Shown piece after piece: positions 1-64,000 of a stretch of DNA of 64,000 bases (position 1 is its first letter; every line of letters begins with the position of its first letter). A model generated the notes under the pieces. The model was not told the origin of the DNA and ran no database searches. It saw only the letters and a list, made by a program, of their open reading frames with translations. A program made the translations under genes and the position numbers. This DNA comes from Methanomassiliicoccaceae archaeon (GTDB lineage: Archaea > Thermoplasmatota > Thermoplasmata > Methanomassiliicoccales > Methanomethylophilaceae), in assembly GCA_034928305.1 (NCBI GenBank), contig JAYFOZ010000002.1, positions 372,001 through 436,000 on the forward strand, written 5' to 3'.

Positions 1-462
1 CACAAGAGTGTATGCCGGGTCCCCTTTGGTCAGGGCACTCCAAACGAAGACCATTGCGGTGCAAGGTGCCACCCCCAGTAGGACGGCTCCGGTGACGAAG
101 TCCTGTGCCAGTTCCGTCGGTATCAGCGGTCTGAATATTATCATAAAAAACAGCGTGGCGAGCCCGAACATCAGGAACGGTTTTATTCCCCAGGTGCTCC
201 CGGTGGATATGATGATGGCTTTAGGATGCTTCTTTACTTTCTTGACGGATTGAAAGTCGATCTTCATCATCATCGGGTAGATCATGAACCATATCAGAAT
301 TGCGATCGGGATGTTTATGCCTGCGATTTCCATTCCTTCCAAAAAGTCGGGAACCGCAGATACATATTTTCCTACAAGTATCCCGGCGGCCATACAAAGC
401 AGGACCCACAAGGTCAGATACTTTTCAAAAACACCGATATCAGATTTTTTTTCATCGCTCAT
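1..462 (-). CDS. acr3: ACR3-family arsenite efflux permease, partial (C-terminus off window)
   Basis: This is an integral-membrane carrier that exports arsenite. The first 154 codons are visible, starting MSDEKKSDIGVFEKYLTLWV, and the frame runs off the left edge. Hydrophobic helices alternate with short loops, and APCTAMVFVWS carries the conserved cysteine of the ACR3 family, followed by TKGDPAYT, also typical. The start is the ATG at 462, with GAGGG just upstream. It lies 33 nt downstream of arsR on the same strand, so the two form an ars operon. Family assignment is firm; metal specificity is inferred from the family. Confidence 0.9.
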   Translation of the reverse strand, partial: MSDEKKSDIGVFEKYLTLWVLLCMAAGILVGKYVSAVPDFLEGMEIAGINIPIAILIWFMIYPMMMKIDFQSVKKVKKHPKAIIISTGSTWGIKPFLMFGLATLFFMIIFRPLIPTELAQDFVTGAVLLGVAPCTAMVFVWSALTKGDPAYTLV

Positions 463-495
463 CGTAAGCCCTCATCGATATGTTCCAACGTTCTT

Positions 496-828
496 TCAGC
501 ATTCCTTTCCGCATCTGTTCTTGCGTTCCTCGAGCTTGATCAGATCGGACATGTAAGGTTCGGTGATGCGTGCCCTGGCGATAAGTTCGTCGATAAGGCG
601 CTCGTCTATACCGTGTGCTATGGAATAATAAACCCACTGGGCCTGTTGCCGGTCTTCAACGAGCCCGACGGACTTCAGATGCTTAAGGTGCCTTGAGGCC
701 TTGGTCTGTGTGATGCCAAGCGTATCCATTATGTCGCAGACACAGATCTCCCTAGCTTTCAATAGGTTGATCATTCTCAGCCTGGTCTCGTTGGACAGGG
801 CTTTCAGAACTTCAATTATGTTTTCCAT
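496..828 (-). CDS. arsR: ArsR-type metal-responsive repressor
   Basis: Winged-helix repressor of about 110 residues. The order is helix LSNETRLRMINLL, metal-site motif REICVCDIMDTLG (equivalent to the ELCVCDL As(III) site of ArsR), recognition helix TQTKASRHLKHLKSVGLV, then a Cys-bearing tail NRCGKEC. I chose the ATG at 828 because GGGGTGG lies just before it; the longer frame back to 891 would translate straight through the palindromic operator. It probably represses itself and the downstream ACR3 permease until As(III) or Sb(III) binds. Confidence 0.9.
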   Translation of the reverse strand: MENIIEVLKALSNETRLRMINLLKAREICVCDIMDTLGITQTKASRHLKHLKSVGLVEDRQQAQWVYYSIAHGIDERLIDELIARARITEPYMSDLIKLEERKNRCGKEC

Positions 829-856
829 GATCCACCCCATGTGAATTTGTATATTC

Positions 857-872
857 GCATATTCGAATATGC
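857..872. promoter_or_regulatory. Palindromic ArsR operator
   Basis: GCATATTCGAATATGC is a perfect 16-bp palindrome, extended on one side by another ATATTCG half-site. On the minus strand an A/T-rich TATA-like stretch (ATATAAATATG, about 890-900) lies roughly 25 nt upstream, so the palindrome would cover the transcription start of arsR-acr3. It is the obvious binding site for the ArsR product. Confidence 0.75.
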
Positions 873-1081
873 AAATTAGGACATATTTCATATTTATATT
901 TTTTCAGGAACCGCGTCTGAGAAAATAATCAATAAATAGAAGGTCAATGGGAAGATTTAAAATTTTATTAAAAAAGCCCAGAATATGAAAGATAATGTGC
1001 CCGTCACAGAATGTTTATTAGGGTTAATTCGCCGATAAATGATTTGCTAAGGGGGTTAATGAGATCATAGCGTATATCGAT

Positions 1082-1174
1082 ATGAAAAAATGTCCATCTC
1101 TGGAGGAATACTGCAAAACCAATGAGGAAATGTCCTCTCGGTTCAATATGTCGGGTAGAAGACGAGAATGCTGA
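1082..1174 (+). CDS. Tiny Cys-containing ORF (30 aa), unknown
   Basis: A 30-codon frame, MKKCPSLEEYCKTNEEMSSR and so on, ending RRREC before TGA. The Cys spacing C-x6-C plus a terminal Cys looks deliberate, and the next ORF starts one base after the stop. There is no clear ribosome-binding site, and the frame is open upstream back to 1043 without an ATG. It could be a genuine metal-binding peptide, or the first half of a broken ferredoxin-like gene. I do not recognise it. Confidence 0.35.
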   Translation: MKKCPSLEEYCKTNEEMSSRFNMSGRRREC

Positions 1175-1175
1175 A

Positions 1176-1280
1176 ATGGGGTGGCGTACTTATGTGGATC
1201 CGGAGAAATGCGATGGGTGCGGGATATGTCTGGATTTATGTTGCGGAGAGGCAATAGAGCTAAAGGAAAACATATTCTGA
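1176..1280 (+). CDS. Mini ferredoxin-like protein (34 aa)
   Basis: A 34-residue frame, MGWRTYVDPEKCDGCGICLD then LCCGEAIELKENIF, carries a single CxxCxxCxxxC cluster motif as in half of a bacterial-type ferredoxin. The VDPEKCDGCGIC sequence is strongly ferredoxin-like. It starts one base after the stop of the preceding Cys-containing ORF, so the pair may be translationally coupled or may be one gene split by a frameshift. A complete ferredoxin needs two such motifs; here only one 4Fe-4S site is possible. Confidence 0.45.
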   Translation: MGWRTYVDPEKCDGCGICLDLCCGEAIELKENIF

Positions 1281-1426
1281 TAATTTTTCTATTGATGGCA
1301 CAATTAAACAGATAATACGGATTTTAAAATTATGTTCATATCGGTTCATGCCCGGCCAGAAAAATTCGTTTTTAATATCACTATATTTCAATGAAACTTA
1401 TTCACAGGTAAAAAGAAAAATTAAAC
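1281..1426. other. AT-rich intergenic stretch, no gene seen
   Basis: Nothing coding is visible on either strand. The stretch is AT-rich and lies between the mini-ferredoxin ORF and the hairpin following the surface-protein gene. Confidence 0.5.
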
Positions 1427-1443
1427 CCTGCCTTTCAGGCAGG
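1427..1443. terminator. Hairpin with T-runs on both sides
   Basis: CCTGCCT-TTC-AGGCAGG forms a 7-bp stem with a 3-nt loop. It is followed by TTTTT on the plus strand and by a T-rich tract on the minus strand, so it can act in both directions. Its most likely client is the surface-protein gene ending at 1466. Confidence 0.6.
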
Positions 1444-1465
1444 TTTTTAATCAAAATTATTTGAC

Positions 1466-4057
1466 TCAATATCTCCTTATCAATATGATAGCTATGGCAG
1501 CTATTATGGCTATAGCGGCGGCGGAGGCCCCGATATACAGGAAGGTGTTGTCTTCAACTTCCTCGGTATCATCATTCTGATTGTCGGATGCTTCTATGGT
1601 CAAAGTTCCTGACACATATGTGAACTCATAGTTGTCCGCTGCACCCCCTGCAGGTGTGAGAGAATACGTCCCCGCTGCTGTGTTGGAGTTGTTGATGGTC
1701 GGAGCGACATATCCGTCTGCGGTGGAGGCAGTCTCGTTTCCAACGAATCCTGTTACGTTAACATTAAGCGCCGGAGATGTTCCGAAATCAACTGTCTCTC
1801 CCGAGTACGTTGCGGTTAGCGTGGCCTTTGCGATGGACCAAGTTACGGTCTTGTTGCTTGTGGTTCCATCAGACCAGATATCATCCGTATCCAGCAACAT
1901 GGCGGTTGAAGTATATGTTCCAACATCCTTTCCGATATTCGTTCCAAAGGCGTACTTGGAAGTAGTTACAGCACCCACCTGATCATTTCCATTGTAGATG
2001 AGCCCAGTCACTCCGCTCGGCATAGGTACCGTTGCGGTGCCATCCCATATTATTCTCGATACATCGGTCGTGGTATACGCCATCGCAGCCCTTTCGGCCG
2101 GGTCAGTGATCGCCACTCCCTCCTCCATCAAGGTAAGCCCCGTGGAGGCAACAGTGTTTTCTGTCAATAGTATCTTCGTCACGGTGCTGAGGGCGCTTAT
2201 CTTGGAAAGATCCACCGCCGCAGGGCTGTCGACGACAACTGTAGTCGGATTGGGGATCCTGTTGAGGATTCCCGTATAGTCAGTAACGGTCGAGGAAGCA
2301 CCTCCCTTGATCATCACATAGGTAAGGGCATCACATCCCGAGAAGGCCGTGGGATTCATCGTGCCGATGCTGTCCGGCATGGTCACGGAGGTCAACGCCG
2401 CGCTGTAGCTGAAAGCATAAAAGTCCAGAGAATCCACGCTGCCCGGTATCGTCACCGACGTAACCGAGGACCAGGCGAAAGCATACATTCCGACCGTCGT
2501 CACGCCCTCGGGTATTGAGAACGCCCCGGCCCGTGCGCCTGGATACTGCACAAGAGTCGTGCCGTCCGCATCGTATAGGGCCCCGCCTTCGTCCATGTAG
2601 TTCGCGTTTTCGTCGGCCACTAATATTTCGTCGAGGTTCTGACAATTGGAGAATGGGCCCTCGCCGATGTAAGAGACGTTTTGGGGGATCGTGACGGAGG
2701 TAAGTCCGGATCCATAGAATGCCATATCCTCGATGGATGTGAGGCTGTCAGGCAGCATTATGGTTTCCAAAGAAGAGCAACCGTTGAAAGCACTGTCCCC
2801 TATCGAAATTACGCCCTCTGATATCGTGACCGTCTCCAAGGAAGAGCACCCGGCGAACGCACTGCTGCCAATGGACGTCACTCCATCCGGTATCGCGATG
2901 CTCGTCAGTGCCGAACAGCCATGGAACAGGCTGGAGCCGATCGAGGTCATATTGTCCGACATCGTCGCCGAGGCAAGATTGGAGCAATAACGGAACGCGT
3001 TGTTTCCTATCGATGTCACGCTGTTCGGCACTGTCACCGACGTCAGCGACGTGCATCCGCTGAATGCGCTGCTTCCGATCGACGTTATGCCGTCCGAGAT
3101 CGTCACCGACGCGAGGGAGGTGTAGCCCGAGAAAGCATTGTCACCGATAGAGGTGACCTCGAAGGCCGCGCTCTCGCTAATGAAGTAACTGTCGATGACT
3201 GCTCCTGTGGCCGAAGTATCATAAAGTCCGATAACCTGGGCCGTCATATTGGCCCTGTTCACCTGATACTTCACGTTGGAGTCGGAAGGCTCGATGGTGG
3301 CTATCTGGACCCAGGTCGTGCGGGTTTCCGGGGCGAAAACATTGCCCTCAATGCCTTCCGCATCGGGTATCGTCGCTCCGTTCATGTCTTTGAAGGTGAG
3401 TCCCGAGATGTTATGGGTCGCCGTTGAAGCCGATATGCCGATCTTTGTGATCCGGTCAATGGAGGCGATGCTCGAGAGACTGACCGACGCCGTGCTGCTG
3501 AACGCCACGGACGTGATACTCTCGGGGAACAAACCTATGACATCAGTATAGTCGGTCACCGAATTGCCGAACAGGCCCAAAGAATTGAGGCTGGTGCAGC
3601 CCGAGAATGCATCGGACGCCACTGAAGGGACTGCATCGGGCAACGTCACCGAAATCAGCGAAGTGCAGCCCGAGAATGCTCCGGCAGGTATGCTCACGCC
3701 GGCTTGGATTGTGATGGATGTGATGCCGGACTTATCTGCAAAAGCGCTTTCAGAGATGGAAGTGATATAGTATCTGTACGAACTGTAATCCACGTAATTG
3801 GGGATCGAAATGGAATTCTCCGACTGCCCCTGGATGCTTAGGCCCTTGACGGTCGCCGAGAAGGTCGTGCCGTTCAAATCGTATTTTAAATCGCCTATAT
3901 CGAGATCATTTTCTGATACTGGCGTACCTACAGCAGAGGCTTCTTCGATTTCGTTGATAAATAGCGCCGAGGCGCCGAGGCCCAGCATCAAGAATGCCGT
4001 TGCGGTAAGCAGTAATATGGTACCCCCGAGTTTTCGATTGTTCCTATACATGGTCAA
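1466..4057 (-). CDS. BspA-like leucine-rich-repeat surface protein
   Basis: An 863-residue secreted, membrane-anchored protein. An N-terminal signal helix (LGGTILLLTATAFLMLGLGA) is followed by a long series of LRR_5/BspA repeats of the form TSIGSSAFSGCTSLTSVTVP (about residues 90-600). Next comes an MBG/YDG-type Ig-like domain starting near KATLTATYSGETVDFG (about 740-825), an acidic linker EASDNQNDDTEEVEDN, and a C-terminal membrane helix ending ILIRRY. BspA-like proteins are typical of host-associated microbes and are thought to mediate attachment; the ligand is unknown. The gene stands alone, with an AT-rich upstream region and a hairpin downstream. Confidence 0.85.
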   Translation of the reverse strand: MTMYRNNRKLGGTILLLTATAFLMLGLGASALFINEIEEASAVGTPVSENDLDIGDLKYDLNGTTFSATVKGLSIQGQSENSISIPNYVDYSSYRYYITSISESAFADKSGITSITIQAGVSIPAGAFSGCTSLISVTLPDAVPSVASDAFSGCTSLNSLGLFGNSVTDYTDVIGLFPESITSVAFSSTASVSLSSIASIDRITKIGISASTATHNISGLTFKDMNGATIPDAEGIEGNVFAPETRTTWVQIATIEPSDSNVKYQVNRANMTAQVIGLYDTSATGAVIDSYFISESAAFEVTSIGDNAFSGYTSLASVTISDGITSIGSSAFSGCTSLTSVTVPNSVTSIGNNAFRYCSNLASATMSDNMTSIGSSLFHGCSALTSIAIPDGVTSIGSSAFAGCSSLETVTISEGVISIGDSAFNGCSSLETIMLPDSLTSIEDMAFYGSGLTSVTIPQNVSYIGEGPFSNCQNLDEILVADENANYMDEGGALYDADGTTLVQYPGARAGAFSIPEGVTTVGMYAFAWSSVTSVTIPGSVDSLDFYAFSYSAALTSVTMPDSIGTMNPTAFSGCDALTYVMIKGGASSTVTDYTGILNRIPNPTTVVVDSPAAVDLSKISALSTVTKILLTENTVASTGLTLMEEGVAITDPAERAAMAYTTTDVSRIIWDGTATVPMPSGVTGLIYNGNDQVGAVTTSKYAFGTNIGKDVGTYTSTAMLLDTDDIWSDGTTSNKTVTWSIAKATLTATYSGETVDFGTSPALNVNVTGFVGNETASTADGYVAPTINNSNTAAGTYSLTPAGGAADNYEFTYVSGTLTIEASDNQNDDTEEVEDNTFLYIGASAAAIAIIAAIAIILIRRY

Positions 4058-4319
4058 AAATCGTAGACTGTAAATATAGTCATGTCGCTAATTATCAATG
4101 CTATGATTTAAAAATAATTTTTTTGTTTAAAATTCGTATTTTTAAAGCGATCGAAGGGACACATCATCCTCGAGGCCGAGAAATTTCGGGCTAAAGTTAA
4201 ATGTAAAAAATTCGATGCGGGACCTCAGGCAATGCCGGTGGCAATTATTTCTGAGAGATTATAACGGTCGGACCGAAAAAATCCGAATCAAAACCCGAAG
4301 ACTCGGATAGGAAAGAAAG

Positions 4320-4392
4320 TGCGGATGCCGGGATTCGAACCCGAGTTCTAACCTTGGCAAGGTTAAGTGATAACCAGCTACACCACATCCAC
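4320..4392 (-). tRNA. tRNA-Gly (anticodon GCC)
   Basis: A cloverleaf is visible on the minus strand: acceptor GTGGATG pairs with CATCCGC (one G-U), the anticodon stem TAACC/GGTTA encloses loop TTGCCAA with anticodon GCC, and the T-loop is GGTTCGAATCCC. The discriminator is A and CCA is not fully encoded. An archaeal TATA-like box (TATATATTT) lies about 25 nt upstream, near 4415-4430. Confidence 0.93.
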
Positions 4393-4546
4393 AGTGCAAA
4401 CCCTCAGATTAACTTTTTAAATATATACTTTGCCGTTGTAATTTTACATCCCAGTCATTATTATAAATATAGCAAGCATATCGAGTTACGAAATTGAGCG
4501 TTGTCTGTGTTGAAGTCGCAGGCTGTTTAAATTCGGATCAAGTGAT

Positions 4547-5959
<1,413 letters not shown>

Positions 5960-5985
5960 CCTCTTTCCTCCTTCCTCTTCTTTTC

Positions 5986-8595
5986 TTACAATTCCAGAAC
6001 GATCAATATTCCGCCGACCTGGATCGTCTCAACGGCCTTTCCGCCGAGGGTGAGACGCTTCTCCAGTTCGAAATATTCAGGTCCCAGCTTGTAGGTCTCG
6101 TCGGCCTCGATCCTCACAGAACCGCTCTCGATCTGCTTAGCGATATCTGAAGGCTCCATTTTAGATATGGCCGCAACTATCGTTTTTGCGGCGGCTTTGA
6201 ACGCAGGTCCGAGTTTCGCGTGGACAGGTTTTACTCCGATGACTTCTTCTATGAGTTCTGCAGAATCGGCGATTGCGATCTTCAAAGCTTTAGTGGTCTC
6301 GGAAATGTCATCTCTCGCACTTTCCAACATCGACGATTCCGGACCTATGAGCTCCAACAGCGCTATCTCGGCGTTCAGGGGCATCTTCTTCTCGGATTTC
6401 CATGCGCGGACGGCCGCAACAACTTCCTTGAGGACGTCGCCCGTATCTTCCGCATCCTTATCGAACAATATCGGTTCGGGCCACGATGCCGTGTGTATGC
6501 TCGCATCTCCCTCGAACTGTCTGAATATCGTCTGATAAAGTTCTTCGGTCACATGCGGCATGATCGGTGCCATCAGCTTCAGCGATCCGTAGAACACGTT
6601 GTACAAGGTGTACTTGACAGCCTTGTCGTCGCGTCCTTTGGCCATCTCCACATAGTGGTCGGCGAATTCGTGCCAGATAAAGCCCTCTATTGCTTTCAGG
6701 GCCTTGTCGAACTGATAGACATCGAACCATTCGGTCGCTTCCCTGACGGTCTCCGAATACCTGCTGAGTATCCATCTGTCCGAAACACGGAGCGTTCCGC
6801 ATTCTTTCTCGGGCTTGGCGTCGAAGAAACGGGTCACGAACTGTCCCAGATTGAATATCTTGTTGCAAAGTTTCCTTCCGCGTACGACGTCGGGCTCCCT
6901 GAAAGCATGGTCGATTCCAAGCGAGCATGTGGCGGCATAGTAGCGCAACGCATCTGCACCATATTTCTCCAGTATCGGTACGGGATCGATGACGTTCCCG
7001 ACGGAAGAGTGCATAGGCGTCCCGTCGGGCGCCATTATGAACCCGTTGATCATTATTTCTTTCCAAGGTATGCTCTCGGCTATCTGCTCGGAGCGTAGTA
7101 TCGAATAGAACGCCCAGGTCCTTATTATGTCATGCGACTGGGGCCTGAGGGACATCGGGAAGAGTTTCTTGAACATCTCTTCGTCTCTGTGCCAGTATGT
7201 GTTGTAGAGCGCAGATCCGGAAGAATCCATCCACGTGTCGAACACATCTGTGCATCCGATCAGTTCTCCGCCGCACCTGGGACATTTTTCAACCGGAGGC
7301 TTGTCCTCGACGGGGTCGCAGTACAACTGTTCCTCCTCGGCGCATATGGCATAGTCGCATTCTGCGCATTCCCATATCGGTATAGGCGTGGCGAATATGC
7401 GCTGCCTGCTCAGGACCCAGTCCCATTCGAGAGAGTCGACCCAGTCCTGGAGGCGCACCTTCATGAACTCGGGGTACCACTTGATCTCGTCGGCACGCTT
7501 CAGGACCTGCTCCTTAAGTTCCAACGTTTTCAGGAACCACTGTGGGACCTGAAGATATTCTATGGGGGTCTTGCATCTCCAGCAGATGGACACCTGCTGA
7601 GGGTTATCCACCTGTTTTACCAAAAGACCCAGATCGTTAAGGTCTTTCATCGAGGCCTCGCGGGCATCGGCGACAGGCATTCCCTCATATTTTCCGGAGA
7701 GCGCGGTCATCTTGCCCGTCTCGTCAATGCCCTTCTCCATCGGCAGGCGGTACTTCATGACCCATTCCAGGTCGTCCTTGTCCCCTATGGTGCATATCAT
7801 GACGAAACCGGTGCCGTAAGCCGGATCTACCTTCTCGTCGGCTATGACCTTGACCTTCTTCCCGTAAAGGGGTGTGACAAGCTCTTTTCCCACCAGGTGC
7901 TGCTTATCCCTGTCGTCCGGATGTACCGCGACTACCTGACATGTGCAAAGCAGCTCCGGACGGGTTGTCGCGATAAGCACGGATTCATCAGTGCCAGCAA
8001 CTCCGAATTTGATGAAATTCAATTTGTTGATGTTATCTCGGTACTCGACCTCGGCGTCCGCAAGCGCGGTCATGCATCTGGGACACCAATTGACAGGGAA
8101 GTTTGCTTTGTAGACAAGGTTACGTTTGAAAAGATTGACGAACGAAAGTTGCGTGATCTTTCTGTAGTACGGGGCATCCGTCTGATAGTAAATACTGGGG
8201 TCCATGCTCTCCCCAAGCTTCTCGAAGTCATGCGTCATCTCGGCGATGAAACCGTTGGCGTAGTCGCTGCACAGCTTGCGGTACTCGTTGCGGGGAAGGT
8301 CCAGCTTCGTTATATTGAATTTCTTTTCGACCTTTACCTCGATAGGCGTGCCGTTAACATCGAAACAAAGAGGGAAGAATACGTTGTGTCCCTTCATACG
8401 CTTGTAACGCGCCGCGAAGTCTGAAATCGAATAACCGGTCGCGTGTCCTAGGTGCAGCGATCCCGAAGTGTACCTGGGAGGGTTGTCTATGCTGAAAACG
8501 GGTTTGTCGGACTGCGGGTCGAAATGGTAGACCCTATCGTCCTTCCACATCTTCTGCCAGCGTCCCTCTATCGAAGCTGAGTCATATTGCGGCAT
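5986..8595 (-). CDS. valS: Valyl-tRNA synthetase with altered KMSKS loop
   Basis: An 869-residue class Ia synthetase that charges tRNA-Val. HIGH motif HLGH sits in SGSLHLGHATGYS (about residues 45-50). The editing domain has ATTRPELL and YGTGFVMICTIGDKDD. Zinc-binding knuckles are CPRC, CWRC, CAEC and CPRC, and the WFLKTLELK and DTWMDSSGSA motifs fit ValRS. Where KMSKS is expected, before the well-conserved GNVIDP, the protein reads TPMHSS, so both lysines are missing. Otherwise it looks complete and it is the only ValRS visible here. It is encoded convergently with the helicase, and a T-rich gap separates it from the next gene. Confidence 0.95.
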   Translation of the reverse strand: MPQYDSASIEGRWQKMWKDDRVYHFDPQSDKPVFSIDNPPRYTSGSLHLGHATGYSISDFAARYKRMKGHNVFFPLCFDVNGTPIEVKVEKKFNITKLDLPRNEYRKLCSDYANGFIAEMTHDFEKLGESMDPSIYYQTDAPYYRKITQLSFVNLFKRNLVYKANFPVNWCPRCMTALADAEVEYRDNINKLNFIKFGVAGTDESVLIATTRPELLCTCQVVAVHPDDRDKQHLVGKELVTPLYGKKVKVIADEKVDPAYGTGFVMICTIGDKDDLEWVMKYRLPMEKGIDETGKMTALSGKYEGMPVADAREASMKDLNDLGLLVKQVDNPQQVSICWRCKTPIEYLQVPQWFLKTLELKEQVLKRADEIKWYPEFMKVRLQDWVDSLEWDWVLSRQRIFATPIPIWECAECDYAICAEEEQLYCDPVEDKPPVEKCPRCGGELIGCTDVFDTWMDSSGSALYNTYWHRDEEMFKKLFPMSLRPQSHDIIRTWAFYSILRSEQIAESIPWKEIMINGFIMAPDGTPMHSSVGNVIDPVPILEKYGADALRYYAATCSLGIDHAFREPDVVRGRKLCNKIFNLGQFVTRFFDAKPEKECGTLRVSDRWILSRYSETVREATEWFDVYQFDKALKAIEGFIWHEFADHYVEMAKGRDDKAVKYTLYNVFYGSLKLMAPIMPHVTEELYQTIFRQFEGDASIHTASWPEPILFDKDAEDTGDVLKEVVAAVRAWKSEKKMPLNAEIALLELIGPESSMLESARDDISETTKALKIAIADSAELIEEVIGVKPVHAKLGPAFKAAAKTIVAAISKMEPSDIAKQIESGSVRIEADETYKLGPEYFELEKRLTLGGKAVETIQVGGILIVLEL

Positions 8596-8651
8596 GTTGA
8601 ACAGGGCACACTATAAAAGAGGGTATTAAAAAAGGTTGTGAGGAAAAAGTT

Positions 8652-9827
8652 TTACTTCTTGTGCTGGCGGAACTTAACCTTGGAGTCCTTTAAGCTCATA
8701 ACGGACTCGGCGATCTTCTTCATCAGGTCGGACGTGGTCCTTACCAGGTCCCATCCGACTTCCTTGTAGTTCACGATCTTACCTCTGAGATACAGCCTTG
8801 CGGATATGCTGTACTTGGCCGAGTTGCCGGTGTCGTTGTATCTTGCGACGTGGAGCATCAGGCTCTCGGGCCTGTAGACCTTTCTGATCTTCACCATCTG
8901 CTCTTCGATGACCTCGTACAGGGCCGGAGTGGCAGCCTTGTCGTCGTCCTCGAGGCCGCTGATCTGGATGAACATGAGTTCCCTCTCGCGGCATGCGGAG
9001 ATTATCTCGATTATGTCGTACTGTGTAAGCACTCCGACAAGCTTCTCCCCTTCGACCACGGGCAGAGTGGATATGTCGTTTTCGATCATCAGCGTGGCTG
9101 CTTCCTCGACAGTGTCGTCCCAGTTGACGGTTATCGCATGGCTGACGCTGATAGACTCGACGGTGATCTGTGCCTTGGCGCTCTTCTGAAGGTCGCCGAT
9201 TATCTTATTGTCGTTCTTCCAGTTGTTGTCGATGATCTCCCTCATGCCGACCACGCCGATGACCTTGTTGTCGTTGTCGACCACAGGTATCGTCAGGGTA
9301 TCGAGCTCCTGCATGATATCAAAAGCATCGGAAAGCATGGCGTTCACGCCTATGCTCTTGACGGGATTGGTCATGAGCTCCCAGACCTTGATCTCGTTAA
9401 GGGCCTTTATCCTCGAGGCTATGTCGACGAGGGCCCTTCTGGACACGACGCCTATGATCTTCTTGCCGGAGATAACGGGGAGCTGTCTGCAGTTGTTACC
9501 GGACATTTCCTCCGCGATTTTGGTGATATCATCGCTCTTGCTGAGCATTGGAACGCCCCTGATGAGGCCCTTGACCTTGGCATCCATGTTGGCGCTCCTC
9601 TTTTTGAGGACCGTGGTGTAGCTGATAACGCCCATGTAGGTGCCGTTATCTACCACGGGAATGTCCTGGTAATTGGTGTTCCTCATCACCGATAGAGCGT
9701 CGGAGAGACGGTCATCGGAGCTTACGGTCGGGAAGTCGCTGTCCATTATCTCTTCGACCGAGTTGGAGTCGATCTGAGACCTGAGCATGGAAAGTCTTCT
9801 TGGATCCTCTAGATCTTTTATCACCAT
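8652..9827 (-). CDS. Four-CBS protein with HPF-like C-terminal domain
   Basis: A 391-residue soluble protein. Four CBS repeats (about residues 25-285) are recognised by their DIPVVDNGTYMGVISY, QLPVISGKKIIGVVSR, TIPVVDNDNKVIGVVG and TLPVVEGEKLVGVLTQ strands; CBS pairs usually bind adenine nucleotides. The last 105 residues (from MFIQISGLEDDDK) follow the beta-alpha-beta-beta-beta-alpha pattern and length of ribosome hibernation factors (HPF/RaiA, S30AE): helix ALYEVIEEQMVKIRKVY, strands SLMLHVARYND and YSISARLYLRGKIVNYKEVG, then helix DLMKKIAESVMSL and a basic tail. That match is by eye and needs a structural check. A nucleotide-sensing ribosome factor is plausible. Confidence 0.75.
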   Translation of the reverse strand: MVIKDLEDPRRLSMLRSQIDSNSVEEIMDSDFPTVSSDDRLSDALSVMRNTNYQDIPVVDNGTYMGVISYTTVLKKRSANMDAKVKGLIRGVPMLSKSDDITKIAEEMSGNNCRQLPVISGKKIIGVVSRRALVDIASRIKALNEIKVWELMTNPVKSIGVNAMLSDAFDIMQELDTLTIPVVDNDNKVIGVVGMREIIDNNWKNDNKIIGDLQKSAKAQITVESISVSHAITVNWDDTVEEAATLMIENDISTLPVVEGEKLVGVLTQYDIIEIISACRERELMFIQISGLEDDDKAATPALYEVIEEQMVKIRKVYRPESLMLHVARYNDTGNSAKYSISARLYLRGKIVNYKEVGWDLVRTTSDLMKKIAESVMSLKDSKVKFRQHKK

Positions 9828-9882
9828 AAATAATCCTCTTGAAGTACATGGTCTTCAATGTCTATAATACTTAGTTCGGTAG

Positions 9883-9912
9883 GCCAGCCAGATGCTGGCA
9901 GGAAAAAAAAGG
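9883..9912 (-). terminator. T-run and hairpin after glyS
   Basis: Immediately downstream of glyS the minus strand carries a run of eight T (9903-9910), the usual archaeal termination signal, followed by a 6-bp hairpin GCCAGC/GCTGGC (9883-9899). Confidence 0.55.
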
Positions 9913-9926
9913 GTTGATTTGAGGTT

Positions 9927-11639
9927 TCAGAGGTCGGAGAAGCAGTGCCCCGTCACGAGCTTGCGTATTATCTTCGCTGCCTTTTCTGCAGGAATGCGCT
10001 TCTGTTCTCCCGTGTCCCTCTCTCTGATGGTGACCGTGCCCTTGTCAGCTCCTTCGAGCGACTCGTAATCGACCGTGATGCACCAGGGCGTACCGATTTC
10101 GTCCATGCGGGCGTACCTCTTCCCTATGGTACCGGAACCGTCGTAGTATGCCTCGGTCATCGTTGAATGAACGGACTCGTACACTTGTTTCGCAAGGATA
10201 TCCATGCCGTCCTTCTCCATGAGGGGGAAGATACCGACCTTTATCGGCGCCACTTCCGGCCTGAGCCTCAGGACAGAATACTCTCTCTTCTCGTCGTAGA
10301 AGTACGAATGTTCCAGTACCGAGTAGAATATCCTGTCGAGGCCGTGGGAGGGCTCTATGACATGAGGCACTATGCGTTCGCCGGTTACCTTCTCGGTCAC
10401 TTCCTTGATTTCGAAGTACTCGTTCGTGAGAATAAAATCTTCTCCGTCGATGCTGAGCAAGATCTTTCCGTCCCTGACGTCGTCCGGGGTCTTCGTCTCC
10501 AGGGCGGCGGCGATGTCCTTCGCTTTGCCTTTGAACGCAGGCCCAAGCTTCCTGTGGTTTGCCTGGACCTTCATAAAGGTCATCTCTTTGGGCTCGTCGA
10601 ACCTGTCGAAGTGAGATAGGTCGGAACCGGAGAACTGCGAGTGCCTCGAAAGGTCCCAGCACCCCCTGTCCGCTATCCCGGTTATCTCGGTCCATCCGTA
10701 AGAAAGGAGAACTTCGGCATCCCAGCAGTCGGCCGCATAGTGGGCCATCTCGTCATTCAGATGCTGCCTGAACCTGAGCTTCGCGGGATCGATCCCTAAG
10801 CGCAGCATGAGCTGTTTGGTCGTGCATACGAAATAAGCCAGCACGCGGTTTGCGATTATTCCTTCTTCCACCGCCTGTTTTACGGTCTTGACCACCGTTT
10901 CTGTACCTGTGTTGGGCAACAGCGTGAGCTCCTCGCACTCGAGCTCGGAGAATCTGCACCAGTCTTTGTCACGGGGGTCGACAAAAAGTTCGACCTCCAT
11001 CATGTTGAATTCCCTCATCCTGATCATGCCCTGGCGGGGAGAGATCTCGTTCCTGTATCCTCTGCCCGTCTGGATCACTCCGAGCGGAAGTTTCTCCCTG
11101 TTGTAGCGGTAAAGGTTCTGGAAATTGACGAATATGCCCTGGGCCGTCTCCGGCCTCAGGTATCCGACGCGCGCGGACCCGGGCCCGATGTTGGTCTTGA
11201 ACATCAGATTGAACTCCTCGACCTTGCCCAGCTCTCCGCCGCACTCCGGACATTTGATGCCGAATTCTGTGAAGGCATCTTCAAGCTCCCCGGGGCTCAT
11301 CGTGTCCGGGTTATCGCAGAACGTCTTGACCAGGTGGTCGGCGCGGAACGGAAGCTGGCATTGTCTGCAGTATGTCATATAGTCGGAGAATTCGTCCACA
11401 TGGCCCGAGGCTTTGAAAACCTCCTCGGGGTTTACGGTCTCGGAATCGATCTCTACGAAACCTTCCCGGCCCTTATATATGGCCCTCCAGACTTCCAGGA
11501 TGTTGTTCTTCATCGTGCATCCGAGCGGTCCGTAGTCGAACATCCCGGCGACTCCGCCGTAAAGCTCGAAGGAAGGCCAGATGAAGCCTCTGCGCTTGCA
11601 GATGGCCATTAGTTCGTTGCCGTCTGCTTCCTTAGTCAT
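9927..11639 (-). CDS. glyS: Glycyl-tRNA synthetase (archaeal/eukaryotic type)
   Basis: A 570-residue class II synthetase. Motif 2 is GRGYRNEISPRQGMIRMREF, and motif 3 lies in EPSHGLDRIFYSVLEHS. A zinc-type pair TYCRQC...KCPECG lies in the insertion. The C-terminal anticodon-binding domain (from APIKVGIFPLMEKDG) is complete. Its start overlaps the stop of the upstream four-CBS gene by 8 nt, so the run amidohydrolase-uspA-CBS-glyS is probably co-transcribed. Confidence 0.95.
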   Translation of the reverse strand: MTKEADGNELMAICKRRGFIWPSFELYGGVAGMFDYGPLGCTMKNNILEVWRAIYKGREGFVEIDSETVNPEEVFKASGHVDEFSDYMTYCRQCQLPFRADHLVKTFCDNPDTMSPGELEDAFTEFGIKCPECGGELGKVEEFNLMFKTNIGPGSARVGYLRPETAQGIFVNFQNLYRYNREKLPLGVIQTGRGYRNEISPRQGMIRMREFNMMEVELFVDPRDKDWCRFSELECEELTLLPNTGTETVVKTVKQAVEEGIIANRVLAYFVCTTKQLMLRLGIDPAKLRFRQHLNDEMAHYAADCWDAEVLLSYGWTEITGIADRGCWDLSRHSQFSGSDLSHFDRFDEPKEMTFMKVQANHRKLGPAFKGKAKDIAAALETKTPDDVRDGKILLSIDGEDFILTNEYFEIKEVTEKVTGERIVPHVIEPSHGLDRIFYSVLEHSYFYDEKREYSVLRLRPEVAPIKVGIFPLMEKDGMDILAKQVYESVHSTMTEAYYDGSGTIGKRYARMDEIGTPWCITVDYESLEGADKGTVTIRERDTGEQKRIPAEKAAKIIRKLVTGHCFSDL

Positions 11640-12477
11640 TTGAATTACCAGTCAGTGCCATTAAAATATCGACATCGTAGACCATTCCGATCAGTTCGTC
11701 CTTGGACCCCCTTACAGGTATCTGTCCGAAGTCGTTGGCCTTCATAATCCTTGCAACCTCGGATATGGAGGTCTTTTTGTAGACGGTAATGGGGTCTCTG
11801 ACCATGAAGTCGCTGACCTCTTTTTTCTGATCGAGGTACTTGTCGGTCGCCGTGTAGAAGAGCGGAAGTACGTTCCTGTATCCTGCCAGCGAAGTGTCTT
11901 CGATACCCAGGGCCCTCATGGCCTCCGGGTCTTCGGACTGGTCGCTGAAAAGGTCACGGTCGGTGAGGATGCCCACAAGCTTCCCCTTCTCGTCGAGAAC
12001 AGGCACCGCGGGGACATCGCTGACCCTCATGGCCGGAATGGCATAGGAAAGCGGGTCGTGCTCCCATGCCGTTACGCATGTTGTGTGAATCGCTTCTTCG
12101 GCGGTTATCTTGCTGTTCAGCGCCCTGACGGAGTCCATAAGGTCGGTCGGGGTTATTATCCCGACCAGCTTGCCGTCCTCGGTGACAGGCAGCCTGTGAA
12201 TCCTCTCCTTGAAGAAAATCTCGGCCGCTTTGCTCACCGGCGTCTTGCTGTCGACGGATATAGGGTTCTTTTTCATGATGAGCGACAGCTGGTCCTCCTC
12301 GAACTTTCTGAAGAGGTCTCTTCTGGAGACTACGCCCACGAGCTTTCCATCCGAACCTCGGATGACCGGAAGCCCGGTGAGGTCGTTTCTTACCATTATG
12401 TTTATCGCATCGTTTCGCGTTCCAGGCACTTCCGCTACTATGGGTGCCAGAGTCATTATTTCGGATACTGTTCTCAT
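11632..12477 (-). CDS. Four-CBS-domain protein
   Basis: A 281-residue protein made almost entirely of four CBS modules: MTLAPIVAEV, MKKNPISVDS, TAEEAIHTTCVTAW and MVRDPITVYKKTS each begin one, with VSRRDLF, ITPTDLM, LTDRDLF and VYDVDIL closing strands. There is no catalytic domain, so it is a stand-alone adenylate-type sensor whose partner is unknown. It overlaps the uspA stop by 4 nt and the glyS start by 8 nt, which argues for translational coupling with both. Confidence 0.85.
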   Translation of the reverse strand: MRTVSEIMTLAPIVAEVPGTRNDAINIMVRNDLTGLPVIRGSDGKLVGVVSRRDLFRKFEEDQLSLIMKKNPISVDSKTPVSKAAEIFFKERIHRLPVTEDGKLVGIITPTDLMDSVRALNSKITAEEAIHTTCVTAWEHDPLSYAIPAMRVSDVPAVPVLDEKGKLVGILTDRDLFSDQSEDPEAMRALGIEDTSLAGYRNVLPLFYTATDKYLDQKKEVSDFMVRDPITVYKKTSISEVARIMKANDFGQIPVRGSKDELIGMVYDVDILMALTGNSND

Positions 12478-12917
12478 TGTTTATCAGCCTCAGGGGACCT
12501 AACCACCATTACGGGGCATTTGGAAGCTCTGACAACTCTTTCTGCCACGCTTCCCATTAGAAGTTTCGACATCCCGGTTCTTCCCAGGGTGCCCATAACT
12601 ATGATGTCGTACTCTTTGGACAGTTCGAGTATGACCTTTATCGGGATTCCTTCCGCAAGCTTGATCTCAACGTCTACTCCTGTCTCCTTTCCGAGCTCCT
12701 CGACGTATTTGAGCGCGTTGTTGCCTTCCTTCTCGAGCGTGCGATAGACGTTCATGACCGCTGTGTCCATCGGTACATTTGTAAAGATGGTCTGGTCCAT
12801 CACGTAGAGAGCGGTTATCTTCCCGTTGCTAAGTTTGGCGAGTTCAATGGCTTTCCTTACGGCTGCCTTCGTATATTCGCTTCCGTCAGTAGGTACAAGT
12901 ATCTTATCGAAAACCAT
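12474..12917 (-). CDS. Universal stress protein (UspA family)
   Basis: A single UspA domain of 147 residues: N-terminal strand MVFDKILVPTDGSEYTKAA, then the ATP-binding signature GTLGRTGMSKLLMGSVAERV and the final strand CPVMVVR. The ATP-binding form of the motif (G-x2-G-x9-G-S/T) is present. The start at 12917 is preferred because it matches the family and has GGTGA upstream. It overlaps the upstream amidohydrolase stop and the downstream CBS gene. Confidence 0.9.
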   Translation of the reverse strand: MVFDKILVPTDGSEYTKAAVRKAIELAKLSNGKITALYVMDQTIFTNVPMDTAVMNVYRTLEKEGNNALKYVEELGKETGVDVEIKLAEGIPIKVILELSKEYDIIVMGTLGRTGMSKLLMGSVAERVVRASKCPVMVVRSPEADKQ

Positions 12918-13959
12918 TGTCATCACCTTTTTTATTCTGTCTGTAGCGCAATACGCGCTCCTTGCTCCTAAGCATTCCGCCGGCAGTACCGTCCTCAGAG
13001 GGCAGTACCGTTATATCGGCGTCCATGCCGCGTTGGAGCCCGATTCTTTTCCCATCATATAATATCTTTCTTCCTTCGAATACCATTGCGTTCCATAGCT
13101 TTTTCGTAGTTCCGTTCTGCTTCCGTAGAATGGAATAATACTCTCTGGCCTCTTCTCTCATGTCAGGCGAGCATATCATCGCGTTGTCGGTTCCCAGAAT
13201 CACGGCATTGTTACACTGGTACATCATAGCCAGCGGGGGAACGAGGCCAAAAAATTTGTTCGATCTGGGACACGAGACTATGGGAACGTCGTCATCGGCG
13301 CACCTCAGAAGGTCCGCACGTTCCGCAGATGCCATGTGAACCACGAAGGAAGGCGAAAGTGCCAGTATTGAATCTATGTCTTCTCGGGAGCCTTCGCTTG
13401 CATGTATGGCGAATATTTTTCCAGAACGGTGTACCCGGTCAGCAACAGCCTCGGCATAGTGTTTCGGAACATCATTTATTCCGGATAACTGGATCCCGTT
13501 AGCATATTTCAGTATCCTGTCGATCTCGTTGGGGTCGAATTCGGGCGATATGGGCCTTCCGAGTATGAATGCTCCGGGCACCGTTTCTCTGAGCAGTTTG
13601 CTGCCTTCTTCACCGCCCTCGCGAAAATCAATGAAAGTCCCTATGCCGTTAATATGTGCCAATTCTGAAAATCTTTTCATCCCTTCTGCTATAAGTTCGG
13701 ACGGGGTCCTTTTCAAATATCTATCTTTCAGACCTTTCGGCCCTACCAGTTGAGGGAGGCCGATGCCCTTCGGGACCTTGAGCCCGGCGTCCGCACAGTG
13801 GGTATGCGCGTTCACCATCGGAGGTACGATTATGCCCGTCGCCAAAGGTTGGGCGGGGCATCTTCCTTCGGAGACCTCTGCGACGATACCTCCATCAAGA
13901 CAGACGTAGCCTTCGATCGCACCGTCCTGAGTTATGACGGTGCCCGAAAAGTATTCCAT
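12904..13959 (-). CDS. Metal-dependent amidohydrolase / deaminase-like
   Basis: A 351-residue TIM-barrel amidohydrolase. Metal ligands are visible: HxH in NAHTHCAD, His in FAIHASEG, His in VVHMASA and Asp in LGTDNAM, followed by the usual C-terminal GRKILYDGKRIGLQRGMDADI strand region. The set fits the chlorohydrolase/nucleobase-deaminase branch, but the substrate cannot be read from sequence. First gene of the run leading to glyS; its 3' end overlaps uspA. Confidence 0.8.
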   Translation of the reverse strand: MEYFSGTVITQDGAIEGYVCLDGGIVAEVSEGRCPAQPLATGIIVPPMVNAHTHCADAGLKVPKGIGLPQLVGPKGLKDRYLKRTPSELIAEGMKRFSELAHINGIGTFIDFREGGEEGSKLLRETVPGAFILGRPISPEFDPNEIDRILKYANGIQLSGINDVPKHYAEAVADRVHRSGKIFAIHASEGSREDIDSILALSPSFVVHMASAERADLLRCADDDVPIVSCPRSNKFFGLVPPLAMMYQCNNAVILGTDNAMICSPDMREEAREYYSILRKQNGTTKKLWNAMVFEGRKILYDGKRIGLQRGMDADITVLPSEDGTAGGMLRSKERVLRYRQNKKGDDNGFR

Positions 13960-14047
13960 GCAACCCCATGTCGGACATAGGATATTTTGATGTTGCTTCG
14001 CGCAAAGTACAAATACAGATTTTTTTCATACTGTGATAGGTGTTCAA

Positions 14048-14215
14048 ATGCCGAAAGTAATAGCAGATAAATGCACTGCCTGCGGAGCATGTGCCGACAT
14101 ATGCCCTCAGGACGCTATCACGATAGACGACATCGCAGTCATCGACCTCGATGCCTGTGTCGATTGCGGAGCTTGTATAGACGAGTGCCCCAACGACGCT
14201 ATAGTCGATGAGTGA
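14048..14215 (+). CDS. Two-cluster [4Fe-4S] ferredoxin
   Basis: A 55-residue ferredoxin with two complete CxxCxxCxxxCP motifs: [12 protein letters not shown] and [12 protein letters not shown]. It is acidic and ends in VDE, as expected for a soluble electron carrier. I chose ATG 14048 ([10 protein letters not shown]) because AGGTG lies 7 nt upstream, over the GTG at 14033. It converges on the FNR-like flavoprotein ending at 14260, a likely electron-transfer partner. Confidence 0.93.
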
Positions 14216-14259
14216 GTGATTCAATTCGGCCTTCATCGGCCGGAAAACAATTTCTTTTT

Positions 14260-15195
14260 TCAAGCCCAATAGGGTTTCTTCGAGAACTTGTAGGCCATCT
14301 GTACCGCGTTGGCGGCCTCTCCGCATGCGGTGATGATCTGTTTGTATTTTCCCGGATAGTCGACGACATCTCCGCAGGCGAACACTCCGCGTCTGTTCGT
14401 AGACATATCGAGGTCGACCTTCACGAGCCCCTCGGGCGTCAGCCCGAGCCCCCACTTGGTAAGTATTCCCAGGTCTGACTTTATACCTATATTTATGACG
14501 GCGAGGTCGGTCGGTATTTCAAAAGTCCTGTTATCCTGCTTCACAGTTACCGATTTCAGTTTTTCTGTGCCGTTGAACGAAATCGTTTCTGCGTTCATAA
14601 CTCTGAGGATGTTGCTCTTTTCAAGGTGGAAGACGTTCATTTCGTCTGCTCTGAAATCACCCCTTCTGTGGACGATCGTGGTGTCTGTGACAGAGTCTGC
14701 GATCAGCGCCATCTCAATGGCACTGTTTCCTCCTCCGAACATCGTGACCTTTTGGCCGACAAGCTCTTCTTTTACTGGCAACAGGTAAGAAACGCCCTTG
14801 CCGAAAAGTTCGTCTTCTCCGGGGACCTCCATCTTCCTGGGGTTGAAATCACCCATTCCTATGGCTATGATCACCGTAAGCGTATGATATTCGCCTTTGT
14901 TGGTGATTACGACAAGGTCCTCGTTCCCGTCTTTTATCTCAAGTGCCTTCTCCCGCTCCCTGATCTCACATTCCAGGTTCTCGGCCTGTGCATAGAGGCG
15001 GTCTGAAAGCTTACGCGCCTGTACGCTCTCGAAGCCCGGAAAGTTGTGAACCCCCTTCTCCGGATACAGGCTGACAAGCTGACCGCCTACGCGGCCGGAT
15101 TCGATAATAAGCGTATTCATCATTTTGGACCTGGCATAGATGCCGGCGGTCAGACCTGCCGGACCAGCTCCGATGATGATAACGTCGTAAGTCAT
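14260..15195 (-). CDS. Thioredoxin-reductase-like ferredoxin:NAD(P)+ reductase
   Basis: A 311-residue flavoprotein with FAD site GAGPAGLTAGIYA, nucleotide site GGGNSAIEMALIA and C-terminal FAD motif GVFACGDVVDYP. At the position where thioredoxin reductases carry the redox CxxC (SYCATCD) it reads GVSYLLPVKEELVGQK, with no cysteine. That is the hallmark of the TrxR-fold ferredoxin-NAD(P)+ reductases (YumC type) rather than true thioredoxin reductase. The ferredoxin gene next door supports this reading. Annotation pipelines would probably call it trxB. Confidence 0.8.
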   Translation of the reverse strand: MTYDVIIIGAGPAGLTAGIYARSKMMNTLIIESGRVGGQLVSLYPEKGVHNFPGFESVQARKLSDRLYAQAENLECEIREREKALEIKDGNEDLVVITNKGEYHTLTVIIAIGMGDFNPRKMEVPGEDELFGKGVSYLLPVKEELVGQKVTMFGGGNSAIEMALIADSVTDTTIVHRRGDFRADEMNVFHLEKSNILRVMNAETISFNGTEKLKSVTVKQDNRTFEIPTDLAVINIGIKSDLGILTKWGLGLTPEGLVKVDLDMSTNRRGVFACGDVVDYPGKYKQIITACGEAANAVQMAYKFSKKPYWA

Positions 15196-15413
15196 TCAGT
15201 GGGCTATATGTTGTCCATATAAAAAAATGTCTGAATAACTTGGTGATCCGATTCGAGATTCGAAATCCGCTTACGGAATTGTCAGAATTCTTGCAGAAAA
15301 TCGTGGGTTACATACGAGACACCGACATATTCCGTACCAGATGTGCTATTTTTGATTTTCTTCGGTCCCGCCAGGTTTAATACTTCCGAGATGATTCATA
15401 CGTGGTGAGAAAA

Positions 15414-15767
15414 ATGGAAGAAGAGGGATTCGCCGATGTTCTGCTCAACATGGTACTGGACGAGATAGACGACCTCATAATGATACACGATTCAGAGCAC
15501 ACCGTTGTTTGGATGAACCGTGCGGCCCTCAAAGTCTTCAACAAAAACGCCGACGAGGTCATCGGCCGCAAGTGCTACCGCCTCATCGGGCGTACGACAT
15601 GTTGCACAGATTGCAATGTGATCGCAACACAGGGGCCCGTACGCTGCAACGAGCCGCGCGTGATACCCGGGACGGACACGCAATATTCATGCACTTCCAT
15701 ACCGTACTTCAAGGACGGGAGGATCCAACTGGTCGTCCAGCATCTTAGGCCGATTGAAAAGCCATAA
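15414..15767 (+). CDS. Single PAS-domain protein with Cys cluster
   Basis: A 117-residue PAS sensor without any output domain: LDEIDDLIMIHDSEHTVVWM, NRAALKVFNKNADEVIGRKC, then a Cys-rich stretch TTCCTDC...RCNEP and the closing strands QYSCTSIPYFKDGRIQLVVQ. The five or more cysteines resemble PAS domains that bind a metal, an Fe-S cluster or heme; the ligand is unknown. ATG 15414 has GGTGA directly upstream and is preferred over GTG 15402. A small membrane-protein gene follows after 25 nt. Confidence 0.8.
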   Translation: MEEEGFADVLLNMVLDEIDDLIMIHDSEHTVVWMNRAALKVFNKNADEVIGRKCYRLIGRTTCCTDCNVIATQGPVRCNEPRVIPGTDTQYSCTSIPYFKDGRIQLVVQHLRPIEKP

Positions 15768-15792
15768 ATATGCACCCGCCGTTGGGGCAGGT

Positions 15793-15921
15793 ATGATCGA
15801 AATGTTGGTCGATTTCTCGCCTGTTATAATCTCTGTGGTCGCGTTGATCGTCATAATACTCGCCTTTGATACTATGGGCTCCAAGTGCAAGAAGAAATTC
15901 AAAGCTAAGAAATCCAAGTAA
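15793..15921 (+). CDS. Small single-span membrane protein (42 aa)
   Basis: Begins MIEMLVDFSPVIISVVALIV, has one hydrophobic helix (about residues 9-26) and ends in a lysine-rich tail CKKKFKAKKSK. It is too short for automatic callers but follows the PAS gene by 25 nt and ends cleanly in TAA. The helix plus positive tail predicts an inner-leaflet anchored peptide; no family is recognised. Confidence 0.5.
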   Translation: MIEMLVDFSPVIISVVALIVIILAFDTMGSKCKKKFKAKKSK

Positions 15922-16023
15922 GCCAGCTTATTTGGACAGCTTTTGCTGCCGGGTAAATGGATTACACGGCTGTAACCCCCTGTTATATATACTTTTGATA
16001 CCATCTACACCTGGTGATACATA

Positions 16024-16422
16024 ATGGTAGCAATACCCAAAGAAATTCTGGACATAATGAATGAGAAGGGAACGACAAAGGTCCTGGTGACCGCGAACGC
16101 GGCCGGACAGCCTCACGCCATCGTATGCGGGAGCTTCGGGACGATCGGCAACGACGTTATCACCGTAGGAGAAATCCTCATGAAGAGGTCCGCCGAGTAC
16201 ATGGCCGAGAACAAGAAGGTTGCAATTCTCGTCAACGCAGGGCCCAAAGCCTACGAGATGCAGGCGACCGTCCTCGGACGCGAGGAAAAGGGATCCGACG
16301 TCGAGAATCTCAACAAGGCACTTGCAGGCGCCAACATGCGTGCCAAAGCTTTGTGGAAGTTCAAGGTCACCGCCGTCTACGATGAAGGGGTCGGCCCCAA
16401 TTCCGGAAAGAAGATAGCTTGA
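16024..16422 (+). CDS. Pyridoxamine-5'-phosphate-oxidase-like flavin-binding protein
   Basis: A 132-residue split-barrel protein: MVAIPKEILDIMNEKGTTKV, LVTANAAGQPHAIVCGSFGT, then ITVGEILMKRSAEYMAENKK and VAILVNAGPKAYEMQATVLG. This is the compact FMN-binding branch of the PNPOx-like superfamily, and a general flavin or F420 redox function is more likely than vitamin B6 synthesis. TATA-like TTATATATAC lies about 35 nt upstream. Confidence 0.8.
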   Translation: MVAIPKEILDIMNEKGTTKVLVTANAAGQPHAIVCGSFGTIGNDVITVGEILMKRSAEYMAENKKVAILVNAGPKAYEMQATVLGREEKGSDVENLNKALAGANMRAKALWKFKVTAVYDEGVGPNSGKKIA

Positions 16423-16497
16423 TTTTCCTGAAAATATTAACAAAACCACTTACTTTTTCTACATTCGAATTAAATATATGCCGTTCGCTGACTTCAT

Positions 16498-16725
16498 GTG
16501 GACATAAAACAGGGAACGCACGTCGCTCAGGCGGCATTTTTCGTATCCGCCGCCATTGCATTTATCGGACTCGGGCTATATCTCATGGAATACGAGGCTC
16601 CAGGGGTCGTCATGCTGGTGATCGGGATGGCAGGCATAGTGATGTCCTTCGCCGTCCTCAAGGTGGCGATGATGTCGCAGGCTCTCATCGACAGCAAGAA
16701 TTCAAAAAATCAAAAACGTAAGTGA
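16498..16725 (+). CDS. Small two-helix membrane protein
   Basis: 75 residues with two hydrophobic helices (about 10-30 and 33-55) and a hydrophilic Lys/Asn-rich tail NSKNSKNQKRK. The only in-frame start is GTG 16498, since TGA lies three codons before. No family recognised. Confidence 0.6.
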   Translation: MDIKQGTHVAQAAFFVSAAIAFIGLGLYLMEYEAPGVVMLVIGMAGIVMSFAVLKVAMMSQALIDSKNSKNQKRK

Positions 16726-16766
16726 ATACGTAAAAAGTTTAGGAATACGATGAACTTTTAAAAAGC

Positions 16767-16976
16767 TCAGTATCTCGGGCGCCTGCCGCCGTTGCCGCCT
16801 TCCCTGTCAGCGGGGCGGTGCTTCTGGAAGCAGTCCCTGCAGTAGACGGGCCTTCCGTCGGTGGGCTTGAAGGGCACCTGGCACTCTTTTCCGCAGTCGG
16901 AGCAGGTGGTGTCGAACATCTCCCTGGGCTCCCTGTTGTCTCTAAATCCTCTGTTCCTGTCTTCTCCGTAGGCCAT
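16767..16976 (-). CDS. Small CxxC zinc-binding protein
   Basis: 69 residues: a charged Arg-rich N-terminus, zinc knuckle pair TCSDCGKECQVPFKPTDGRP and VYCRDCFQKHRP, and a Gly/Arg tail ending GGRRPRY. The CxxCGKxCQVPFxPxxGRPVYCRxCF arrangement is a widespread small zinc-ribbon family in archaea and candidate-phyla bacteria. The basic tail suggests nucleic-acid binding. Confidence 0.8.
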   Translation of the reverse strand: MAYGEDRNRGFRDNREPREMFDTTCSDCGKECQVPFKPTDGRPVYCRDCFQKHRPADREGGNGGRRPRY

Positions 16977-17105
16977 ATTTTCTATCTCCTATCTTTTTCG
17001 GCCCCAATACTACTTCCTAACTCTTCCCTACGGCGTACAGGGAGCTATATTAGAATGCCTGAGTTTGGATTGACGTTCTACATTTAAAGGTTTGTACAAA
17101 ACGGG

Positions 17106-17996
17106 TCAGCAATTCGGGCAGGACCACAGTCCGCGGTACAATATCATCTGAGCTCCGCACTTCGGGCACAGATGTCCCGGACCGTTTGCACGGACCGTTT
17201 TCGAGGCGAGGTCCTTGGATGCCCACAATACGAGCTCCGTGAGCTTCTCCGTCCTTTCCGATTCTTCGGCACCGTAGTATTGAATATTTTCAGATTCGTT
17301 ATAGATCCTCATCCTCATCTTATTGAGGGCCGAGGCCACGTTGTTACCCGTATTGGCGCTGATCTTGTCGAGTCCCGAAACGTTCTCCCTGTAACGCTTG
17401 TCTATATACTCGACAGAGGCGGTTATGAAACGGTCGTAAGAGTCTTCATCCGGAGGTATCGGCACCGACAGTATCAGGTCCCGTTTGGGCTCGAGTTCCG
17501 GGTAACGGCCGATTATACGTGTCAGTGTATTGAAGATGTCCTTACGCATGTCGCCCCGTACCTGACCGTATATCTTGCGTAACCCGTCTATGTCCTCGGA
17601 ACGCCCGATGGAACCCATCTGCGATGCCGCCTTCGAGAAATCTTCTCCGCGAGAGCGCCTGAGCGTATCCATAAGGTGGGGGATCCGCTCTTCGGCATCT
17701 GCAACGATGCTCAGATATCCGATGCATGCACCGCGAACCTTCTCCGTGTCGGAGACGATCATCCTGCGGACGATGTCTGCCGCAGCAGGCTCTCGGACAT
17801 CGGTCAACAACATCACGGTCTCGGCCCGTACGTTCTCGTTTCCGTACGAAAGGTATCTTAGAATTACGGGGGAGTAATCTGGCCTGTAATATGTTACCAG
17901 CCATCGGTCGTCGGATATTCCTCCCAGACGGCCAGCCTCGATCTTATCGATCCCTCCCAGGAAACGCTCGAGATAGCTGACCCTATTATCTGACAT
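17106..17996 (-). CDS. HEAT-like repeat protein with C-terminal zinc ribbon
   Basis: 296 residues. The first two thirds are helical repeats (for example VILRYLSYGNENVRAETVML and EKVRGACIGYLSIVADAEER), consistent with a HEAT/ARM-type scaffold. The end is a compact zinc ribbon CPKCGAQMILYRGLWSCPNC, which closes the protein exactly. An adaptor role is inferred; no enzyme motif is seen. It is 33 nt downstream of a PC4/YdbC-like gene on the same strand. Confidence 0.65.
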   Translation of the reverse strand: MSDNRVSYLERFLGGIDKIEAGRLGGISDDRWLVTYYRPDYSPVILRYLSYGNENVRAETVMLLTDVREPAAADIVRRMIVSDTEKVRGACIGYLSIVADAEERIPHLMDTLRRSRGEDFSKAASQMGSIGRSEDIDGLRKIYGQVRGDMRKDIFNTLTRIIGRYPELEPKRDLILSVPIPPDEDSYDRFITASVEYIDKRYRENVSGLDKISANTGNNVASALNKMRMRIYNESENIQYYGAEESERTEKLTELVLWASKDLASKTVRANGPGHLCPKCGAQMILYRGLWSCPNC

Positions 17997-18029
17997 TCAA
18001 ACACACCCGAGCGTACGGAAGATACGAAA

Positions 18030-18260
18030 TCACTCTATGTCGTCTCTGGAATCCAGGGCCTTCTTCAGAATGGAAACCTCTTCGTTGGAAAGTGTGACTC
18101 CTTTTCCCATCTTGCTTCTGTCGGGAGACCACTCCCTTATGTCGTACTTAGGTTCCCTCTCGTTCCAGCTGATGAGGTTGAGTTCTTTTGTCCAGCCCTT
18201 CGAAGATTGGGACAGTGTCGCTATCTCTTCGACAATCTCATATGTAAATTCGCTTGCCAT
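18030..18260 (-). CDS. PC4/YdbC-family single-stranded-DNA-binding protein
   Basis: 76 residues matching the YdbC family almost end to end: FTYEIVEEIATLSQSSKGWT, KELNLISWNEREPKYDIREW and SPDRSKMGKGVTLSNEEVSI. This family has the PC4 (positive cofactor 4) ssDNA-binding fold and is often annotated as PC4-like transcriptional coactivator. Normal length, clear ATG start. Confidence 0.85.
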   Translation of the reverse strand: MASEFTYEIVEEIATLSQSSKGWTKELNLISWNEREPKYDIREWSPDRSKMGKGVTLSNEEVSILKKALDSRDDIE

Positions 18261-18451
18261 GGCGGTCAGCTCTGTTGCTCGTATAATTATTATAATATAA
18301 ATAAAATTACGGCAATCGACGGGTGCGCTTTATAATTGAAAAATAAGGATATAATAAGACCCAGGGTAGATAAAATCAGTAAAAATCCATTGTTATCCAT
18401 CTGGCGTTATTTAGAATAGTATTTATATTTCTTTCGCGGGTTCATTAAACC

Positions 18452-19063
18452 ATGTCATTCATTGACAACCCTAAAAATTTTGGACTGGCGGCCGTGGTTA
18501 TCGGTATCGTCAGCATACTGGCAGGAATCGTAGCAATCGTAAGGGGTGCACTGGCTGACCCGATGGCAACGGGATCCGTTGTTGCGGCAGTAGGTACCCT
18601 CCTATACGGTGTTCTGATTCTTGGGATAGGACTGCCTATTTATAGGGGCGAGGACACAAATGCTTTCAGCATCCTCGGAAAGTTCGTTAACTTCGTCGGA
18701 CTTGCAACAATCGTCGTCTACCTCTTCGCGGGGGCTGGAATGATTGTTGATGGTGACACAGGAGCCGGAGTCGTCGAAATCGTCATCGGTCTGATCTTCG
18801 GTCTTATCCTTATGTGGATAGCCAAGAGGATCACCGACAGTACCGCAGACACTCTCGACAAGATCATCTGGATAATCCTGGTGATAGTGTTCCTCGTGCT
18901 GACCATCGTCTCGCTGATCGGAATATTCACTCCGTTCCTCGTGGACATGGACATCATCGACATAGTAATAGCCGCGGTCCTGAGCCTCTGCAATTTCATT
19001 CTGTACGCCTTCCTCCTGGTCGCCGTTCTTTCGAACGACGTCAAGAGCAAGATGGGAATGTAA
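18452..19063 (+). CDS. Polytopic membrane protein, unknown
   Basis: 203 residues with about six membrane helices, for example AAVVIGIVSILAGIVAIVRG, IIWIILVIVFLVLTIVSLIG and IVIAAVLSLCNFILYAFLLV. Layout and Gly-rich helices resemble DUF308/HdeD-like proteins but the match is loose. A TATA-like ATTTATATTTC lies about 30 nt before the ATG. Single-gene unit. Confidence 0.6.
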   Translation: MSFIDNPKNFGLAAVVIGIVSILAGIVAIVRGALADPMATGSVVAAVGTLLYGVLILGIGLPIYRGEDTNAFSILGKFVNFVGLATIVVYLFAGAGMIVDGDTGAGVVEIVIGLIFGLILMWIAKRITDSTADTLDKIIWIILVIVFLVLTIVSLIGIFTPFLVDMDIIDIVIAAVLSLCNFILYAFLLVAVLSNDVKSKMGM

Positions 19064-19236
19064 GCACGAAGCCAATATACCAGTAACAAACCTTTTCCTT
19101 TCTTTAATTTTTATATCGTTGGACTTTTTATTCATAACAATTATATCCAATGGTCGCTTAATTGAGATGTCTGTGAGACATGGTAGGTTTAGAAAAGTGT
19201 CCTTTGGTACGCTTATAACGAACGGATTGATCTGAG

Positions 19237-20526
19237 ATGGACGTAGGGCTCGTCGTAATTTTATCCGTAATAATATTCCTTCTTCTGCTGGGTGCAGTTT
19301 ACTTCTCGATGTCCGAGATGGCATATTCCAGCGTGAACAACATCCGTCTGAAGAAATTCGAGAGCGACGGAGTTAAAAACGCCACGAAAGCGCTCGCGCT
19401 ATCCGAGGATTTCGAAAGGCTCCTCACCACGATACTTGTGGGCAACAACATACTCAACATCGCGGCTTCCACAACCTGTACGATGCTGTTCACGGAACAG
19501 CTGTTCCCTGAAAGCCCGGCTCTGGGCACCGTAATCGCGACTGTGTTCATGACCTTGGTGATCCTAACGTTCGGAGAGATAGCACCGAAGAACCTGGCTA
19601 AGAGGAGGGCAGACCATTTTGCCCTGAAGCTCGCCGGTTCTCTGACCCTTGCGGTCACAGTGCTCACTCCGATCACCTGGTTCTTCATCAAGCTCAGCTC
19701 GGCGTTCACCAAGGAGTCCAAGAAAAACACCAGCCTCACGCTTACCGAAGACGAGCTGGTCGTGATGATCGATGAGATCGAAGAGGAAGGAACCCTCGAG
19801 AAGAGCGAAAGCGATCTGATCAAGTCCGCCATCACTTTCGACGACACATCGATATCTGAAGTTTACATACCCAGAGTTGACATAGTCGCCGCCAGCAAGG
19901 ACATCAACATGGACGAGCTGAAGGAGATGTTCACCCATACCGGATACTCCAGGATCCCCATCTACGACGGCAGCATAGACCGCATAATCGGAGTCGTAAA
20001 TGCGAAGGACTTCTTCAGAAGGGTCGTCAACCATGACAACTTCAATCTGATAGACATAATAAGGCAGGTCAAGTTCTTCCAGGAATCCGCAAGCCTGGCG
20101 GAGGTGCTTAACGCTCTGCAGAAGACCAAAGTCCACATGGCCGTGGTCCTTGACTCTTTCGGAGGTACCCTCGGTATCGTGACTTTGGAAGATATAATCG
20201 AGGAGCTTGTGGGCGAGATATGGGATGAGAGCGACGATGTCAAACTGCCTGTGGTGAGGGAAGCCGACGGCTCCTACACAGTGATCGGGGACGCCAACAT
20301 CTATAATGTGATGGACGACCTTGGGCTGAAGTTCGACCCGGAGGATTATGCGGACTACAACGTGAGCGGTTATGTCCAGTACATGATCGACGATATCCCG
20401 TACAGGGGTGCGGTTGTCGACAACGATAACGTTAAAATCACTGTAAAGTCGATAAAGGGCCGCCGTGTTAAGGAAGCTCGTTTCGACATCAAGGAAGTTC
20501 AGGAGCCGACCGGGGAAGGGAACTGA
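19237..20526 (+). CDS. CNNM/CorC-family membrane transporter with CBS pair
   Basis: 429 residues in the order DUF21 transmembrane domain (about 1-180, with FSMSEMAYSSVNNIRLKKFE and GEIAPKNLAKR), linker ELVVMIDEIEEEGTLEKSE, a CBS pair (YIPRVDIVAASKDINMDELK, IPIYDGSIDRIIGVVNAKDF, VLDSFGGTLGIVTLEDIIEE) and a C-terminal CorC_HlyC domain (VREADGSYTVIGDANIYNVM). Members move or sense Mg2+/Co2+. Its 3' end overlaps the convergent downstream gene by 38 nt. Confidence 0.9.
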   Translation: MDVGLVVILSVIIFLLLLGAVYFSMSEMAYSSVNNIRLKKFESDGVKNATKALALSEDFERLLTTILVGNNILNIAASTTCTMLFTEQLFPESPALGTVIATVFMTLVILTFGEIAPKNLAKRRADHFALKLAGSLTLAVTVLTPITWFFIKLSSAFTKESKKNTSLTLTEDELVVMIDEIEEEGTLEKSESDLIKSAITFDDTSISEVYIPRVDIVAASKDINMDELKEMFTHTGYSRIPIYDGSIDRIIGVVNAKDFFRRVVNHDNFNLIDIIRQVKFFQESASLAEVLNALQKTKVHMAVVLDSFGGTLGIVTLEDIIEELVGEIWDESDDVKLPVVREADGSYTVIGDANIYNVMDDLGLKFDPEDYADYNVSGYVQYMIDDIPYRGAVVDNDNVKITVKSIKGRRVKEARFDIKEVQEPTGEGN

Positions 20527-20947
20527 GATATTCTCTGAGAATATCGACGGCAAGCTCCTTTTTGGCGGGATACGATGCTATCTTGCAAGTAAGGGAGATC
20601 ACATCCCCTCCCGATGCCACGACGTATGACCCGGATATCGCCATCTGTTTGTTCAGACGCACGTAGAAAGTGCATTCCTCGTCGATGCGTTCGTCAAGTT
20701 CGGCTATGATCTCGTCAACGGTGCTCTGACTAAGCCTTGCGAACATCTCATCAATGGGCTTCTGTCTGGTCAGCTCCGCGTCCATTATTACTGTGATGTT
20801 TCCCAGTTCGCCCTCGACGAGGTCTTCGTTCCATTCGTCGGTACCGATGAACGTTTTGAACATCTCTGACACTCTTTCTTTATCTTCGGTAGCATAGCAC
20901 ATAACCCTGGCTCTTATCCAACGGAAAGTCGATTGCATATTTGTCAC
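20489..20947 (-). CDS. COG1325-type exosome-associated RNA-binding protein
   Basis: 152 residues. RWIRARVMCYATEDKERVSE, then GNITVIMDAELTRQK and ECTFYVRLNKQMAISGSYVV fit the archaeal RNA-binding/exosome-subunit-like family (COG1325, DUF54). A role in RNA processing follows from the family. It overlaps the CorC gene tail-to-tail and the upstream membrane gene by 4 nt (co-transcribed). Confidence 0.7.
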   Translation of the reverse strand: MTNMQSTFRWIRARVMCYATEDKERVSEMFKTFIGTDEWNEDLVEGELGNITVIMDAELTRQKPIDEMFARLSQSTVDEIIAELDERIDEECTFYVRLNKQMAISGSYVVASGGDVISLTCKIASYPAKKELAVDILREYLSSLPRSAPELP

Positions 20948-21456
20948 TCCTTGGGTTTCGGTTCGGCCTTGGGCAATAGATTAGCAAGCTCCTCGGTCCT
21001 GTGAGAGGACACCGCGACGACCGAGCCCTGTGTAAGGAACACGACCCCTGTTTCGCATCCTGCGCTGAGGTAGTTCCTATAGCGCAGGCCGCGGAGGCCG
21101 ACGCCGGCAAAATTCCGTATGTCGTTCATTACGCCGTAGCGGCGGTCGCGGATCTTCTCCATCCGGTAATTTCTGGTTTTAAAGTATTTTATTACTATTT
21201 TATCTTCATAAACGTCGGTCTTGAGGATAAATAATCTGGAAAAAAGAAACATGAAAACGGTGACCGCAGCCATGACCGCGAACAGCCACCAGGTCACCCA
21301 TCCAAGCGCGGCGCTGATCAGAATGAAAGCGTCCGTGGGAACGAGAATCGCAAGCAAAGCCCTTTCGGCTATCTCAGGAATAACTCGTATCCTCTCGCTG
21401 AAGATAGGTTCCATACATGCGCATGGCAGGTCCCGGTTATCAATTTTCCGTAACAT
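20944..21456 (-). CDS. Membrane protein with PH-like cytosolic domain
   Basis: 170 residues: two adjacent hydrophobic helices (about 30-70, LLAILVPTDAFILISAALGW and LFAVMAAVTVFMFLFSRLFI) then a beta-rich domain KTDVYEDKIVIKYFKTRNYR...GVVFLTQGSVVAVSSHRTEE resembling bacterial PH (bPH/DUF) domains. Coupled to the RNA-binding gene by a 4-nt overlap. Function unknown. Confidence 0.55.
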   Translation of the reverse strand: MLRKIDNRDLPCACMEPIFSERIRVIPEIAERALLAILVPTDAFILISAALGWVTWWLFAVMAAVTVFMFLFSRLFILKTDVYEDKIVIKYFKTRNYRMEKIRDRRYGVMNDIRNFAGVGLRGLRYRNYLSAGCETGVVFLTQGSVVAVSSHRTEELANLLPKAEPKPKE

Positions 21457-21517
21457 CTGGTATCTGCTGACATTAGGGGAATGTTTATATCATACTTCTT
21501 TATTGAAGTCCCTTATT

Positions 21518-21595
21518 GGGCCCATAGCTTAGCCTGGTTGGAGCGCCCGGCTGATAACCGGGAGGTCATGTGTTCGAATCACATTGGGCCCACCA
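21518..21595 (+). tRNA. tRNA-Ile (anticodon GAT), CCA encoded; integration target
   Basis: GGGCCCA pairs with TGGGCCC, the anticodon stem CCCGG/CCGGG encloses CTGATAA (anticodon GAT), the T-arm is GTGTTCGAATCACAT, the discriminator is A and CCA is encoded (21593-21595). TATA-like TTTATATCA lies about 30 nt upstream. The last 20 nt are repeated at 33906-33925, marking this tRNA as the attachment site of the element that follows. Confidence 0.95.
21576..21595 (+). repeat. attL: tRNA-Ile 3' end
   Basis: GAATCACATTGGGCCCACCA, part of the intact tRNA. It pairs with the copy at 33906-33925, differing at one base. The longest exact core is ATTGGGCCCACCA (13 nt). Confidence 0.85.
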
Positions 21596-21680
21596 TTTTC
21601 CATCTGGCTAGTCTGATTTTCCGAATTAATGTATTTATACGATTCACATTTCGCTTCCATTTTTTCAACTCCTTTTTCCT

Positions 21681-22583
21681 TAGATACTGAACTTATTCAT
21701 GGCGGAAGCCATGTCTCCGATGTTCACTCCGATGTACTTCTTGCAGGTCGCGAGGTCCTCGTGACCAAGCATGTCTGCTATAGTTTCGATTTTCACGCCA
21801 TCCAGCCAAAGCTGCCGGCCGAAGGTTCTGCGCAGGGTGTGATGACCGAGTTTTACGCGGCCGAGTTCATGCGGTTGTTCATCGCCTGTGCCTTGTGCTG
21901 CTCATATGTTCCGATATTGAATCCGCGGCGATGGATCAGCAGATTGTCTGGGATTTTTGTTGCAGGCCTTCTGCAGAGAACGACATCTACCTGTTCATTT
22001 CTCCATTTCATATAATCACCTAAAATCTCCTGTGTCCTTCGATGGTACGGTATATAGCGGATCTCGTCGACGACCCTGCCTTTACCGTCGATCCTGACGG
22101 TATCGCGCCCGAACGAGCATACAGTGAGCCGCAGGACCTCGACGCGCGCATTCCGAGGCACAGTTCGCAATGAACCAGAAGGTTCGTCAGGGGCTCCGCA
22201 AAATGATAATTGGCCAATGTACGGGCTTCGCTCGGAGAGAGCCAATCAACGTTCGGCTGAGAATCGTGCGGCCACCTGATGTACATCTCATTAATGGTGC
22301 TGTTGCCGTAGAATTTCATGAGTCCCGAGATCGCCGCAATATATCCCCTGCGGGTTTTGACTGCAAGCTTGTCCCGATCAAAACAATCGAGAAGGTATGT
22401 GATCGTTTTTCTGTCGATAAGCCATGGAAGCGTTTCGCAGCCGCCTGCTTCTAGTCTGATCATCACAGAATGCAGGTTCCCCTTATACGACTCGATAAAT
22501 CTGGCCTTGACTCTCCGATCTCTGCGGAGATGGATGCAGTACGACTCAATGACCGATTCGACGGATTCCGGATGGTGGCTCAT
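21681..22583 (-). pseudogene. Tyrosine recombinase (integrase), two compensating frameshifts
   Basis: N-terminal SAM-like and catalytic halves are readable but in two frames. From 22583 (MSHHPESVESVIESYCIHLR) the frame holds to about 22155, where CLGMR (first catalytic Arg) should continue into VEVLRLTVCSFGRD but that lies in another frame. The second frame runs to about 21880, then the original frame resumes with LGRVKLGHHTLRRTFGRQLW (HxxR box) and MLGHEDLATCKKYIGV (His and Tyr nucleophile). All catalytic residues survive, so either it was inactivated recently or the assembly has two indels. The first shift sits in a CGCGCG run. Start overlaps the upstream gene by 4 nt. Confidence 0.8.
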
Positions 22584-22927
22584 TTCCGCCTCCGGAGTCT
22601 GCCGAATATCTCCACACGAGACCTGGCGCTACCGGTCTCCCGTCTGGATTCATCTACACCATTATGTTTCCCTGCCGCGCGCGCTTCTATGGTGACTTTG
22701 CTCCTCTTTCCGGGTGCTTCAAGCACCGTACCGGGCTCGGGGCGACGGGCACTGCTACGGACACCTGGATGCTGTTTTACGATGGCGATCTCCACATTGC
22801 CCTCGGCTTCAAGCCTGTTGCCACCATGCCTGTTCCTGGCGTGGAAGTAGCCTTTCTCCTTTATCTCGTCCGCACGGACCGTGACTTTCTCAGCCTCAAC
22901 TTGCGGGCTGTGGCGGGACGGCTTCAT
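22580..22927 (-). CDS. Element protein A, copy 1 (unknown, basic)
   Basis: 115 residues, basic, beta-strand-like. Shared with copy 2 (23865-24209) are EAE...V.VRAD, the block AEGNVEI...KQ.P, RPEPGTVL, VTIEARAAGKHNG and the C-terminus RVEIFGRLRRRK. No known domain recognised. Translationally coupled: its start overlaps the stop of protein B copy 1 and its stop overlaps the integrase start. Confidence 0.65.
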   Translation of the reverse strand: MKPSRHSPQVEAEKVTVRADEIKEKGYFHARNRHGGNRLEAEGNVEIAIVKQHPGVRSSARRPEPGTVLEAPGKRSKVTIEARAAGKHNGVDESRRETGSARSRVEIFGRLRRRK

Positions 22928-23412
22928 CAGGCATCCTCCTTTGGTTCCGCGCCGTTCAAATTGTCCCAGTCGATATCGGTGCCCTCTGGAACCTTAAGAC
23001 TGCCGTTCCTCAGGAGACTCTCCGTTACGTCGAAACACTGGTCCTCGTCTAGACCATAGTCCATAAGATCGCACCAGCAGAATAATCCATCCTTGGGGTG
23101 CATCGCACCATACTGTGCTATCTTCTCCGCCCATTCGCGGGTGGTCTTTTCATTCTCAGGTTCATGACCGTCGCGGGCGTCTCCGAATCTTAGTCCCTCA
23201 GGCAGGGGCCAAATGCATTCATCTTCGACCTTTTCGCGAAGATTCCTGTAACATACTCTTGCCCTCACCAGCTCGATAATCAGTTCATCCTTGGTCAGCT
23301 TCTCAAGCTCTTCCCATTCGCTCTTCGTTTTTTCACCTCCCTTTGTCCGTTCTCCCCTTCCGGGGGCGGACACAGGTACGGTTTCAGGATAATTAAGGAC
23401 AGTGCTGTTCAT
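22927..23412 (-). CDS. Element protein B, copy 1 (unknown)
   Basis: 161 residues. The first ~48 residues (MNSTVLNYPETVPVSAPGRG, then ERTKGGEKTKSEWEELEKLT and KDELIIELV) are nearly identical to copy 2; the middle differs; the end DLMDYGLDEDQ...LR..GSLKVP is again shared. The conserved ends around a divergent middle suggest gene conversion or selection on the middle part. Sandwiched between the RHH gene and protein A with 4-nt overlaps. Confidence 0.65.
   Translation of the reverse strand: MNSTVLNYPETVPVSAPGRGERTKGGEKTKSEWEELEKLTKDELIIELVRARVCYRNLREKVEDECIWPLPEGLRFGDARDGHEPENEKTTREWAEKIAQYGAMHPKDGLFCWCDLMDYGLDEDQCFDVTESLLRNGSLKVPEGTDIDWDNLNGAEPKEDA
23281..23412 (-). repeat. Direct repeat, 5' part of protein B copy 1
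   Basis: About 132 nt nearly identical (a handful of mismatches) to 24527-24658, offset 1246 nt. It covers the start of both B genes and records a recent duplication of the A/B cassette. Confidence 0.8.
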
Positions 23413-23582
23413 GCAGAGGCCTCATTTTCTCTGTTCAGTTCCGCCAGATATGCGGAAATGGCGGTGCGGCAGAAGTCGGCACGTGAACGGCCGTAACCCA
23501 TGCCTACGGCCCTATCGATCCCCTCTGCCTCTTTTTTGGAGATAGTGACCTTGATGTAAGTTGGGTTGCACATACGTACCAT
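23409..23582 (-). CDS. Ribbon-helix-helix regulator 1
   Basis: 57 residues: N-terminal strand TYIKVTISKKEAEGIDRAVG and helices YGRSRADFCRTAISAYLAEL typical of CopG/Arc-type RHH repressors. The start at 23582 is chosen because GGAGGT lies 7 nt before it; the ATG at 23597 overlaps that Shine-Dalgarno. First gene of the leftward RHH-B-A-integrase operon, and likely its autoregulator through the palindromes upstream. Confidence 0.8.
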   Translation of the reverse strand: MVRMCNPTYIKVTISKKEAEGIDRAVGMGYGRSRADFCRTAISAYLAELNRENEASA

Positions 23583-23604
23583 ATTAGTTACCTCCATTAT
23601 ATAT

Positions 23605-23661
23605 GTTACTGTACGGTAACTGAACAGTGCCCATAGAAAGATTATTGGAGTTACCGTTCAG
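23605..23661. promoter_or_regulatory. Divergent promoter region with palindromic operators
   Basis: Between the two RHH genes lies GTTACTGTACGGTAAC (23605-23620, palindrome with one mismatch pair) followed by TGAACAG, and a second half-site GTTACCGTTCAG (23650-23661), whose complement CTGAACGGTAAC repeats the first. This spacing suits tandem RHH dimers controlling both directions. Confidence 0.65.
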
Positions 23662-23667
23662 ATATAT

Positions 23668-23853
23668 ATGGCCAACACCAGGGCGATAAAGGTAATGGCG
23701 CCGGAGAACGTCATCGACGCGATAGATGCAGAAGTTGCCAAAGGCAACTTTACCGGGAGAGGAGACTTTGCGCTCTATGCCATCAGGTTTTACCTCGATA
23801 AAATCAGAGAAGAAGAGCGCGCCAGAAGGTCTGCGGGCGCCGATAAGGGCTAA
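23668..23853 (+). CDS. Ribbon-helix-helix regulator 2
   Basis: 61 residues, MANTRAIKVMAPENVIDAID then AEVAKGNFTGRGDFALYAIR and a charged tail. RHH fold as in CopG-like antirepressors. Divergent from regulator 1 across an 85-nt control region; its 3' end faces protein A copy 2. Confidence 0.75.
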   Translation: MANTRAIKVMAPENVIDAIDAEVAKGNFTGRGDFALYAIRFYLDKIREEERARRSAGADKG

Positions 23854-23864
23854 ATCCGCGGCAG

Positions 23865-24209
23865 TCATTTCTTCGCCCTCCTGAGTTTGCCGAAGATCCT
23901 CACATCTCTACTGGCGTTAGCGACATCCTTACCATTGTGTCGGCCCTGCTTCTGGATGCGCTTCGACTCGATAATAACTGATTCTTCCTCTCCCCCCTTC
24001 AGTATGGTTCCGGGCCTTGGGCGGAAGATATCATCGGCATTGTTTTCGGGTTTCTGTCTGTTGACCTTTATTTCGACGTTTCCTTTGGCACTCGTCCTGT
24101 TACCGTTATGCTTGGCGTTGCGGTATATTTTTTCAGGCTTCTCGATACTGTCGGCCCTTACGGATATGCTTTCGGCCTCATGATCGGGTTTTCCGCGGCG
24201 GGACTTCAT
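23865..24209 (-). CDS. Element protein A, copy 2 (unknown, basic)
   Basis: 114 residues, MKSRRGKPDHEAESISVRAD at the start and DVRIFGKLRRAKK at the end; clear homologue of 22580-22927 with the shared GNVEIKVNRQKP and RPRPGTIL blocks. Strongly basic. Starts inside the stop of protein B copy 2 (4-nt overlap), repeating the B-A order of copy 1. Confidence 0.65.
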   Translation of the reverse strand: MKSRRGKPDHEAESISVRADSIEKPEKIYRNAKHNGNRTSAKGNVEIKVNRQKPENNADDIFRPRPGTILKGGEEESVIIESKRIQKQGRHNGKDVANASRDVRIFGKLRRAKK

Positions 24210-24658
24210 TCTCCATCACCGCCGTACCTCACTCCGTCCGGTAGCTTCAGCTCGCCTTTGCGGCGGAGCTCGCGACATACCTCATAGCTCTGGTCTTCAT
24301 CGAGACCGTAGTCCATGAGATCTATCGGATGGAACTCTTCTTTAATCGTGTGATTTGCCGCATATATTGCCACGGCCTCGGCCCATTTATGTGTGGTCGG
24401 TTCCCCGGCGCACACCCATCCATCGACATCTCTGCTCTTTGGCTCCATGTACGGCCAAGGGCAGTTGTCGTCCTGTTCGACGCGGATGATGCCGTACATG
24501 TTCTTCCAATGTACGAGCTCGATGATCAGTTCATCCTTGGTCAGCTTCTCAAGCTCTTCCCATTCGCTCTTCGTTTTTTCACCTCCCTTTGTCCGTTCTC
24601 CCCTTCCGGGGGCGGACTCAAGTAGGGTTTCGGGATAATTAAGGACAGTGCTGTTCAT
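24206..24658 (-). CDS. Element protein B, copy 2 (unknown)
   Basis: 150 residues. N-terminus almost identical to copy 1, divergent middle (NMYGIIRVEQDDNCPWPYME), and shared end DLMDYGLDEDQSYEVCRELR then KLPDG. Unlike copy 1 no RHH gene precedes it. Function unknown. Confidence 0.65.
   Translation of the reverse strand: MNSTVLNYPETLLESAPGRGERTKGGEKTKSEWEELEKLTKDELIIELVHWKNMYGIIRVEQDDNCPWPYMEPKSRDVDGWVCAGEPTTHKWAEAVAIYAANHTIKEEFHPIDLMDYGLDEDQSYEVCRELRRKGELKLPDGVRYGGDGE
24527..24658 (-). repeat. Direct repeat, 5' part of protein B copy 2
   Basis: Partner of 23281-23412; see that entry. The near identity at DNA level, stronger than in the rest of the gene, points to recent duplication or gene conversion. 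Confidence 0.8.
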
Positions 24659-24742
24659 GGAGAGGCCTCCTTAATGGACATCATCAGATCAGCTCCAGCA
24701 CAGAGCGAACAACAACATGATCGGTGCAGGTCCAGATGTCCT

Positions 24743-25045
24743 TCATCGTTTCGAGATGTAATCTATGTCTTTGTTCGTCAGGGACTTAAGATCCCCTCTG
24801 GTCCCTTTGCGGACAATCAGGAGGTTCCCGACCAGTGCCTGAAAGCACCCGCGGACCGCGGTGACCTCTCTGTCGCGAAGTATTCCTTCATCGTCGCAGA
24901 TGATCGCATACTCCCTTCCATCGGACCCGATCCGGCGTGTCACTATGTCGATGTAACCGCCGATGGCCTCATGCAACGAAGACAGGTCGTCATCCACATC
25001 GATGGGCCCATGGGCGCCGTCCTCCCTGACTTGATAGGCTATCAT
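24743..25045 (-). CDS. DUF3846-like protein
   Basis: About 100 residues: MIAYQVREDGAHGPIDVDDD, LSSLHEAIGGYIDIVTRRIG, then REYAIICDDEGILRDREVTA and FQALVGNLLIVRKGTRGDLK. The order of a short acidic strand, GGYI(D/E)VV, a DEEG turn and a (V)GNLLIV strand fits DUF3846, a small domain common in phages and mobile elements. ATG 25045 has GGTGAT upstream and is preferred over 25075. Confidence 0.6.
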   Translation of the reverse strand: MIAYQVREDGAHGPIDVDDDLSSLHEAIGGYIDIVTRRIGSDGREYAIICDDEGILRDREVTAVRGCFQALVGNLLIVRKGTRGDLKSLTNKDIDYISKR

Positions 25046-25094
25046 GCGATCACCATGATGGATGGCGGCTCGCATGTCTCGAGGCCGGTGTACA

Positions 25095-25256
25095 TCATGC
25101 CACGACCAGGCTCTTGCGGAGGACGATCTCCCCGTCGTTCCTTCGGACGATCAAGATCTTGTCGCCGATCTCCACACCCATCTCTTTGCAGAAATCCTTG
25201 GTTAACGCAATGCGCCATCCTACGGATATTTTCGGAGTTACGATTATTTCAGCCAT
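25095..25256 (-). CDS. AbrB/MazE-type swapped-hairpin DNA-binding protein
   Basis: 53 residues: MAEIIVTPKISVGWRIALTK, then DFCKEMGVEIGDKILIVRRN and DGEIVLRKSLVVA. This is the SpoVT-AbrB fold (strand, W-R-I-A-L-T-K-D turn, helix, G-D-K strand). Its stop is about 50 nt before the DUF3846 start, same strand. Likely an element transcription regulator or antitoxin-type protein; no toxin partner is obvious. Confidence 0.75.
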   Translation of the reverse strand: MAEIIVTPKISVGWRIALTKDFCKEMGVEIGDKILIVRRNDGEIVLRKSLVVA

Positions 25257-25370
25257 AGTATCACATTAGTTAGCTATGTGATAATACTACTCGCGGTATA
25301 TATGGTTTAGCATTAAGCTAAGTGCTTATTCGCCCATCTTATTTAGAACGGAAAAAGCGGTTAGCTAATT

Positions 25371-25709
25371 GTGGACCGCCTAGTGGACCTTCTCGGAGAC
25401 ATGAATAAAATCCGTATGGTTTTAGTCTTGGAAAGAGAAGGTACGCTGAAAAAAACAGATTTATATTCTAAGATCAAAGCAAACAATGCCAACGCAGCAA
25501 AACTAGAGGAACTGGAAACAGAGGGCCTCATCGTGATGACCACCGACACCTTTGCCAACAATATGACGATGGTGTCGCTGACCCTTGAAGGTCGCGCGAT
25601 TGCCAGAAAGCTGCTGGAGATTGAAGGGATCCTGTCGGGCGAGCTAGCTGCGAGTGGTGCCGAGATGGATTACGAGCCATCTTCGGAGCAAAGGGATTCT
25701 GTGAGTTGA
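25371..25709 (+). CDS. Winged-helix transcription regulator
   Basis: 112 residues with a winged HTH: MNKIRMVLVLEREGTLKKTD, LYSKIKANNANAAKLEELET, EGLIVMTTDTFANNMTMVSL and TLEGRAIARKLLEIEGIL. Start may be GTG 25371 or the ATG at 25401. It precedes the surface-protein gene by 57 nt and may control it. Confidence 0.65.
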   Translation: MDRLVDLLGDMNKIRMVLVLEREGTLKKTDLYSKIKANNANAAKLEELETEGLIVMTTDTFANNMTMVSLTLEGRAIARKLLEIEGILSGELAASGAEMDYEPSSEQRDSVS

Positions 25710-25766
25710 TCACAGAATAAATTATGAGCAAAAAGAGGAAACTGAATTCAGGGTTGTTGATTTTCT

Positions 25767-26645
25767 ATGTCGGTTAAACAATTAATTGGAATGGCAGTCT
25801 CCGTTTTGGTGGCCGCAACCATTATGGTTTGCGCCATACCGGAGATCGAAGCAACCGAAATTCCCGAGGATGCCGAGATTGCAGACCAGGGGGAGTTCTG
25901 GTCACTGACAATCCATACGATGTTTACCGGCTCCGATGCGGAAACCATAGAATGGGACTTCGGCGACGGAACTGCTGTTTCGACCGAGTGGAATCCCACG
26001 CACACGTATGCCGAGCCGGGAGATTATGTTGTAACTCAGACAGTATGGAACTCATACAATGGCGGGTCTACTACAGTGGGATACTATCTGCTGCACATGA
26101 AGGGCAACCCTTACGTCGAATATGTAATGCCTGCCGGAGCCCCGGCCATGGAACGCACCTATGTGGAGACACACGATGCTGCAGTCGAGCCTGAGGACCC
26201 CGTATGGGAAGGACACGACTTCCTCGGATGGTTCGCCGATGAGGAACTGACCGTACCGATGGTTTGGCCGACAGATATGACCGCACCCCTCACGGTTTAC
26301 GCCTCGTATTCCAGCATCACGCCCATCGAGCACACGCTGACAATTATAGGATCCGACGGGACTGTCGCGGACACTGTAACAGTACGGGATGGACAGACAG
26401 CAACCATGCCGGTAGCACCAGAGGGAAAGACCGTCACTTATTACACGGATTCGGACAGGACCACTGAGTTCGATTGGACCACACCCGTGACCTCAGACGT
26501 AACTGTATATCAGACTGTTTCTGACGGGGCATCGATTGCTGAAGATTCCGACAAACCAATCATTAATGGTACCGATCTGGCCGTTGTTGTAGGATTTATC
26601 ATATTCGGAATAGCTGCAGTATTTCTGTTCCTTCGTTTTAAGTGA
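25767..26645 (+). CDS. Secreted surface protein: PKD domain and InlB-type repeat
   Basis: 292 residues: signal helix (LIGMAVSVLVAATIMVCAIP), PKD domain with WDFGDGTAVSTEWNPTHTY and a following YVVTQTVWN strand (about 55-110), a Listeria-Bacteroides/InlB-type repeat EGHDFLGWFADEELTVPMVW (about 150-180), a second similar repeat, and a C-terminal membrane helix LAVVVGFIIFGIAAVFLFLRFK. It is cargo of the integrative element and likely alters the host cell surface. Confidence 0.8.
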   Translation: MSVKQLIGMAVSVLVAATIMVCAIPEIEATEIPEDAEIADQGEFWSLTIHTMFTGSDAETIEWDFGDGTAVSTEWNPTHTYAEPGDYVVTQTVWNSYNGGSTTVGYYLLHMKGNPYVEYVMPAGAPAMERTYVETHDAAVEPEDPVWEGHDFLGWFADEELTVPMVWPTDMTAPLTVYASYSSITPIEHTLTIIGSDGTVADTVTVRDGQTATMPVAPEGKTVTYYTDSDRTTEFDWTTPVTSDVTVYQTVSDGASIAEDSDKPIINGTDLAVVVGFIIFGIAAVFLFLRFK

Positions 26646-26655
26646 GATGATGTGA

Positions 26656-26946
26656 ATGTTCAGCGATGCAAAAAGATTGGACCCCGGGCCGCTGACAGTC
26701 ACAAACTTAAATGGCCGTACTTACTGTTAGGAATATTCGCGGCTCCTGCCAGAGCGGTCTTTATTATTCCAAGAGGAAAACATCCCGTTTGAAGATGATT
26801 TGTCTCAAATATTGCGAGGCGGACGAGTTGGTTATCTTGACAAGGCTACTAAGCCCTACAAAACCAACTACGCCGAGCTGACCGATCTTGGATACAAGGT
26901 AGCGCGGAAGCTATCGGCCGCCGGCAACATTATGGATGGTCTGTAG
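26656..26946 (+). pseudogene. Winged-helix-like ORF interrupted by in-frame TAG
   Basis: From ATG 26656 (MFSDAKRLDPGPLTVTNLNG) the frame meets TAG at 26728 and then continues EYSRLLPERSLLFQEENIPF, ...YLDKATKPYKTNYAELTDLG, YKVARKL to a second TAG at 26944, and from there to TAA at 27001, 15 nt before the ParB-like gene. The second part ends like the winged-helix protein at 25371 (LTLEGRAIARKLL). Either the gene is broken (another frame also gives KWPYLLLGIFAAPARAVFII just before, suggesting a frameshift) or TAG is read as an amino acid. Both readings are open. Confidence 0.45.
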
Positions 26947-27017
26947 CCGGAGGCAGAAACAAATTGTAGTGCACCTGCAAAGCAGGAGCATAAGAGGACA
27001 TAATGTGAGATGAGAGT

Positions 27018-28370
27018 ATGGGGTTTGAAAGGAAGAAAATCGGTCTCGGGAAGCTGATGATCAGCACCGACAATCCAAGGTTCAAGGAGACCAAGGATCA
27101 GAATGAAGCGATTGCTATCATGCTCGCCAAAAAAGGCGACGAGATATACAACATGGCCCGCGACATGCTAGAGGTTGGTCAGAATCCAACGGTTGATATC
27201 TCAGTCTACGCAAGCCCTGATGGGACATACAAGGTCAAGGACGGGAACAGAAGGGTTACAGCCATCAAGCTCATGATGCATCCATCCTTGGTTCCTAAGG
27301 CAGACAAGGTCAACAAAAAGAGATATAAGGAGCTCAACGGCAAGATAGATCGCTCCAAGTATAGGTACATCGACTGCATCGTGTTCGATGACGAGAACGA
27401 GGCGGACCTTTGGGTAGAGAGGAACCACAGCGGATTCCAGAACGGAATAGGTCAGGTCCAATGGGATGCTATTCAGAAAAAGAGGTTTGCATCCAAACGG
27501 AGTAATACCGTGGATCCTGCGGTCCAGGTTTATGACTATGTCACAGCCCAGAGGGGAATCGAAGCAAGGGACAAATTCCCGATAACAACCTTGGAGAGAT
27601 TACTGAGATCGACTGTGTTCCGCGACGCAATGGGATACAGGATAGAAGATACCGGTGTGATCGTCGAGCGGGACACCGAGCAGTTCTTAGATGAAATGGC
27701 GCAGGTCATCGAAGACATATCAGGTGACGATTACACTGTCCGGAACTTCATGACCACCGATGACATCTCGACTTACATCTCCGATAGACGTGAAGCGGGC
27801 AGGTTCAGACCGTATGAGATTTCAGAGGCTTTCCACATCTCGGAAGCTGAGAAGCCTCCAGAACCTGTACCGGTGAAGGCTCCCTCTGAAGCAGTGCCTT
27901 GCCGGATGCCCACATCCAAACGCCAGACTTTAATACCCAAGGATGTGGACATGGACATACGTCCGGAAAAAATCAACGACATATACGATGAGCTCAAGAA
28001 ACTCAACGTGAATAGTTTGAGGAATTGCGGCTCGGTCATGCTGAGGGTGTTCCTGGACCTTTCGATAAACTACTACCTCGAAGAGTACGAAGACCACGTG
28101 GTCAATAAAAAGAAACTTTCGGAGGTCAGAACAAACACTGATTTTACTCTCGATGCAAGGATGAATCGTGTCCTGGACGACCTGAAGAATTTGAAAAAGA
28201 TAGATGACAGCATCTACAAAACAATCCATGCGATCATGAGGGATGAAAATCTTCAACTAGTGGTCGAGCTGAACCAATACGTACACAACTATCACTTTAA
28301 TCCAAAGACTGATGATTTGAAGGTTCTATGGAACAATTTGGAAGGATTTTTCAGGGCGATATTCTCGTAA
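27018..28370 (+). CDS. ParB/Srx-fold protein with helical C-terminal domain
   Basis: 450 residues. N-terminal ParB-like domain (about 1-140) with STDNPRFKETKDQNEAIAIM and the box VKDGNRRVTAIKLM, where GNRR replaces the GERRxRA of plasmid ParB. After a Pro-rich linker (about 290-310) comes a helical domain from MDIRPEKINDIYDELKKLNV through LRVFLDLSINYYLEE to VELNQYVHNYHFNPKTDDLK, similar to helical (HEPN-like) domains attached to ParB proteins in defence islands. The Dam-type methyltransferase begins 32 nt downstream, suggesting one unit. Role in partition is unlikely; a defence or DNA-modification role is inferred. Confidence 0.65.
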   Translation: MGFERKKIGLGKLMISTDNPRFKETKDQNEAIAIMLAKKGDEIYNMARDMLEVGQNPTVDISVYASPDGTYKVKDGNRRVTAIKLMMHPSLVPKADKVNKKRYKELNGKIDRSKYRYIDCIVFDDENEADLWVERNHSGFQNGIGQVQWDAIQKKRFASKRSNTVDPAVQVYDYVTAQRGIEARDKFPITTLERLLRSTVFRDAMGYRIEDTGVIVERDTEQFLDEMAQVIEDISGDDYTVRNFMTTDDISTYISDRREAGRFRPYEISEAFHISEAEKPPEPVPVKAPSEAVPCRMPTSKRQTLIPKDVDMDIRPEKINDIYDELKKLNVNSLRNCGSVMLRVFLDLSINYYLEEYEDHVVNKKKLSEVRTNTDFTLDARMNRVLDDLKNLKKIDDSIYKTIHAIMRDENLQLVVELNQYVHNYHFNPKTDDLKVLWNNLEGFFRAIFS

Positions 28371-28401
28371 GGTATTTGGCCAAGGAAGTGAATAGGGCAT
28401 C

Positions 28402-29295
28402 ATGGCGTACCATTCCCCGCTGAGATACCCTGGCGGCAAAGGCAAACTGTCGGGTTATTTCGAAAGCCTCGTCTCGGCCAACGGGCTGGACGGCGGGACG
28501 TACGTCGAACCGTTCGCCGGAGGCGCGGGTGTGGCTACCTCGCTCTTGGCAGAGGGCAAGGTTTCCAAGATAGTCCTCAACGACGCCGACCGTTCGATTT
28601 ATGCTCTGTGGTATTCGGTTAAGCACTACGGAAACGAACTGATCGAGGCCATCGATTCCATCAATGTCAACATAGATGAATGGAAGAAGCAGCGCGAATT
28701 CCAGAGGAACAAGGAGAATGAGGATATCTTCGACCTTGGTTTCTCCACGCTCTACATGAACAGGACGAACAGATCGGGAATCCTCAATGGTGGTGTCATC
28801 GGTGGCCTGGACCAGAAGGGAAAGTACAAGATTGATGCCAGGTTCAACAAGAAGGCCCTTAAGGCACGCATAGCCGCCTTGTCAAAGTTATCAGACAGCA
28901 TCGAGGTGTCCTGTAAGGACGCATCCAAGTTCTTGGCCGAGGATTTGAACGAGTACGATAAGGATGCGACTCTTGTCTACATCGACCCCCCTTATTTCGA
29001 TAAGGGCAGCTCTTTGTACATGAACCACTACTCGGCCGAAGATCATGAGGACCTTGCCAAAGTGATATTGGGACTCCGTCACAAGTGGGTGTTGAGCTAT
29101 GATGACGTGCCTGAAATCGTGAAGATATATGGTGATATTGTGCCGCAGAGGTTCACGCTCAAGTACAGTTCTTACGAACGCAAGATGGGCAAAGAGCTAT
29201 TCTTCTTCAGCGACAATCTGAACTCGGACCTATGCGGTTGCAACAGCAAGGCCGTCACCGGATTAGATTCCGGGGATTCAATCTGCATTGAATAA
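28402..29295 (+). CDS. DNA adenine methyltransferase (D12/Dam class)
   Basis: 297 residues. Motif X/I region SPLRYPGGKGKLSGYF and PFAGGAGVATSLL, acceptor motif ND, and catalytic DPPY in ATLVYIDPPYFDKGSSLY place it in the D12 class of N6-adenine methyltransferases. Full length, but target sequence unknown. The tail after FFFSDNLN looks low-complexity. Encoded just behind the ParB-like gene; no cognate endonuclease is adjacent. Confidence 0.88.
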   Translation: MAYHSPLRYPGGKGKLSGYFESLVSANGLDGGTYVEPFAGGAGVATSLLAEGKVSKIVLNDADRSIYALWYSVKHYGNELIEAIDSINVNIDEWKKQREFQRNKENEDIFDLGFSTLYMNRTNRSGILNGGVIGGLDQKGKYKIDARFNKKALKARIAALSKLSDSIEVSCKDASKFLAEDLNEYDKDATLVYIDPPYFDKGSSLYMNHYSAEDHEDLAKVILGLRHKWVLSYDDVPEIVKIYGDIVPQRFTLKYSSYERKMGKELFFFSDNLNSDLCGCNSKAVTGLDSGDSICIE

Positions 29296-29302
29296 TCCAA
29301 AC

Positions 29303-29359
29303 TTTAGGTGACAGTACCGCTGCGACTTCTTTGAACGACAGCCCGCACATATCCTGCAT
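29303..29359 (-). pseudogene. Fragment of the FREA-HTH gene family
   Basis: A short minus-strand remnant reads MQDMCGLSFKEVAAVLSPKV, matching LQDQCxLTFREAVAVLSP of the two homologues at 29389 and 32505. There is no room for the HTH half; its 3' end abuts the stop of the methyltransferase. It records a third copy lost by deletion. Confidence 0.6.
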
Positions 29360-29388
29360 AGGCCGTCTACCCCCCGATTCCCTTGCTT

Positions 29389-29658
29389 TCAGAACCTCTG
29401 CGTGAAGTAGAACGGCACGAATTCCGCCACTGCCATCTCGTCAGTACCCACTTTGGCATAAATCTTGTCGAACCCGCGTCTGCTCGCGTTACATATGGCT
29501 TGCCTGCTGACGCCCCATTTCTCCGCCAGAAGGTCGTTATAGTCGTAATGTGTGAGAACAGCCACGGCCTCTCTGAACGTCAGATCGCATTGGTCCTGCA
29601 ATCTGAACAAACGCAGAGCGAATTCTGCTTCCCCGACTCTTTCAACCCATGGGTCCAT
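29389..29658 (-). CDS. Small FREA-HTH protein (family member 4)
   Basis: 89 residues in the order leader MDPWVERVGEAEFALRLF, motif LQDQCDLTFREAVAVL, then HTH LAEKWGVSRQAICNASRRGF and DKIYAKV. The HTH resembles sigma-like or transposase-type DNA-binding helices. Homologues lie at 32187, 32505 and 33517. No known family recognised. Upstream are direct repeats ATGTAAC-CTAA-ATGTAAC next to a TATA-like ATTAAATAA. Confidence 0.7.
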   Translation of the reverse strand: MDPWVERVGEAEFALRLFRLQDQCDLTFREAVAVLTHYDYNDLLAEKWGVSRQAICNASRRGFDKIYAKVGTDEMAVAEFVPFYFTQRF

Positions 29659-29659
29659 G

Positions 29660-29690
29660 ATGTTACATTTAGGTTACATTATTTAATGAT
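29660..29690 (-). promoter_or_regulatory. Promoter/operator of FREA-HTH gene 4
   Basis: On the minus strand ATTAAATAATGTAACCTAAA then TGTAAC leads to the ATG. The ATGTAAC direct repeat flanks CTAA and the same layout (ATTAAATAACGTGACCTAAA then CGTTAA) precedes the homologue at 33446, so both copies share one control region. Confidence 0.55.
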
Positions 29691-29790
29691 TCCAAGGCAA
29701 GACGCGTTATTGGTTTCGGAGGTGCTTTCCCGCCCTATAGCGCCCTGGCGGAGAAATTCGATAGTGCTGGTTGCTTCGACGAGGCTTTCA

Positions 29791-29807
29791 GGCTGGAGCC
29801 TCCAGCC
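29791..29807. repeat. Inverted repeat upstream of the cytosine methyltransferase
   Basis: GGCTGGAG-C-CTCCAGCC is a perfect 8-bp inverted repeat, 55 nt before the methyltransferase ATG and close to a TATA-like CTTTATAG. It may be a regulatory operator or a hairpin; no controller gene is recognised. Confidence 0.5.
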
Positions 29808-29861
29808 CCTTCCGAGGCGGATACGATAACCTTTATAGCAGCCCTCTTTCATGTCGATACG

Positions 29862-30854
29862 ATGTCTGAGAAACATACTGCAGGTAGCATGTTCGCTGGC
29901 ATAGGTGGCATATGCCTAGGTTTTGAAACAGCTGGAGTGGACATTGTTTGGGCGAACGAAATCGATCCATACGCATGTATGACGTACAGACATAATTTCA
30001 ATGGAGCGCCGTTCCTGCATGAAGAAGACATCTACAAAGTTGATGAGAATTCTATTCCGAAGATCGACATACTAGTCGCCGGATTCCCTTGCCAGGCATT
30101 CTCGATAGCAGGATACAGAAAAGGATTCGAAGACGCACGCGGTGCGCTATTCTATGAAGTCATGAGAGTCATAAGGGCGAAGAAACCGCGTGCGGTGTTC
30201 CTAGAGAATGTGAAAAATCTCGAGAATCACGATGATGGGAACACCTATAGGGCCATCAAGAGACTTCTGACAGATGAGGGGTACCTTGTCATCGAGAAAG
30301 TCATGAACACGATGGAGTACAGCAACATCCCGCAGAACAGGGAGAGAATCTATGTCGTAGGATTCAAGAAACACGATGATGGGACGTGCCCAGAATTCGA
30401 TGCATTCAAATTTCCAGACCCTGTGAAACTGAAAGCGACGATACACGATATCATCAATATCCATGAGAAAAAGGACGATTCGTTTTATTATGGTCTTAAT
30501 AACCCATACTATGAGAAGTTGGATGCCGCGATGACCAATCCCGATACGATATACCAGTGGCGCAGAGTGTACGTACGCGAGAACAAGAGCAATGTTTGCC
30601 CGACATTGACAGCTAACATGGGGACCGGGGGCCACAATGTACCCCTCATCCGCGACGATTTTGGCATCAGGAAACTCACACCGGAAGAGTGCCTTGCATT
30701 CCAGGGATTTCCCCGCGATTACAGTTTCCCGGAGATGGCAAACAGCCACAAATACAAACAAGCTGGCAATTCCGTTTCGGTCCCCGTCATATCGCGCATA
30801 GCGCATAACATTATCACGTCGATGAGAGATACGGACAGTAATGTCAATTTATGA
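29862..30854 (+). CDS. DNA (cytosine-5) methyltransferase
   Basis: 330 residues. Motif I SMFAGIGGICLGFETAG, catalytic motif IV AGFPCQAFSIAGYRKGF, motif VI FLENVKNL, motif VIII QNRERIYVVGF and motifs IX/X (GTGGHNVPL, QAGNSVSVPVISRIA) are all in order, so the enzyme looks active. The target-recognition region between VIII and IX is short. It overlaps the endonuclease gene by 14 nt, forming a type II restriction-modification pair. Confidence 0.93.
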   Translation: MSEKHTAGSMFAGIGGICLGFETAGVDIVWANEIDPYACMTYRHNFNGAPFLHEEDIYKVDENSIPKIDILVAGFPCQAFSIAGYRKGFEDARGALFYEVMRVIRAKKPRAVFLENVKNLENHDDGNTYRAIKRLLTDEGYLVIEKVMNTMEYSNIPQNRERIYVVGFKKHDDGTCPEFDAFKFPDPVKLKATIHDIINIHEKKDDSFYYGLNNPYYEKLDAAMTNPDTIYQWRRVYVRENKSNVCPTLTANMGTGGHNVPLIRDDFGIRKLTPEECLAFQGFPRDYSFPEMANSHKYKQAGNSVSVPVISRIAHNIITSMRDTDSNVNL

Positions 30855-31929
30855 GCGCTCATCCGAAGAACCTCGCCAAAGGTACCAGAAATACCTGATG
30901 GCTATGAGCGCGATCAGCCGTCTTTTCTCAGACAGCGACAAACCGTATCTTGACTATAGGATCGTGGAGAATCTATTCTGCAAATGCTTCGGAGCAGAGA
31001 ACCTCTCCCGTTCGTGCATCGCCGTCGATGCGAGGGTGGGGGCAGAGGGGATAGGAATCAAGACTTTCGTCGACAACAGCCCGTTCCAGAAGATTGCCGA
31101 ATTCGACAAGAAACGTTCAGAGGTCGATTCTGGAGACGCATACGAAGATGCGTGCAAGGTATCAGAGTTGAGGAACACACGTCTTGATTTCGCCACCGAT
31201 GCGTACGCGATAGATTCGTTATCATACCATTATGTTCTCCGCCACGACTTCTCACTGTCGGTGCACGAATGTCCGATGGATCACATCGATTTCGATTCGT
31301 TGAGATTAGTCAGCGAGACAGTAAAAGGATTTGAATTCGAAGACAGAATGAACAGATACAGATTCAACAGGGCGAAGAGCACGCTGTTCAAAAGCTTCCC
31401 TCTCGACAAACCAGTTTACGAATTCGGAGTTTCGTATATCGATAGTCCGGAGGATGCACTGTTGAAGATCCTCGAGATGGTCGAGGAGCATCCGGCTGAG
31501 GCAGAAGAGGATACATTGATACTTCCATTGTTCTCATCCCGCAAAGGCGGATATGTGCCCGAACGCAGCGGTTTGAACCAATGGAACGCTATGGGGCGTC
31601 CCCGTAGCTATGATGAAGTGTACATACCGTACAATAAAGAGTACCGTAACGCCAGCATAGGGTTTTTCCCTGCACGTGATACTCCTTTCGATCTGCTTCT
31701 GCCTAATGGCAAGCACATGTCTGCAAAGGTATGCCAAGCCGACGGAAAGGCGATTATGTCCAATCCCAACAAGGATCTAGGCGAATGGCTCCTCAGGGAT
31801 GTTCTGAAACTCAAAGACGGTCAACTTGTTACTATGGATATCCTTGATGATAAAGGCGTCAACGCAGTGATATTCACAAAACACAAAAATGGAACATATT
31901 CAGTTGACTTCTCATATGTTGACGAATGA
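30841..31929 (+). CDS. Putative type II restriction endonuclease (B3-like C-terminus)
   Basis: 362 residues. The C-terminal ~100 residues (TPFDLLLPNGKHMSAKVCQA, DGKAIMSNPNKDLGEWLLRD and VLKLKDGQLVTMDIL) match the B3/EcoRII-N-like recognition domain of NgoFVII-type enzymes. The N-terminal half has no phospholipase-D HxK motif; instead AVDARVGAEGIGIKTF suggests a PD-(D/E)xK-like core with Asp and Lys. It should cut unmodified DNA at the site of the overlapping methyltransferase; the site is unknown. Restriction role is well supported by context, fold assignment less so. Confidence 0.7.
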   Translation: MSIYERSSEEPRQRYQKYLMAMSAISRLFSDSDKPYLDYRIVENLFCKCFGAENLSRSCIAVDARVGAEGIGIKTFVDNSPFQKIAEFDKKRSEVDSGDAYEDACKVSELRNTRLDFATDAYAIDSLSYHYVLRHDFSLSVHECPMDHIDFDSLRLVSETVKGFEFEDRMNRYRFNRAKSTLFKSFPLDKPVYEFGVSYIDSPEDALLKILEMVEEHPAEAEEDTLILPLFSSRKGGYVPERSGLNQWNAMGRPRSYDEVYIPYNKEYRNASIGFFPARDTPFDLLLPNGKHMSAKVCQADGKAIMSNPNKDLGEWLLRDVLKLKDGQLVTMDILDDKGVNAVIFTKHKNGTYSVDFSYVDE

Positions 31930-32186
31930 CTCATAAGCCATTTTTCAATCAGAATACATGCCGAAAATGAACAGTAGCGCACCCTCGAACCATGACATCC
32001 CTGAGATTGAGGTCCGAGATCAGTCGACCCACAGCAACGGAGCGGCCTTAATATATGGTTCGATGATTTCCAGCACCGGAGCTTCGCATGCGGCTATCTT
32101 CCGCCTCGCGTTCTTCAGCCTTGAGTGCAGCGCCTGCCTGGATATCCCGAAGACGTGGGGAGGTCTTCCGAACCTTGGCTGGGCCC

Positions 32187-32474
32187 TCAGTCAGCAAGGA
32201 TGAACGCTGGAAAATCCTCTCCGCAGAACTCTTCTAAGGTCTTTCCCGTCTTGCGTAATTTCCTTTCCGATCTGAGGCTGGCCATTCTGTAAGCGTCCTG
32301 GTTCATTCCGAATTCTCTTGAAATGGCCAATGCGCTCTCGCCCCTGTCGATCATCGCGATCCTTGCCTCGCGGAAGCTCATCCCCGTCTCCTTCTGGAGC
32401 CTGTATATGCACATTGCCATATTGTATTGCTGCTCCCTGAAATGTGTCCTGATCCGCTTCAATTCATCGTCCAT
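32187..32474 (-). CDS. Small FREA-HTH protein (family member 3)
   Basis: 95 residues: N-terminal helix, YRLQKETGMSFREARIAMID, HTH-like ALAISREFGMNQDAYRMASL, and a basic/acidic tail ending FPAFILAD. More diverged than the other members. ATG 32474 is preferred over TTG 32483; a strong TATA-like ATTATATAAT lies about 22 nt upstream, so the message may be nearly leaderless. Confidence 0.6.
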   Translation of the reverse strand: MDDELKRIRTHFREQQYNMAMCIYRLQKETGMSFREARIAMIDRGESALAISREFGMNQDAYRMASLRSERKLRKTGKTLEEFCGEDFPAFILAD

Positions 32475-32504
32475 GTTGAACAATTATGTTAATATTATAT
32501 AATA

Positions 32505-33398
32505 TTATTTCTTAACATCCCTTCTATGTTTATCAAGCGTCGTCTTGGCGCTTTCTGAGGAATAAGACATTTTCAGCTTAGAAATTTCTGATTCATCGAA
32601 TTTCGTCTCCACAGCATCGATGGCCCGCTTGCCACGAAGCCCCTTGAGCCCATACTCCGCATTCCCAACGAATATCTTCCTGTCTCTATCAACGAGCTCA
32701 TGCCCTAATTTGTCATTCCAATTGGCCATACTACCGTGATAGCCTGTATTGTCCACCTTCTTGTATGGTGTGAGGCGCGTCAATGTCTCTGCGGTTGTGG
32801 CGGCTTCTTCCAGATTTCTATCTTCACCGGATATTGAGTCTTCTACCCTAGACCTTGTGACCTCTCCATTCCGTTTATTATCTTTCAAACGAAGATGATG
32901 TGTGAACTCATGGGTGATCGTGCTATCTGATTTCGAGTAGGGAGGATTTAGACGTATTGTCTTGTTCACCGGGTCGTAAGATCCTGCATCTCCCATATTC
33001 TCGACAACGACCGTCACTCCGTTACCAGATGCCATCTTGTCGAGCTCCCCATTGGTAAAATTATCCATCAGGACCCTACGTATTTCAGCATCTACGTCCT
33101 TTTTGGCATCGAGGATCATTATCTTCCTTGAAGCATCATACTTCTGCCGGGAATATCCCCTTATTTTTCCCCAGTCCTTGGTTGTATCGATACCGCATAT
33201 GTCACTTTCATTAGGGTGCGCCCACCATTCTTCTCCGACTTTCGATAGGATCTCATCCCAGCCACGTCGGCTAGCGTTATGGACGGCTTCTTTGGTCGTG
33301 CCCCATTTTTCTGCCAGCTTGCCTGCATGCGACGACGGAGACAGCACTGCTACGGCCTCTCTGAACGTAAGATTGCATTGGTCCTGCAATCCGAACAA
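32505..33398 (-). CDS. FREA-HTH protein fused to zincin-like domain; 5' end interrupted
   Basis: The frame begins FGLQDQCNLTFREAVAVLSP, HTH KLAEKWGTTKEAVHNASRRG, and continues for 220 residues with a zincin-like region: strand VTVVVENMG, then ITHEFTHHLRL, an HExxH metal motif. The ancestral ATG is at 33446 (MDPWVERVG as in 29389), but the 12th codon is TAA (33411-33413, GAA in the homologue). So expression needs a downstream start (TTG 33398 here) or the gene is a recent pseudogene. The peptidase-like domain could be a toxin or effector; the substrate is unknown. Confidence 0.6.
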   Translation of the reverse strand: MFGLQDQCNLTFREAVAVLSPSSHAGKLAEKWGTTKEAVHNASRRGWDEILSKVGEEWWAHPNESDICGIDTTKDWGKIRGYSRQKYDASRKIMILDAKKDVDAEIRRVLMDNFTNGELDKMASGNGVTVVVENMGDAGSYDPVNKTIRLNPPYSKSDSTITHEFTHHLRLKDNKRNGEVTRSRVEDSISGEDRNLEEAATTAETLTRLTPYKKVDNTGYHGSMANWNDKLGHELVDRDRKIFVGNAEYGLKGLRGKRAIDAVETKFDESEISKLKMSYSSESAKTTLDKHRRDVKK

Positions 33399-33516
33399 AC
33401 GCAGAGAGAATTATGCTCCCCCGACTCTTTCGACCCATGGGTCCATGATTTAACGTTTAGGTCACGTTATTTAATAATTTTTATTCAGTTCCTTAGCCAG
33501 TCTTTTACATATAGTT

Positions 33517-33783
33517 TCAGAATGGATGCCAGAATCTAGCAGGAGCTATTGTATACATCAAATCCTCGGCGCCGTTGGCGAACGCACTGATTTTATCCCA
33601 CCCTCTCCTGTCAAGGTTCATTACTGCTTCGGGAGTTACGCCCCAGTCTTTCGCCAATTGTTTTTTGTAAGCAGGAGTCGACAGAACGACGAATGCTTCT
33701 TTGAATGTCAGACCGGCTTTTTCCTGAAGTTTAAACATATGTTCATAGAAATCACATCCTCCTCTGTAAACTTCTTCGCTCAT
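33517..33783 (-). CDS. Small FREA-HTH protein (family member 1)
   Basis: 88 residues: MSEEVYRGGCDFYEHMFKLQ, EKAGLTFKEAFVVL, HTH LAKDWGVTPEAVMNLDRRGW, DKISAFANG and a short tail. ATG 33783 is chosen because it puts the LQ motif at the same distance from the start as in the homologue at 29389; the longer frame opens at TTG 33912 inside attR. Confidence 0.65.
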   Translation of the reverse strand: MSEEVYRGGCDFYEHMFKLQEKAGLTFKEAFVVLSTPAYKKQLAKDWGVTPEAVMNLDRRGWDKISAFANGAEDLMYTIAPARFWHPF

Positions 33784-33905
33784 AGTCCTAACGTATGTGT
33801 TAGGATCATTTATTACTTCTTCCTTCAGATGCTTTTTGGTTACGAGATCGGCAACGTCGGATTCGCTTGAAAAAAAGTATGAGCCAGCATCGCTGACGGG
33901 TTCAA

Positions 33906-33925
33906 GAATCAAATTGGGCCCACCA
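33906..33925. repeat. attR: duplicated tRNA-Ile 3' end
   Basis: GAATCAAATTGGGCCCACCA, identical to attL except C to A at the seventh base; followed by a T-rich tract. Marks the right end of the integrated element. Confidence 0.85.
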
Positions 33926-34056
33926 CTTTTTCTTTTTTAAATCGGTATCGTCCACAGTTGTTCCTGTTCGTCATAACATATTTTGATCGGCATTTTATTT
34001 TTCTATATGCTCTGATTTTCACACTAAAATGGAAATCAATGTATTTTTTATTCATA

Positions 34057-34109
34057 CATGGATGTAACTAGAGAAAATTATTAATACTGTATATCTAATA
34101 TTATACGCT
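34057..34109 (+). promoter_or_regulatory. Conserved promoter block, RNA copy 1
   Basis: CATGGATGTAACTAG followed by an A/T-rich TATA-like AATTATTAATAC and TGTATATC, ending 1 nt before the RNA repeat. The same block stands at the same distance (53 nt) before copy 2. Confidence 0.65.
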
Positions 34110-34376
34110 GCACGCGTGGGAATCGCACGGGCAGAGTAAGACGCTGGAGAAAGAACCCGTTGTGGTAAAGCTGCTCACTTCCGAAAAGTCCAGAGCCCCA
34201 CGGCATGTGGATGATAAACCGCGGGCGTTATCGACGTTCTGCGGCGAGGCACCCATGTGTGAGGATTCCTCATAAGTTGAGGATGAAGCGTAAGGTGTCC
34301 GATGATCCCGAGAAAACTCCCTGGATGGAGCGATTTCTTGGTATGGTGAAGACCCCGCGCAAGGCCCCACGCGTGC
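34110..34376 (+). ncRNA. Candidate structured ncRNA, copy 1 (267 nt), unknown family
   Basis: One of two 267-nt direct repeats. The first 11 nt GCACGCGTGGG pair perfectly with the last 11 CCCACGCGTGC. Inner stems conserved in both copies: GGGC (20-23) with GCCC (86-89), hairpin CCTCA/TGAGG (159-173), CTCC/GGAG (208-221). A stem at 227-230/240-243 is TCTT/AAGA here and GCTCG/CGAGC in copy 2. Six T follow shortly (34382-34387). Open frames across it are not conserved between copies. No signature of SRP RNA, RNase P RNA or tmRNA is seen. The strand is set by the upstream TATA-like block. Confidence 0.7.
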
Positions 34377-34381
34377 TACCT

Positions 34382-34387
34382 GTTTTT
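34382..34387 (+). terminator. T6 run after RNA copy 1
   Basis: TTTTTT within CCTGTTTTTTCTTG begins 6 nt after the terminal helix, a suitable archaeal terminator. Copy 2 has only a weaker T-rich stretch. Confidence 0.5.
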
Positions 34388-34665
34388 TCTTGTTTGCTGT
34401 TTATTGGCTCAATGTCTATTTTTGAAATCGGTCGAGAGCAAAAACTCCCGAATCCCCGCATCGTTATCTTCTTTTTTGGGAGTATCGAACGATTCAATGT
34501 GTTCTCGACATACGATAAACGTCGGGTCATTAAAGTAAATTATACAGCTGGCAACACGTTTTTTGAGATTTGTGACGTTCTTGATAATAATGCGAGCCGA
34601 TCGGCGTTCCATCCATGCCCCGTCCGATCTGACCATTCGATTAAAATAAGAATAATTAATACGCG
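34388..34665. other. Spacer between the RNA repeats, no gene seen
   Basis: AT-rich spacer without a supported ORF on either strand. It contains an imperfect inverted repeat ACTCCC...GGGAGT around 34445-34485. Frames spanning it (for example a long plus-strand frame covering both RNA copies) are chance reading of the repeats. Confidence 0.5.
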
Positions 34666-34718
34666 CATGGATGTAACTAGGGATAATTATAAATATTGTA
34701 TATCACCTATTAGTAGTT
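34666..34718 (+). promoter_or_regulatory. Conserved promoter block, RNA copy 2
   Basis: CATGGATGTAACTAG, then TATA-like AATTATAAATATTG (centre about 28 nt before the RNA start) and TGTATATC; matches the block in front of copy 1. Confidence 0.65.
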
Positions 34719-34985
34719 GCACGCGTGGGAATCGCACGGGCGGAATAAGAAGGTGGATAAATATTCCATACTGGGCGAGGTCGCTCACTTCCGAAACGCT
34801 CAGAGCCCCCAGCATGTGGATGATAGACCACGGGCGTCGATGATGTCTGTGACGAGGTGCCCACATGTGAAGATTCCTCACAAGTTGAGGATGAAGCGTA
34901 AGGTGTCCGATGATCCCGAGAAAACTCCCTGGGTGGAGCAATTGCTCGGGAATGGTGACGAGCCGGCGTAAGGCCCCACGCGTGC
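34719..34985 (+). ncRNA. Candidate structured ncRNA, copy 2 (267 nt), unknown family
   Basis: Second copy, same length, same 11-bp terminal helix. Compared with copy 1 the middle diverges but pairing is kept: pair G112-C133 of copy 1 becomes A112-U132; T227-A243 becomes G226-C245; T230-A240 becomes C229-G242. The region from about 150 to 215 (AAGTTGAGGATGAAGCGTAA then GGTGTCCGATGATCCCGAGA) is almost invariant, as expected for a functional core. Function unknown. Confidence 0.7.
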
Positions 34986-34999
34986 TATCTAGATTGTTC

Positions 35000-35587
35000 T
35001 CAGAACCTTATGTTGGAAGTTATGTAACGCAGGGCGTACACGTCCTCGAACTTGGCCGAGGGCACGAGGGCCTTCCCGAGGAATCTGGTTTTGTCCCATC
35101 TTTTTTCTGACAGCGTCGCCAGGCGGTTCAATATATCTTTTACTTCGGATGCCAAAACATGGTTAAAGAAAAATGAGACGATTGCGGCCGGCAGAGCGTT
35201 CTTCATGAAATCATCGATGGCATTCCAGTTCCGATCATCAATATTATCATTGATCTGCGAGAATTTCCGGCGGACTTCAGACATGTGCGAATCGGCGATG
35301 ACGCCGAGGGTCTCCGCAGGCGTCCCGCTTATAGTTCTTCGGACCCTGTCTCTGATGATCGAAATATCGCCTGTGAATTCCCTGCCTATCCTGTTATAAG
35401 AGAATAGTTCCGACAACTCCTGTTTTGTGACGACAAATATGCTTTCTGCCGTGATAGCGGCGTCTGCACCATCATTGACAGGAGATGTAAAGCCGGTATT
35501 CTCCATAGATACGGAGGTGCCGCATCCCGGACAGAATCTGGCGCCTTCATTAAGGGAACGACCGCAAACATTGCAATATTTACTCAT
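35000..35587 (-). CDS. Double zinc-ribbon protein, unknown helical domain
   Basis: 195 residues. N-terminal zinc ribbon MSKYCNVCGRSLNEGARFCP then GCG (four Cys), then a charged helical region FVVTKQELSELFSYNRIGRE...RDRVRRTISGTPAETLGVIA...MKNALPAAIVSFFFNHVLAS. The start at 35587 has AGGTG just upstream. The same ribbon tops many archaeal signalling or membrane proteins; no enzymatic motif here. Confidence 0.65.
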   Translation of the reverse strand: MSKYCNVCGRSLNEGARFCPGCGTSVSMENTGFTSPVNDGADAAITAESIFVVTKQELSELFSYNRIGREFTGDISIIRDRVRRTISGTPAETLGVIADSHMSEVRRKFSQINDNIDDRNWNAIDDFMKNALPAAIVSFFFNHVLASEVKDILNRLATLSEKRWDKTRFLGKALVPSAKFEDVYALRYITSNIRF

Positions 35588-35729
35588 GGCACCTGGTACT
35601 TGCACCGGTCATTTTTATTTTTCTGAACAACTGGTTTTCTCTGTATGTTTAAAGAAATGTTATAAGAAATAAATGGTAAGTCGCGGACAGATTCCAAAAC
35701 GAATAACTATGGTCCGTATCGGTTTTTAG

Positions 35730-35805
35730 TGGTGGGCCCGCCCGGATTTGAACCGGAGTCTATAGCTCCCGAAGCTACAAGTATACCAAGCTAGCCCACG
35801 GGCCC
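35730..35805 (-). tRNA. tRNA-Pro (anticodon CGG), CCA encoded
   Basis: Acceptor GGGCCCG pairs with CGGGCCC, the anticodon stem GTAGC/GCTAT encloses TTCGGGA with anticodon CGG, and the T-arm is CCGGTTCAAATCCGG. Discriminator A at 35733 and CCA at 35730-35732. Confidence 0.93.
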
Positions 35806-35856
35806 GACTGAAGCGTGTAGTCCGCATCATGATAAAAAGATTTGTGTTGAAAAGGT

Positions 35857-38490
<2,634 letters not shown>

Positions 38491-38767
38491 GCTTTATCTC
38501 CTGACACCCTTTAGTCGTGTGTAATATAATAAACTTCGAGTTTAGGTTCAGTGCATCATTCTTCGGGATTCTTCGTCAACTCGGACATGTTCTCAGCTCT
38601 CATGCACGTCGCACGATAATCCCTACATAAGGCTTACAAGACGAGCGTTTTGTCAAATAAAAGGTGCAGCAAAGGAATGATAAAAGAGTGCGGATAGTAA
38701 AATGCCATCGTATGTGCGCACAGCAGGCCTGCCGGGTTTGAAATATCCGTAAACCGTCGCGACCGGT

Positions 38768-39316
38768 ATGGGATTGGACGCGGAGGTCCTTACTTGGATA
38801 CACGGTAACATGTCCGGCGGAGCCATGGACACGGTCATGAAGTACGTCTCCTGCTCGGGAGACTACGCCGCAGTCTGGATGATCATATCTGCCGCCCTGC
38901 TTATTTATAAACCGACGAGGGAGGTCGGCGCCGTTATGGCCGTAGCCGTTCTGCTGGGGCTGGTGCTGAACGATCTCATGATAAAGCCGCTGATCGAAAG
39001 GCCGAGGCCGTTCATCGAGGACCCATCGCTGCTGCTCATAATAGATCCTCCCGGCGGCCATTCGTTCGCCTCCGGCCATACGGTCAGGGCGTTCGCCGCG
39101 GCGTTCGCCCTGTTCATATACGACAAAAAGTGGGGAACGGTTCTTTTGGCATATGCCTCGCTGATAGGATTCTCAAGGGTGTATCTTATGGTGCACTACC
39201 CTTCGGATGTCATAATGGGGGCCCTGATAGGGATAATATGCGCCGTGGCCGCCTACAAAATCGTTGAATATTTTAAGAAAAAGTATGGATGCCCCGGCAC
39301 TGATGCCGGGGAATGA
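38768..39316 (+). CDS. PAP2-family membrane phosphatase
   Basis: 182 residues with five to six membrane helices and the three acid-phosphatase motifs: KPLIERPRP, SFASGHT and SRVYLMVHYPSDV. Likely dephosphorylates a polyprenyl diphosphate or lipid phosphate at the outer membrane face. Ends 3 nt before the convergent AhpD-like gene. Confidence 0.88.
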   Translation: MGLDAEVLTWIHGNMSGGAMDTVMKYVSCSGDYAAVWMIISAALLIYKPTREVGAVMAVAVLLGLVLNDLMIKPLIERPRPFIEDPSLLLIIDPPGGHSFASGHTVRAFAAAFALFIYDKKWGTVLLAYASLIGFSRVYLMVHYPSDVIMGALIGIICAVAAYKIVEYFKKKYGCPGTDAGE

Positions 39317-39319
39317 TGT

Positions 39320-39712
39320 TTATTCCTTGTCCCACTCTTCGAAGAGCTGGGCGATGCCCCTTTTGGCTATGGACCAGGAAGGGACCCCTCCGGTGAGCAC
39401 AGCTACGTTCACGGCCTCGAGGATCTCCTCTCTCGTAGCTCCGTAGTTTTTGGCAACTTTCGCCTGGGGGTAGACGCAGTCCTCGCATGACCTTATACAG
39501 ATGCACGCAAGGGCGATGAGCCTCTTGGTCTTCTTGTCTAGCGCACCGTCTTCAAGGATGATCTTGTCCATTTCGTGGATCAGTTTTATCATCTCCGGGT
39601 CCAGATCCTTTATGGCCTTCAGGGTCCTGGGTGCGAATCCGCCCATGTTGTCATACATATCGCAGAACTTCTTGCCGCTCATATCACATTCAGAGTCTTT
39701 TTTGCATGGCAT
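39320..39712 (-). CDS. Carboxymuconolactone-decarboxylase/AhpD-like protein
   Basis: 130 residues of the CMD fold, with the redox pair SCEDCVYPQAKVAKNYGATR and EEILEAVNVAVLTGGVPSWS. Extra cysteines near the N-terminus (MPCKKDSECDMSGKKFCDMY). The CxxC suggests a peroxide or disulfide-reducing role as in AhpD. Confidence 0.85.
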   Translation of the reverse strand: MPCKKDSECDMSGKKFCDMYDNMGGFAPRTLKAIKDLDPEMIKLIHEMDKIILEDGALDKKTKRLIALACICIRSCEDCVYPQAKVAKNYGATREEILEAVNVAVLTGGVPSWSIAKRGIAQLFEEWDKE

Positions 39713-39822
39713 AGGTGCAAAACAATATGACGGGATAATAAACCATCGCAGTAACGGCCTATCGGTGATTTCAATAACCGAATGACATGCCGTCGCAATT
39801 CATGGTCGATGGGCCCGGGCCG

Positions 39823-40623
39823 TCATTGCGGCAAACTGTTCCCGTACTCCCATTTGAGCATCTCATCTTCGACGATATCTCTCATCACGTCGAAGCTTTC
39901 TCTGCTGTTCGCCGCGATCATCGATCCTTCTTCATCATAAGACTCGGGACCATGCACCGAACCGCACACGCCTCCCGCCTCCCTCACGATAAGGGCGCCG
40001 GCGGCAAGGTCCCAGGGCTGCAACGCCGCTTCGAAATAGATATCTATCCTTCCTTCGGCGAGCAACGAAAGCTCGTACGCAGCCGTGCCGAAACGCCGTA
40101 TATCCTCACAAAGGGGCAGGATGCGTTCCGAGATCCTGAAGCACATCGGCGATCTCTCCTTCTTATAGGCGCTCCACGACGTGCAGAACATCGAGTTCGC
40201 CAACGGCCTGTCGGAAACACGGATCTCCATGCCGTTAACGGATGCGCCCTTTCCCTTCTCGGCGCAGAACATCTCGTCCGTATAAGGCTGATAGACGATT
40301 CCGGCGACCGTTTCGCCCTTCTTACGCAGAGCTATCGAGACCGTGCTTACTCTCAGATCCCTGGCGTAGTTCGCTGTGCCGTCTATCGGATCGACTATCC
40401 AGATGCAGTCGCCATCCCCGCTTCTGCCGTCCTCTTCGCCTATGAAGGACGAGTCGGGGATCAATTCCGTGAGGCGTTTCCTCAGGAACCTCTCGACCTT
40501 GAAGTCGGCGGTGGTGGCCAGATTCTCCCTGGTGCCTTTGGCATGCACCATAAGACCTCTGCGGTCCAGCATTATCTTTCCCGCTTCCTTGGCCGCTTCC
40601 TTGAGTCCGTCCATCGTGCCCAT
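39823..40623 (-). CDS. Inositol monophosphatase / fructose-1,6-bisphosphatase family
   Basis: 266 residues. Metal-site motifs GEEDGRSG, WIVDPIDGTANYARDL and WDLAAGALIVREAGG. In archaea this family often has both IMPase and FBPase activity, so the substrate cannot be decided. Divergent from the PPK2 gene. Confidence 0.9.
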   Translation of the reverse strand: MGTMDGLKEAAKEAGKIMLDRRGLMVHAKGTRENLATTADFKVERFLRKRLTELIPDSSFIGEEDGRSGDGDCIWIVDPIDGTANYARDLRVSTVSIALRKKGETVAGIVYQPYTDEMFCAEKGKGASVNGMEIRVSDRPLANSMFCTSWSAYKKERSPMCFRISERILPLCEDIRRFGTAAYELSLLAEGRIDIYFEAALQPWDLAAGALIVREAGGVCGSVHGPESYDEEGSMIAANSRESFDVMRDIVEDEMLKWEYGNSLPQ

Positions 40624-40692
40624 GCGACCGCCTAATGATTATTTCATTCTACCTTTGAAACCCTTTTAATCACATAGATAGGTACGCGCACG

Positions 40693-42090
40693 ATGAGAGA
40701 CGAAGAGTGGGAGGCGCTGGTAAACAAACTTACCCTGGTCCAGCATGAACTTTACAGCGAAAGGATACCCGCGCTCATCGTCCTCGAAGGGTGCAGCGGA
40801 AGAGTGATCGGAAGAATCGCAGGCGATCTTCTGGACAAACTCGAACCTAGGGGCGTCAGATATGCCCATTTCGACCCGGAAAAGCTTTCGAGCCCAAAGG
40901 CGCTTCTAGGTTTCCTTGCGTCGACCCCGGGCAAAGGAAAGCTCGGGATATTCGACCGCGGATGGTATTCGTTCATAGCGGAAAACCTCGAGAAAATAAC
41001 GGGCGAGGAACTGGACCGCATGATATACGAGGCCAATACGTTCGAGAGGTATCTGATAGACAACGGAGTGGTCATAGTCAAGATATTCCTCAAAGCCGAA
41101 GCCGGAGAGGTGGACGTATTATCTGAGAAATTCGGTCCGCGTCATAAGAAAAAATCGTTTTTGAACGACGATCACATCGACACCGAGATCTATTGCGGGG
41201 AGATAATGAAAGATGTTATCGCAAGGACGGACACCCCGTACGGAAGATGGTCGGAGATAAATATCCAAGAGCCGGAAATCACGGCTTTCAACAGCATTGC
41301 CGCCATAACCAACGCCCTGTCTCATAAGCTTAAATATCATCCGTTCTCGCCCACGGAATATCTCACGCCCGGGTGCGGCAATCCAAGGAAGTACGCCGAT
41401 CTGACGCGCAAGGCGGAGGGCTACAAAGACAAGCTCGAAGAGTACTCGAAAGAACTGTCCAGACTTCAGTCCATCCTTGCGGTAAGCGACCGCTCGCTCG
41501 TGGTCGTGTTCGAGGGACGCGATTCCGCCGGCAAGGGGGGCAGCATCAAACGTCTGGCGCACGCCCTCAACCCGAGGGGGTATGCCGCCAGGTCGGTGGG
41601 GGTACCGACCACAGAGGAAATGGACCACACATATCTTTGGAGGTTCTGCGCCGACATGCCCGCCGACGGGCACATCGCGATATTCGACCGCAGCTGGTAC
41701 GGCAGGATGATGGTCGAGCCCATCGAAGGGCTGTGCACCCATGAAGAGTACGTCCGCTCCGCGAAGGAGATAAACGGTTTCGAGAGAGCGATGGTCGATA
41801 CCGGAGCGATACTTATCAAATTCTGGATGGAGATCAGCAGCGAGGAGCAGCTGAAGAGGTTCAACGCCCGCACGGAGAACCCTCTCAAGAACTGGAAGAT
41901 CACCGATGAAGATTGGCGCAACCGCGAGAAGTGGGACGTTTACACGGAATACATCGACGACATGATCGAAAGCACAAACACTCGGGAAGCTCCTTGGTAT
42001 GTCGTGGAGTCCGAGGACAAGAAGTACGGGCGCCTGAAGGTTATGGAGACGGTAATAGAGGTTCTGGACAAAGAGCTGTGCAAACGCTGA
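40693..42090 (+). CDS. PPK2-family polyphosphate:nucleotide phosphotransferase, tandem domains
   Basis: 465 residues made of two PPK2 modules. The C-terminal one is canonical: Walker A EGRDSAGKGGSIKRL, lid region GVPTTEEMDHTYLWRF and Walker B FDRSWYGRMMVEPIEG. The N-terminal one has EGCSGRVIGRIAG with the Lys lost and IFDRGWYSF kept, so it is probably structural. This layout is the class II PPK2 (polyphosphate:AMP phosphotransferase) type. Confidence 0.88.
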   Translation: MRDEEWEALVNKLTLVQHELYSERIPALIVLEGCSGRVIGRIAGDLLDKLEPRGVRYAHFDPEKLSSPKALLGFLASTPGKGKLGIFDRGWYSFIAENLEKITGEELDRMIYEANTFERYLIDNGVVIVKIFLKAEAGEVDVLSEKFGPRHKKKSFLNDDHIDTEIYCGEIMKDVIARTDTPYGRWSEINIQEPEITAFNSIAAITNALSHKLKYHPFSPTEYLTPGCGNPRKYADLTRKAEGYKDKLEEYSKELSRLQSILAVSDRSLVVVFEGRDSAGKGGSIKRLAHALNPRGYAARSVGVPTTEEMDHTYLWRFCADMPADGHIAIFDRSWYGRMMVEPIEGLCTHEEYVRSAKEINGFERAMVDTGAILIKFWMEISSEEQLKRFNARTENPLKNWKITDEDWRNREKWDVYTEYIDDMIESTNTREAPWYVVESEDKKYGRLKVMETVIEVLDKELCKR

Positions 42091-42153
42091 GTACGTTGAT
42101 TGCCGATTCTCGAGTTCGACATTATTAAATAATAAACCGTCTGTCTCAACGGT

Positions 42154-42846
42154 ATGACGGATGAGCTCAGCGAGAAGATCGCAGGAGAGATATCCATGTC
42201 GGCGGAGCCCGGGAAGATCGTCCGTAAATGGAGGGAGGAGTTCGGGCTCTCGCAGCAACAGCTCGCGGACAAGATGGGCGTTTCCAATTCTGTTATCAGC
42301 GATTACGAGTCCGGGAGACGCAAGTCCCCGGGAGTCGCGGTCGTGAAGAAGATGGTCGAGTCCTTCATCGCTTTGGACAGGATGAAAGGTTCGCCGGTGG
42401 CCACCAGATACATGCCGGGGATGAGGAACGAATGTATAATCGCCATGGAGGAGTTCGAAAGCGGTGTCGACCCGGAAATGATCATATCGATCGTTTCGGG
42501 AAAGAATCTTAACACAGATAGAACGCCGTCGAAGAAGGTCTACGGCTATACTATCGTGGACTCCCTCAAGGCGATAGTGAACCTCAGTTCCGAAGATTAT
42601 CTGAAAATATATGGCTGGAACATAGAACGCGCATTGATTTTCACGAACGTGCACTACGGCAGGTCCCCTATGGTGGCGATAAGGGCACACCCTTTGACAC
42701 CGGCGATGGTGGTGTACCAGAGCCCGGAGAACACGGACCTTTTAGCGATCAAGCTGGCGAAGCTGGAGAAGATCCCCCTCGTCGTGACCGAACTATCGGT
42801 GGAAGAACTTGTGAAACGTTTGAACAAACTTAAGGAAGGGAAATGA
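42154..42846 (+). CDS. XRE-type regulator (COG1709) of the mevalonate operon
   Basis: 230 residues. N-terminal HTH KWREEFGLSQQQLADKMGVS and NSVISDYESGRRKSPGVAVV, then a ~150-residue ligand-like domain (YTIVDSLKAIVNLSSEDYLK; LAIKLAKLEKIPLVVTELSV). Stops exactly before the HMG-CoA synthase start, so it is probably co-transcribed and senses an intermediate of isoprenoid synthesis. Confidence 0.8.
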   Translation: MTDELSEKIAGEISMSAEPGKIVRKWREEFGLSQQQLADKMGVSNSVISDYESGRRKSPGVAVVKKMVESFIALDRMKGSPVATRYMPGMRNECIIAMEEFESGVDPEMIISIVSGKNLNTDRTPSKKVYGYTIVDSLKAIVNLSSEDYLKIYGWNIERALIFTNVHYGRSPMVAIRAHPLTPAMVVYQSPENTDLLAIKLAKLEKIPLVVTELSVEELVKRLNKLKEGK

Positions 42847-43899
42847 ATGGATGTAGGAATTGTAAGTTATGGAGCATACGTCCCCCGCTACAGGATAAAG
42901 CCCGAGGAAATCGGGCGTGTCTGGGGTGCGGACGGCAAAGGGATGGGAAAAGGACTGAAGATCGACCAGAAATCGGTGCCTTCGCCGGACGAGGACGTTA
43001 TCACCATTTCGTCCGAAGCGGCGAGATACATGATGCAGAGGGTCCCTGAGGTCGACCCCAAGCAGATCGGCGCCGTATACGTGGGATCGGAATCGCATCC
43101 CTATGCGGTCAAACCCTCATCGGGAGTCGTGGCCGAAGTAATACAGGCTACGCCAACCCTCACTGCCGCAGACCTAGAGTTCGCATGCAAGGCCGGGACC
43201 GCCGGAATCCAGATGTGCATGGGGCTTGTAGGTTCCGGCATGATAAGGTACGGGGTCGCAGTGGGAGCGGACACATCGCAGGGAGCTCCCGGCGACGCGC
43301 TCGAATATTCGGCATCCGCCGGAGGCGCGGCATTCCTAATAGGCTCCGAGAAGGTCATCGCCAGGATCAACAAGACCCTGAGCTTCACCACGGACACTCC
43401 CGACTTCTGGAGGAGGGAGGGCCAGCCCTATCCGAGCCACGGAGGGAGGTTCACCGGCGATCCGGCATACTTCAAGCACATAACATCCGCGGCAAAGATG
43501 ATGTTGGAGGACCGCAACACAAAGCCCGAGGACTATGATTACGCAGTGTTCCACCAGCCTAACGGCAAGTTCCCCGAAAAGGTCGCCAAAATGCTCGGTT
43601 TCACTCCCGAACAGATCGAGTGCGGCCTGCTGACGCCGTCCATCGGCAACACGTACAGCGGAGCTGTCCCGCTGGGTATCGCAAGCGTGCTCGACAAAGC
43701 GAAGCCAGGGGACAGGATATTCGTGACATCATATGGTTCCGGTGCCGGAAGCGACGCCTTCGACATCACCGTTACCGACGAGATAAAGGATTACAAGAGA
43801 GAGAACGCCCCGACCCTCGACAAGGTTCTGGAGAACCCGGTTTACCTCGACTACGCCCTGTATGCGAAGTTCAAGGGAACCATCATCATGCCGGAGTGA
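42847..43899 (+). CDS. Hydroxymethylglutaryl-CoA synthase
   Basis: 350 residues. Catalytic Cys lies in [20 protein letters not shown]; acid and His positions in [18 protein letters not shown] and [16 protein letters not shown]. Condenses acetyl-CoA with acetoacetyl-CoA to HMG-CoA. Second gene of the regulator-HMGCS-thiolase-DUF35 operon. Confidence 0.95.
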
Positions 43900-43904
43900 T
43901 TAAG

Positions 43905-45068
43905 ATGAGAGAAGTAGCAATTGTAGGTACAGGCGTCACCAAATTCGGTGAGCTTTGGGACAAATCGTTTAGATCCATCGGCATCGAAGCCGGGATCAAG
44001 GCGATCGAGGATGCCGGAATGTCAGGTTCTGAAATAGACGGAGTGTTCATCGGAAACATGTCGTCCCGTTTCATCAACCAGCAGCACATCAACGCTCTGA
44101 TCGCCGACTACTCGGGAATGGCGACAAAGAACATTCCCGCGGTCAGAACGGAATCAGGAGGAGCCTCGGGAGGAGTGGCTTTCAGACAGGGAGTCATGGC
44201 TGTCGCGTCGGGAATGCACGAGGCAGTGCTCGTCGGAGGTGCGGAGAAGATGACCGACCTTGACGATGCTTCCACGGCATCGGTCATGGACAGTACCGCC
44301 GATGCGGAATGGGAGACCTCCATGGGCCTGACCCTGACATCGCTGTACGCGATGATAGCCAGGCGTCTGATATATGAAGGCACGGCGACACGCGAGGAGA
44401 TAGCATCGTTCGCAGTGAACGCCCACAAGCACGGCGCGCTGAACCCCAATGCCCAATACAGGAGCCCTATCAATTTGGACACGGTCCTCAGGTCCGGCCC
44501 CGTCGCCGAGCCACTGGGCGTCTTCGACTGCGCCCCATACTCGGACGGGGCCGCGGCCGTCGTCCTGGTGCCGTTGGATGTCGCCAAGAAGATGGGAGTG
44601 GATTACGTCAAGGTGTCCGCAGCCTGTCAGGCAAGCGATACTCTGGCACTGTTCCAGAGGGAAGATATAACCACATTTAAGGCCACCACCGTGGCTGCAA
44701 AAGAGGCTTACAGGATAGCAGGCATCGAAGCAAGCGACATCTGCGTAGCAGAGGTCCATGACGACTATACGGTCGGAGGGGTCATGGCGCTCCAGGACCT
44801 GGGCTTCTTCAAGAAGGGCCAGGCCGGCAAGGCGGTCCTCGAAGGCCAGGTAGGACTTGGCAACAAGGTCGCCATCAATACATCTGGCGGCCTGAAGGCC
44901 AGAGGCTACCCGGTCGGCGCCTCGGGCGTCGCACAGGTGGTCGAGATAGCAGACCAGCTCAGGAACAAGGCTGACAAGAGACAGGTTCCCAACGCCAAAT
45001 ACGGACTCGCACAGTCCGTCGGAGGAACAGGATCTACCGTAACAGTCAGCATATTGGAGGCGATCTGA
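43905..45068 (+). CDS. Acetoacetyl-CoA thiolase (archaeal)
   Basis: 387 residues starting MREVAIVGTGVTKFGELWDK at ATG 43905, preceded by TAAG. Thiolase fold with AEVHDDYTVGGVMALQDLGF and NTSGGLKARGYPVGASGVAQ. The archaeal thiolase forms a complex with HMG-CoA synthase and a DUF35 protein that channels the intermediate; the gene order here matches that complex. Confidence 0.92.
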   Translation: MREVAIVGTGVTKFGELWDKSFRSIGIEAGIKAIEDAGMSGSEIDGVFIGNMSSRFINQQHINALIADYSGMATKNIPAVRTESGGASGGVAFRQGVMAVASGMHEAVLVGGAEKMTDLDDASTASVMDSTADAEWETSMGLTLTSLYAMIARRLIYEGTATREEIASFAVNAHKHGALNPNAQYRSPINLDTVLRSGPVAEPLGVFDCAPYSDGAAAVVLVPLDVAKKMGVDYVKVSAACQASDTLALFQREDITTFKATTVAAKEAYRIAGIEASDICVAEVHDDYTVGGVMALQDLGFFKKGQAGKAVLEGQVGLGNKVAINTSGGLKARGYPVGASGVAQVVEIADQLRNKADKRQVPNAKYGLAQSVGGTGSTVTVSILEAI

Positions 45069-45472
45069 TGGCAACCGTTGCAAAGGAATGGAGGGAAATT
45101 CCTGCGAGGTACAACCTCGAAGGGTCCGAATGCGGAAACTGCGGCAGGAAATACTTCCCGAAGCGCAGCATGTGCCCGTACTGCAGGAGGAACGGGTTCG
45201 GAAAAATGCACCCATACCAGGTATCGAGGAAAGGCAAGGTGTTCACCTTCTCGGTGATACACGACGCGCCTGAGTGCAACAAGAGCCTGAAACCTTATGC
45301 GGTGGCAATGATCAGGACCGACGACGGCCTCCTGATATCCGGGCAGCTTGTGGACGTGGACATCTCGAAGATCGAGATCGGCCTGCGCGTCCGTTCGGTA
45401 CTGCGCAAACTGGACGAAGACGGAGCATCCGGAGTCATCCACTACGGATTCAAATTCGTTCCCGACCTTTAA
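45068..45472 (+). CDS. DUF35 OB-fold / zinc-ribbon scaffold protein
   Basis: 134 residues: zinc ribbon SECGNCGRKYFPKRSMCPYC then the OB-fold GKVFTFSVIHDAPECNKSLK, PYAVAMIRTDDGLLISGQLV. Its ATG overlaps the thiolase stop (TGATGG). DUF35 proteins share the CoA pocket and bridge thiolase and HMG-CoA synthase in archaea. Confidence 0.92.
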   Translation: MATVAKEWREIPARYNLEGSECGNCGRKYFPKRSMCPYCRRNGFGKMHPYQVSRKGKVFTFSVIHDAPECNKSLKPYAVAMIRTDDGLLISGQLVDVDISKIEIGLRVRSVLRKLDEDGASGVIHYGFKFVPDL

Positions 45473-45500
45473 ACAGGCCGGACAAACTTCTTACTCTTTT

Positions 45501-45965
45501 TCAATACTTCATTATGTCCACGGTAGCTATCTGTTCCAGTATGAGGTCCGTGTAAGGTATGGAGCATTTTTTCAGTTCCATGTTGTTTGCAGATACTTCG
45601 GTGCATTCTATGAGGGAATCGTCTCTTTCTGCACCGATCTCTGAAAGTGCCAGATCGTCGCATTTTCCGATGATCAGAACAACGAAAGCATCATCGCCAT
45701 TCTTCGGGCTCATCTTTTTCAGGGCGCGCCCTATCTGTCTGTCCGCCGAAGCGTAAAGTATTGTTTCCGTGAGGAGGTTCCTGGAACGTTGGGTTCCCTG
45801 GGAGAATGCCCTCTCGGCGTGAAAGTATGATGATAGCACATGGTCTGCCCCGCATATGAAATCGGGATCGAAAACCACCGCTTCGGCCCCCATCGATATG
45901 AAGTGACCTGCAACCTCTTTAGGTTCCTTTTTGCACCTTATGCCTATCACACTGACGGAGGTCAT
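45501..45965 (-). CDS. cgi121: KEOPS complex subunit Cgi121
   Basis: 154 residues. The signature FHAERAFSQGTQRSRNLLTE, TILYASADRQIGRALKKMSP fits Cgi121, the KEOPS subunit that helps place tRNA for t6A37 formation. Divergent from thrB. Length normal. Confidence 0.85.
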   Translation of the reverse strand: MTSVSVIGIRCKKEPKEVAGHFISMGAEAVVFDPDFICGADHVLSSYFHAERAFSQGTQRSRNLLTETILYASADRQIGRALKKMSPKNGDDAFVVLIIGKCDDLALSEIGAERDDSLIECTEVSANNMELKKCSIPYTDLILEQIATVDIMKY

Positions 45966-46086
45966 GTCGACCAGATGTCCCGACTACGGTTTTAATTTTG
46001 CTCATGTCTTCAGAGCTAAACGGATAAAGTTTATCAAATACAGCGCGGTACGCCTGAGCATAGGAATAATTCCAGGACGCATTCAG

Positions 46087-47019
46087 ATGAAAAACGAATG
46101 GATAAAAGTGGCGGCACCCGCCACCACCTCCAACATAGGGCCCGGGTTTGACACTTTCGGACTGGCTCTTAAGGAACCTTATGATGTGATCGAAGGCAGG
46201 AAGACCGAGTCAGGTCTGTCCATATCCGAGATATCCGGGCCCGGGAGCGGAAGCATCCCCAAAGACCCGGAACGAAACTCGGTCTGCATCGCGGCCGCCG
46301 AGGTTCTAAGAAGATCGGGGGAGAAATTCGGAATCGAGTTTAGGATCAGGAAGGGCATCAGGCCGGGAAGCGGAATGGGATCTTCCGGCGCATCTGCTGC
46401 AGGAGGAGCATATCTGGCACATTTAATGTGCGGAGAGAAGCTCAGTGAAAACGAAGTTGTTCTATGTGCCGCTCACGCCGAAGACGTGACTTCCGGAGGA
46501 TTCCACGCCGATAACGTAGCACCTTGCATCATAGGCGGATTCACCGTTATCAGGTCCTACGAACCGTTTGAAATGATATCGATAAAACCTCCCGAGAACC
46601 TCGGGTTGGTAGTGGCGCTCCCAGACATCTATGTGGAGACGAAAGAGGCGAGGAAGGTAATTCCCAAAGAGGTGCCTCTTAAACATCTCATATACCACGC
46701 AGGGAACGCCGCATGTCTTGTCCACGGTATGGACACCGGAGACCTGAAGCTCATCGGCAGGTCCGTACAGGACCTTGTTTCTGAGCCCTACCGTACTCAT
46801 TTCGTCCCACATCTGAAAGAGGCCGAGTCCGCCGCGATGTCCCATGGAGCTTTGGCGTCGTTCCTTGGAGGTTCCGGACCGTGCGTTATGTCGTTCTACG
46901 ACAAAAACACTCATAAAGGGGACATAATCGCCGAGAGTGTGAAAGCCGTCTTTATCGAGGCAGGCATCGGATGCGACACGTGGGTCACCGATTGCGGAGA
47001 AGGTTGCAGGAGGATCTGA
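46087..47019 (+). CDS. thrB: Homoserine kinase
   Basis: 310 residues of the GHMP kinase family: N-terminal VAAPATTSNIGPGFDTFGLA, ATP motif RPGSGMGSSGASAAGGAYLA and C-terminal FLGGSGPCVMSFYD. Start chosen at 46087 (MKNEWIKV); the open frame upstream has no family similarity. Followed one base later by thrC. Confidence 0.93.
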   Translation: MKNEWIKVAAPATTSNIGPGFDTFGLALKEPYDVIEGRKTESGLSISEISGPGSGSIPKDPERNSVCIAAAEVLRRSGEKFGIEFRIRKGIRPGSGMGSSGASAAGGAYLAHLMCGEKLSENEVVLCAAHAEDVTSGGFHADNVAPCIIGGFTVIRSYEPFEMISIKPPENLGLVVALPDIYVETKEARKVIPKEVPLKHLIYHAGNAACLVHGMDTGDLKLIGRSVQDLVSEPYRTHFVPHLKEAESAAMSHGALASFLGGSGPCVMSFYDKNTHKGDIIAESVKAVFIEAGIGCDTWVTDCGEGCRRI

Positions 47020-47020
47020 A

Positions 47021-48238
47021 ATGGCAAATCATAAGGTAATGTGCTGGGACTGCGGAGCGACGGTCGAAGACCCGTTCGTCAGCGTATGCCCCAAATGCGG
47101 CGGTCTGCTCACCGTCAAGATGGAACTGGAGAAGGTCAAGGAGAAGAAGCCCGAAGACCTAAGGAAAGAGCCCTTGGGAGTTTGGAGATACCACGACTTC
47201 ATGCCGGTAGATCCTAAGCATAAGATCTCGATCCAGGAAGGGGGCACGCCCCTTTACAAGACGTATGCGCTTGCAGAGAAGGCAGGCGTAAAAGAAATGT
47301 TCGTAAAGTTCGAAGGACTCAATCCCACCGGTTCGTTCAAGGACCGCGGGATGACCATCGGCGTCACCCGTGCAAAAGAGCTCGATGCGAAGGTCGTCGG
47401 CTGCGCGTCCACCGGAAATACGTCGGCGTCCCTTGCGGCCTACGCCGCAAAGGCCGGGATGAAGTGTGCCGTATTCCTTCCTTCCGGGAAGGTCGCCGCC
47501 GGTAAACTCGCACAGGCCCTGTTCTACGGTGCGAAGGTACTCTCTATCGATGGGAATTTCGATGATGCGTTGGCACTTGCAAGGAAAATGGCGGACGAGA
47601 AGAAGATCTATCTTCTGAATTCCATCAATCCCTATCGTCCTGAAGGGCAGAAGTCGGTGTTATTCGAGATCATGGACCAGCTCAACTACGAGGTTCCGGA
47701 CAGGATCGTCCTCCCTGTAGGCAATGCCGCCAATATTTGGGCCGTTTACAAGGCGCTGACCGAGCTCGAAGAGGTCGGATGGATCGATAAGATGCCCATG
47801 CTCACCGGCATACAGGCCGAAGGATCGAGCCCCGTGGCGAAAGCATTCGGAAAGCACGAAGAGGACTTTGTGCCGGTCGAGAATCCCGAAACGCTTGCCA
47901 CTGCGATCCGCATCGGCAACCCGGTCAGCGGCAGGAAGGCGCTTGCCGCGATATACAGCACGGGAGGTTACTCCGCTACGGTCACCGATGAGGAGATAAT
48001 ATCGGCCCAGAAGCTCACCGCAAGGAAAGAGGGCGTGTTCGTCGAACCTGCCTCTGCGGCATCCGTCGCAGGCATCTTGAAACTGAGGGAGCAGGGAATA
48101 ATCGACCGTGACGAAAGAGTGGTCGCTATCTGCACAGGAAACGGCCTGAAGGATCCCGAAACAGCGGTAAAGTACAGCGAGCCGCCGATAAGGTGCTCCA
48201 ACTCCGTCGCGGAAGTGGAAAGGATCCTGTCTCAGTGA
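47021..48238 (+). CDS. thrC: Threonine synthase
   Basis: 405 residues, PLP enzyme. N-terminal zinc ribbon CWDCGATVEDPFVSVCPKCG, PLP Lys in GLNPTGSFKDRGMTIGVTRA, and the glycine loop ASTGNTSASLAAYA. Ends in TGA adjoining the convergent Hel308 gene by 1 nt. Confidence 0.95.
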   Translation: MANHKVMCWDCGATVEDPFVSVCPKCGGLLTVKMELEKVKEKKPEDLRKEPLGVWRYHDFMPVDPKHKISIQEGGTPLYKTYALAEKAGVKEMFVKFEGLNPTGSFKDRGMTIGVTRAKELDAKVVGCASTGNTSASLAAYAAKAGMKCAVFLPSGKVAAGKLAQALFYGAKVLSIDGNFDDALALARKMADEKKIYLLNSINPYRPEGQKSVLFEIMDQLNYEVPDRIVLPVGNAANIWAVYKALTELEEVGWIDKMPMLTGIQAEGSSPVAKAFGKHEEDFVPVENPETLATAIRIGNPVSGRKALAAIYSTGGYSATVTDEEIISAQKLTARKEGVFVEPASAASVAGILKLREQGIIDRDERVVAICTGNGLKDPETAVKYSEPPIRCSNSVAEVERILSQ

Positions 48239-50470
48239 TCAGAAGTCGAATATATTCGACTGCTTCGAAACCTTTTCCCCATTAAATTCAGCGGACATAG
48301 CGTCCAGATCTTCCATTTCGGGGTCCCACTCCGGCATGGGAATCTCCTTGCCGACCGATCCTCCGGCCTGATTCTTGAGGCTCTTCGCGAGTGAAGGGCC
48401 GATGCGCGGGAGAGAGGCGAGTTTATTCTCATCGGCCGACATGATGTCCGACCTTTTGCGGTATCCAGCATTATACAGGGTCCTCGCCCTGGTCCTGCCG
48501 ACGCCCCGGAACGATACAAGGTCGATCAGCTCGTCCTTCACGCCGTACTTTATGCGTGTGAGCAGAGGCCTTATGGCCCTGACGGAATCCGGCCTCATGA
48601 TGTATGCTATCTCGCTCATGGAATACATGATCCAGTCCATCATGTCCACCCTCGAGCGGACGTCCCCGGGACCTATACCCAGAGACTCGGTCAGGACATC
48701 CTCGGGAATCTCGGAGATCCAGTCCTCGGTCATGGCGGAAACCTTCAGGGCTCCCATGAATACTTCATAATTGAAATCCGGGTCTTCGAAAGGATCGAAA
48801 AGGCATTTTCCTTCATATTCTTCGGCAAGAGCGCCAAGCCTGGCCTCGTCGCTCTTCTTTGGATATAGTCCCATAACGTCGGGAGTTAAAGCGGCCGCGA
48901 GGAGCACCGAGAAAACGTCAGTGTCTTCCTTCATATTCTTGACGGCATCCCTGAGGATGACCGCGGACTTTGGGTCGATATACAGGTCGGAAATTCTTTT
49001 TCCGAAGGGAAGTATCCTCACGGACCCGCCGTTCTTTTCTATCATTCCTTCTCTCGCCAGGAAATCGGTGACCTTCTCAACGACGCTTTCCACTCCGAAA
49101 AGGGACGAGGTGCTCCCATAGAAGGTGGAGCGGAGGAAGTCGACGATATCGTCATCGGAGGAAGCGTCGCCGGTGGCGATGAGGCCCAACATATGGCTCC
49201 TCAACGTAACTTCGTTGCCCAGCTTCGATGTCAGGCGCTCTGTGTCGTGCATTATGTAGTCGTACATCAGGCGGTCGCTGTCGCGTAGGTTCTTTGCGAT
49301 CAGCACAGCCTCGCCATAAGGATCATAACCCGGCCTACCCGCGCGGCCGCACATCTGTTTGACCTCCATCACGGAAATGGGGACCATTCCAGCGTTCGAT
49401 TCGAACCTTCCCGTATCTCTGACGATGACTCTTCTTGCCGGAAGATTGATGCCCGCAGCCAAGGTTGGCGTGGCGACAATGCACTTGATGAGCCCGCTGC
49501 GGAAGTTATCCTCCACGTACTTCCTCTGCCTGTATGTCAGGCCAGCATTGTGGAATGCGGTTCCCGAGGAAACACATTGTGCCAGCTTCTTTCCCAGAGA
49601 TGTGGTCTCCGAACCTCCTTCGAGCAGGTCGGAGTCCTGTTTTGACAGAGTTCTGCCTGCATACTCTTCCATCTTCGCAGAATATTTCGTCGCCAGGGAT
49701 TCGGTGGACCTGCGCGCGTTCACGAACACGAGGCACTGTCCGCCCTCCTCTATCGTCTGTTTGATAAGCGCCCATATCTCGTCTTTTTCAGCAGGCACTT
49801 CTTTCTTTTTCATGTCGTCGAACTTTATCTCCCCGTCGAAGAACACGCCTTCTCTCAACGGGACCGGGCGCCAATCGCTCCTGACAAGCTTGGCATCAAG
49901 CCACATGGCCAGATCTTCGGCGTTTGATATTGTTGCCGACAGCGCTATTATCTGAAGGTTGGGATTCCTTCTCATCAGTTTGGTAAGAGCAACTTCCAAG
50001 GTGGGACCTCTTCCGGGGTCATGTATCATGTGCACTTCGTCGGCTATCACCAGGCCAACGGAATCTATCCATCTGCTTCCGTGACGGATCATCGAGTCCG
50101 CTTTCTCCGAAGTTGCCACCACTATGTCCGCGTCCCTGACGCCACCGTCGTCCGAGTCAAGGTCGCCCGTGCTCATAGCAACTGTAAATCCAAGGTGGGA
50201 AAAGGAATCCAGATCTTCCTTTTTTTCCGAGGCCAACGCTTTTAGCGGAACAATATACAGGACCTTTTTATGTTCTTCAAGGACCTTTTTGATAGCCGGT
50301 ATATATCCGATAAGCGATTTACCGGAAGCAGTAGGCACGGAGACGACGATACTGTGCCCCTCAAGGGCTATGGGCAGCGCCGACGCCTGCGGAGGATGTA
50401 GTTCAATGAAGCCGTGTTCCCGAAGGGCATCAGCGACGTTGTCAGGAACGTCAAGTTCATCGAATCTCAT
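48239..50470 (-). CDS. hel308: Hel308-type DNA helicase
   Basis: 743 residues. Motifs LHPPQASALPIALEG (Q), VPTASGKSLIGYIP (Walker A), IADEVHMIHD (II), LSATISN (III), ATPTLAAGINLPAR (V) and QMCGRAGRPGYDPYGEAVL (VI); then the winged-helix and ratchet domains, and a C-terminal helix-hairpin-helix (FRGVGRTRARTLYNAGYRKR). 3'-5' helicase acting at stalled replication forks. Confidence 0.95.
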   Translation of the reverse strand: MRFDELDVPDNVADALREHGFIELHPPQASALPIALEGHSIVVSVPTASGKSLIGYIPAIKKVLEEHKKVLYIVPLKALASEKKEDLDSFSHLGFTVAMSTGDLDSDDGGVRDADIVVATSEKADSMIRHGSRWIDSVGLVIADEVHMIHDPGRGPTLEVALTKLMRRNPNLQIIALSATISNAEDLAMWLDAKLVRSDWRPVPLREGVFFDGEIKFDDMKKKEVPAEKDEIWALIKQTIEEGGQCLVFVNARRSTESLATKYSAKMEEYAGRTLSKQDSDLLEGGSETTSLGKKLAQCVSSGTAFHNAGLTYRQRKYVEDNFRSGLIKCIVATPTLAAGINLPARRVIVRDTGRFESNAGMVPISVMEVKQMCGRAGRPGYDPYGEAVLIAKNLRDSDRLMYDYIMHDTERLTSKLGNEVTLRSHMLGLIATGDASSDDDIVDFLRSTFYGSTSSLFGVESVVEKVTDFLAREGMIEKNGGSVRILPFGKRISDLYIDPKSAVILRDAVKNMKEDTDVFSVLLAAALTPDVMGLYPKKSDEARLGALAEEYEGKCLFDPFEDPDFNYEVFMGALKVSAMTEDWISEIPEDVLTESLGIGPGDVRSRVDMMDWIMYSMSEIAYIMRPDSVRAIRPLLTRIKYGVKDELIDLVSFRGVGRTRARTLYNAGYRKRSDIMSADENKLASLPRIGPSLAKSLKNQAGGSVGKEIPMPEWDPEMEDLDAMSAEFNGEKVSKQSNIFDF

Positions 50471-50556
50471 GTGCGGGCATATGGGACGCGATAATTAACC
50501 CTTATCGAAGCGTTCTTGCACAATCGTTAATTATGTCCTGATAATATAACAGCGAA

Positions 50557-51537
50557 ATGGATAAGAAAGTCCTCCTCGCACTGGTTTTGGTCGTGCCGTT
50601 TTTGTTTCTGCCTTTAGCCTCAGCGGATAGCTCGGAAGCAGAGGTAACAGATTTTACCTCATATTATTCCCAGCTAGACGACGAGGAAAAGGCCGTGTAC
50701 GATGCTGTCGATACACAGCCCAATGCCGAAAACGGTTGGACCGCCACGCTGTCCGCGGAAGCTACCGCGGATTCCGTTAAGCATGCCGTAGCGGCCGCAT
50801 ACCTTGACGACCCGGGAAAGATCTGGTTATGGATGGTTCCAACTGATCTTGCCAACACTTACGTTTACGACCAGACGGCCAAGACAATCACATTCACGCT
50901 TTTGACGGGCGTTTCTTCGTCTTATACTGAAGCCATGGAAGATTTCGCAGAGGGGCTGGGAATACAGGCCGACACCTCTGCCTCGGAGGCCGTCAGTATA
51001 ATAAATTCCAAGCTTCGCAACGTCGCGGAATATACGGATGATACGGACAATCCCCTCTACTATACGGCATATGGGGCAATCGTATTAGGGAAAGCGAACA
51101 GTTTCGGTTTTGCGGCCGCTGTCAAGTACTGTGCTTCGAATAACACGATCAACAACTATGACGTCGCCCTCGTATGCGGAAAACTGAATGACCCAGACGG
51201 ATCTTATTCACACGCATGGAATGTCGTAAGGGACACGGATGCGTGGTACGGTGTCGATGTGGGCCTCAACGAAGAGAAAGATACAAACACATATCTTATG
51301 AAGGCCTCCAACGATCATGGATACAATACCGATTACACATTCGCCGCATCGCATGACCCAGATATTTCAAATTACATCGGCACGAACGTTGTGATCGATA
51401 CGCCTGAACTGTTCGTAAGGCCTCCAGAGGTTGTTCCAGAGCCCACTTTCATAGAGAAATACGGTGGGGACATAGTTATAATAACCATAGTTGCCGTTCT
51501 CTGCATCGTATTGGCGTTTTTCGCTAGACGTGTTTGA
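50557..51537 (+). CDS. Transglutaminase-like surface protein (catalytic Cys replaced by Ser)
   Basis: 326 residues: signal helix VLLALVLVVPFLFLPLASAD, helical spacer, transglutaminase-like core GKANSFGFAAAVKYCASNNT ... SYSHAWNVVRDTDAWYGVDV, and a C-terminal membrane helix IVIITIVAVLCIVLAFFARRV. In the usual core the residue before GFA (here NSFGFA) is the nucleophilic Cys; Ser stands there, while the His and Asp sites are kept. Probably a non-catalytic binding domain or an altered esterase-like activity. Confidence 0.7.
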   Translation: MDKKVLLALVLVVPFLFLPLASADSSEAEVTDFTSYYSQLDDEEKAVYDAVDTQPNAENGWTATLSAEATADSVKHAVAAAYLDDPGKIWLWMVPTDLANTYVYDQTAKTITFTLLTGVSSSYTEAMEDFAEGLGIQADTSASEAVSIINSKLRNVAEYTDDTDNPLYYTAYGAIVLGKANSFGFAAAVKYCASNNTINNYDVALVCGKLNDPDGSYSHAWNVVRDTDAWYGVDVGLNEEKDTNTYLMKASNDHGYNTDYTFAASHDPDISNYIGTNVVIDTPELFVRPPEVVPEPTFIEKYGGDIVIITIVAVLCIVLAFFARRV

Positions 51538-51587
51538 TTATGAGCAATGTTTATATAAAAGAACATACTAATTCATGAGGAATAAAG

Positions 51588-53678
51588 ATGGAAAAGAAGA
51601 TGGAAGAGAAGCCGACCGACGAGCCTTTAGAGAAGTGGATCGAGAGGCAGACCTTCAAGTCCACAGAGGATGTCGAGATACCTGAGAAGATGTCCGATCG
51701 CGTTATCGGGCAGGACGTTGCAGTGGAGGTCATGAAGAAGGCGGCCTCCCAGAAGAGGCACGTCATGCTCATCGGTGAGCCAGGTACCGGAAAGTCGATG
51801 CTTGCCAATTCGATGGTCGAGTATCTCCCCAAGGAGGACCTGCAGGATGTTGTGGCATATCATAATCCAGAGGATTTCAACGAGCCCAGGATAAGGGCCC
51901 TGCCCTCGGGCAAAGGCAAGGCGATCGTCGCCGAGCAGAAGGCCCATGCCGCCGTCGTTAAAAACCAGAAGAGCACGATGTACATCTACGTCAGCATGTT
52001 CATAATTATACTGGGACTTCTGGGTTCCATATTCTTCAACAACTGGACGATCATGTTCATATCGCTTTTCAGCGTGTTCATAATATTGCTGTTCCTCAGG
52101 AACCCCAACCAGAAGACCGAAGTTATAATCGTCCCTAAGGTCCTGGTAGGCCACAATGTCGGAGATATGCCGCCGTTCGTGGACGCTACGGGCGCCCATG
52201 CAGGCGCGTTGCTCGGCGACGTCAGGCACGACCCGTTCCAGTCCGGAGGCCTCGAGACTCCTTCTCATGACAGGATCGAGGCGGGAGATATCCACAAGGC
52301 AAACAAAGGGGTTCTGTTCATAGACGAGATCAACATGCTTAAGATGGAATCTCAGCAGGCGCTCCTCACTGCAATGCAGGAGAGGAAGATGTCAATCACC
52401 GGACAGTCCGAACGCTCTTCCGGAGCATTGGTAAAGTCTGAGCCGGTCCCCTGCGATTTCATACTTGTTTGCGCAGGGAACCTTGATGCTCTGAAGGGCA
52501 TGCACCCGGCGCTCAGGTCGAGGATCAGAGGATACGGTTACGAAGTTTACATGCGCAACACCATGAAAGACACCGATGTCAACCGTTCGGATCTTGCCAG
52601 GTTCGTGGCCCAGGAGGTCAAGAAAGATGCCAAGATCCCTCATTTCGACAAATACGCCGTCGGAGAGATCATCAGGGAGGCCCAGCGTCGCGCCGGAAGG
52701 CGCGGGGAGCTCACACTCAGACTGAGGGAGCTCGGAGGCCTTATCCGTGTCTCGGGCGACGTTGCCGTCAAGAGGAACGCGAAGCTGGTCACCAAGGAAG
52801 ATGTCCTTGAAGCAAAGTCTTCGGCACGCGGGCTCGAGCAGCAGATTGCAGACCGTTACGTCGAGTCCAACAAAGCGTACACTCTATTCAAGACCGAAGG
52901 TTCATCCGTGGGAATGATCAACGGCCTCGCTGCGATGAACTCTGATTCGGAAATGTCGGAATTCGCGGGAATAGTCCTTCCAATAGTCGCAGAGGTCACC
53001 CCGGCGCAGATGAAGAAGGGCGGACGCATAGTTGCGACCGGCCAACTCGGAGTGATCGCCAAGGAGGCGGTCGACAACATATCGGCGGTCATCAAGAAGT
53101 ACACGATGACCAACCTCACGGACAGCGACATACACCTTCAGTACATCGGAACCTATTCCGGCGTCGAGGGCGACAGTGCGTCCATAACCATGGCCACTGT
53201 CATAATATCCGCTATGGAGAACATCCCGATACGCCAGGACCTGGCGATGACGGGAAGCCTCAACGTCAGGGGACAGGTGCTTCCGATAGGGGCAGTCACG
53301 GCAAAGCTGGAGGCCGCAGCGGCTTCCGGGATCAAGATGGCCCTCATACCCGAGAGCAACGTCAAGGATGTGCTGATCGAGGACAAGTACTATGATATGA
53401 TGGACATCTATTCCGTTGCCAATCTGCGCGACGTGCTGGAGTACGCCTTCGTAGACTGCCCGATGAAGACCCAGTACCTGGAAAAGCTACTGCCTCTGAC
53501 TCCGAACGGAAAGTCCACGGTCAAGAAACTGGAGCGCCCTCCCAGATACGAGATCAAGGTCCAGGAATTCGAGATCAAGCCCCCGGTCAAACCTCAGAAG
53601 AACATTGAGCCCGAACCCGAGCCCGAACCCCTGTCCGAACAGGACAGGGCCACCGGGGGAGCTCCCTGCGGAGCCTAA
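51588..53678 (+). CDS. lonB: Archaeal Lon protease (LonB), membrane-anchored
   Basis: 696 residues. AAA+ Walker A GEPGTGKSMLANSMVEYLPK, inserted membrane pair (about residues 125-170: MYIYVSMFIIILGLLGSIFF and MFISLFSVFIILLF), Walker B KGVLFIDEINML, then the serine protease domain with catalytic Ser in GVEGDSASITMATVIISAME and Lys in IGAVTAKLEAAAASG. The tail is Pro/Glu-rich (PVKPQKNIEPEPEPEPLSEQ). Degrades misfolded proteins at the membrane. Confidence 0.95.
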   Translation: MEKKMEEKPTDEPLEKWIERQTFKSTEDVEIPEKMSDRVIGQDVAVEVMKKAASQKRHVMLIGEPGTGKSMLANSMVEYLPKEDLQDVVAYHNPEDFNEPRIRALPSGKGKAIVAEQKAHAAVVKNQKSTMYIYVSMFIIILGLLGSIFFNNWTIMFISLFSVFIILLFLRNPNQKTEVIIVPKVLVGHNVGDMPPFVDATGAHAGALLGDVRHDPFQSGGLETPSHDRIEAGDIHKANKGVLFIDEINMLKMESQQALLTAMQERKMSITGQSERSSGALVKSEPVPCDFILVCAGNLDALKGMHPALRSRIRGYGYEVYMRNTMKDTDVNRSDLARFVAQEVKKDAKIPHFDKYAVGEIIREAQRRAGRRGELTLRLRELGGLIRVSGDVAVKRNAKLVTKEDVLEAKSSARGLEQQIADRYVESNKAYTLFKTEGSSVGMINGLAAMNSDSEMSEFAGIVLPIVAEVTPAQMKKGGRIVATGQLGVIAKEAVDNISAVIKKYTMTNLTDSDIHLQYIGTYSGVEGDSASITMATVIISAMENIPIRQDLAMTGSLNVRGQVLPIGAVTAKLEAAAASGIKMALIPESNVKDVLIEDKYYDMMDIYSVANLRDVLEYAFVDCPMKTQYLEKLLPLTPNGKSTVKKLERPPRYEIKVQEFEIKPPVKPQKNIEPEPEPEPLSEQDRATGGAPCGA

Positions 53679-53709
53679 CACTTTAACCCCAGGAGGGACA
53701 TCATCAATT

Positions 53710-54240
53710 ATGTCAGGAGGACACGGGTACGACAAATATTCGCTGATGATAGGCAGGTTCCAGCCTCTCCACAGGGGACATTTGGAAGTTATACGCCAGT
53801 GCGCGTCCGAGTCCGAAAATCTGACCATAGGGATAGGGAGCGCCCAGTATTCCCACTCCCTTGAAAATCCATTCACGGCAGGAGAGAGGTACCTCATGAT
53901 CAAGAATACCCTTGACGATGAAGGGATCGAAAATTATTGCATAGTTCCGATAGAGGACATCAACCGTTATTCTGTTTGGGTGGCCCACGTGACGTCTATG
54001 TCGCCGCCGTTCACCTATGTCTATAGCAATAATCCCTTTACCCGCCGTCTTTTCGAGGAGTCAGGCTACAGAATAAAGGAATCCCCCATGTATAACAGGG
54101 ATGAATATTCCGGTACGGAGGTCCGCAGGAGGATCGTTGCGGAAGAAAACTGGCGCCCGCTGGTTCCCGAGGCCGTCGCAGAAGTCATCGATGAGATAGA
54201 CGGCATTGGCCGCATAAAGGACATATCGGGAGGAAATTGA
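53710..54240 (+). CDS. nadM: Nicotinamide-nucleotide adenylyltransferase (archaeal NadM)
   Basis: 176 residues. Signature [16 protein letters not shown] (HxGH form), and [16 protein letters not shown] as the second nucleotide motif. Joins NMN and ATP to NAD. Start at ATG 53710, just after lonB; operon with the CinA-like and ThiF-like genes. Confidence 0.92.
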
Positions 54241-54242
54241 GA

Positions 54243-54719
54243 ATGTCGGTGTTGCGGAAGATGTCCGCCGCCCTTAAATCGACCGGTTCTACACTTTCTC
54301 TTGCAGAATCCTGCACGGGCGGGCTGATTTCAATGAAGATAACTCAGGATTCCGGTTCCTCGGATTATTTTATCGGAAGTGCGGTTACATACAGCAACAT
54401 ATCGAAAAGCAGGATACTCGGCGTGTCCCCGGAGACGCTGTCAAAATTCGGGGCGGTCAGCGAAGAGGCCGCGATCGAGATGGCCAAAGGGGCCGCCGAA
54501 GCGTTCCTTTCCGATTATGCCGCATCCGTGACGGGAATAGCGGGACCCAACGGAGGTACTAAACGCAAGCCGGTGGGGACTGTATGCATCGGGCTCACCG
54601 ATGGAAGACGTTCTCTCGCATTCACGAAGCACTTCGAAGGTACCAGGGAGGAGGTCAGGGAACAGACGGCCGAAGCTGTCTTCGAGCTGTTGGCAGAGTT
54701 CGTAACGGAGAAGATATGA
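54243..54719 (+). CDS. CinA C-terminal domain, NMN amidohydrolase
   Basis: 158 residues, [20 protein letters not shown] then [20 protein letters not shown], and [20 protein letters not shown]. This is the stand-alone CinA_C/PncC fold, which deamidates NMN to nicotinate mononucleotide. GGGAGG lies 10 nt before ATG 54243 and decides the start over TTG 54237. Neighbour of nadM, fitting a pyridine-nucleotide salvage unit. Confidence 0.88.
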
Positions 54720-55417
54720 GCAGATATTCCAGGCAGGAGAAGCTTTTCGGCATCGAAGGCCAAAAGAAGCTCTCGGTCGCCACGGTAACCGTCGCGGGGT
54801 GCGGCGGGCTCGGCACATATCTTTCTTTGCTGCTGACGTCCGCGGGCATAGGAAAAATAAGGCTGGTCGACGGCGGCACACCATCGGAAACCGATCTGAA
54901 CAGGCAGTTCTTCTATACCGGTGCCAAAGGATTCAAAGCAGACATCCTATCCAAGAGGCTCAGGGAGATAAATCCCGAAGTCGAGATAGAGACAATATGC
55001 AGATTCATCGAGGAAGACAACGCTCCCGAGATCATAGGCAAATGCGACGTCATAGCAGACTGTCTGGATTCGGTGAGATCGCGTCTGGTTATAAACAAAT
55101 ACGCCGTTTTGAACAATATACCTCTGGCACATGGGGGGATCGACGGTTTTTACGGTCAGGCCACATTCATATTTCCCGGCAGGACCCCATGTCTCCGCTG
55201 CATTCTCAGAGGTACTGACGAACGCGTTCCCGATTCTATGGCTCCGATAGTATCGCTTATCGCATCAGTTCAGGCTTCCGACATAGTCAAATTCATAACC
55301 GGGTCCGGCGAGACCATGGAGGGAAAGCTGTTCACGGTCTTTGCTGGCACAAATGATTACGGCACTGTTGCGATAAGCCCCGATCCCAAATGTCCCGTAT
55401 GCGGACGAATCCAGTAA
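54716..55417 (+). CDS. ThiF/MoeB-type adenylyltransferase (E1-like)
   Basis: 233 residues: [20 protein letters not shown], nucleotide motif [27 protein letters not shown], then [19 protein letters not shown] and zinc Cys pairs in CLRCIL and CPVCGRI. Activates small sulfur-carrier proteins for molybdopterin or thiamine synthesis. ATG overlaps the stop of the CinA gene (ATGA). Confidence 0.9.
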
Positions 55418-55457
55418 TCTCGCTGAAAATAAATACAGCCCATCTATTTGGACAGTC

Positions 55458-56360
55458 ATGAAGAAAATAATGACCGGGAAGGTAAAAGAGGTCTACAGTG
55501 TCGACGACGACACGCTGGAGTTCGCCTACACGGACAACATATCGGTTTTCGATAAGATAATTCCGTCCAAGATCCCCCACAAGGGGGAGACCCTGTGCAG
55601 GACGGCCAAGTTCTGGTTCGAACTTCTGTCGGAAAAAGGGATTCACAATCACTACATCAGCGAACCCGCCCCCGATAGGATGAGGGTTAAGAGGGTCGAC
55701 ATAATCAGGGATTACAGTAAGATCGACGGGCGCACCGTCAATTATCTGATACCTCTCGAGGTCATATGCAGGCACTATGCTGCCGGCTCGCTTATGGACC
55801 GCATAAAGGACGGGAAAGTAACCGCGGAGCAACTCGGATTCCCCAAGGGGCACACTGTGAAATACGGGGAGAAGCTCCCAACGCCGTTTCTGGAAGCAAC
55901 GACCAAGCTCGAAGAGCACGACATGAATCTGACCGATGCGGAAGCAAAGAAGATGGCAGGGCTCAGCGACGCCGAGTACGAAGAGATTAAAAAAACAGTT
56001 CTCAAAATAGATGGAATAATCTCTGAAGAGGCGAAGAAGCGCGGCCTCATCCACTGCGACGGCAAAAAGGAGTTCGGTTATGACAGGGACCGTAAACTGA
56101 TGGTTCTGGACACGTTCGGGACCTTGGACGAGGACCGCTGGTGGGATGCCTCGGAGTATGAGGGCGGCAAGGTCGTCGAGCTGTCCAAGGAGTTTGTACG
56201 CCAGTACTACCGCGAGAGCGGATATCATGCAAAGCTGATGGAGGCACGCGAGAAAGGCCTCAAGGAGCCAGATATACCCGCTCTCCCGCAGGACATCATC
56301 GACCGTACAAGCAAACTTTATGTCAGCATGTACGAGAGGATAACAGGCGAGAAGTTCTGA
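55458..56360 (+). CDS. purC: SAICAR synthetase
   Basis: 300 residues; GKVKEVYSVDDDTLEFAYTD, PVPLEVICRHYAAGSL-type stretch (here YLIPLEVICRHYAAGSLMDR), DEVHTPDS-equivalent DTFGTLDEDRWWDASEYEGG, FVRQYYRESGY. Step of purine synthesis (CAIR + Asp + ATP). Normal length. Confidence 0.94.
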   Translation: MKKIMTGKVKEVYSVDDDTLEFAYTDNISVFDKIIPSKIPHKGETLCRTAKFWFELLSEKGIHNHYISEPAPDRMRVKRVDIIRDYSKIDGRTVNYLIPLEVICRHYAAGSLMDRIKDGKVTAEQLGFPKGHTVKYGEKLPTPFLEATTKLEEHDMNLTDAEAKKMAGLSDAEYEEIKKTVLKIDGIISEEAKKRGLIHCDGKKEFGYDRDRKLMVLDTFGTLDEDRWWDASEYEGGKVVELSKEFVRQYYRESGYHAKLMEAREKGLKEPDIPALPQDIIDRTSKLYVSMYERITGEKF

Positions 56361-56786
56361 TCAGATAAGCTGAACGAGGACCACGGCTTCTCCGAAGGGA
56401 CACTCGGTGTCGCCCTCCACGGCCTTGACGGTGAGCTTCTCTCCGGAGATGCCCGACGGGGGGTGGCACCTGAACCAGTTATCGCAGCCCTTCATTTTGC
56501 AGTCTATCTCCTGGAAAGTGACCTTTCCGCCCTCGATGGCGTTCTTCTTGAGCATCGCAGCAGGTATGCCGATCTTTTCGACCTCGACAACTTTCAGCTT
56601 CTCCCCTGTTTCGGGACAGTCGTGGATCTGCGTCCTCAGCGCTTTGACCCTGTACAGCGCGCCTCTCTCCAAGTTCAGACATACGCTCTTGAGCCTGCAT
56701 TCCCTGCATCCGTCCATCGGTCCCAGGTAGTAGAAGGAGAATCCTTCTTTGGCGGATTTCTCAGATATGAATGTGATAGTGACCAT
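56361..56786 (-). CDS. UPF0179-family protein
   Basis: 141 residues rich in conserved Cys: GCRECRLKSVCLNLERGALY, HDCPETGEKL, GCDNWFRCHPPSGI. The UPF0179 family is archaeal and probably Fe-S or Zn binding; its function is not established. Same strand as egsA, 9 nt downstream. Confidence 0.88.
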   Translation of the reverse strand: MVTITFISEKSAKEGFSFYYLGPMDGCRECRLKSVCLNLERGALYRVKALRTQIHDCPETGEKLKVVEVEKIGIPAAMLKKNAIEGGKVTFQEIDCKMKGCDNWFRCHPPSGISGEKLTVKAVEGDTECPFGEAVVLVQLI

Positions 56787-56795
56787 TTTATGACC

Positions 56796-57851
56796 TCAGA
56801 TTACGCCGGTGGCCTCGGCAACCTTGGTCGCCGTCTCGTGGTTGATCCCGTTGCCAAGGATGGTGAATCTGTCTTTGCGTATTCCCGCGGCCGCGGTCAG
56901 CGCTTCGACGACATCCTCGTCCTTGAGCCCGATCTGCTTTCCCGTGGTAGGCGCGCCGATGTTGTCCAACGCGTCCCTTATGACCTTCCAGTCCCCGCCG
57001 TGCAGGTACATCATCATGATAGACCCGACCCCGCACTGCTCTCCGTGCATGGCCCTTCCCGGGTACATTATATCGATGGCGTGGGAGAACATGTGCTCCG
57101 AACCGCTCGTGGGCCTGGAGCTTCCGGCCACGCTCATAGAAATTCCCGAGATTATTATCGGCCTCAGAGCTATCCAGACGCTCTCCTCGAGGTCTGGGCG
57201 TATAAGCTTTGAGTTCTCCATTATAGTCTCCGCGGCATACAGCGAGAGAGAGTATGCGGAACGGCTGAAATCTTCGTTCCTGAGCCTTCTTGCGAACTCC
57301 CAGTCCTTGAGTGCCGTGAAATTTGAAAGAACATCTGCACATCCGGCGGCCAGGAACCTGTACGGAGATTGGCATATGACGTGCGTGTCAGCGAGAACTC
57401 CCAAAGGGGAGACGGCAGAAACGGACTGCGGGCCCATGTCCATTTTGAGCGTGGCGCGGTCCGAGGCCATCCCGTCGTGGGCGGCGTTCGTAGGTATGCT
57501 TATGAACGGTATGCCGAGGTCCTTGGATGCTATCTTTGACAGATCTATTTTGCTTCCGCCGCCGACGGCCAGTATAAAGGTGGACTTGGTCTCTTTGGCA
57601 GCCTTTTTGACTTCTTCGAGACTGTCGAGCGTCGCGTTCCCCGTCTTCAAAACGCTGACATCGTACTTGCCGGACATGTATTCCTCGATGACGTTTCCTG
57701 CCACGGAGTAGGTGTTCCCTCCGGTTACGATCAGTCCTGTTTTTCCAAACCTGAACGAATCGCACATTTCAGGCAATTTGTCAAGGACGTCGTGGCCGAT
57801 CAGGACGCTTCTCGGAAATTCCATTATCTTGGCTTTATCAAAGGCATCCAT
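56796..57851 (-). CDS. egsA: sn-Glycerol-1-phosphate dehydrogenase
   Basis: About 351 residues. NAD(P) fold with AVGGGSKIDLSKIASKDLGI, metal and active-site stretches IPTNAAHDGMASDRATL and GSEHMFSHAIDIMYPGRAMH. Makes the archaeal-lipid backbone sn-glycerol-1-phosphate. ATG 57851 (MDAFDKAKIMEFPRSV) is chosen over an upstream frame start at 57899. TATA-like TTTTATATG lies about 40 nt before it. Confidence 0.93.
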   Translation of the reverse strand: MDAFDKAKIMEFPRSVLIGHDVLDKLPEMCDSFRFGKTGLIVTGGNTYSVAGNVIEEYMSGKYDVSVLKTGNATLDSLEEVKKAAKETKSTFILAVGGGSKIDLSKIASKDLGIPFISIPTNAAHDGMASDRATLKMDMGPQSVSAVSPLGVLADTHVICQSPYRFLAAGCADVLSNFTALKDWEFARRLRNEDFSRSAYSLSLYAAETIMENSKLIRPDLEESVWIALRPIIISGISMSVAGSSRPTSGSEHMFSHAIDIMYPGRAMHGEQCGVGSIMMMYLHGGDWKVIRDALDNIGAPTTGKQIGLKDEDVVEALTAAAGIRKDRFTILGNGINHETATKVAEATGVI

Positions 57852-57913
57852 ATTCTTTCGTCCCTTAACATGATAATCTGAAACATATAAAAGGAACACA
57901 CCGATAATAAGTC

Positions 57914-58498
57914 GTGAAAAGGAAGGTTTTGATAATCTGCGCCTGCGGAAGCAAAAAAGGATTCACATATACTATGTGCTCCGAGGCCCGGAACGGATTT
58001 CTGGCCGAGGGTTTTGACGTCGAGGTTGTTTATCCGATCAACATGGACATCTCCCACTGCACCGGATGCGGTTCCTGCGAGGGCGGCGGAGTTTGTATCA
58101 TAGACGACGATATGCAACGGATCTATGATTCCTTCGCGACCTCCGACGTCGTCATAATGTGTACCCCGATTCATTACAGCGGCCCTTCCTCGGTGATAAA
58201 GACGGTCATAGATCGGTTCCAAACATTATGGCCCCGCGGATCTTCCGGGCCCGGTTACATGGCCTGCATGATGTGCGGAGGGGATGTGCAACCCGAATTC
58301 AGGGGTGCCATGTATGTCTTCAAAGCGCTTTCAATAACGGCAGGATCGAAATGGCTCGGAGAGCTAAAGATATCGGGAACGGACACCAGGTCCCCCTCCG
58401 ACATAAAGGACGAATGCAGGACATTCGTGTCATCCATAGCGTCCGCGGCAGCTTCCGGAAAGGATATGTGCCAGATGTCCGGAGTTAACAACGGTTGA
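57914..58498 (+). CDS. Iron-sulfur flavoprotein (NADPH-dependent FMN-reductase fold)
   Basis: 194 residues. N-terminal flavodoxin-like KVLIICACGSKKGFTYTMCS, then Fe-S motif HCTGCGSCEGGGVC (CxxCxxCx5C) and FMN loop MCTPIHYSGPSSVIKTVIDR. This is the Isf family used by methanogens to handle O2 and peroxide. GTG start with TATA-like ACATATAAAAGG about 25-30 nt before, so the message is nearly leaderless. Confidence 0.85.
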   Translation: MKRKVLIICACGSKKGFTYTMCSEARNGFLAEGFDVEVVYPINMDISHCTGCGSCEGGGVCIIDDDMQRIYDSFATSDVVIMCTPIHYSGPSSVIKTVIDRFQTLWPRGSSGPGYMACMMCGGDVQPEFRGAMYVFKALSITAGSKWLGELKISGTDTRSPSDIKDECRTFVSSIASAAASGKDMCQMSGVNNG

Positions 58499-58562
58499 TA
58501 ACGTTATGCGTTCCATGGAAAGTATTATACGGTCTTAAACAGAGTTCACACCGAGGTTAAAA

Positions 58563-58946
58563 ATGGCAAAATTCAGAGCTGTATATCATTGCAAGAAATG
58601 CGGGAACTACGTCGAGGTCCTTTACGAGGGAAAAGGATCGCTTTCATGCTGCGACCAAGAAATGGAGCTCGTCGAGATCAAATCTGCCGACTTCGCGCTC
58701 GAGAAGCACGTACCGTACATCGAGAAGAAGGACGGAGGAGTACTCGTGAAGGTCGGAAAGGAGACAGCCCATCCGATGACTCCCGAGCACTACATAATCC
58801 ATATCGAAATATGTGCGGACGGGATGCTGATGCGCCACTACCTGAAGCCCGGAGACAAGCCCGAGGCCTTCTTCAAGACCGACGCCAAGGTGATAACCGC
58901 AAGGGAACTCTGCAACGTGCACGGGGTCTGGAAATCCAACCAGTGA
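58563..58946 (+). CDS. dfx: Desulfoferrodoxin / superoxide reductase
   Basis: 127 residues, two domains: desulforedoxin-like center YHCKKCGNYVEVLYEGKGSL then SCCDQEM, and catalytic iron ligands in EKHVPYI, HPMTPEHYI and CNVHGVW. Reduces superoxide to peroxide. Beside the iron-sulfur flavoprotein it forms an oxygen-defence pair. Confidence 0.95.
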   Translation: MAKFRAVYHCKKCGNYVEVLYEGKGSLSCCDQEMELVEIKSADFALEKHVPYIEKKDGGVLVKVGKETAHPMTPEHYIIHIEICADGMLMRHYLKPGDKPEAFFKTDAKVITARELCNVHGVWKSNQ

Positions 58947-59040
58947 CCGTAACAAAAACTTCTTCCAAACTTCTTCCCATTTCTATGCAAATGTGTTATA
59001 TCATCTATGCCCGATTACCGTCCGTTCGGGAGTATATCTG

Positions 59041-59343
59041 ATGGCAAAGAAGGAGATAAACAGCAACGCCAAGGCGAAAGAGAGGCACGCCGCCATAGCC
59101 GCAAGCCGTCGTAAGGAAGAGCTCGATAGGAAGAACCAGCTTTCCGACAATAAATACCGCAACAAAGCAACGGTCAAGAAGCACCGCGAAAAGATCAGAG
59201 AGCTCCCAAAGGAAGATCGCGCGGCGGCGAAGGAAGAGCTGCACAAGTTCATCGAAGACCTGAAGGAACAGGAGGCTGCGGACAAAGAAGCCTTTGCGGC
59301 CATGGTAAAAGAGAGGAAGGAGAAAGAACGCAAGCGCGACTGA
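59041..59343 (+). CDS. Highly charged coiled-coil-like protein, unknown
   Basis: 100 residues, over half Lys, Glu, Arg or Ala: KKEINSNAKAKERHAAIAAS, KKHREKIRELPKEDRAAAKE, ending KERKRD. Predicted helical and soluble; possible RNA or ribosome binding. ATG 59041 is preferred over the upstream frame start at 58993. Confidence 0.6.
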   Translation: MAKKEINSNAKAKERHAAIAASRRKEELDRKNQLSDNKYRNKATVKKHREKIRELPKEDRAAAKEELHKFIEDLKEQEAADKEAFAAMVKERKEKERKRD

Positions 59344-59387
59344 AAGTCCATCTTCTTGCAATGCCACATGGGGCGGGGCAACCTAAT

Positions 59388-59396
59388 ATTTATATA
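59388..59396 (+). promoter_or_regulatory. TATA box of the leu operon
   Basis: ATTTATATA about 22-30 nt before the AACCGTCA element at 59418, giving an expected transcription start close to that element. Confidence 0.6.
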
Positions 59397-59417
59397 CCGT
59401 CTTCTTAATTAGAAATC

Positions 59418-59511
59418 AACCGTCACAGGTCATCAAATGATCTTCGCACAGCACGCCGGACTTCTACTTATTGGGTAAGTCAGTGCAAGCTTTGACGGTT
59501 TGGTGGTTTTT
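59418..59511 (+). promoter_or_regulatory. Leader region with mutually exclusive stems
   Basis: AACCGTCA (59418-59425) is complementary over 8 bp to TGACGGTT (59493-59500), directly before the GGTGG ribosome-binding site and ATG of leuA. The same TGAC (59493-59496) can instead pair with GTCA (59479-59482), which overlaps the end of the 13-codon leader ORF. A ribosome stalled on the leader could decide between them. Confidence 0.5.
59437..59478 (+). CDS. Leu-rich leader peptide of the leu operon
   Basis: 13 codons reading MIFAQHAGLLLIG then TAA, with AGGT 6 nt upstream. Three consecutive leucine codons (CTT CTA CTT) plus an Ile fit a leucine-sensing attenuator. Its distance to leuA (33 nt) leaves room for the stem described around it. 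Archaeal examples of such leaders are not known to me. Confidence 0.45.
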   Translation: MIFAQHAGLLLIG

Positions 59512-61119
59512 ATGAGAACTAAACAAACCAGTGTAAGCGCTAGGGATATGGAAAAAATGCTCGCCGTGAGCCCATACAACAGGATCGCGCTCGAGGGCAC
59601 TGAGCACATCGAAGGCGTCATGATATTCGACACCACCCTGAGGGATGGAGAACAGGCCCCCGGGATCGCGATGGGCCCCGAGGACAAGATCCGTATAGCC
59701 ATGGCACTGGACGACCTCGGTGTCGACATGATAGAGGCGGGTTTCGCCGCTTCTTCCGAGGCGGAGAAGGACACCCTCAAGAAGATCGCGGCCCGCAGGC
59801 TGGACGCCCAGGTGTACAGCCTGGCCCGCAGCATCAGGTCGGATATAGATGCGGTCATAGACACAGGGCTGGACTCCATTCACACGTTCATAGCCACTTC
59901 AGACCTGCATATGAAGTACAAGCTGAAGATGACTCCCGAGCAGGTCAAGGAGAAGGCGGTGCAGACCGTCGAATACGCCAAAGACCATGGTCTGAAGGTC
60001 CAGTTCTCCTGCGAAGATGCCACCCGCAGCAACCTGGATTTCATGAAGGAGGTGCTGGTGGCCGTACAGGGCGCCCATGTGGATTCGATCAACATACCGG
60101 ACACGGTGGGAGTCATCACCCCGAGGGCGATGTCCTATCTGATATCGGAGATCAGGAAGGTCGTGAAGGTGCCCATCGCGGTGCACTGTCACAACGACAT
60201 GGGGCTGGCAGTGGCCAACTCCATCGCGGCCGTAGAGGCGGGAGCCAGGATCTGTCACGTCTGCGTCAACGGAATAGGCGAGAGAACGGGCAATGCGTCG
60301 CTGGAAGAGGTGGCCCTGAACATGTTCGCAAATTACGGTATCGAAACCATAGACCTGTCCAAGATAGGGCAGACCTCCAAACTGGTGGAGCGCATCACAG
60401 GCTTCCCCATCGCGTACAACAAGCCGATAGTCGGGCGCAACGCCTTTGCCCATGAATCCGGAATACATGTTCACGGGGTCATGAGCAACACCGCAACGTA
60501 CGAACCGTTCCTGCCGGAACTGGTGGGGGTCGACAGGCGCATCGTCATCGGAAAGCACTCGGGAATACACTCGGTACAGGGAAGGCTGGACGAGCTGGGC
60601 ATAAAGTTCCCGGAGGACCACATGACCGAACTGATGGCCGCCGTCAAGGAGATGGCCGTCGGCGGAAAGCAGATCGACGACGCCGAGCTGATGACCATAG
60701 CGGACCACATCATGTGGAAGAAAGTCATAACCGACAGAGCAGTGAGCCTGGAGGAGTTCGCGGTCTTCACCGGGAAAGATATAACATCTACCGCCACTGT
60801 GACCGTCGATATCGCGGGCGAGAGAAGGACCGTGTCTGAGACGGGCGTCGGTCCGGTCGACGCATCGATCAAAGCCATAAGAAAGGCCGTCAACGACAAG
60901 ATGTCCATGGAAGAATACAAGCTGAGCGCCATAACGGGAAAGAGCGACTCGATATGCGAGGTGACCGTAATGGTTAAGAACGTTCAGGGCGACGGGTCCC
61001 TGTCCGTCGGCAAGGCCGTCGGGCTGGATATCGTCGAGACGTCCGTGGATGCTACCATGGCCGCCATAAACAGAGATTATGCCAGACAGAGGAATGATAA
61101 TGGGAAAGACAATTGCTGA
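59512..61119 (+). CDS. leuA: 2-Isopropylmalate synthase
   Basis: 535 residues. Catalytic DTTLRDGEQAPGIAMGPEDK, HCHNDMGLAVANSIAAVEAG, and GRNAFAHESGIHVHGVM (metal His). C-terminal LeuA regulatory domain (TATVTVDIAGERRTVSETGV ... VKNVQGDGSLSVGKAVG) present, so leucine feedback is expected. Citramalate synthase is the main alternative, but the leuC-leuD-leuB neighbours favour LeuA. Confidence 0.9.
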   Translation: MRTKQTSVSARDMEKMLAVSPYNRIALEGTEHIEGVMIFDTTLRDGEQAPGIAMGPEDKIRIAMALDDLGVDMIEAGFAASSEAEKDTLKKIAARRLDAQVYSLARSIRSDIDAVIDTGLDSIHTFIATSDLHMKYKLKMTPEQVKEKAVQTVEYAKDHGLKVQFSCEDATRSNLDFMKEVLVAVQGAHVDSINIPDTVGVITPRAMSYLISEIRKVVKVPIAVHCHNDMGLAVANSIAAVEAGARICHVCVNGIGERTGNASLEEVALNMFANYGIETIDLSKIGQTSKLVERITGFPIAYNKPIVGRNAFAHESGIHVHGVMSNTATYEPFLPELVGVDRRIVIGKHSGIHSVQGRLDELGIKFPEDHMTELMAAVKEMAVGGKQIDDAELMTIADHIMWKKVITDRAVSLEEFAVFTGKDITSTATVTVDIAGERRTVSETGVGPVDASIKAIRKAVNDKMSMEEYKLSAITGKSDSICEVTVMVKNVQGDGSLSVGKAVGLDIVETSVDATMAAINRDYARQRNDNGKDNC

Positions 61120-62359
61120 GAAGATCCTCTCGGAAAAATCAGGTACGGACGCTTACGCGGGCCAGATCGTAGTAGCCAACGTGGACTATGTGATGGTCAA
61201 CGACGTAACGGGACCGATAGCGTTCAGAGAATACGAGAAATTGAAGACGAAAGACCTCCGAAAGGACCGTCTGGTCCTGATACCGGACCACTATGTTCCC
61301 AACAAGGACATCCTCTCGGCCGAACAGGCGAAGGAGATGAGGGATTTCGCTTCGAAGCATGGGATCAAGAACTACTTCGAGGTCGGAAAGGGAGGCGTCT
61401 GCCACCAGGTCATGATCGAAGAAGGCTTCGCCGCGCCCGGGAGGCTGATTGTCGGAGCAGATTCCCATACATGCACTTACGGAGGCATAAACGCGTTCTC
61501 CACGGGCATCGGTTCGACGGAGGCATGCGCCGCGTTCACGACCGGGCGCCTCTGGTTCAAAGTACCAGAGACGATCAAGGTCGAGCTCACCGGCAAGTTC
61601 GTCGGCAGCGCCTGCGGAAAGGACCTGATAATCAGGATAATAACCGATATCGGAGTGGACGGAGCGAACTATAAGGTGTTCGAGTTCCACGGGCCCGGCA
61701 TCGCCAATATATCTGTTTCCGACCGCCTCACGGTTTCCAACATGGCCATCGAGGCCGGAGGGAAAGGAGGGATATTCCCCTGCGACAAGCTCACCGAGGA
61801 ATACATCAAGGACACGGCAAAAGGCGAATGGAAGGCCGTAGAGGCCGACAAGGATGCGAAATATTCATCTGTGCTCAGGTACGACCTTTCGAAGATCGTT
61901 CCGATGGTCGCCTACCCCCACCTTCCGGAGAACGGACACCCCGTTAAGGATTCCGACGTCAAGATCGACCAAGCCTATCTCGGATCTTGCACCAACGGGC
62001 GCATAGAGGATATGAGGATAGCGGCCGATGTCGTCAAAGGACGCAAGGTGGCCGATGGGGTAAGATTCCTCGTCGTCCCCGCCAGCCAGAAAGTGTTCAG
62101 ACAGATGATCGACGAAGGGATCATGCAGGTATTCCTGGACAGCGGTGCTTTCGTTTCGGGACCCACATGCGGAGCATGCCTCGGAGGATACATGGGAATA
62201 CTCGCCGCCGGCGAGAAGTGCGTATCGTCCACCAACAGGAATTTCATAGGAAGGATGGGGGACAAGAATTCCGAAGTATACCTCGCAGGCCCGGCCGTAG
62301 TGGCCGCCTCGGCCATCGCAGGGAAGATCGCGACCCCCGAGCAGCTGGAGGGACAGTGA
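61100..62359 (+). CDS. leuC: 3-Isopropylmalate dehydratase large subunit
   Basis: 419 residues. Fe-S ligands in YLGSCTNGRIED and SGPTCGACLGGYMGILAAGE, plus VGADSHTCTYGGINAFSTGI. Start at 61100 (MGKTIAEKILSE) overlaps leuA by 20 nt. Archaeal-type LeuC; homoaconitase activity is possible in related enzymes. Confidence 0.92.
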   Translation: MGKTIAEKILSEKSGTDAYAGQIVVANVDYVMVNDVTGPIAFREYEKLKTKDLRKDRLVLIPDHYVPNKDILSAEQAKEMRDFASKHGIKNYFEVGKGGVCHQVMIEEGFAAPGRLIVGADSHTCTYGGINAFSTGIGSTEACAAFTTGRLWFKVPETIKVELTGKFVGSACGKDLIIRIITDIGVDGANYKVFEFHGPGIANISVSDRLTVSNMAIEAGGKGGIFPCDKLTEEYIKDTAKGEWKAVEADKDAKYSSVLRYDLSKIVPMVAYPHLPENGHPVKDSDVKIDQAYLGSCTNGRIEDMRIAADVVKGRKVADGVRFLVVPASQKVFRQMIDEGIMQVFLDSGAFVSGPTCGACLGGYMGILAAGEKCVSSTNRNFIGRMGDKNSEVYLAGPAVVAASAIAGKIATPEQLEGQ

Positions 62360-62838
62360 TGAATGGGATCGAAGGCAAAGTATGGAGGTTCGGCGACAAC
62401 GTCGACACGGACCAGATAATACCGGCCGAGCGCCTGGTATCAGCAAACCTGGACCACCTGAACGATTTCATATTCGAGAAGGCAAGGTCGGGATTCGCGC
62501 AGCAGGTCGGCAAAGGCGACATCATCGTCGCAGGCAAGAACTTCGGTTGCGGCTCCTCTAGGGAGCACGCCCCCCTTTCGCTTATCCAGGCAGGATTCTC
62601 CTGTATAGTGGCCGAGTCTTTCGCACGTATATTCTACAGGAATTCGATGAACATCGGACTTCTGCTGGTCGAATGCAAAGTGGACGCCAAAGAGGGAGAC
62701 GTCATATCGGTGGACCCCGACAAGGGCGAGGTCAAGGCCGGCGGAAAGATATACAAATTCCCGCAGTATCCCGGTTTCATCAGTGAGATGGTCAAGGCCG
62801 GCGGGCTCATGAATCTGGTCAAAGAGGGAAGACTATGA
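62359..62838 (+). CDS. leuD: 3-Isopropylmalate dehydratase small subunit
   Basis: 159 residues; KVWRFGDNVDTDQIIPAERL, then DIIVAGKNFGCGSSREHAPL (substrate loop) and ARIFYRNSMNIGLLLVEC. ATG overlaps the leuC stop. Confidence 0.93.
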   Translation: MNGIEGKVWRFGDNVDTDQIIPAERLVSANLDHLNDFIFEKARSGFAQQVGKGDIIVAGKNFGCGSSREHAPLSLIQAGFSCIVAESFARIFYRNSMNIGLLLVECKVDAKEGDVISVDPDKGEVKAGGKIYKFPQYPGFISEMVKAGGLMNLVKEGRL

Positions 62839-63962
62839 AACATCTGGCAATAATACCCGGAGACGGAATAGGCAAAGAGGTCATCGATGCAGGAATGGAA
62901 GTGCTCGATGCGGTCGCTGAGATATCCACATTCGATTACGACGGAGAGCTGTTCGACATCGGTGCCGACAGATATCTGAGCACCGGCGAGCTACTGACCG
63001 ACGAGGACATCGATGGTCTCAGGAAGAAGGACGCGATATACTTCGGAGCTATAGGAGACCCCAAGGTCCGCCCCGGAATACTCGAGCAGGGCGTGCTTCT
63101 CAAGATGAGGGCGGTTTTCGACCAGTACATCAACATGAGGCCGGTCACATCCTGGTTCCCGTTCGTCCCCCTGAAGAGGGAGGTCCCGTTCAACATGGTC
63201 TTCCTGAGGGAGAACACCGAGGACTTCTACATGGGTGCCGGCGGAAAATTCGGCCCGTCCTTCAACGGAAACAAAGTAAGCCTGAAAGTGAAGAGGGAGC
63301 TTTACGAACTGGAAGTCGAAATGAAGGCGGACCCTTCGAACGACGACGACTTCGCGTTCGAGATAGGATTCCTCTCCAAGAAAGGCGTCACCCGCTTCGC
63401 AGATTACGCATGCAGATTCGCGATGGCCCGCGGCGACGATAAAATCACATTGGTCGACAAGGCCAACGTCATCACCAACATGTACGGTATGCAGAGGGAC
63501 ATCTTCAGGGAGAAGACCGACCAATACGGTCTCGAACTGGAGTTCATGTTCGTGGACGCCATGGCCATGGCCATGGTCGTGCGTCCCGAGACCTTCGGGA
63601 CCGTAGCGGTGCCCAATCTGTTCGGAGACATACTCACCGACCTCGGAGCCCAGCTCCAGGGAGGCCTCGGGATGGGATGCAGCGGCAACATCAACCCCGA
63701 AGGGCTGAGCATGTTCGAGCCAATCCACGGTTCTGCGCCCGATATCGCGGGACGCGGGATCGCCAACCCGATAGCCGCCATCCTGGCAGCTCAGATGCTC
63801 CTCGATGACCAAGGCTATCCCGGAGAGGGCAAGCTGATCCACAAGGCCGTCTCGGATTGTCTGAAGGAGAAAATGACGACTCCCGATCTGGGCGGAAAGA
63901 TGAGCACCGAGCAGGTCGGAAAGGCTGTCGCAGAGAAGATCCGCAACGGGAAGAGCAAATGA
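62835..63962 (+). CDS. leuB: 3-Isopropylmalate dehydrogenase
   Basis: 375 residues of the beta-decarboxylating dehydrogenase family: PGDGIGKEVIDAGMEVLDAV, REN-TEDFYMGAG loop (FLRENTEDFYMGAGGKFGPS), MFVDAMAMAMVVRPETFGTV with metal Asp, and HGSAPDIAGRGIANPIAAIL. Overlaps leuD by 4 nt. Isocitrate or homoisocitrate dehydrogenase are relatives, but context favours LeuB. Confidence 0.9.
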   Translation: MKHLAIIPGDGIGKEVIDAGMEVLDAVAEISTFDYDGELFDIGADRYLSTGELLTDEDIDGLRKKDAIYFGAIGDPKVRPGILEQGVLLKMRAVFDQYINMRPVTSWFPFVPLKREVPFNMVFLRENTEDFYMGAGGKFGPSFNGNKVSLKVKRELYELEVEMKADPSNDDDFAFEIGFLSKKGVTRFADYACRFAMARGDDKITLVDKANVITNMYGMQRDIFREKTDQYGLELEFMFVDAMAMAMVVRPETFGTVAVPNLFGDILTDLGAQLQGGLGMGCSGNINPEGLSMFEPIHGSAPDIAGRGIANPIAAILAAQMLLDDQGYPGEGKLIHKAVSDCLKEKMTTPDLGGKMSTEQVGKAVAEKIRNGKSK

Positions 63963-64000
63963 AAAGCCTGGACCTCAGAGTCGAGTACGGTTCCCCGGAG
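63959..64000 (+). CDS. Start of a further operon gene, partial
   Basis: ATG overlapping the leuB stop (ATGA) opens MKSLDLRVEYGSPE and runs off the window. Too short to identify; by overlap it belongs to the leu operon. Confidence 0.5.
   Translation, partial: MKSLDLRVEYGSPE

Follow-up and report, generated by a model that had tools for sequence, protein, structure and literature searches.

A previously uncatalogued structured RNA family in two genera of Methanomassiliicoccales

The window analysed here, a stretch of 64,000 nucleotides, carries a tandem pair of RNA genes that is real and belongs to a larger RNA family. Each copy very probably forms its own transcription unit for a stable structured noncoding RNA of ~250-270 nt; that the RNA is transcribed and expressed is something we infer from sequence comparison. 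We recovered 18 copies (one of them in two halves) from nine genomes in two genera of the Methanomassiliicoccales. The family is previously uncatalogued, in the sense that it is in no known RNA family tested, although structured orphan RNAs are not in themselves new. Apart from ribosomal, SRP and RNase P RNA, we know of very few large families of noncoding RNA in archaea. The new RNA has its own predicted promoter, a five-helix fold supported by covariation and no known relative, and its carriers, RumEn M2 among them, are methanogens that have reduced genomes and are akin to rumen lineages. We consider it somewhat likely (with a probability of roughly 0.6) that the RNA acts in trans, most likely as the RNA part of a ribonucleoprotein.

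The tandem pair belongs to a larger RNA family

The original prediction described two tandem repeats of 267 nt with the same 11-bp terminal helix, and we confirmed both at 34110-34376 (copy 1, +) and 34719-34985 (copy 2, +). Their terminal arms are identical (GCACGCGTGGG / CCCACGCGTGC): 34110-34120 pairs with 34366-34376 in copy 1 and 34719-34729 with 34975-34985 in copy 2 (all +). When folded by energy, both copies beat 200 of 200 dinucleotide shuffles (z -3.36 for copy 1 and -3.42 for copy 2) and each has five helices, P1-P5. A T6 run that lies 7 nt past copy 1 (34383-34388, +) is a possible terminator, and no equivalent run was found downstream of copy 2. None of the three outcomes named beforehand as refuting it (an Rfam match, a lack of homologues with supporting covariation, conserved coding) occurred, and the interpretation of the pair as noncoding RNA genes is supported, with the change that the two copies are part of a wider family.

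A DNA search of the window's own genome with the repeats returned only the tandem pair. The upstream block, with up to three mismatches allowed, gave three sites there, the third of which lies 50 nt 5′ of a diverged third copy (C2:238182-238431, ~168 kb from the pair) in whose terminal helix a U-A pair has become C-G. A covariance model built from six sequences (R1) found members in every one of the five same-genus genomes and in three more that belong to a second genus. Neither a wider model (R2), run on 147 genomes of the order, nor a broadened one (R3), run with more sensitive filters on 40 genomes, gave a convincing member beyond these two genera. Weak R2/R3 matches in G009 (the full-length one), G016 and G136 were rejected as apparent coding sequence without promoter or P1; further sub-threshold matches, namely those in G102, G029 and G019, a partial one in G009 and one in G005, fall outside that inspection. 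In a pattern scan of ~85,000 species the carriers were Methanomassiliicoccales, including RumEn M2, UBA370, UBA404, UBA421, UBA72 and UBA381, while matches in a Gammaproteobacterium, Inhella, Caballeronia and a Methanophagales were taken as chance, being about the number expected for the pattern. The viral contigs searched for the RNA gave no match.

The window's genus has two to three copies per well-covered genome and the second genus one or two. At the window locus there is a tandem pair in the window's own genome, in G001 (where two contigs each hold part of copy 1) and, in very diverged form, in G005; G002-G004 have a single copy there. The G005 pair was assigned to this locus by eye, from a neighbouring gene that resembles a glycine-betaine-binding protein; such a gene adjoins the RNA in G003, G004 and G001. 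A second locus holds one copy each in the window's genome and in G002-G004, and G005 has one copy at another site. The G001 assembly is 71% complete, and its second-locus copy may be absent from the assembly only. A tree of chorismate synthase, the second-locus neighbour, reached no additional members. In this tree neither g9, which grouped with the window's genus, nor g13, which grouped with the second genus, had a detected copy, but it is a tree of one gene with weak deep branches and cannot decide between loss, transfer and divergence beyond detection; the diverged G005 pair shows that very fast divergence is possible. Copies were found in only 2 of the 30 genera of the order, and on this single-gene tree the two are not sisters, which points either to a dispensable RNA or to unexplained spread or divergence.

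The claim that open reading frames are not conserved between the copies extends to the whole family, across which no conserved reading frame was found on either strand. Protein coding was rejected on the grounds that no frame stays open across members and that the indels, with alignment gaps mostly of 1, 2 or 5 nt, break frame. The ~65 nt that had been described as nearly invariant are so among the copies at the window locus, but this constancy is lost in other family members.

Fold and covariation

The members have a common core that consists of P1, P2, P3, P4 and the base of P5. P1 (11-12 bp) joins both ends of the RNA and closes a junction with four arms, of which P2, P3 and P5 are long and P4 is a short hairpin. 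In copy 1 the 5′ strand of P2 (34129-34133) pairs with 34187-34191, its innermost pair being broken in this copy; that of P3 (34203-34210) pairs with 34253-34260, that of P4 (34267-34271) with 34279-34283, and that of the P5 base (34288-34291) with 34357-34360 (all +). In P1, 100% of cells are paired and 4 of the 11 pairs have compensatory changes, and P2 occurs among members as GGGCG/CGCCC, GGGUG/CACCC, GAGUG/CGCUC and GGACG/CGUCC. In an alignment of 13 sequences, standard pairs fill 98.6% of the pair cells, versus 28-55% when the partners are slid by 1-3 columns, and 11 pairs have changed on both sides. The covariation score for these sequences is 0.317 versus 0.216 when shuffled, with none of 500 shuffles as high, a result that is not a probability and that concerns a structure derived partly from the same sequences. 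Adding the two very diverged G005 copies gave 15 pairs with changes on both sides and 94.0% of cells paired, which probably understates the pairing of these two copies given that their alignment is imperfect in P2-P4. Folded alone by energy, the same two copies form the same five helices P1-P5, and this separate folding is the strongest independent support for the fold.

The sequence of the arms has mostly turned over with pairing kept, and the junction strands are constant: GAUYGCA after P1, GCCCYRCA between P2 and P3, UGAAGCG after P4 and CGUAAGG before P1. The predicted fold is thus supported by covariation, which the homologues in the nine genomes carry. Three individual compensations had been cited in the original prediction. 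The first (G112-C133 to A112-U132) holds across relatives, where G-C, A-U and C-G all occur, but the other two (T227-A243 to G226-C245 and T230-A240 to C229-G242) fail, as each occupies different columns of the alignment in copy 1 and copy 2, and several or nearly all of the orthologues do not keep the pairs.

Promoter and shared upstream element

The block CATGGATGTAACTAG begins exactly 53 nt upstream of each window copy (34057 and 34666), as had been claimed. The upstream element TGGATGTAACT lies at 34059-34069 before copy 1 and at 34668-34678 before copy 2, in both cases with its GGAT at -50, and TATA-like boxes lie at 34077-34086 (~30 nt before the helix of copy 1) and at 34686-34695 (5′ of copy 2; all +). 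Throughout the family, all 18 copies have a GGATRYAAC that begins 48-50 nt 5′ of P1, and by eye each also has an AT-rich TATA-like box ~30 nt before P1, a few of which were missed by a scripted pattern. Because this archaeal-type promoter sits at a fixed distance before the terminal helix, transcription is predicted to start at P1 or within a base or two of it.

The conserved block stands as a feature at a fixed distance, but it is not private to the RNA and is instead a promoter element common to other genes. In the window's own genome it is also found upstream of an MtbC-like corrinoid-protein gene (at 295 nt) and of the gene for ribosomal protein L44e (at 232 nt). A search for the element with a TATA box in 80 other genomes gave 15 matches, of which three precede genes for corrinoid proteins and another three a long RNA of genus g4. 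Genes for corrinoid methyl-transfer proteins (MtbC-like, MtaC-like and others) are preceded by the element, at ~150-300 nt, in several genera (L096 at position 1501, which is C1:311665 of the window's genome, L136, L143 and L147); these protein matches are below NCBI naming cut-offs, so that the exact substrate is unassigned. At L096 and L136 the element sits within a near-palindrome, TGGAT..ATCCA. The distribution of the element suggests a tie between the RNA and the methyl-group metabolism by which its carriers make methane. Our tentative proposal, which is a possible rather than a probable one, is that one upstream factor acts on both the RNA promoter and the genes for methyl-transfer corrinoid proteins, in which case the RNA would probably be made together with the genes of methylotrophic methanogenesis. 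The element may instead mark any strongly expressed gene, given that one match precedes the L44e gene, and this would weaken the link to methyl metabolism.

The g4 stretch is long (roughly 0.7-1.2 kb), conserved and hairpin-rich, and is apparently a noncoding RNA with a GGATRYAAC and TATA promoter. Its three loci (L144 in G099, -; L145 in G102, -; L146 in G104, +) start from ~position 1540 of the strand read, and it has no match in Rfam. These three RNAs were found through the promoter, so that their sharing of it is partly a product of selection, whereas their likeness to each other downstream is not. The g4 RNA resembles the new RNA in coming from the same archaeal family, in its upstream element and TATA spacing and in being outside Rfam; it differs in being far longer and in having no recognisable sequence similarity, and model R3 gave no match at the three loci.

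Proposed role and genomic setting

The neighbours of the RNA are unrelated metabolic or housekeeping genes at the other loci: chorismate synthase and a GHMP kinase in the window's genome, CorA and NRDD in G005, and a nitrogenase-like oxidoreductase and an ACT protein in the second genus. Because the flanking genes differ between loci, the RNA would act in trans and not in cis. The role of RNA part of a ribonucleoprotein is favoured because P1 and the junction strands stay constant while the arms change freely, and one or more putative proteins would then read the conserved P1 end together with the junction strands. A bolder version, in which this is a new class of archaeal ribonucleoprotein RNA that is limited to some Methanomassiliicoccales, is controlled by the corrinoid-protein element and serves methylotrophic methanogenesis, we regard as rather doubtful. 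If true, it would, together with the unrelated g4 RNA, point to a layer at which RNA controls or organises processes in these methanogens.

Archaeal SRP RNA (RF01857) offers a parallel, being ~300 nt long, with a terminal helix that joins the ends and an independent gene, and acting in trans; the new RNA differs from it in its five-arm layout and its fast sequence change. Archaeal RNase P RNA (RF00373; ~290 nt) is likewise multi-helical and encoded by an independent gene. The OLE, ROOL and GOLLD RNAs are larger and come from bacteria or their phages. Like the new RNA they are structured noncoding RNAs that comparative analysis brought to light ahead of any known function, but unlike it they have Rfam models, none of which matches the new RNA. 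One report describes OLE, ROOL and GOLLD as forming RNA-only homo-oligomers (PMC12286853).

The main rival to a ribonucleoprotein role is that of a small regulatory RNA which pairs with mRNAs and whose structure serves mainly for stability. The speed at which the sequence changes, the presence of several diverged copies in one genome and an own promoter common to metabolic genes would all suit such a regulator, but the conserved positions lie in the terminal helix and the junction strands rather than in a free single-stranded seed, and at 250-270 nt, with five helices, the RNA is large for a regulator of this kind, which makes this reading unlikely. Much less likely still is a known RNA (SRP, RNase P or guide RNA) that has changed beyond the reach of Rfam. 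The fast evolution of the family allows such a hidden kinship in principle. However, a scan of 33000-36500 with Rfam 15 (4227 families, E<=10) gave only tRNA-Pro and nothing on the RNA pair, and a scan of diverged members (E<=10) gave only tRNAs and sub-threshold matches outside the RNAs, which bears out the earlier claim that no family is recognised. SRP RNA and RNase P RNA, which had been said not to fit, were rejected: neither RF01857 nor RF00373 matched at E<=10, and normal examples of both lie elsewhere in the genome (C2:626252-626558, 166.9 bits, and C2:318603-318897, 200.7 bits, respectively). Rfam's coverage of archaeal guide RNAs is believed to be thin, and this limits the finding that no box H/ACA or C/D guide family matched at E<=10; there is no fixed ACA box after P2, where several members read UGCA. 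Our search for literature on noncoding or small RNAs of Methanomassiliicoccales found nothing relevant.

It is highly improbable that the copies are non-autonomous, MITE-like mobile elements in which terminal inverted repeats of 11-12 bp merely resemble an RNA helix. The perfection of these repeats, the tandem arrangement, the difference in loci between genomes and the presence of an integrated element next door are what such a reading would draw on. Set against these are a promoter that lies outside the repeats and yet is kept at a fixed distance in every copy, internal arms that covary, the persistence of copies at the same sites in most of the genus's species, the lack of a burst of near-identical copies (the genome has only three, of which one is strongly diverged) and the fact that no target-site duplication is seen at the ends of the window copies. 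A cis-acting leader or riboswitch would also be a conserved structured stretch adjoining a gene, but at the window locus (35000-35605, -) and at the second locus alike, the first gene downstream lies on the other strand, and the neighbours change from locus to locus, which leaves this reading barely credible.

The pair sits between the end of an element integrated at a tRNA-Ile gene and the zinc-ribbon protein gene at 35000-35605, which lies outside the RNA and adjoins the RNA locus in relatives too. The tRNA-Ile in question occupies 21518-21595, and the far end of the element is marked by 13 bp at 33913-33925 that repeat the tRNA 3′ end, which fits the earlier statement that the pair lies just outside the attR of a mobile element. 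The RNA belongs to the host chromosome and not to the element, because in G004 an intact tRNA-Ile stands ~0.5 kb from the single RNA gene (L007). The tRNA-Ile beside the RNA locus is probably a repeated integration site, since in G003 (L006, ~2150-2250) the tRNA-Ile end by the RNA gene also seems to have been split off by inserted DNA. Within the element (21518-33925), the gene at 29862-30854 matches phage DNA methyltransferases and that at 32505-33398 is metallo-protease-like. The frames nearest the tRNA (21853-22245 and 22020-22583, -) look like a broken integrase and had no match in Pfam. A 131-aa element ORF has no Pfam or PHROG match and is one of those that, by eye, carry a similar short stretch (LQ..ACLTFREAVAVL-like and then WG...A..N..RRGWD); the stretch is present at 29389-29658, 32187-32483, 32505-33398 and 33517-33912 (all -), as if a small domain had been repeated.
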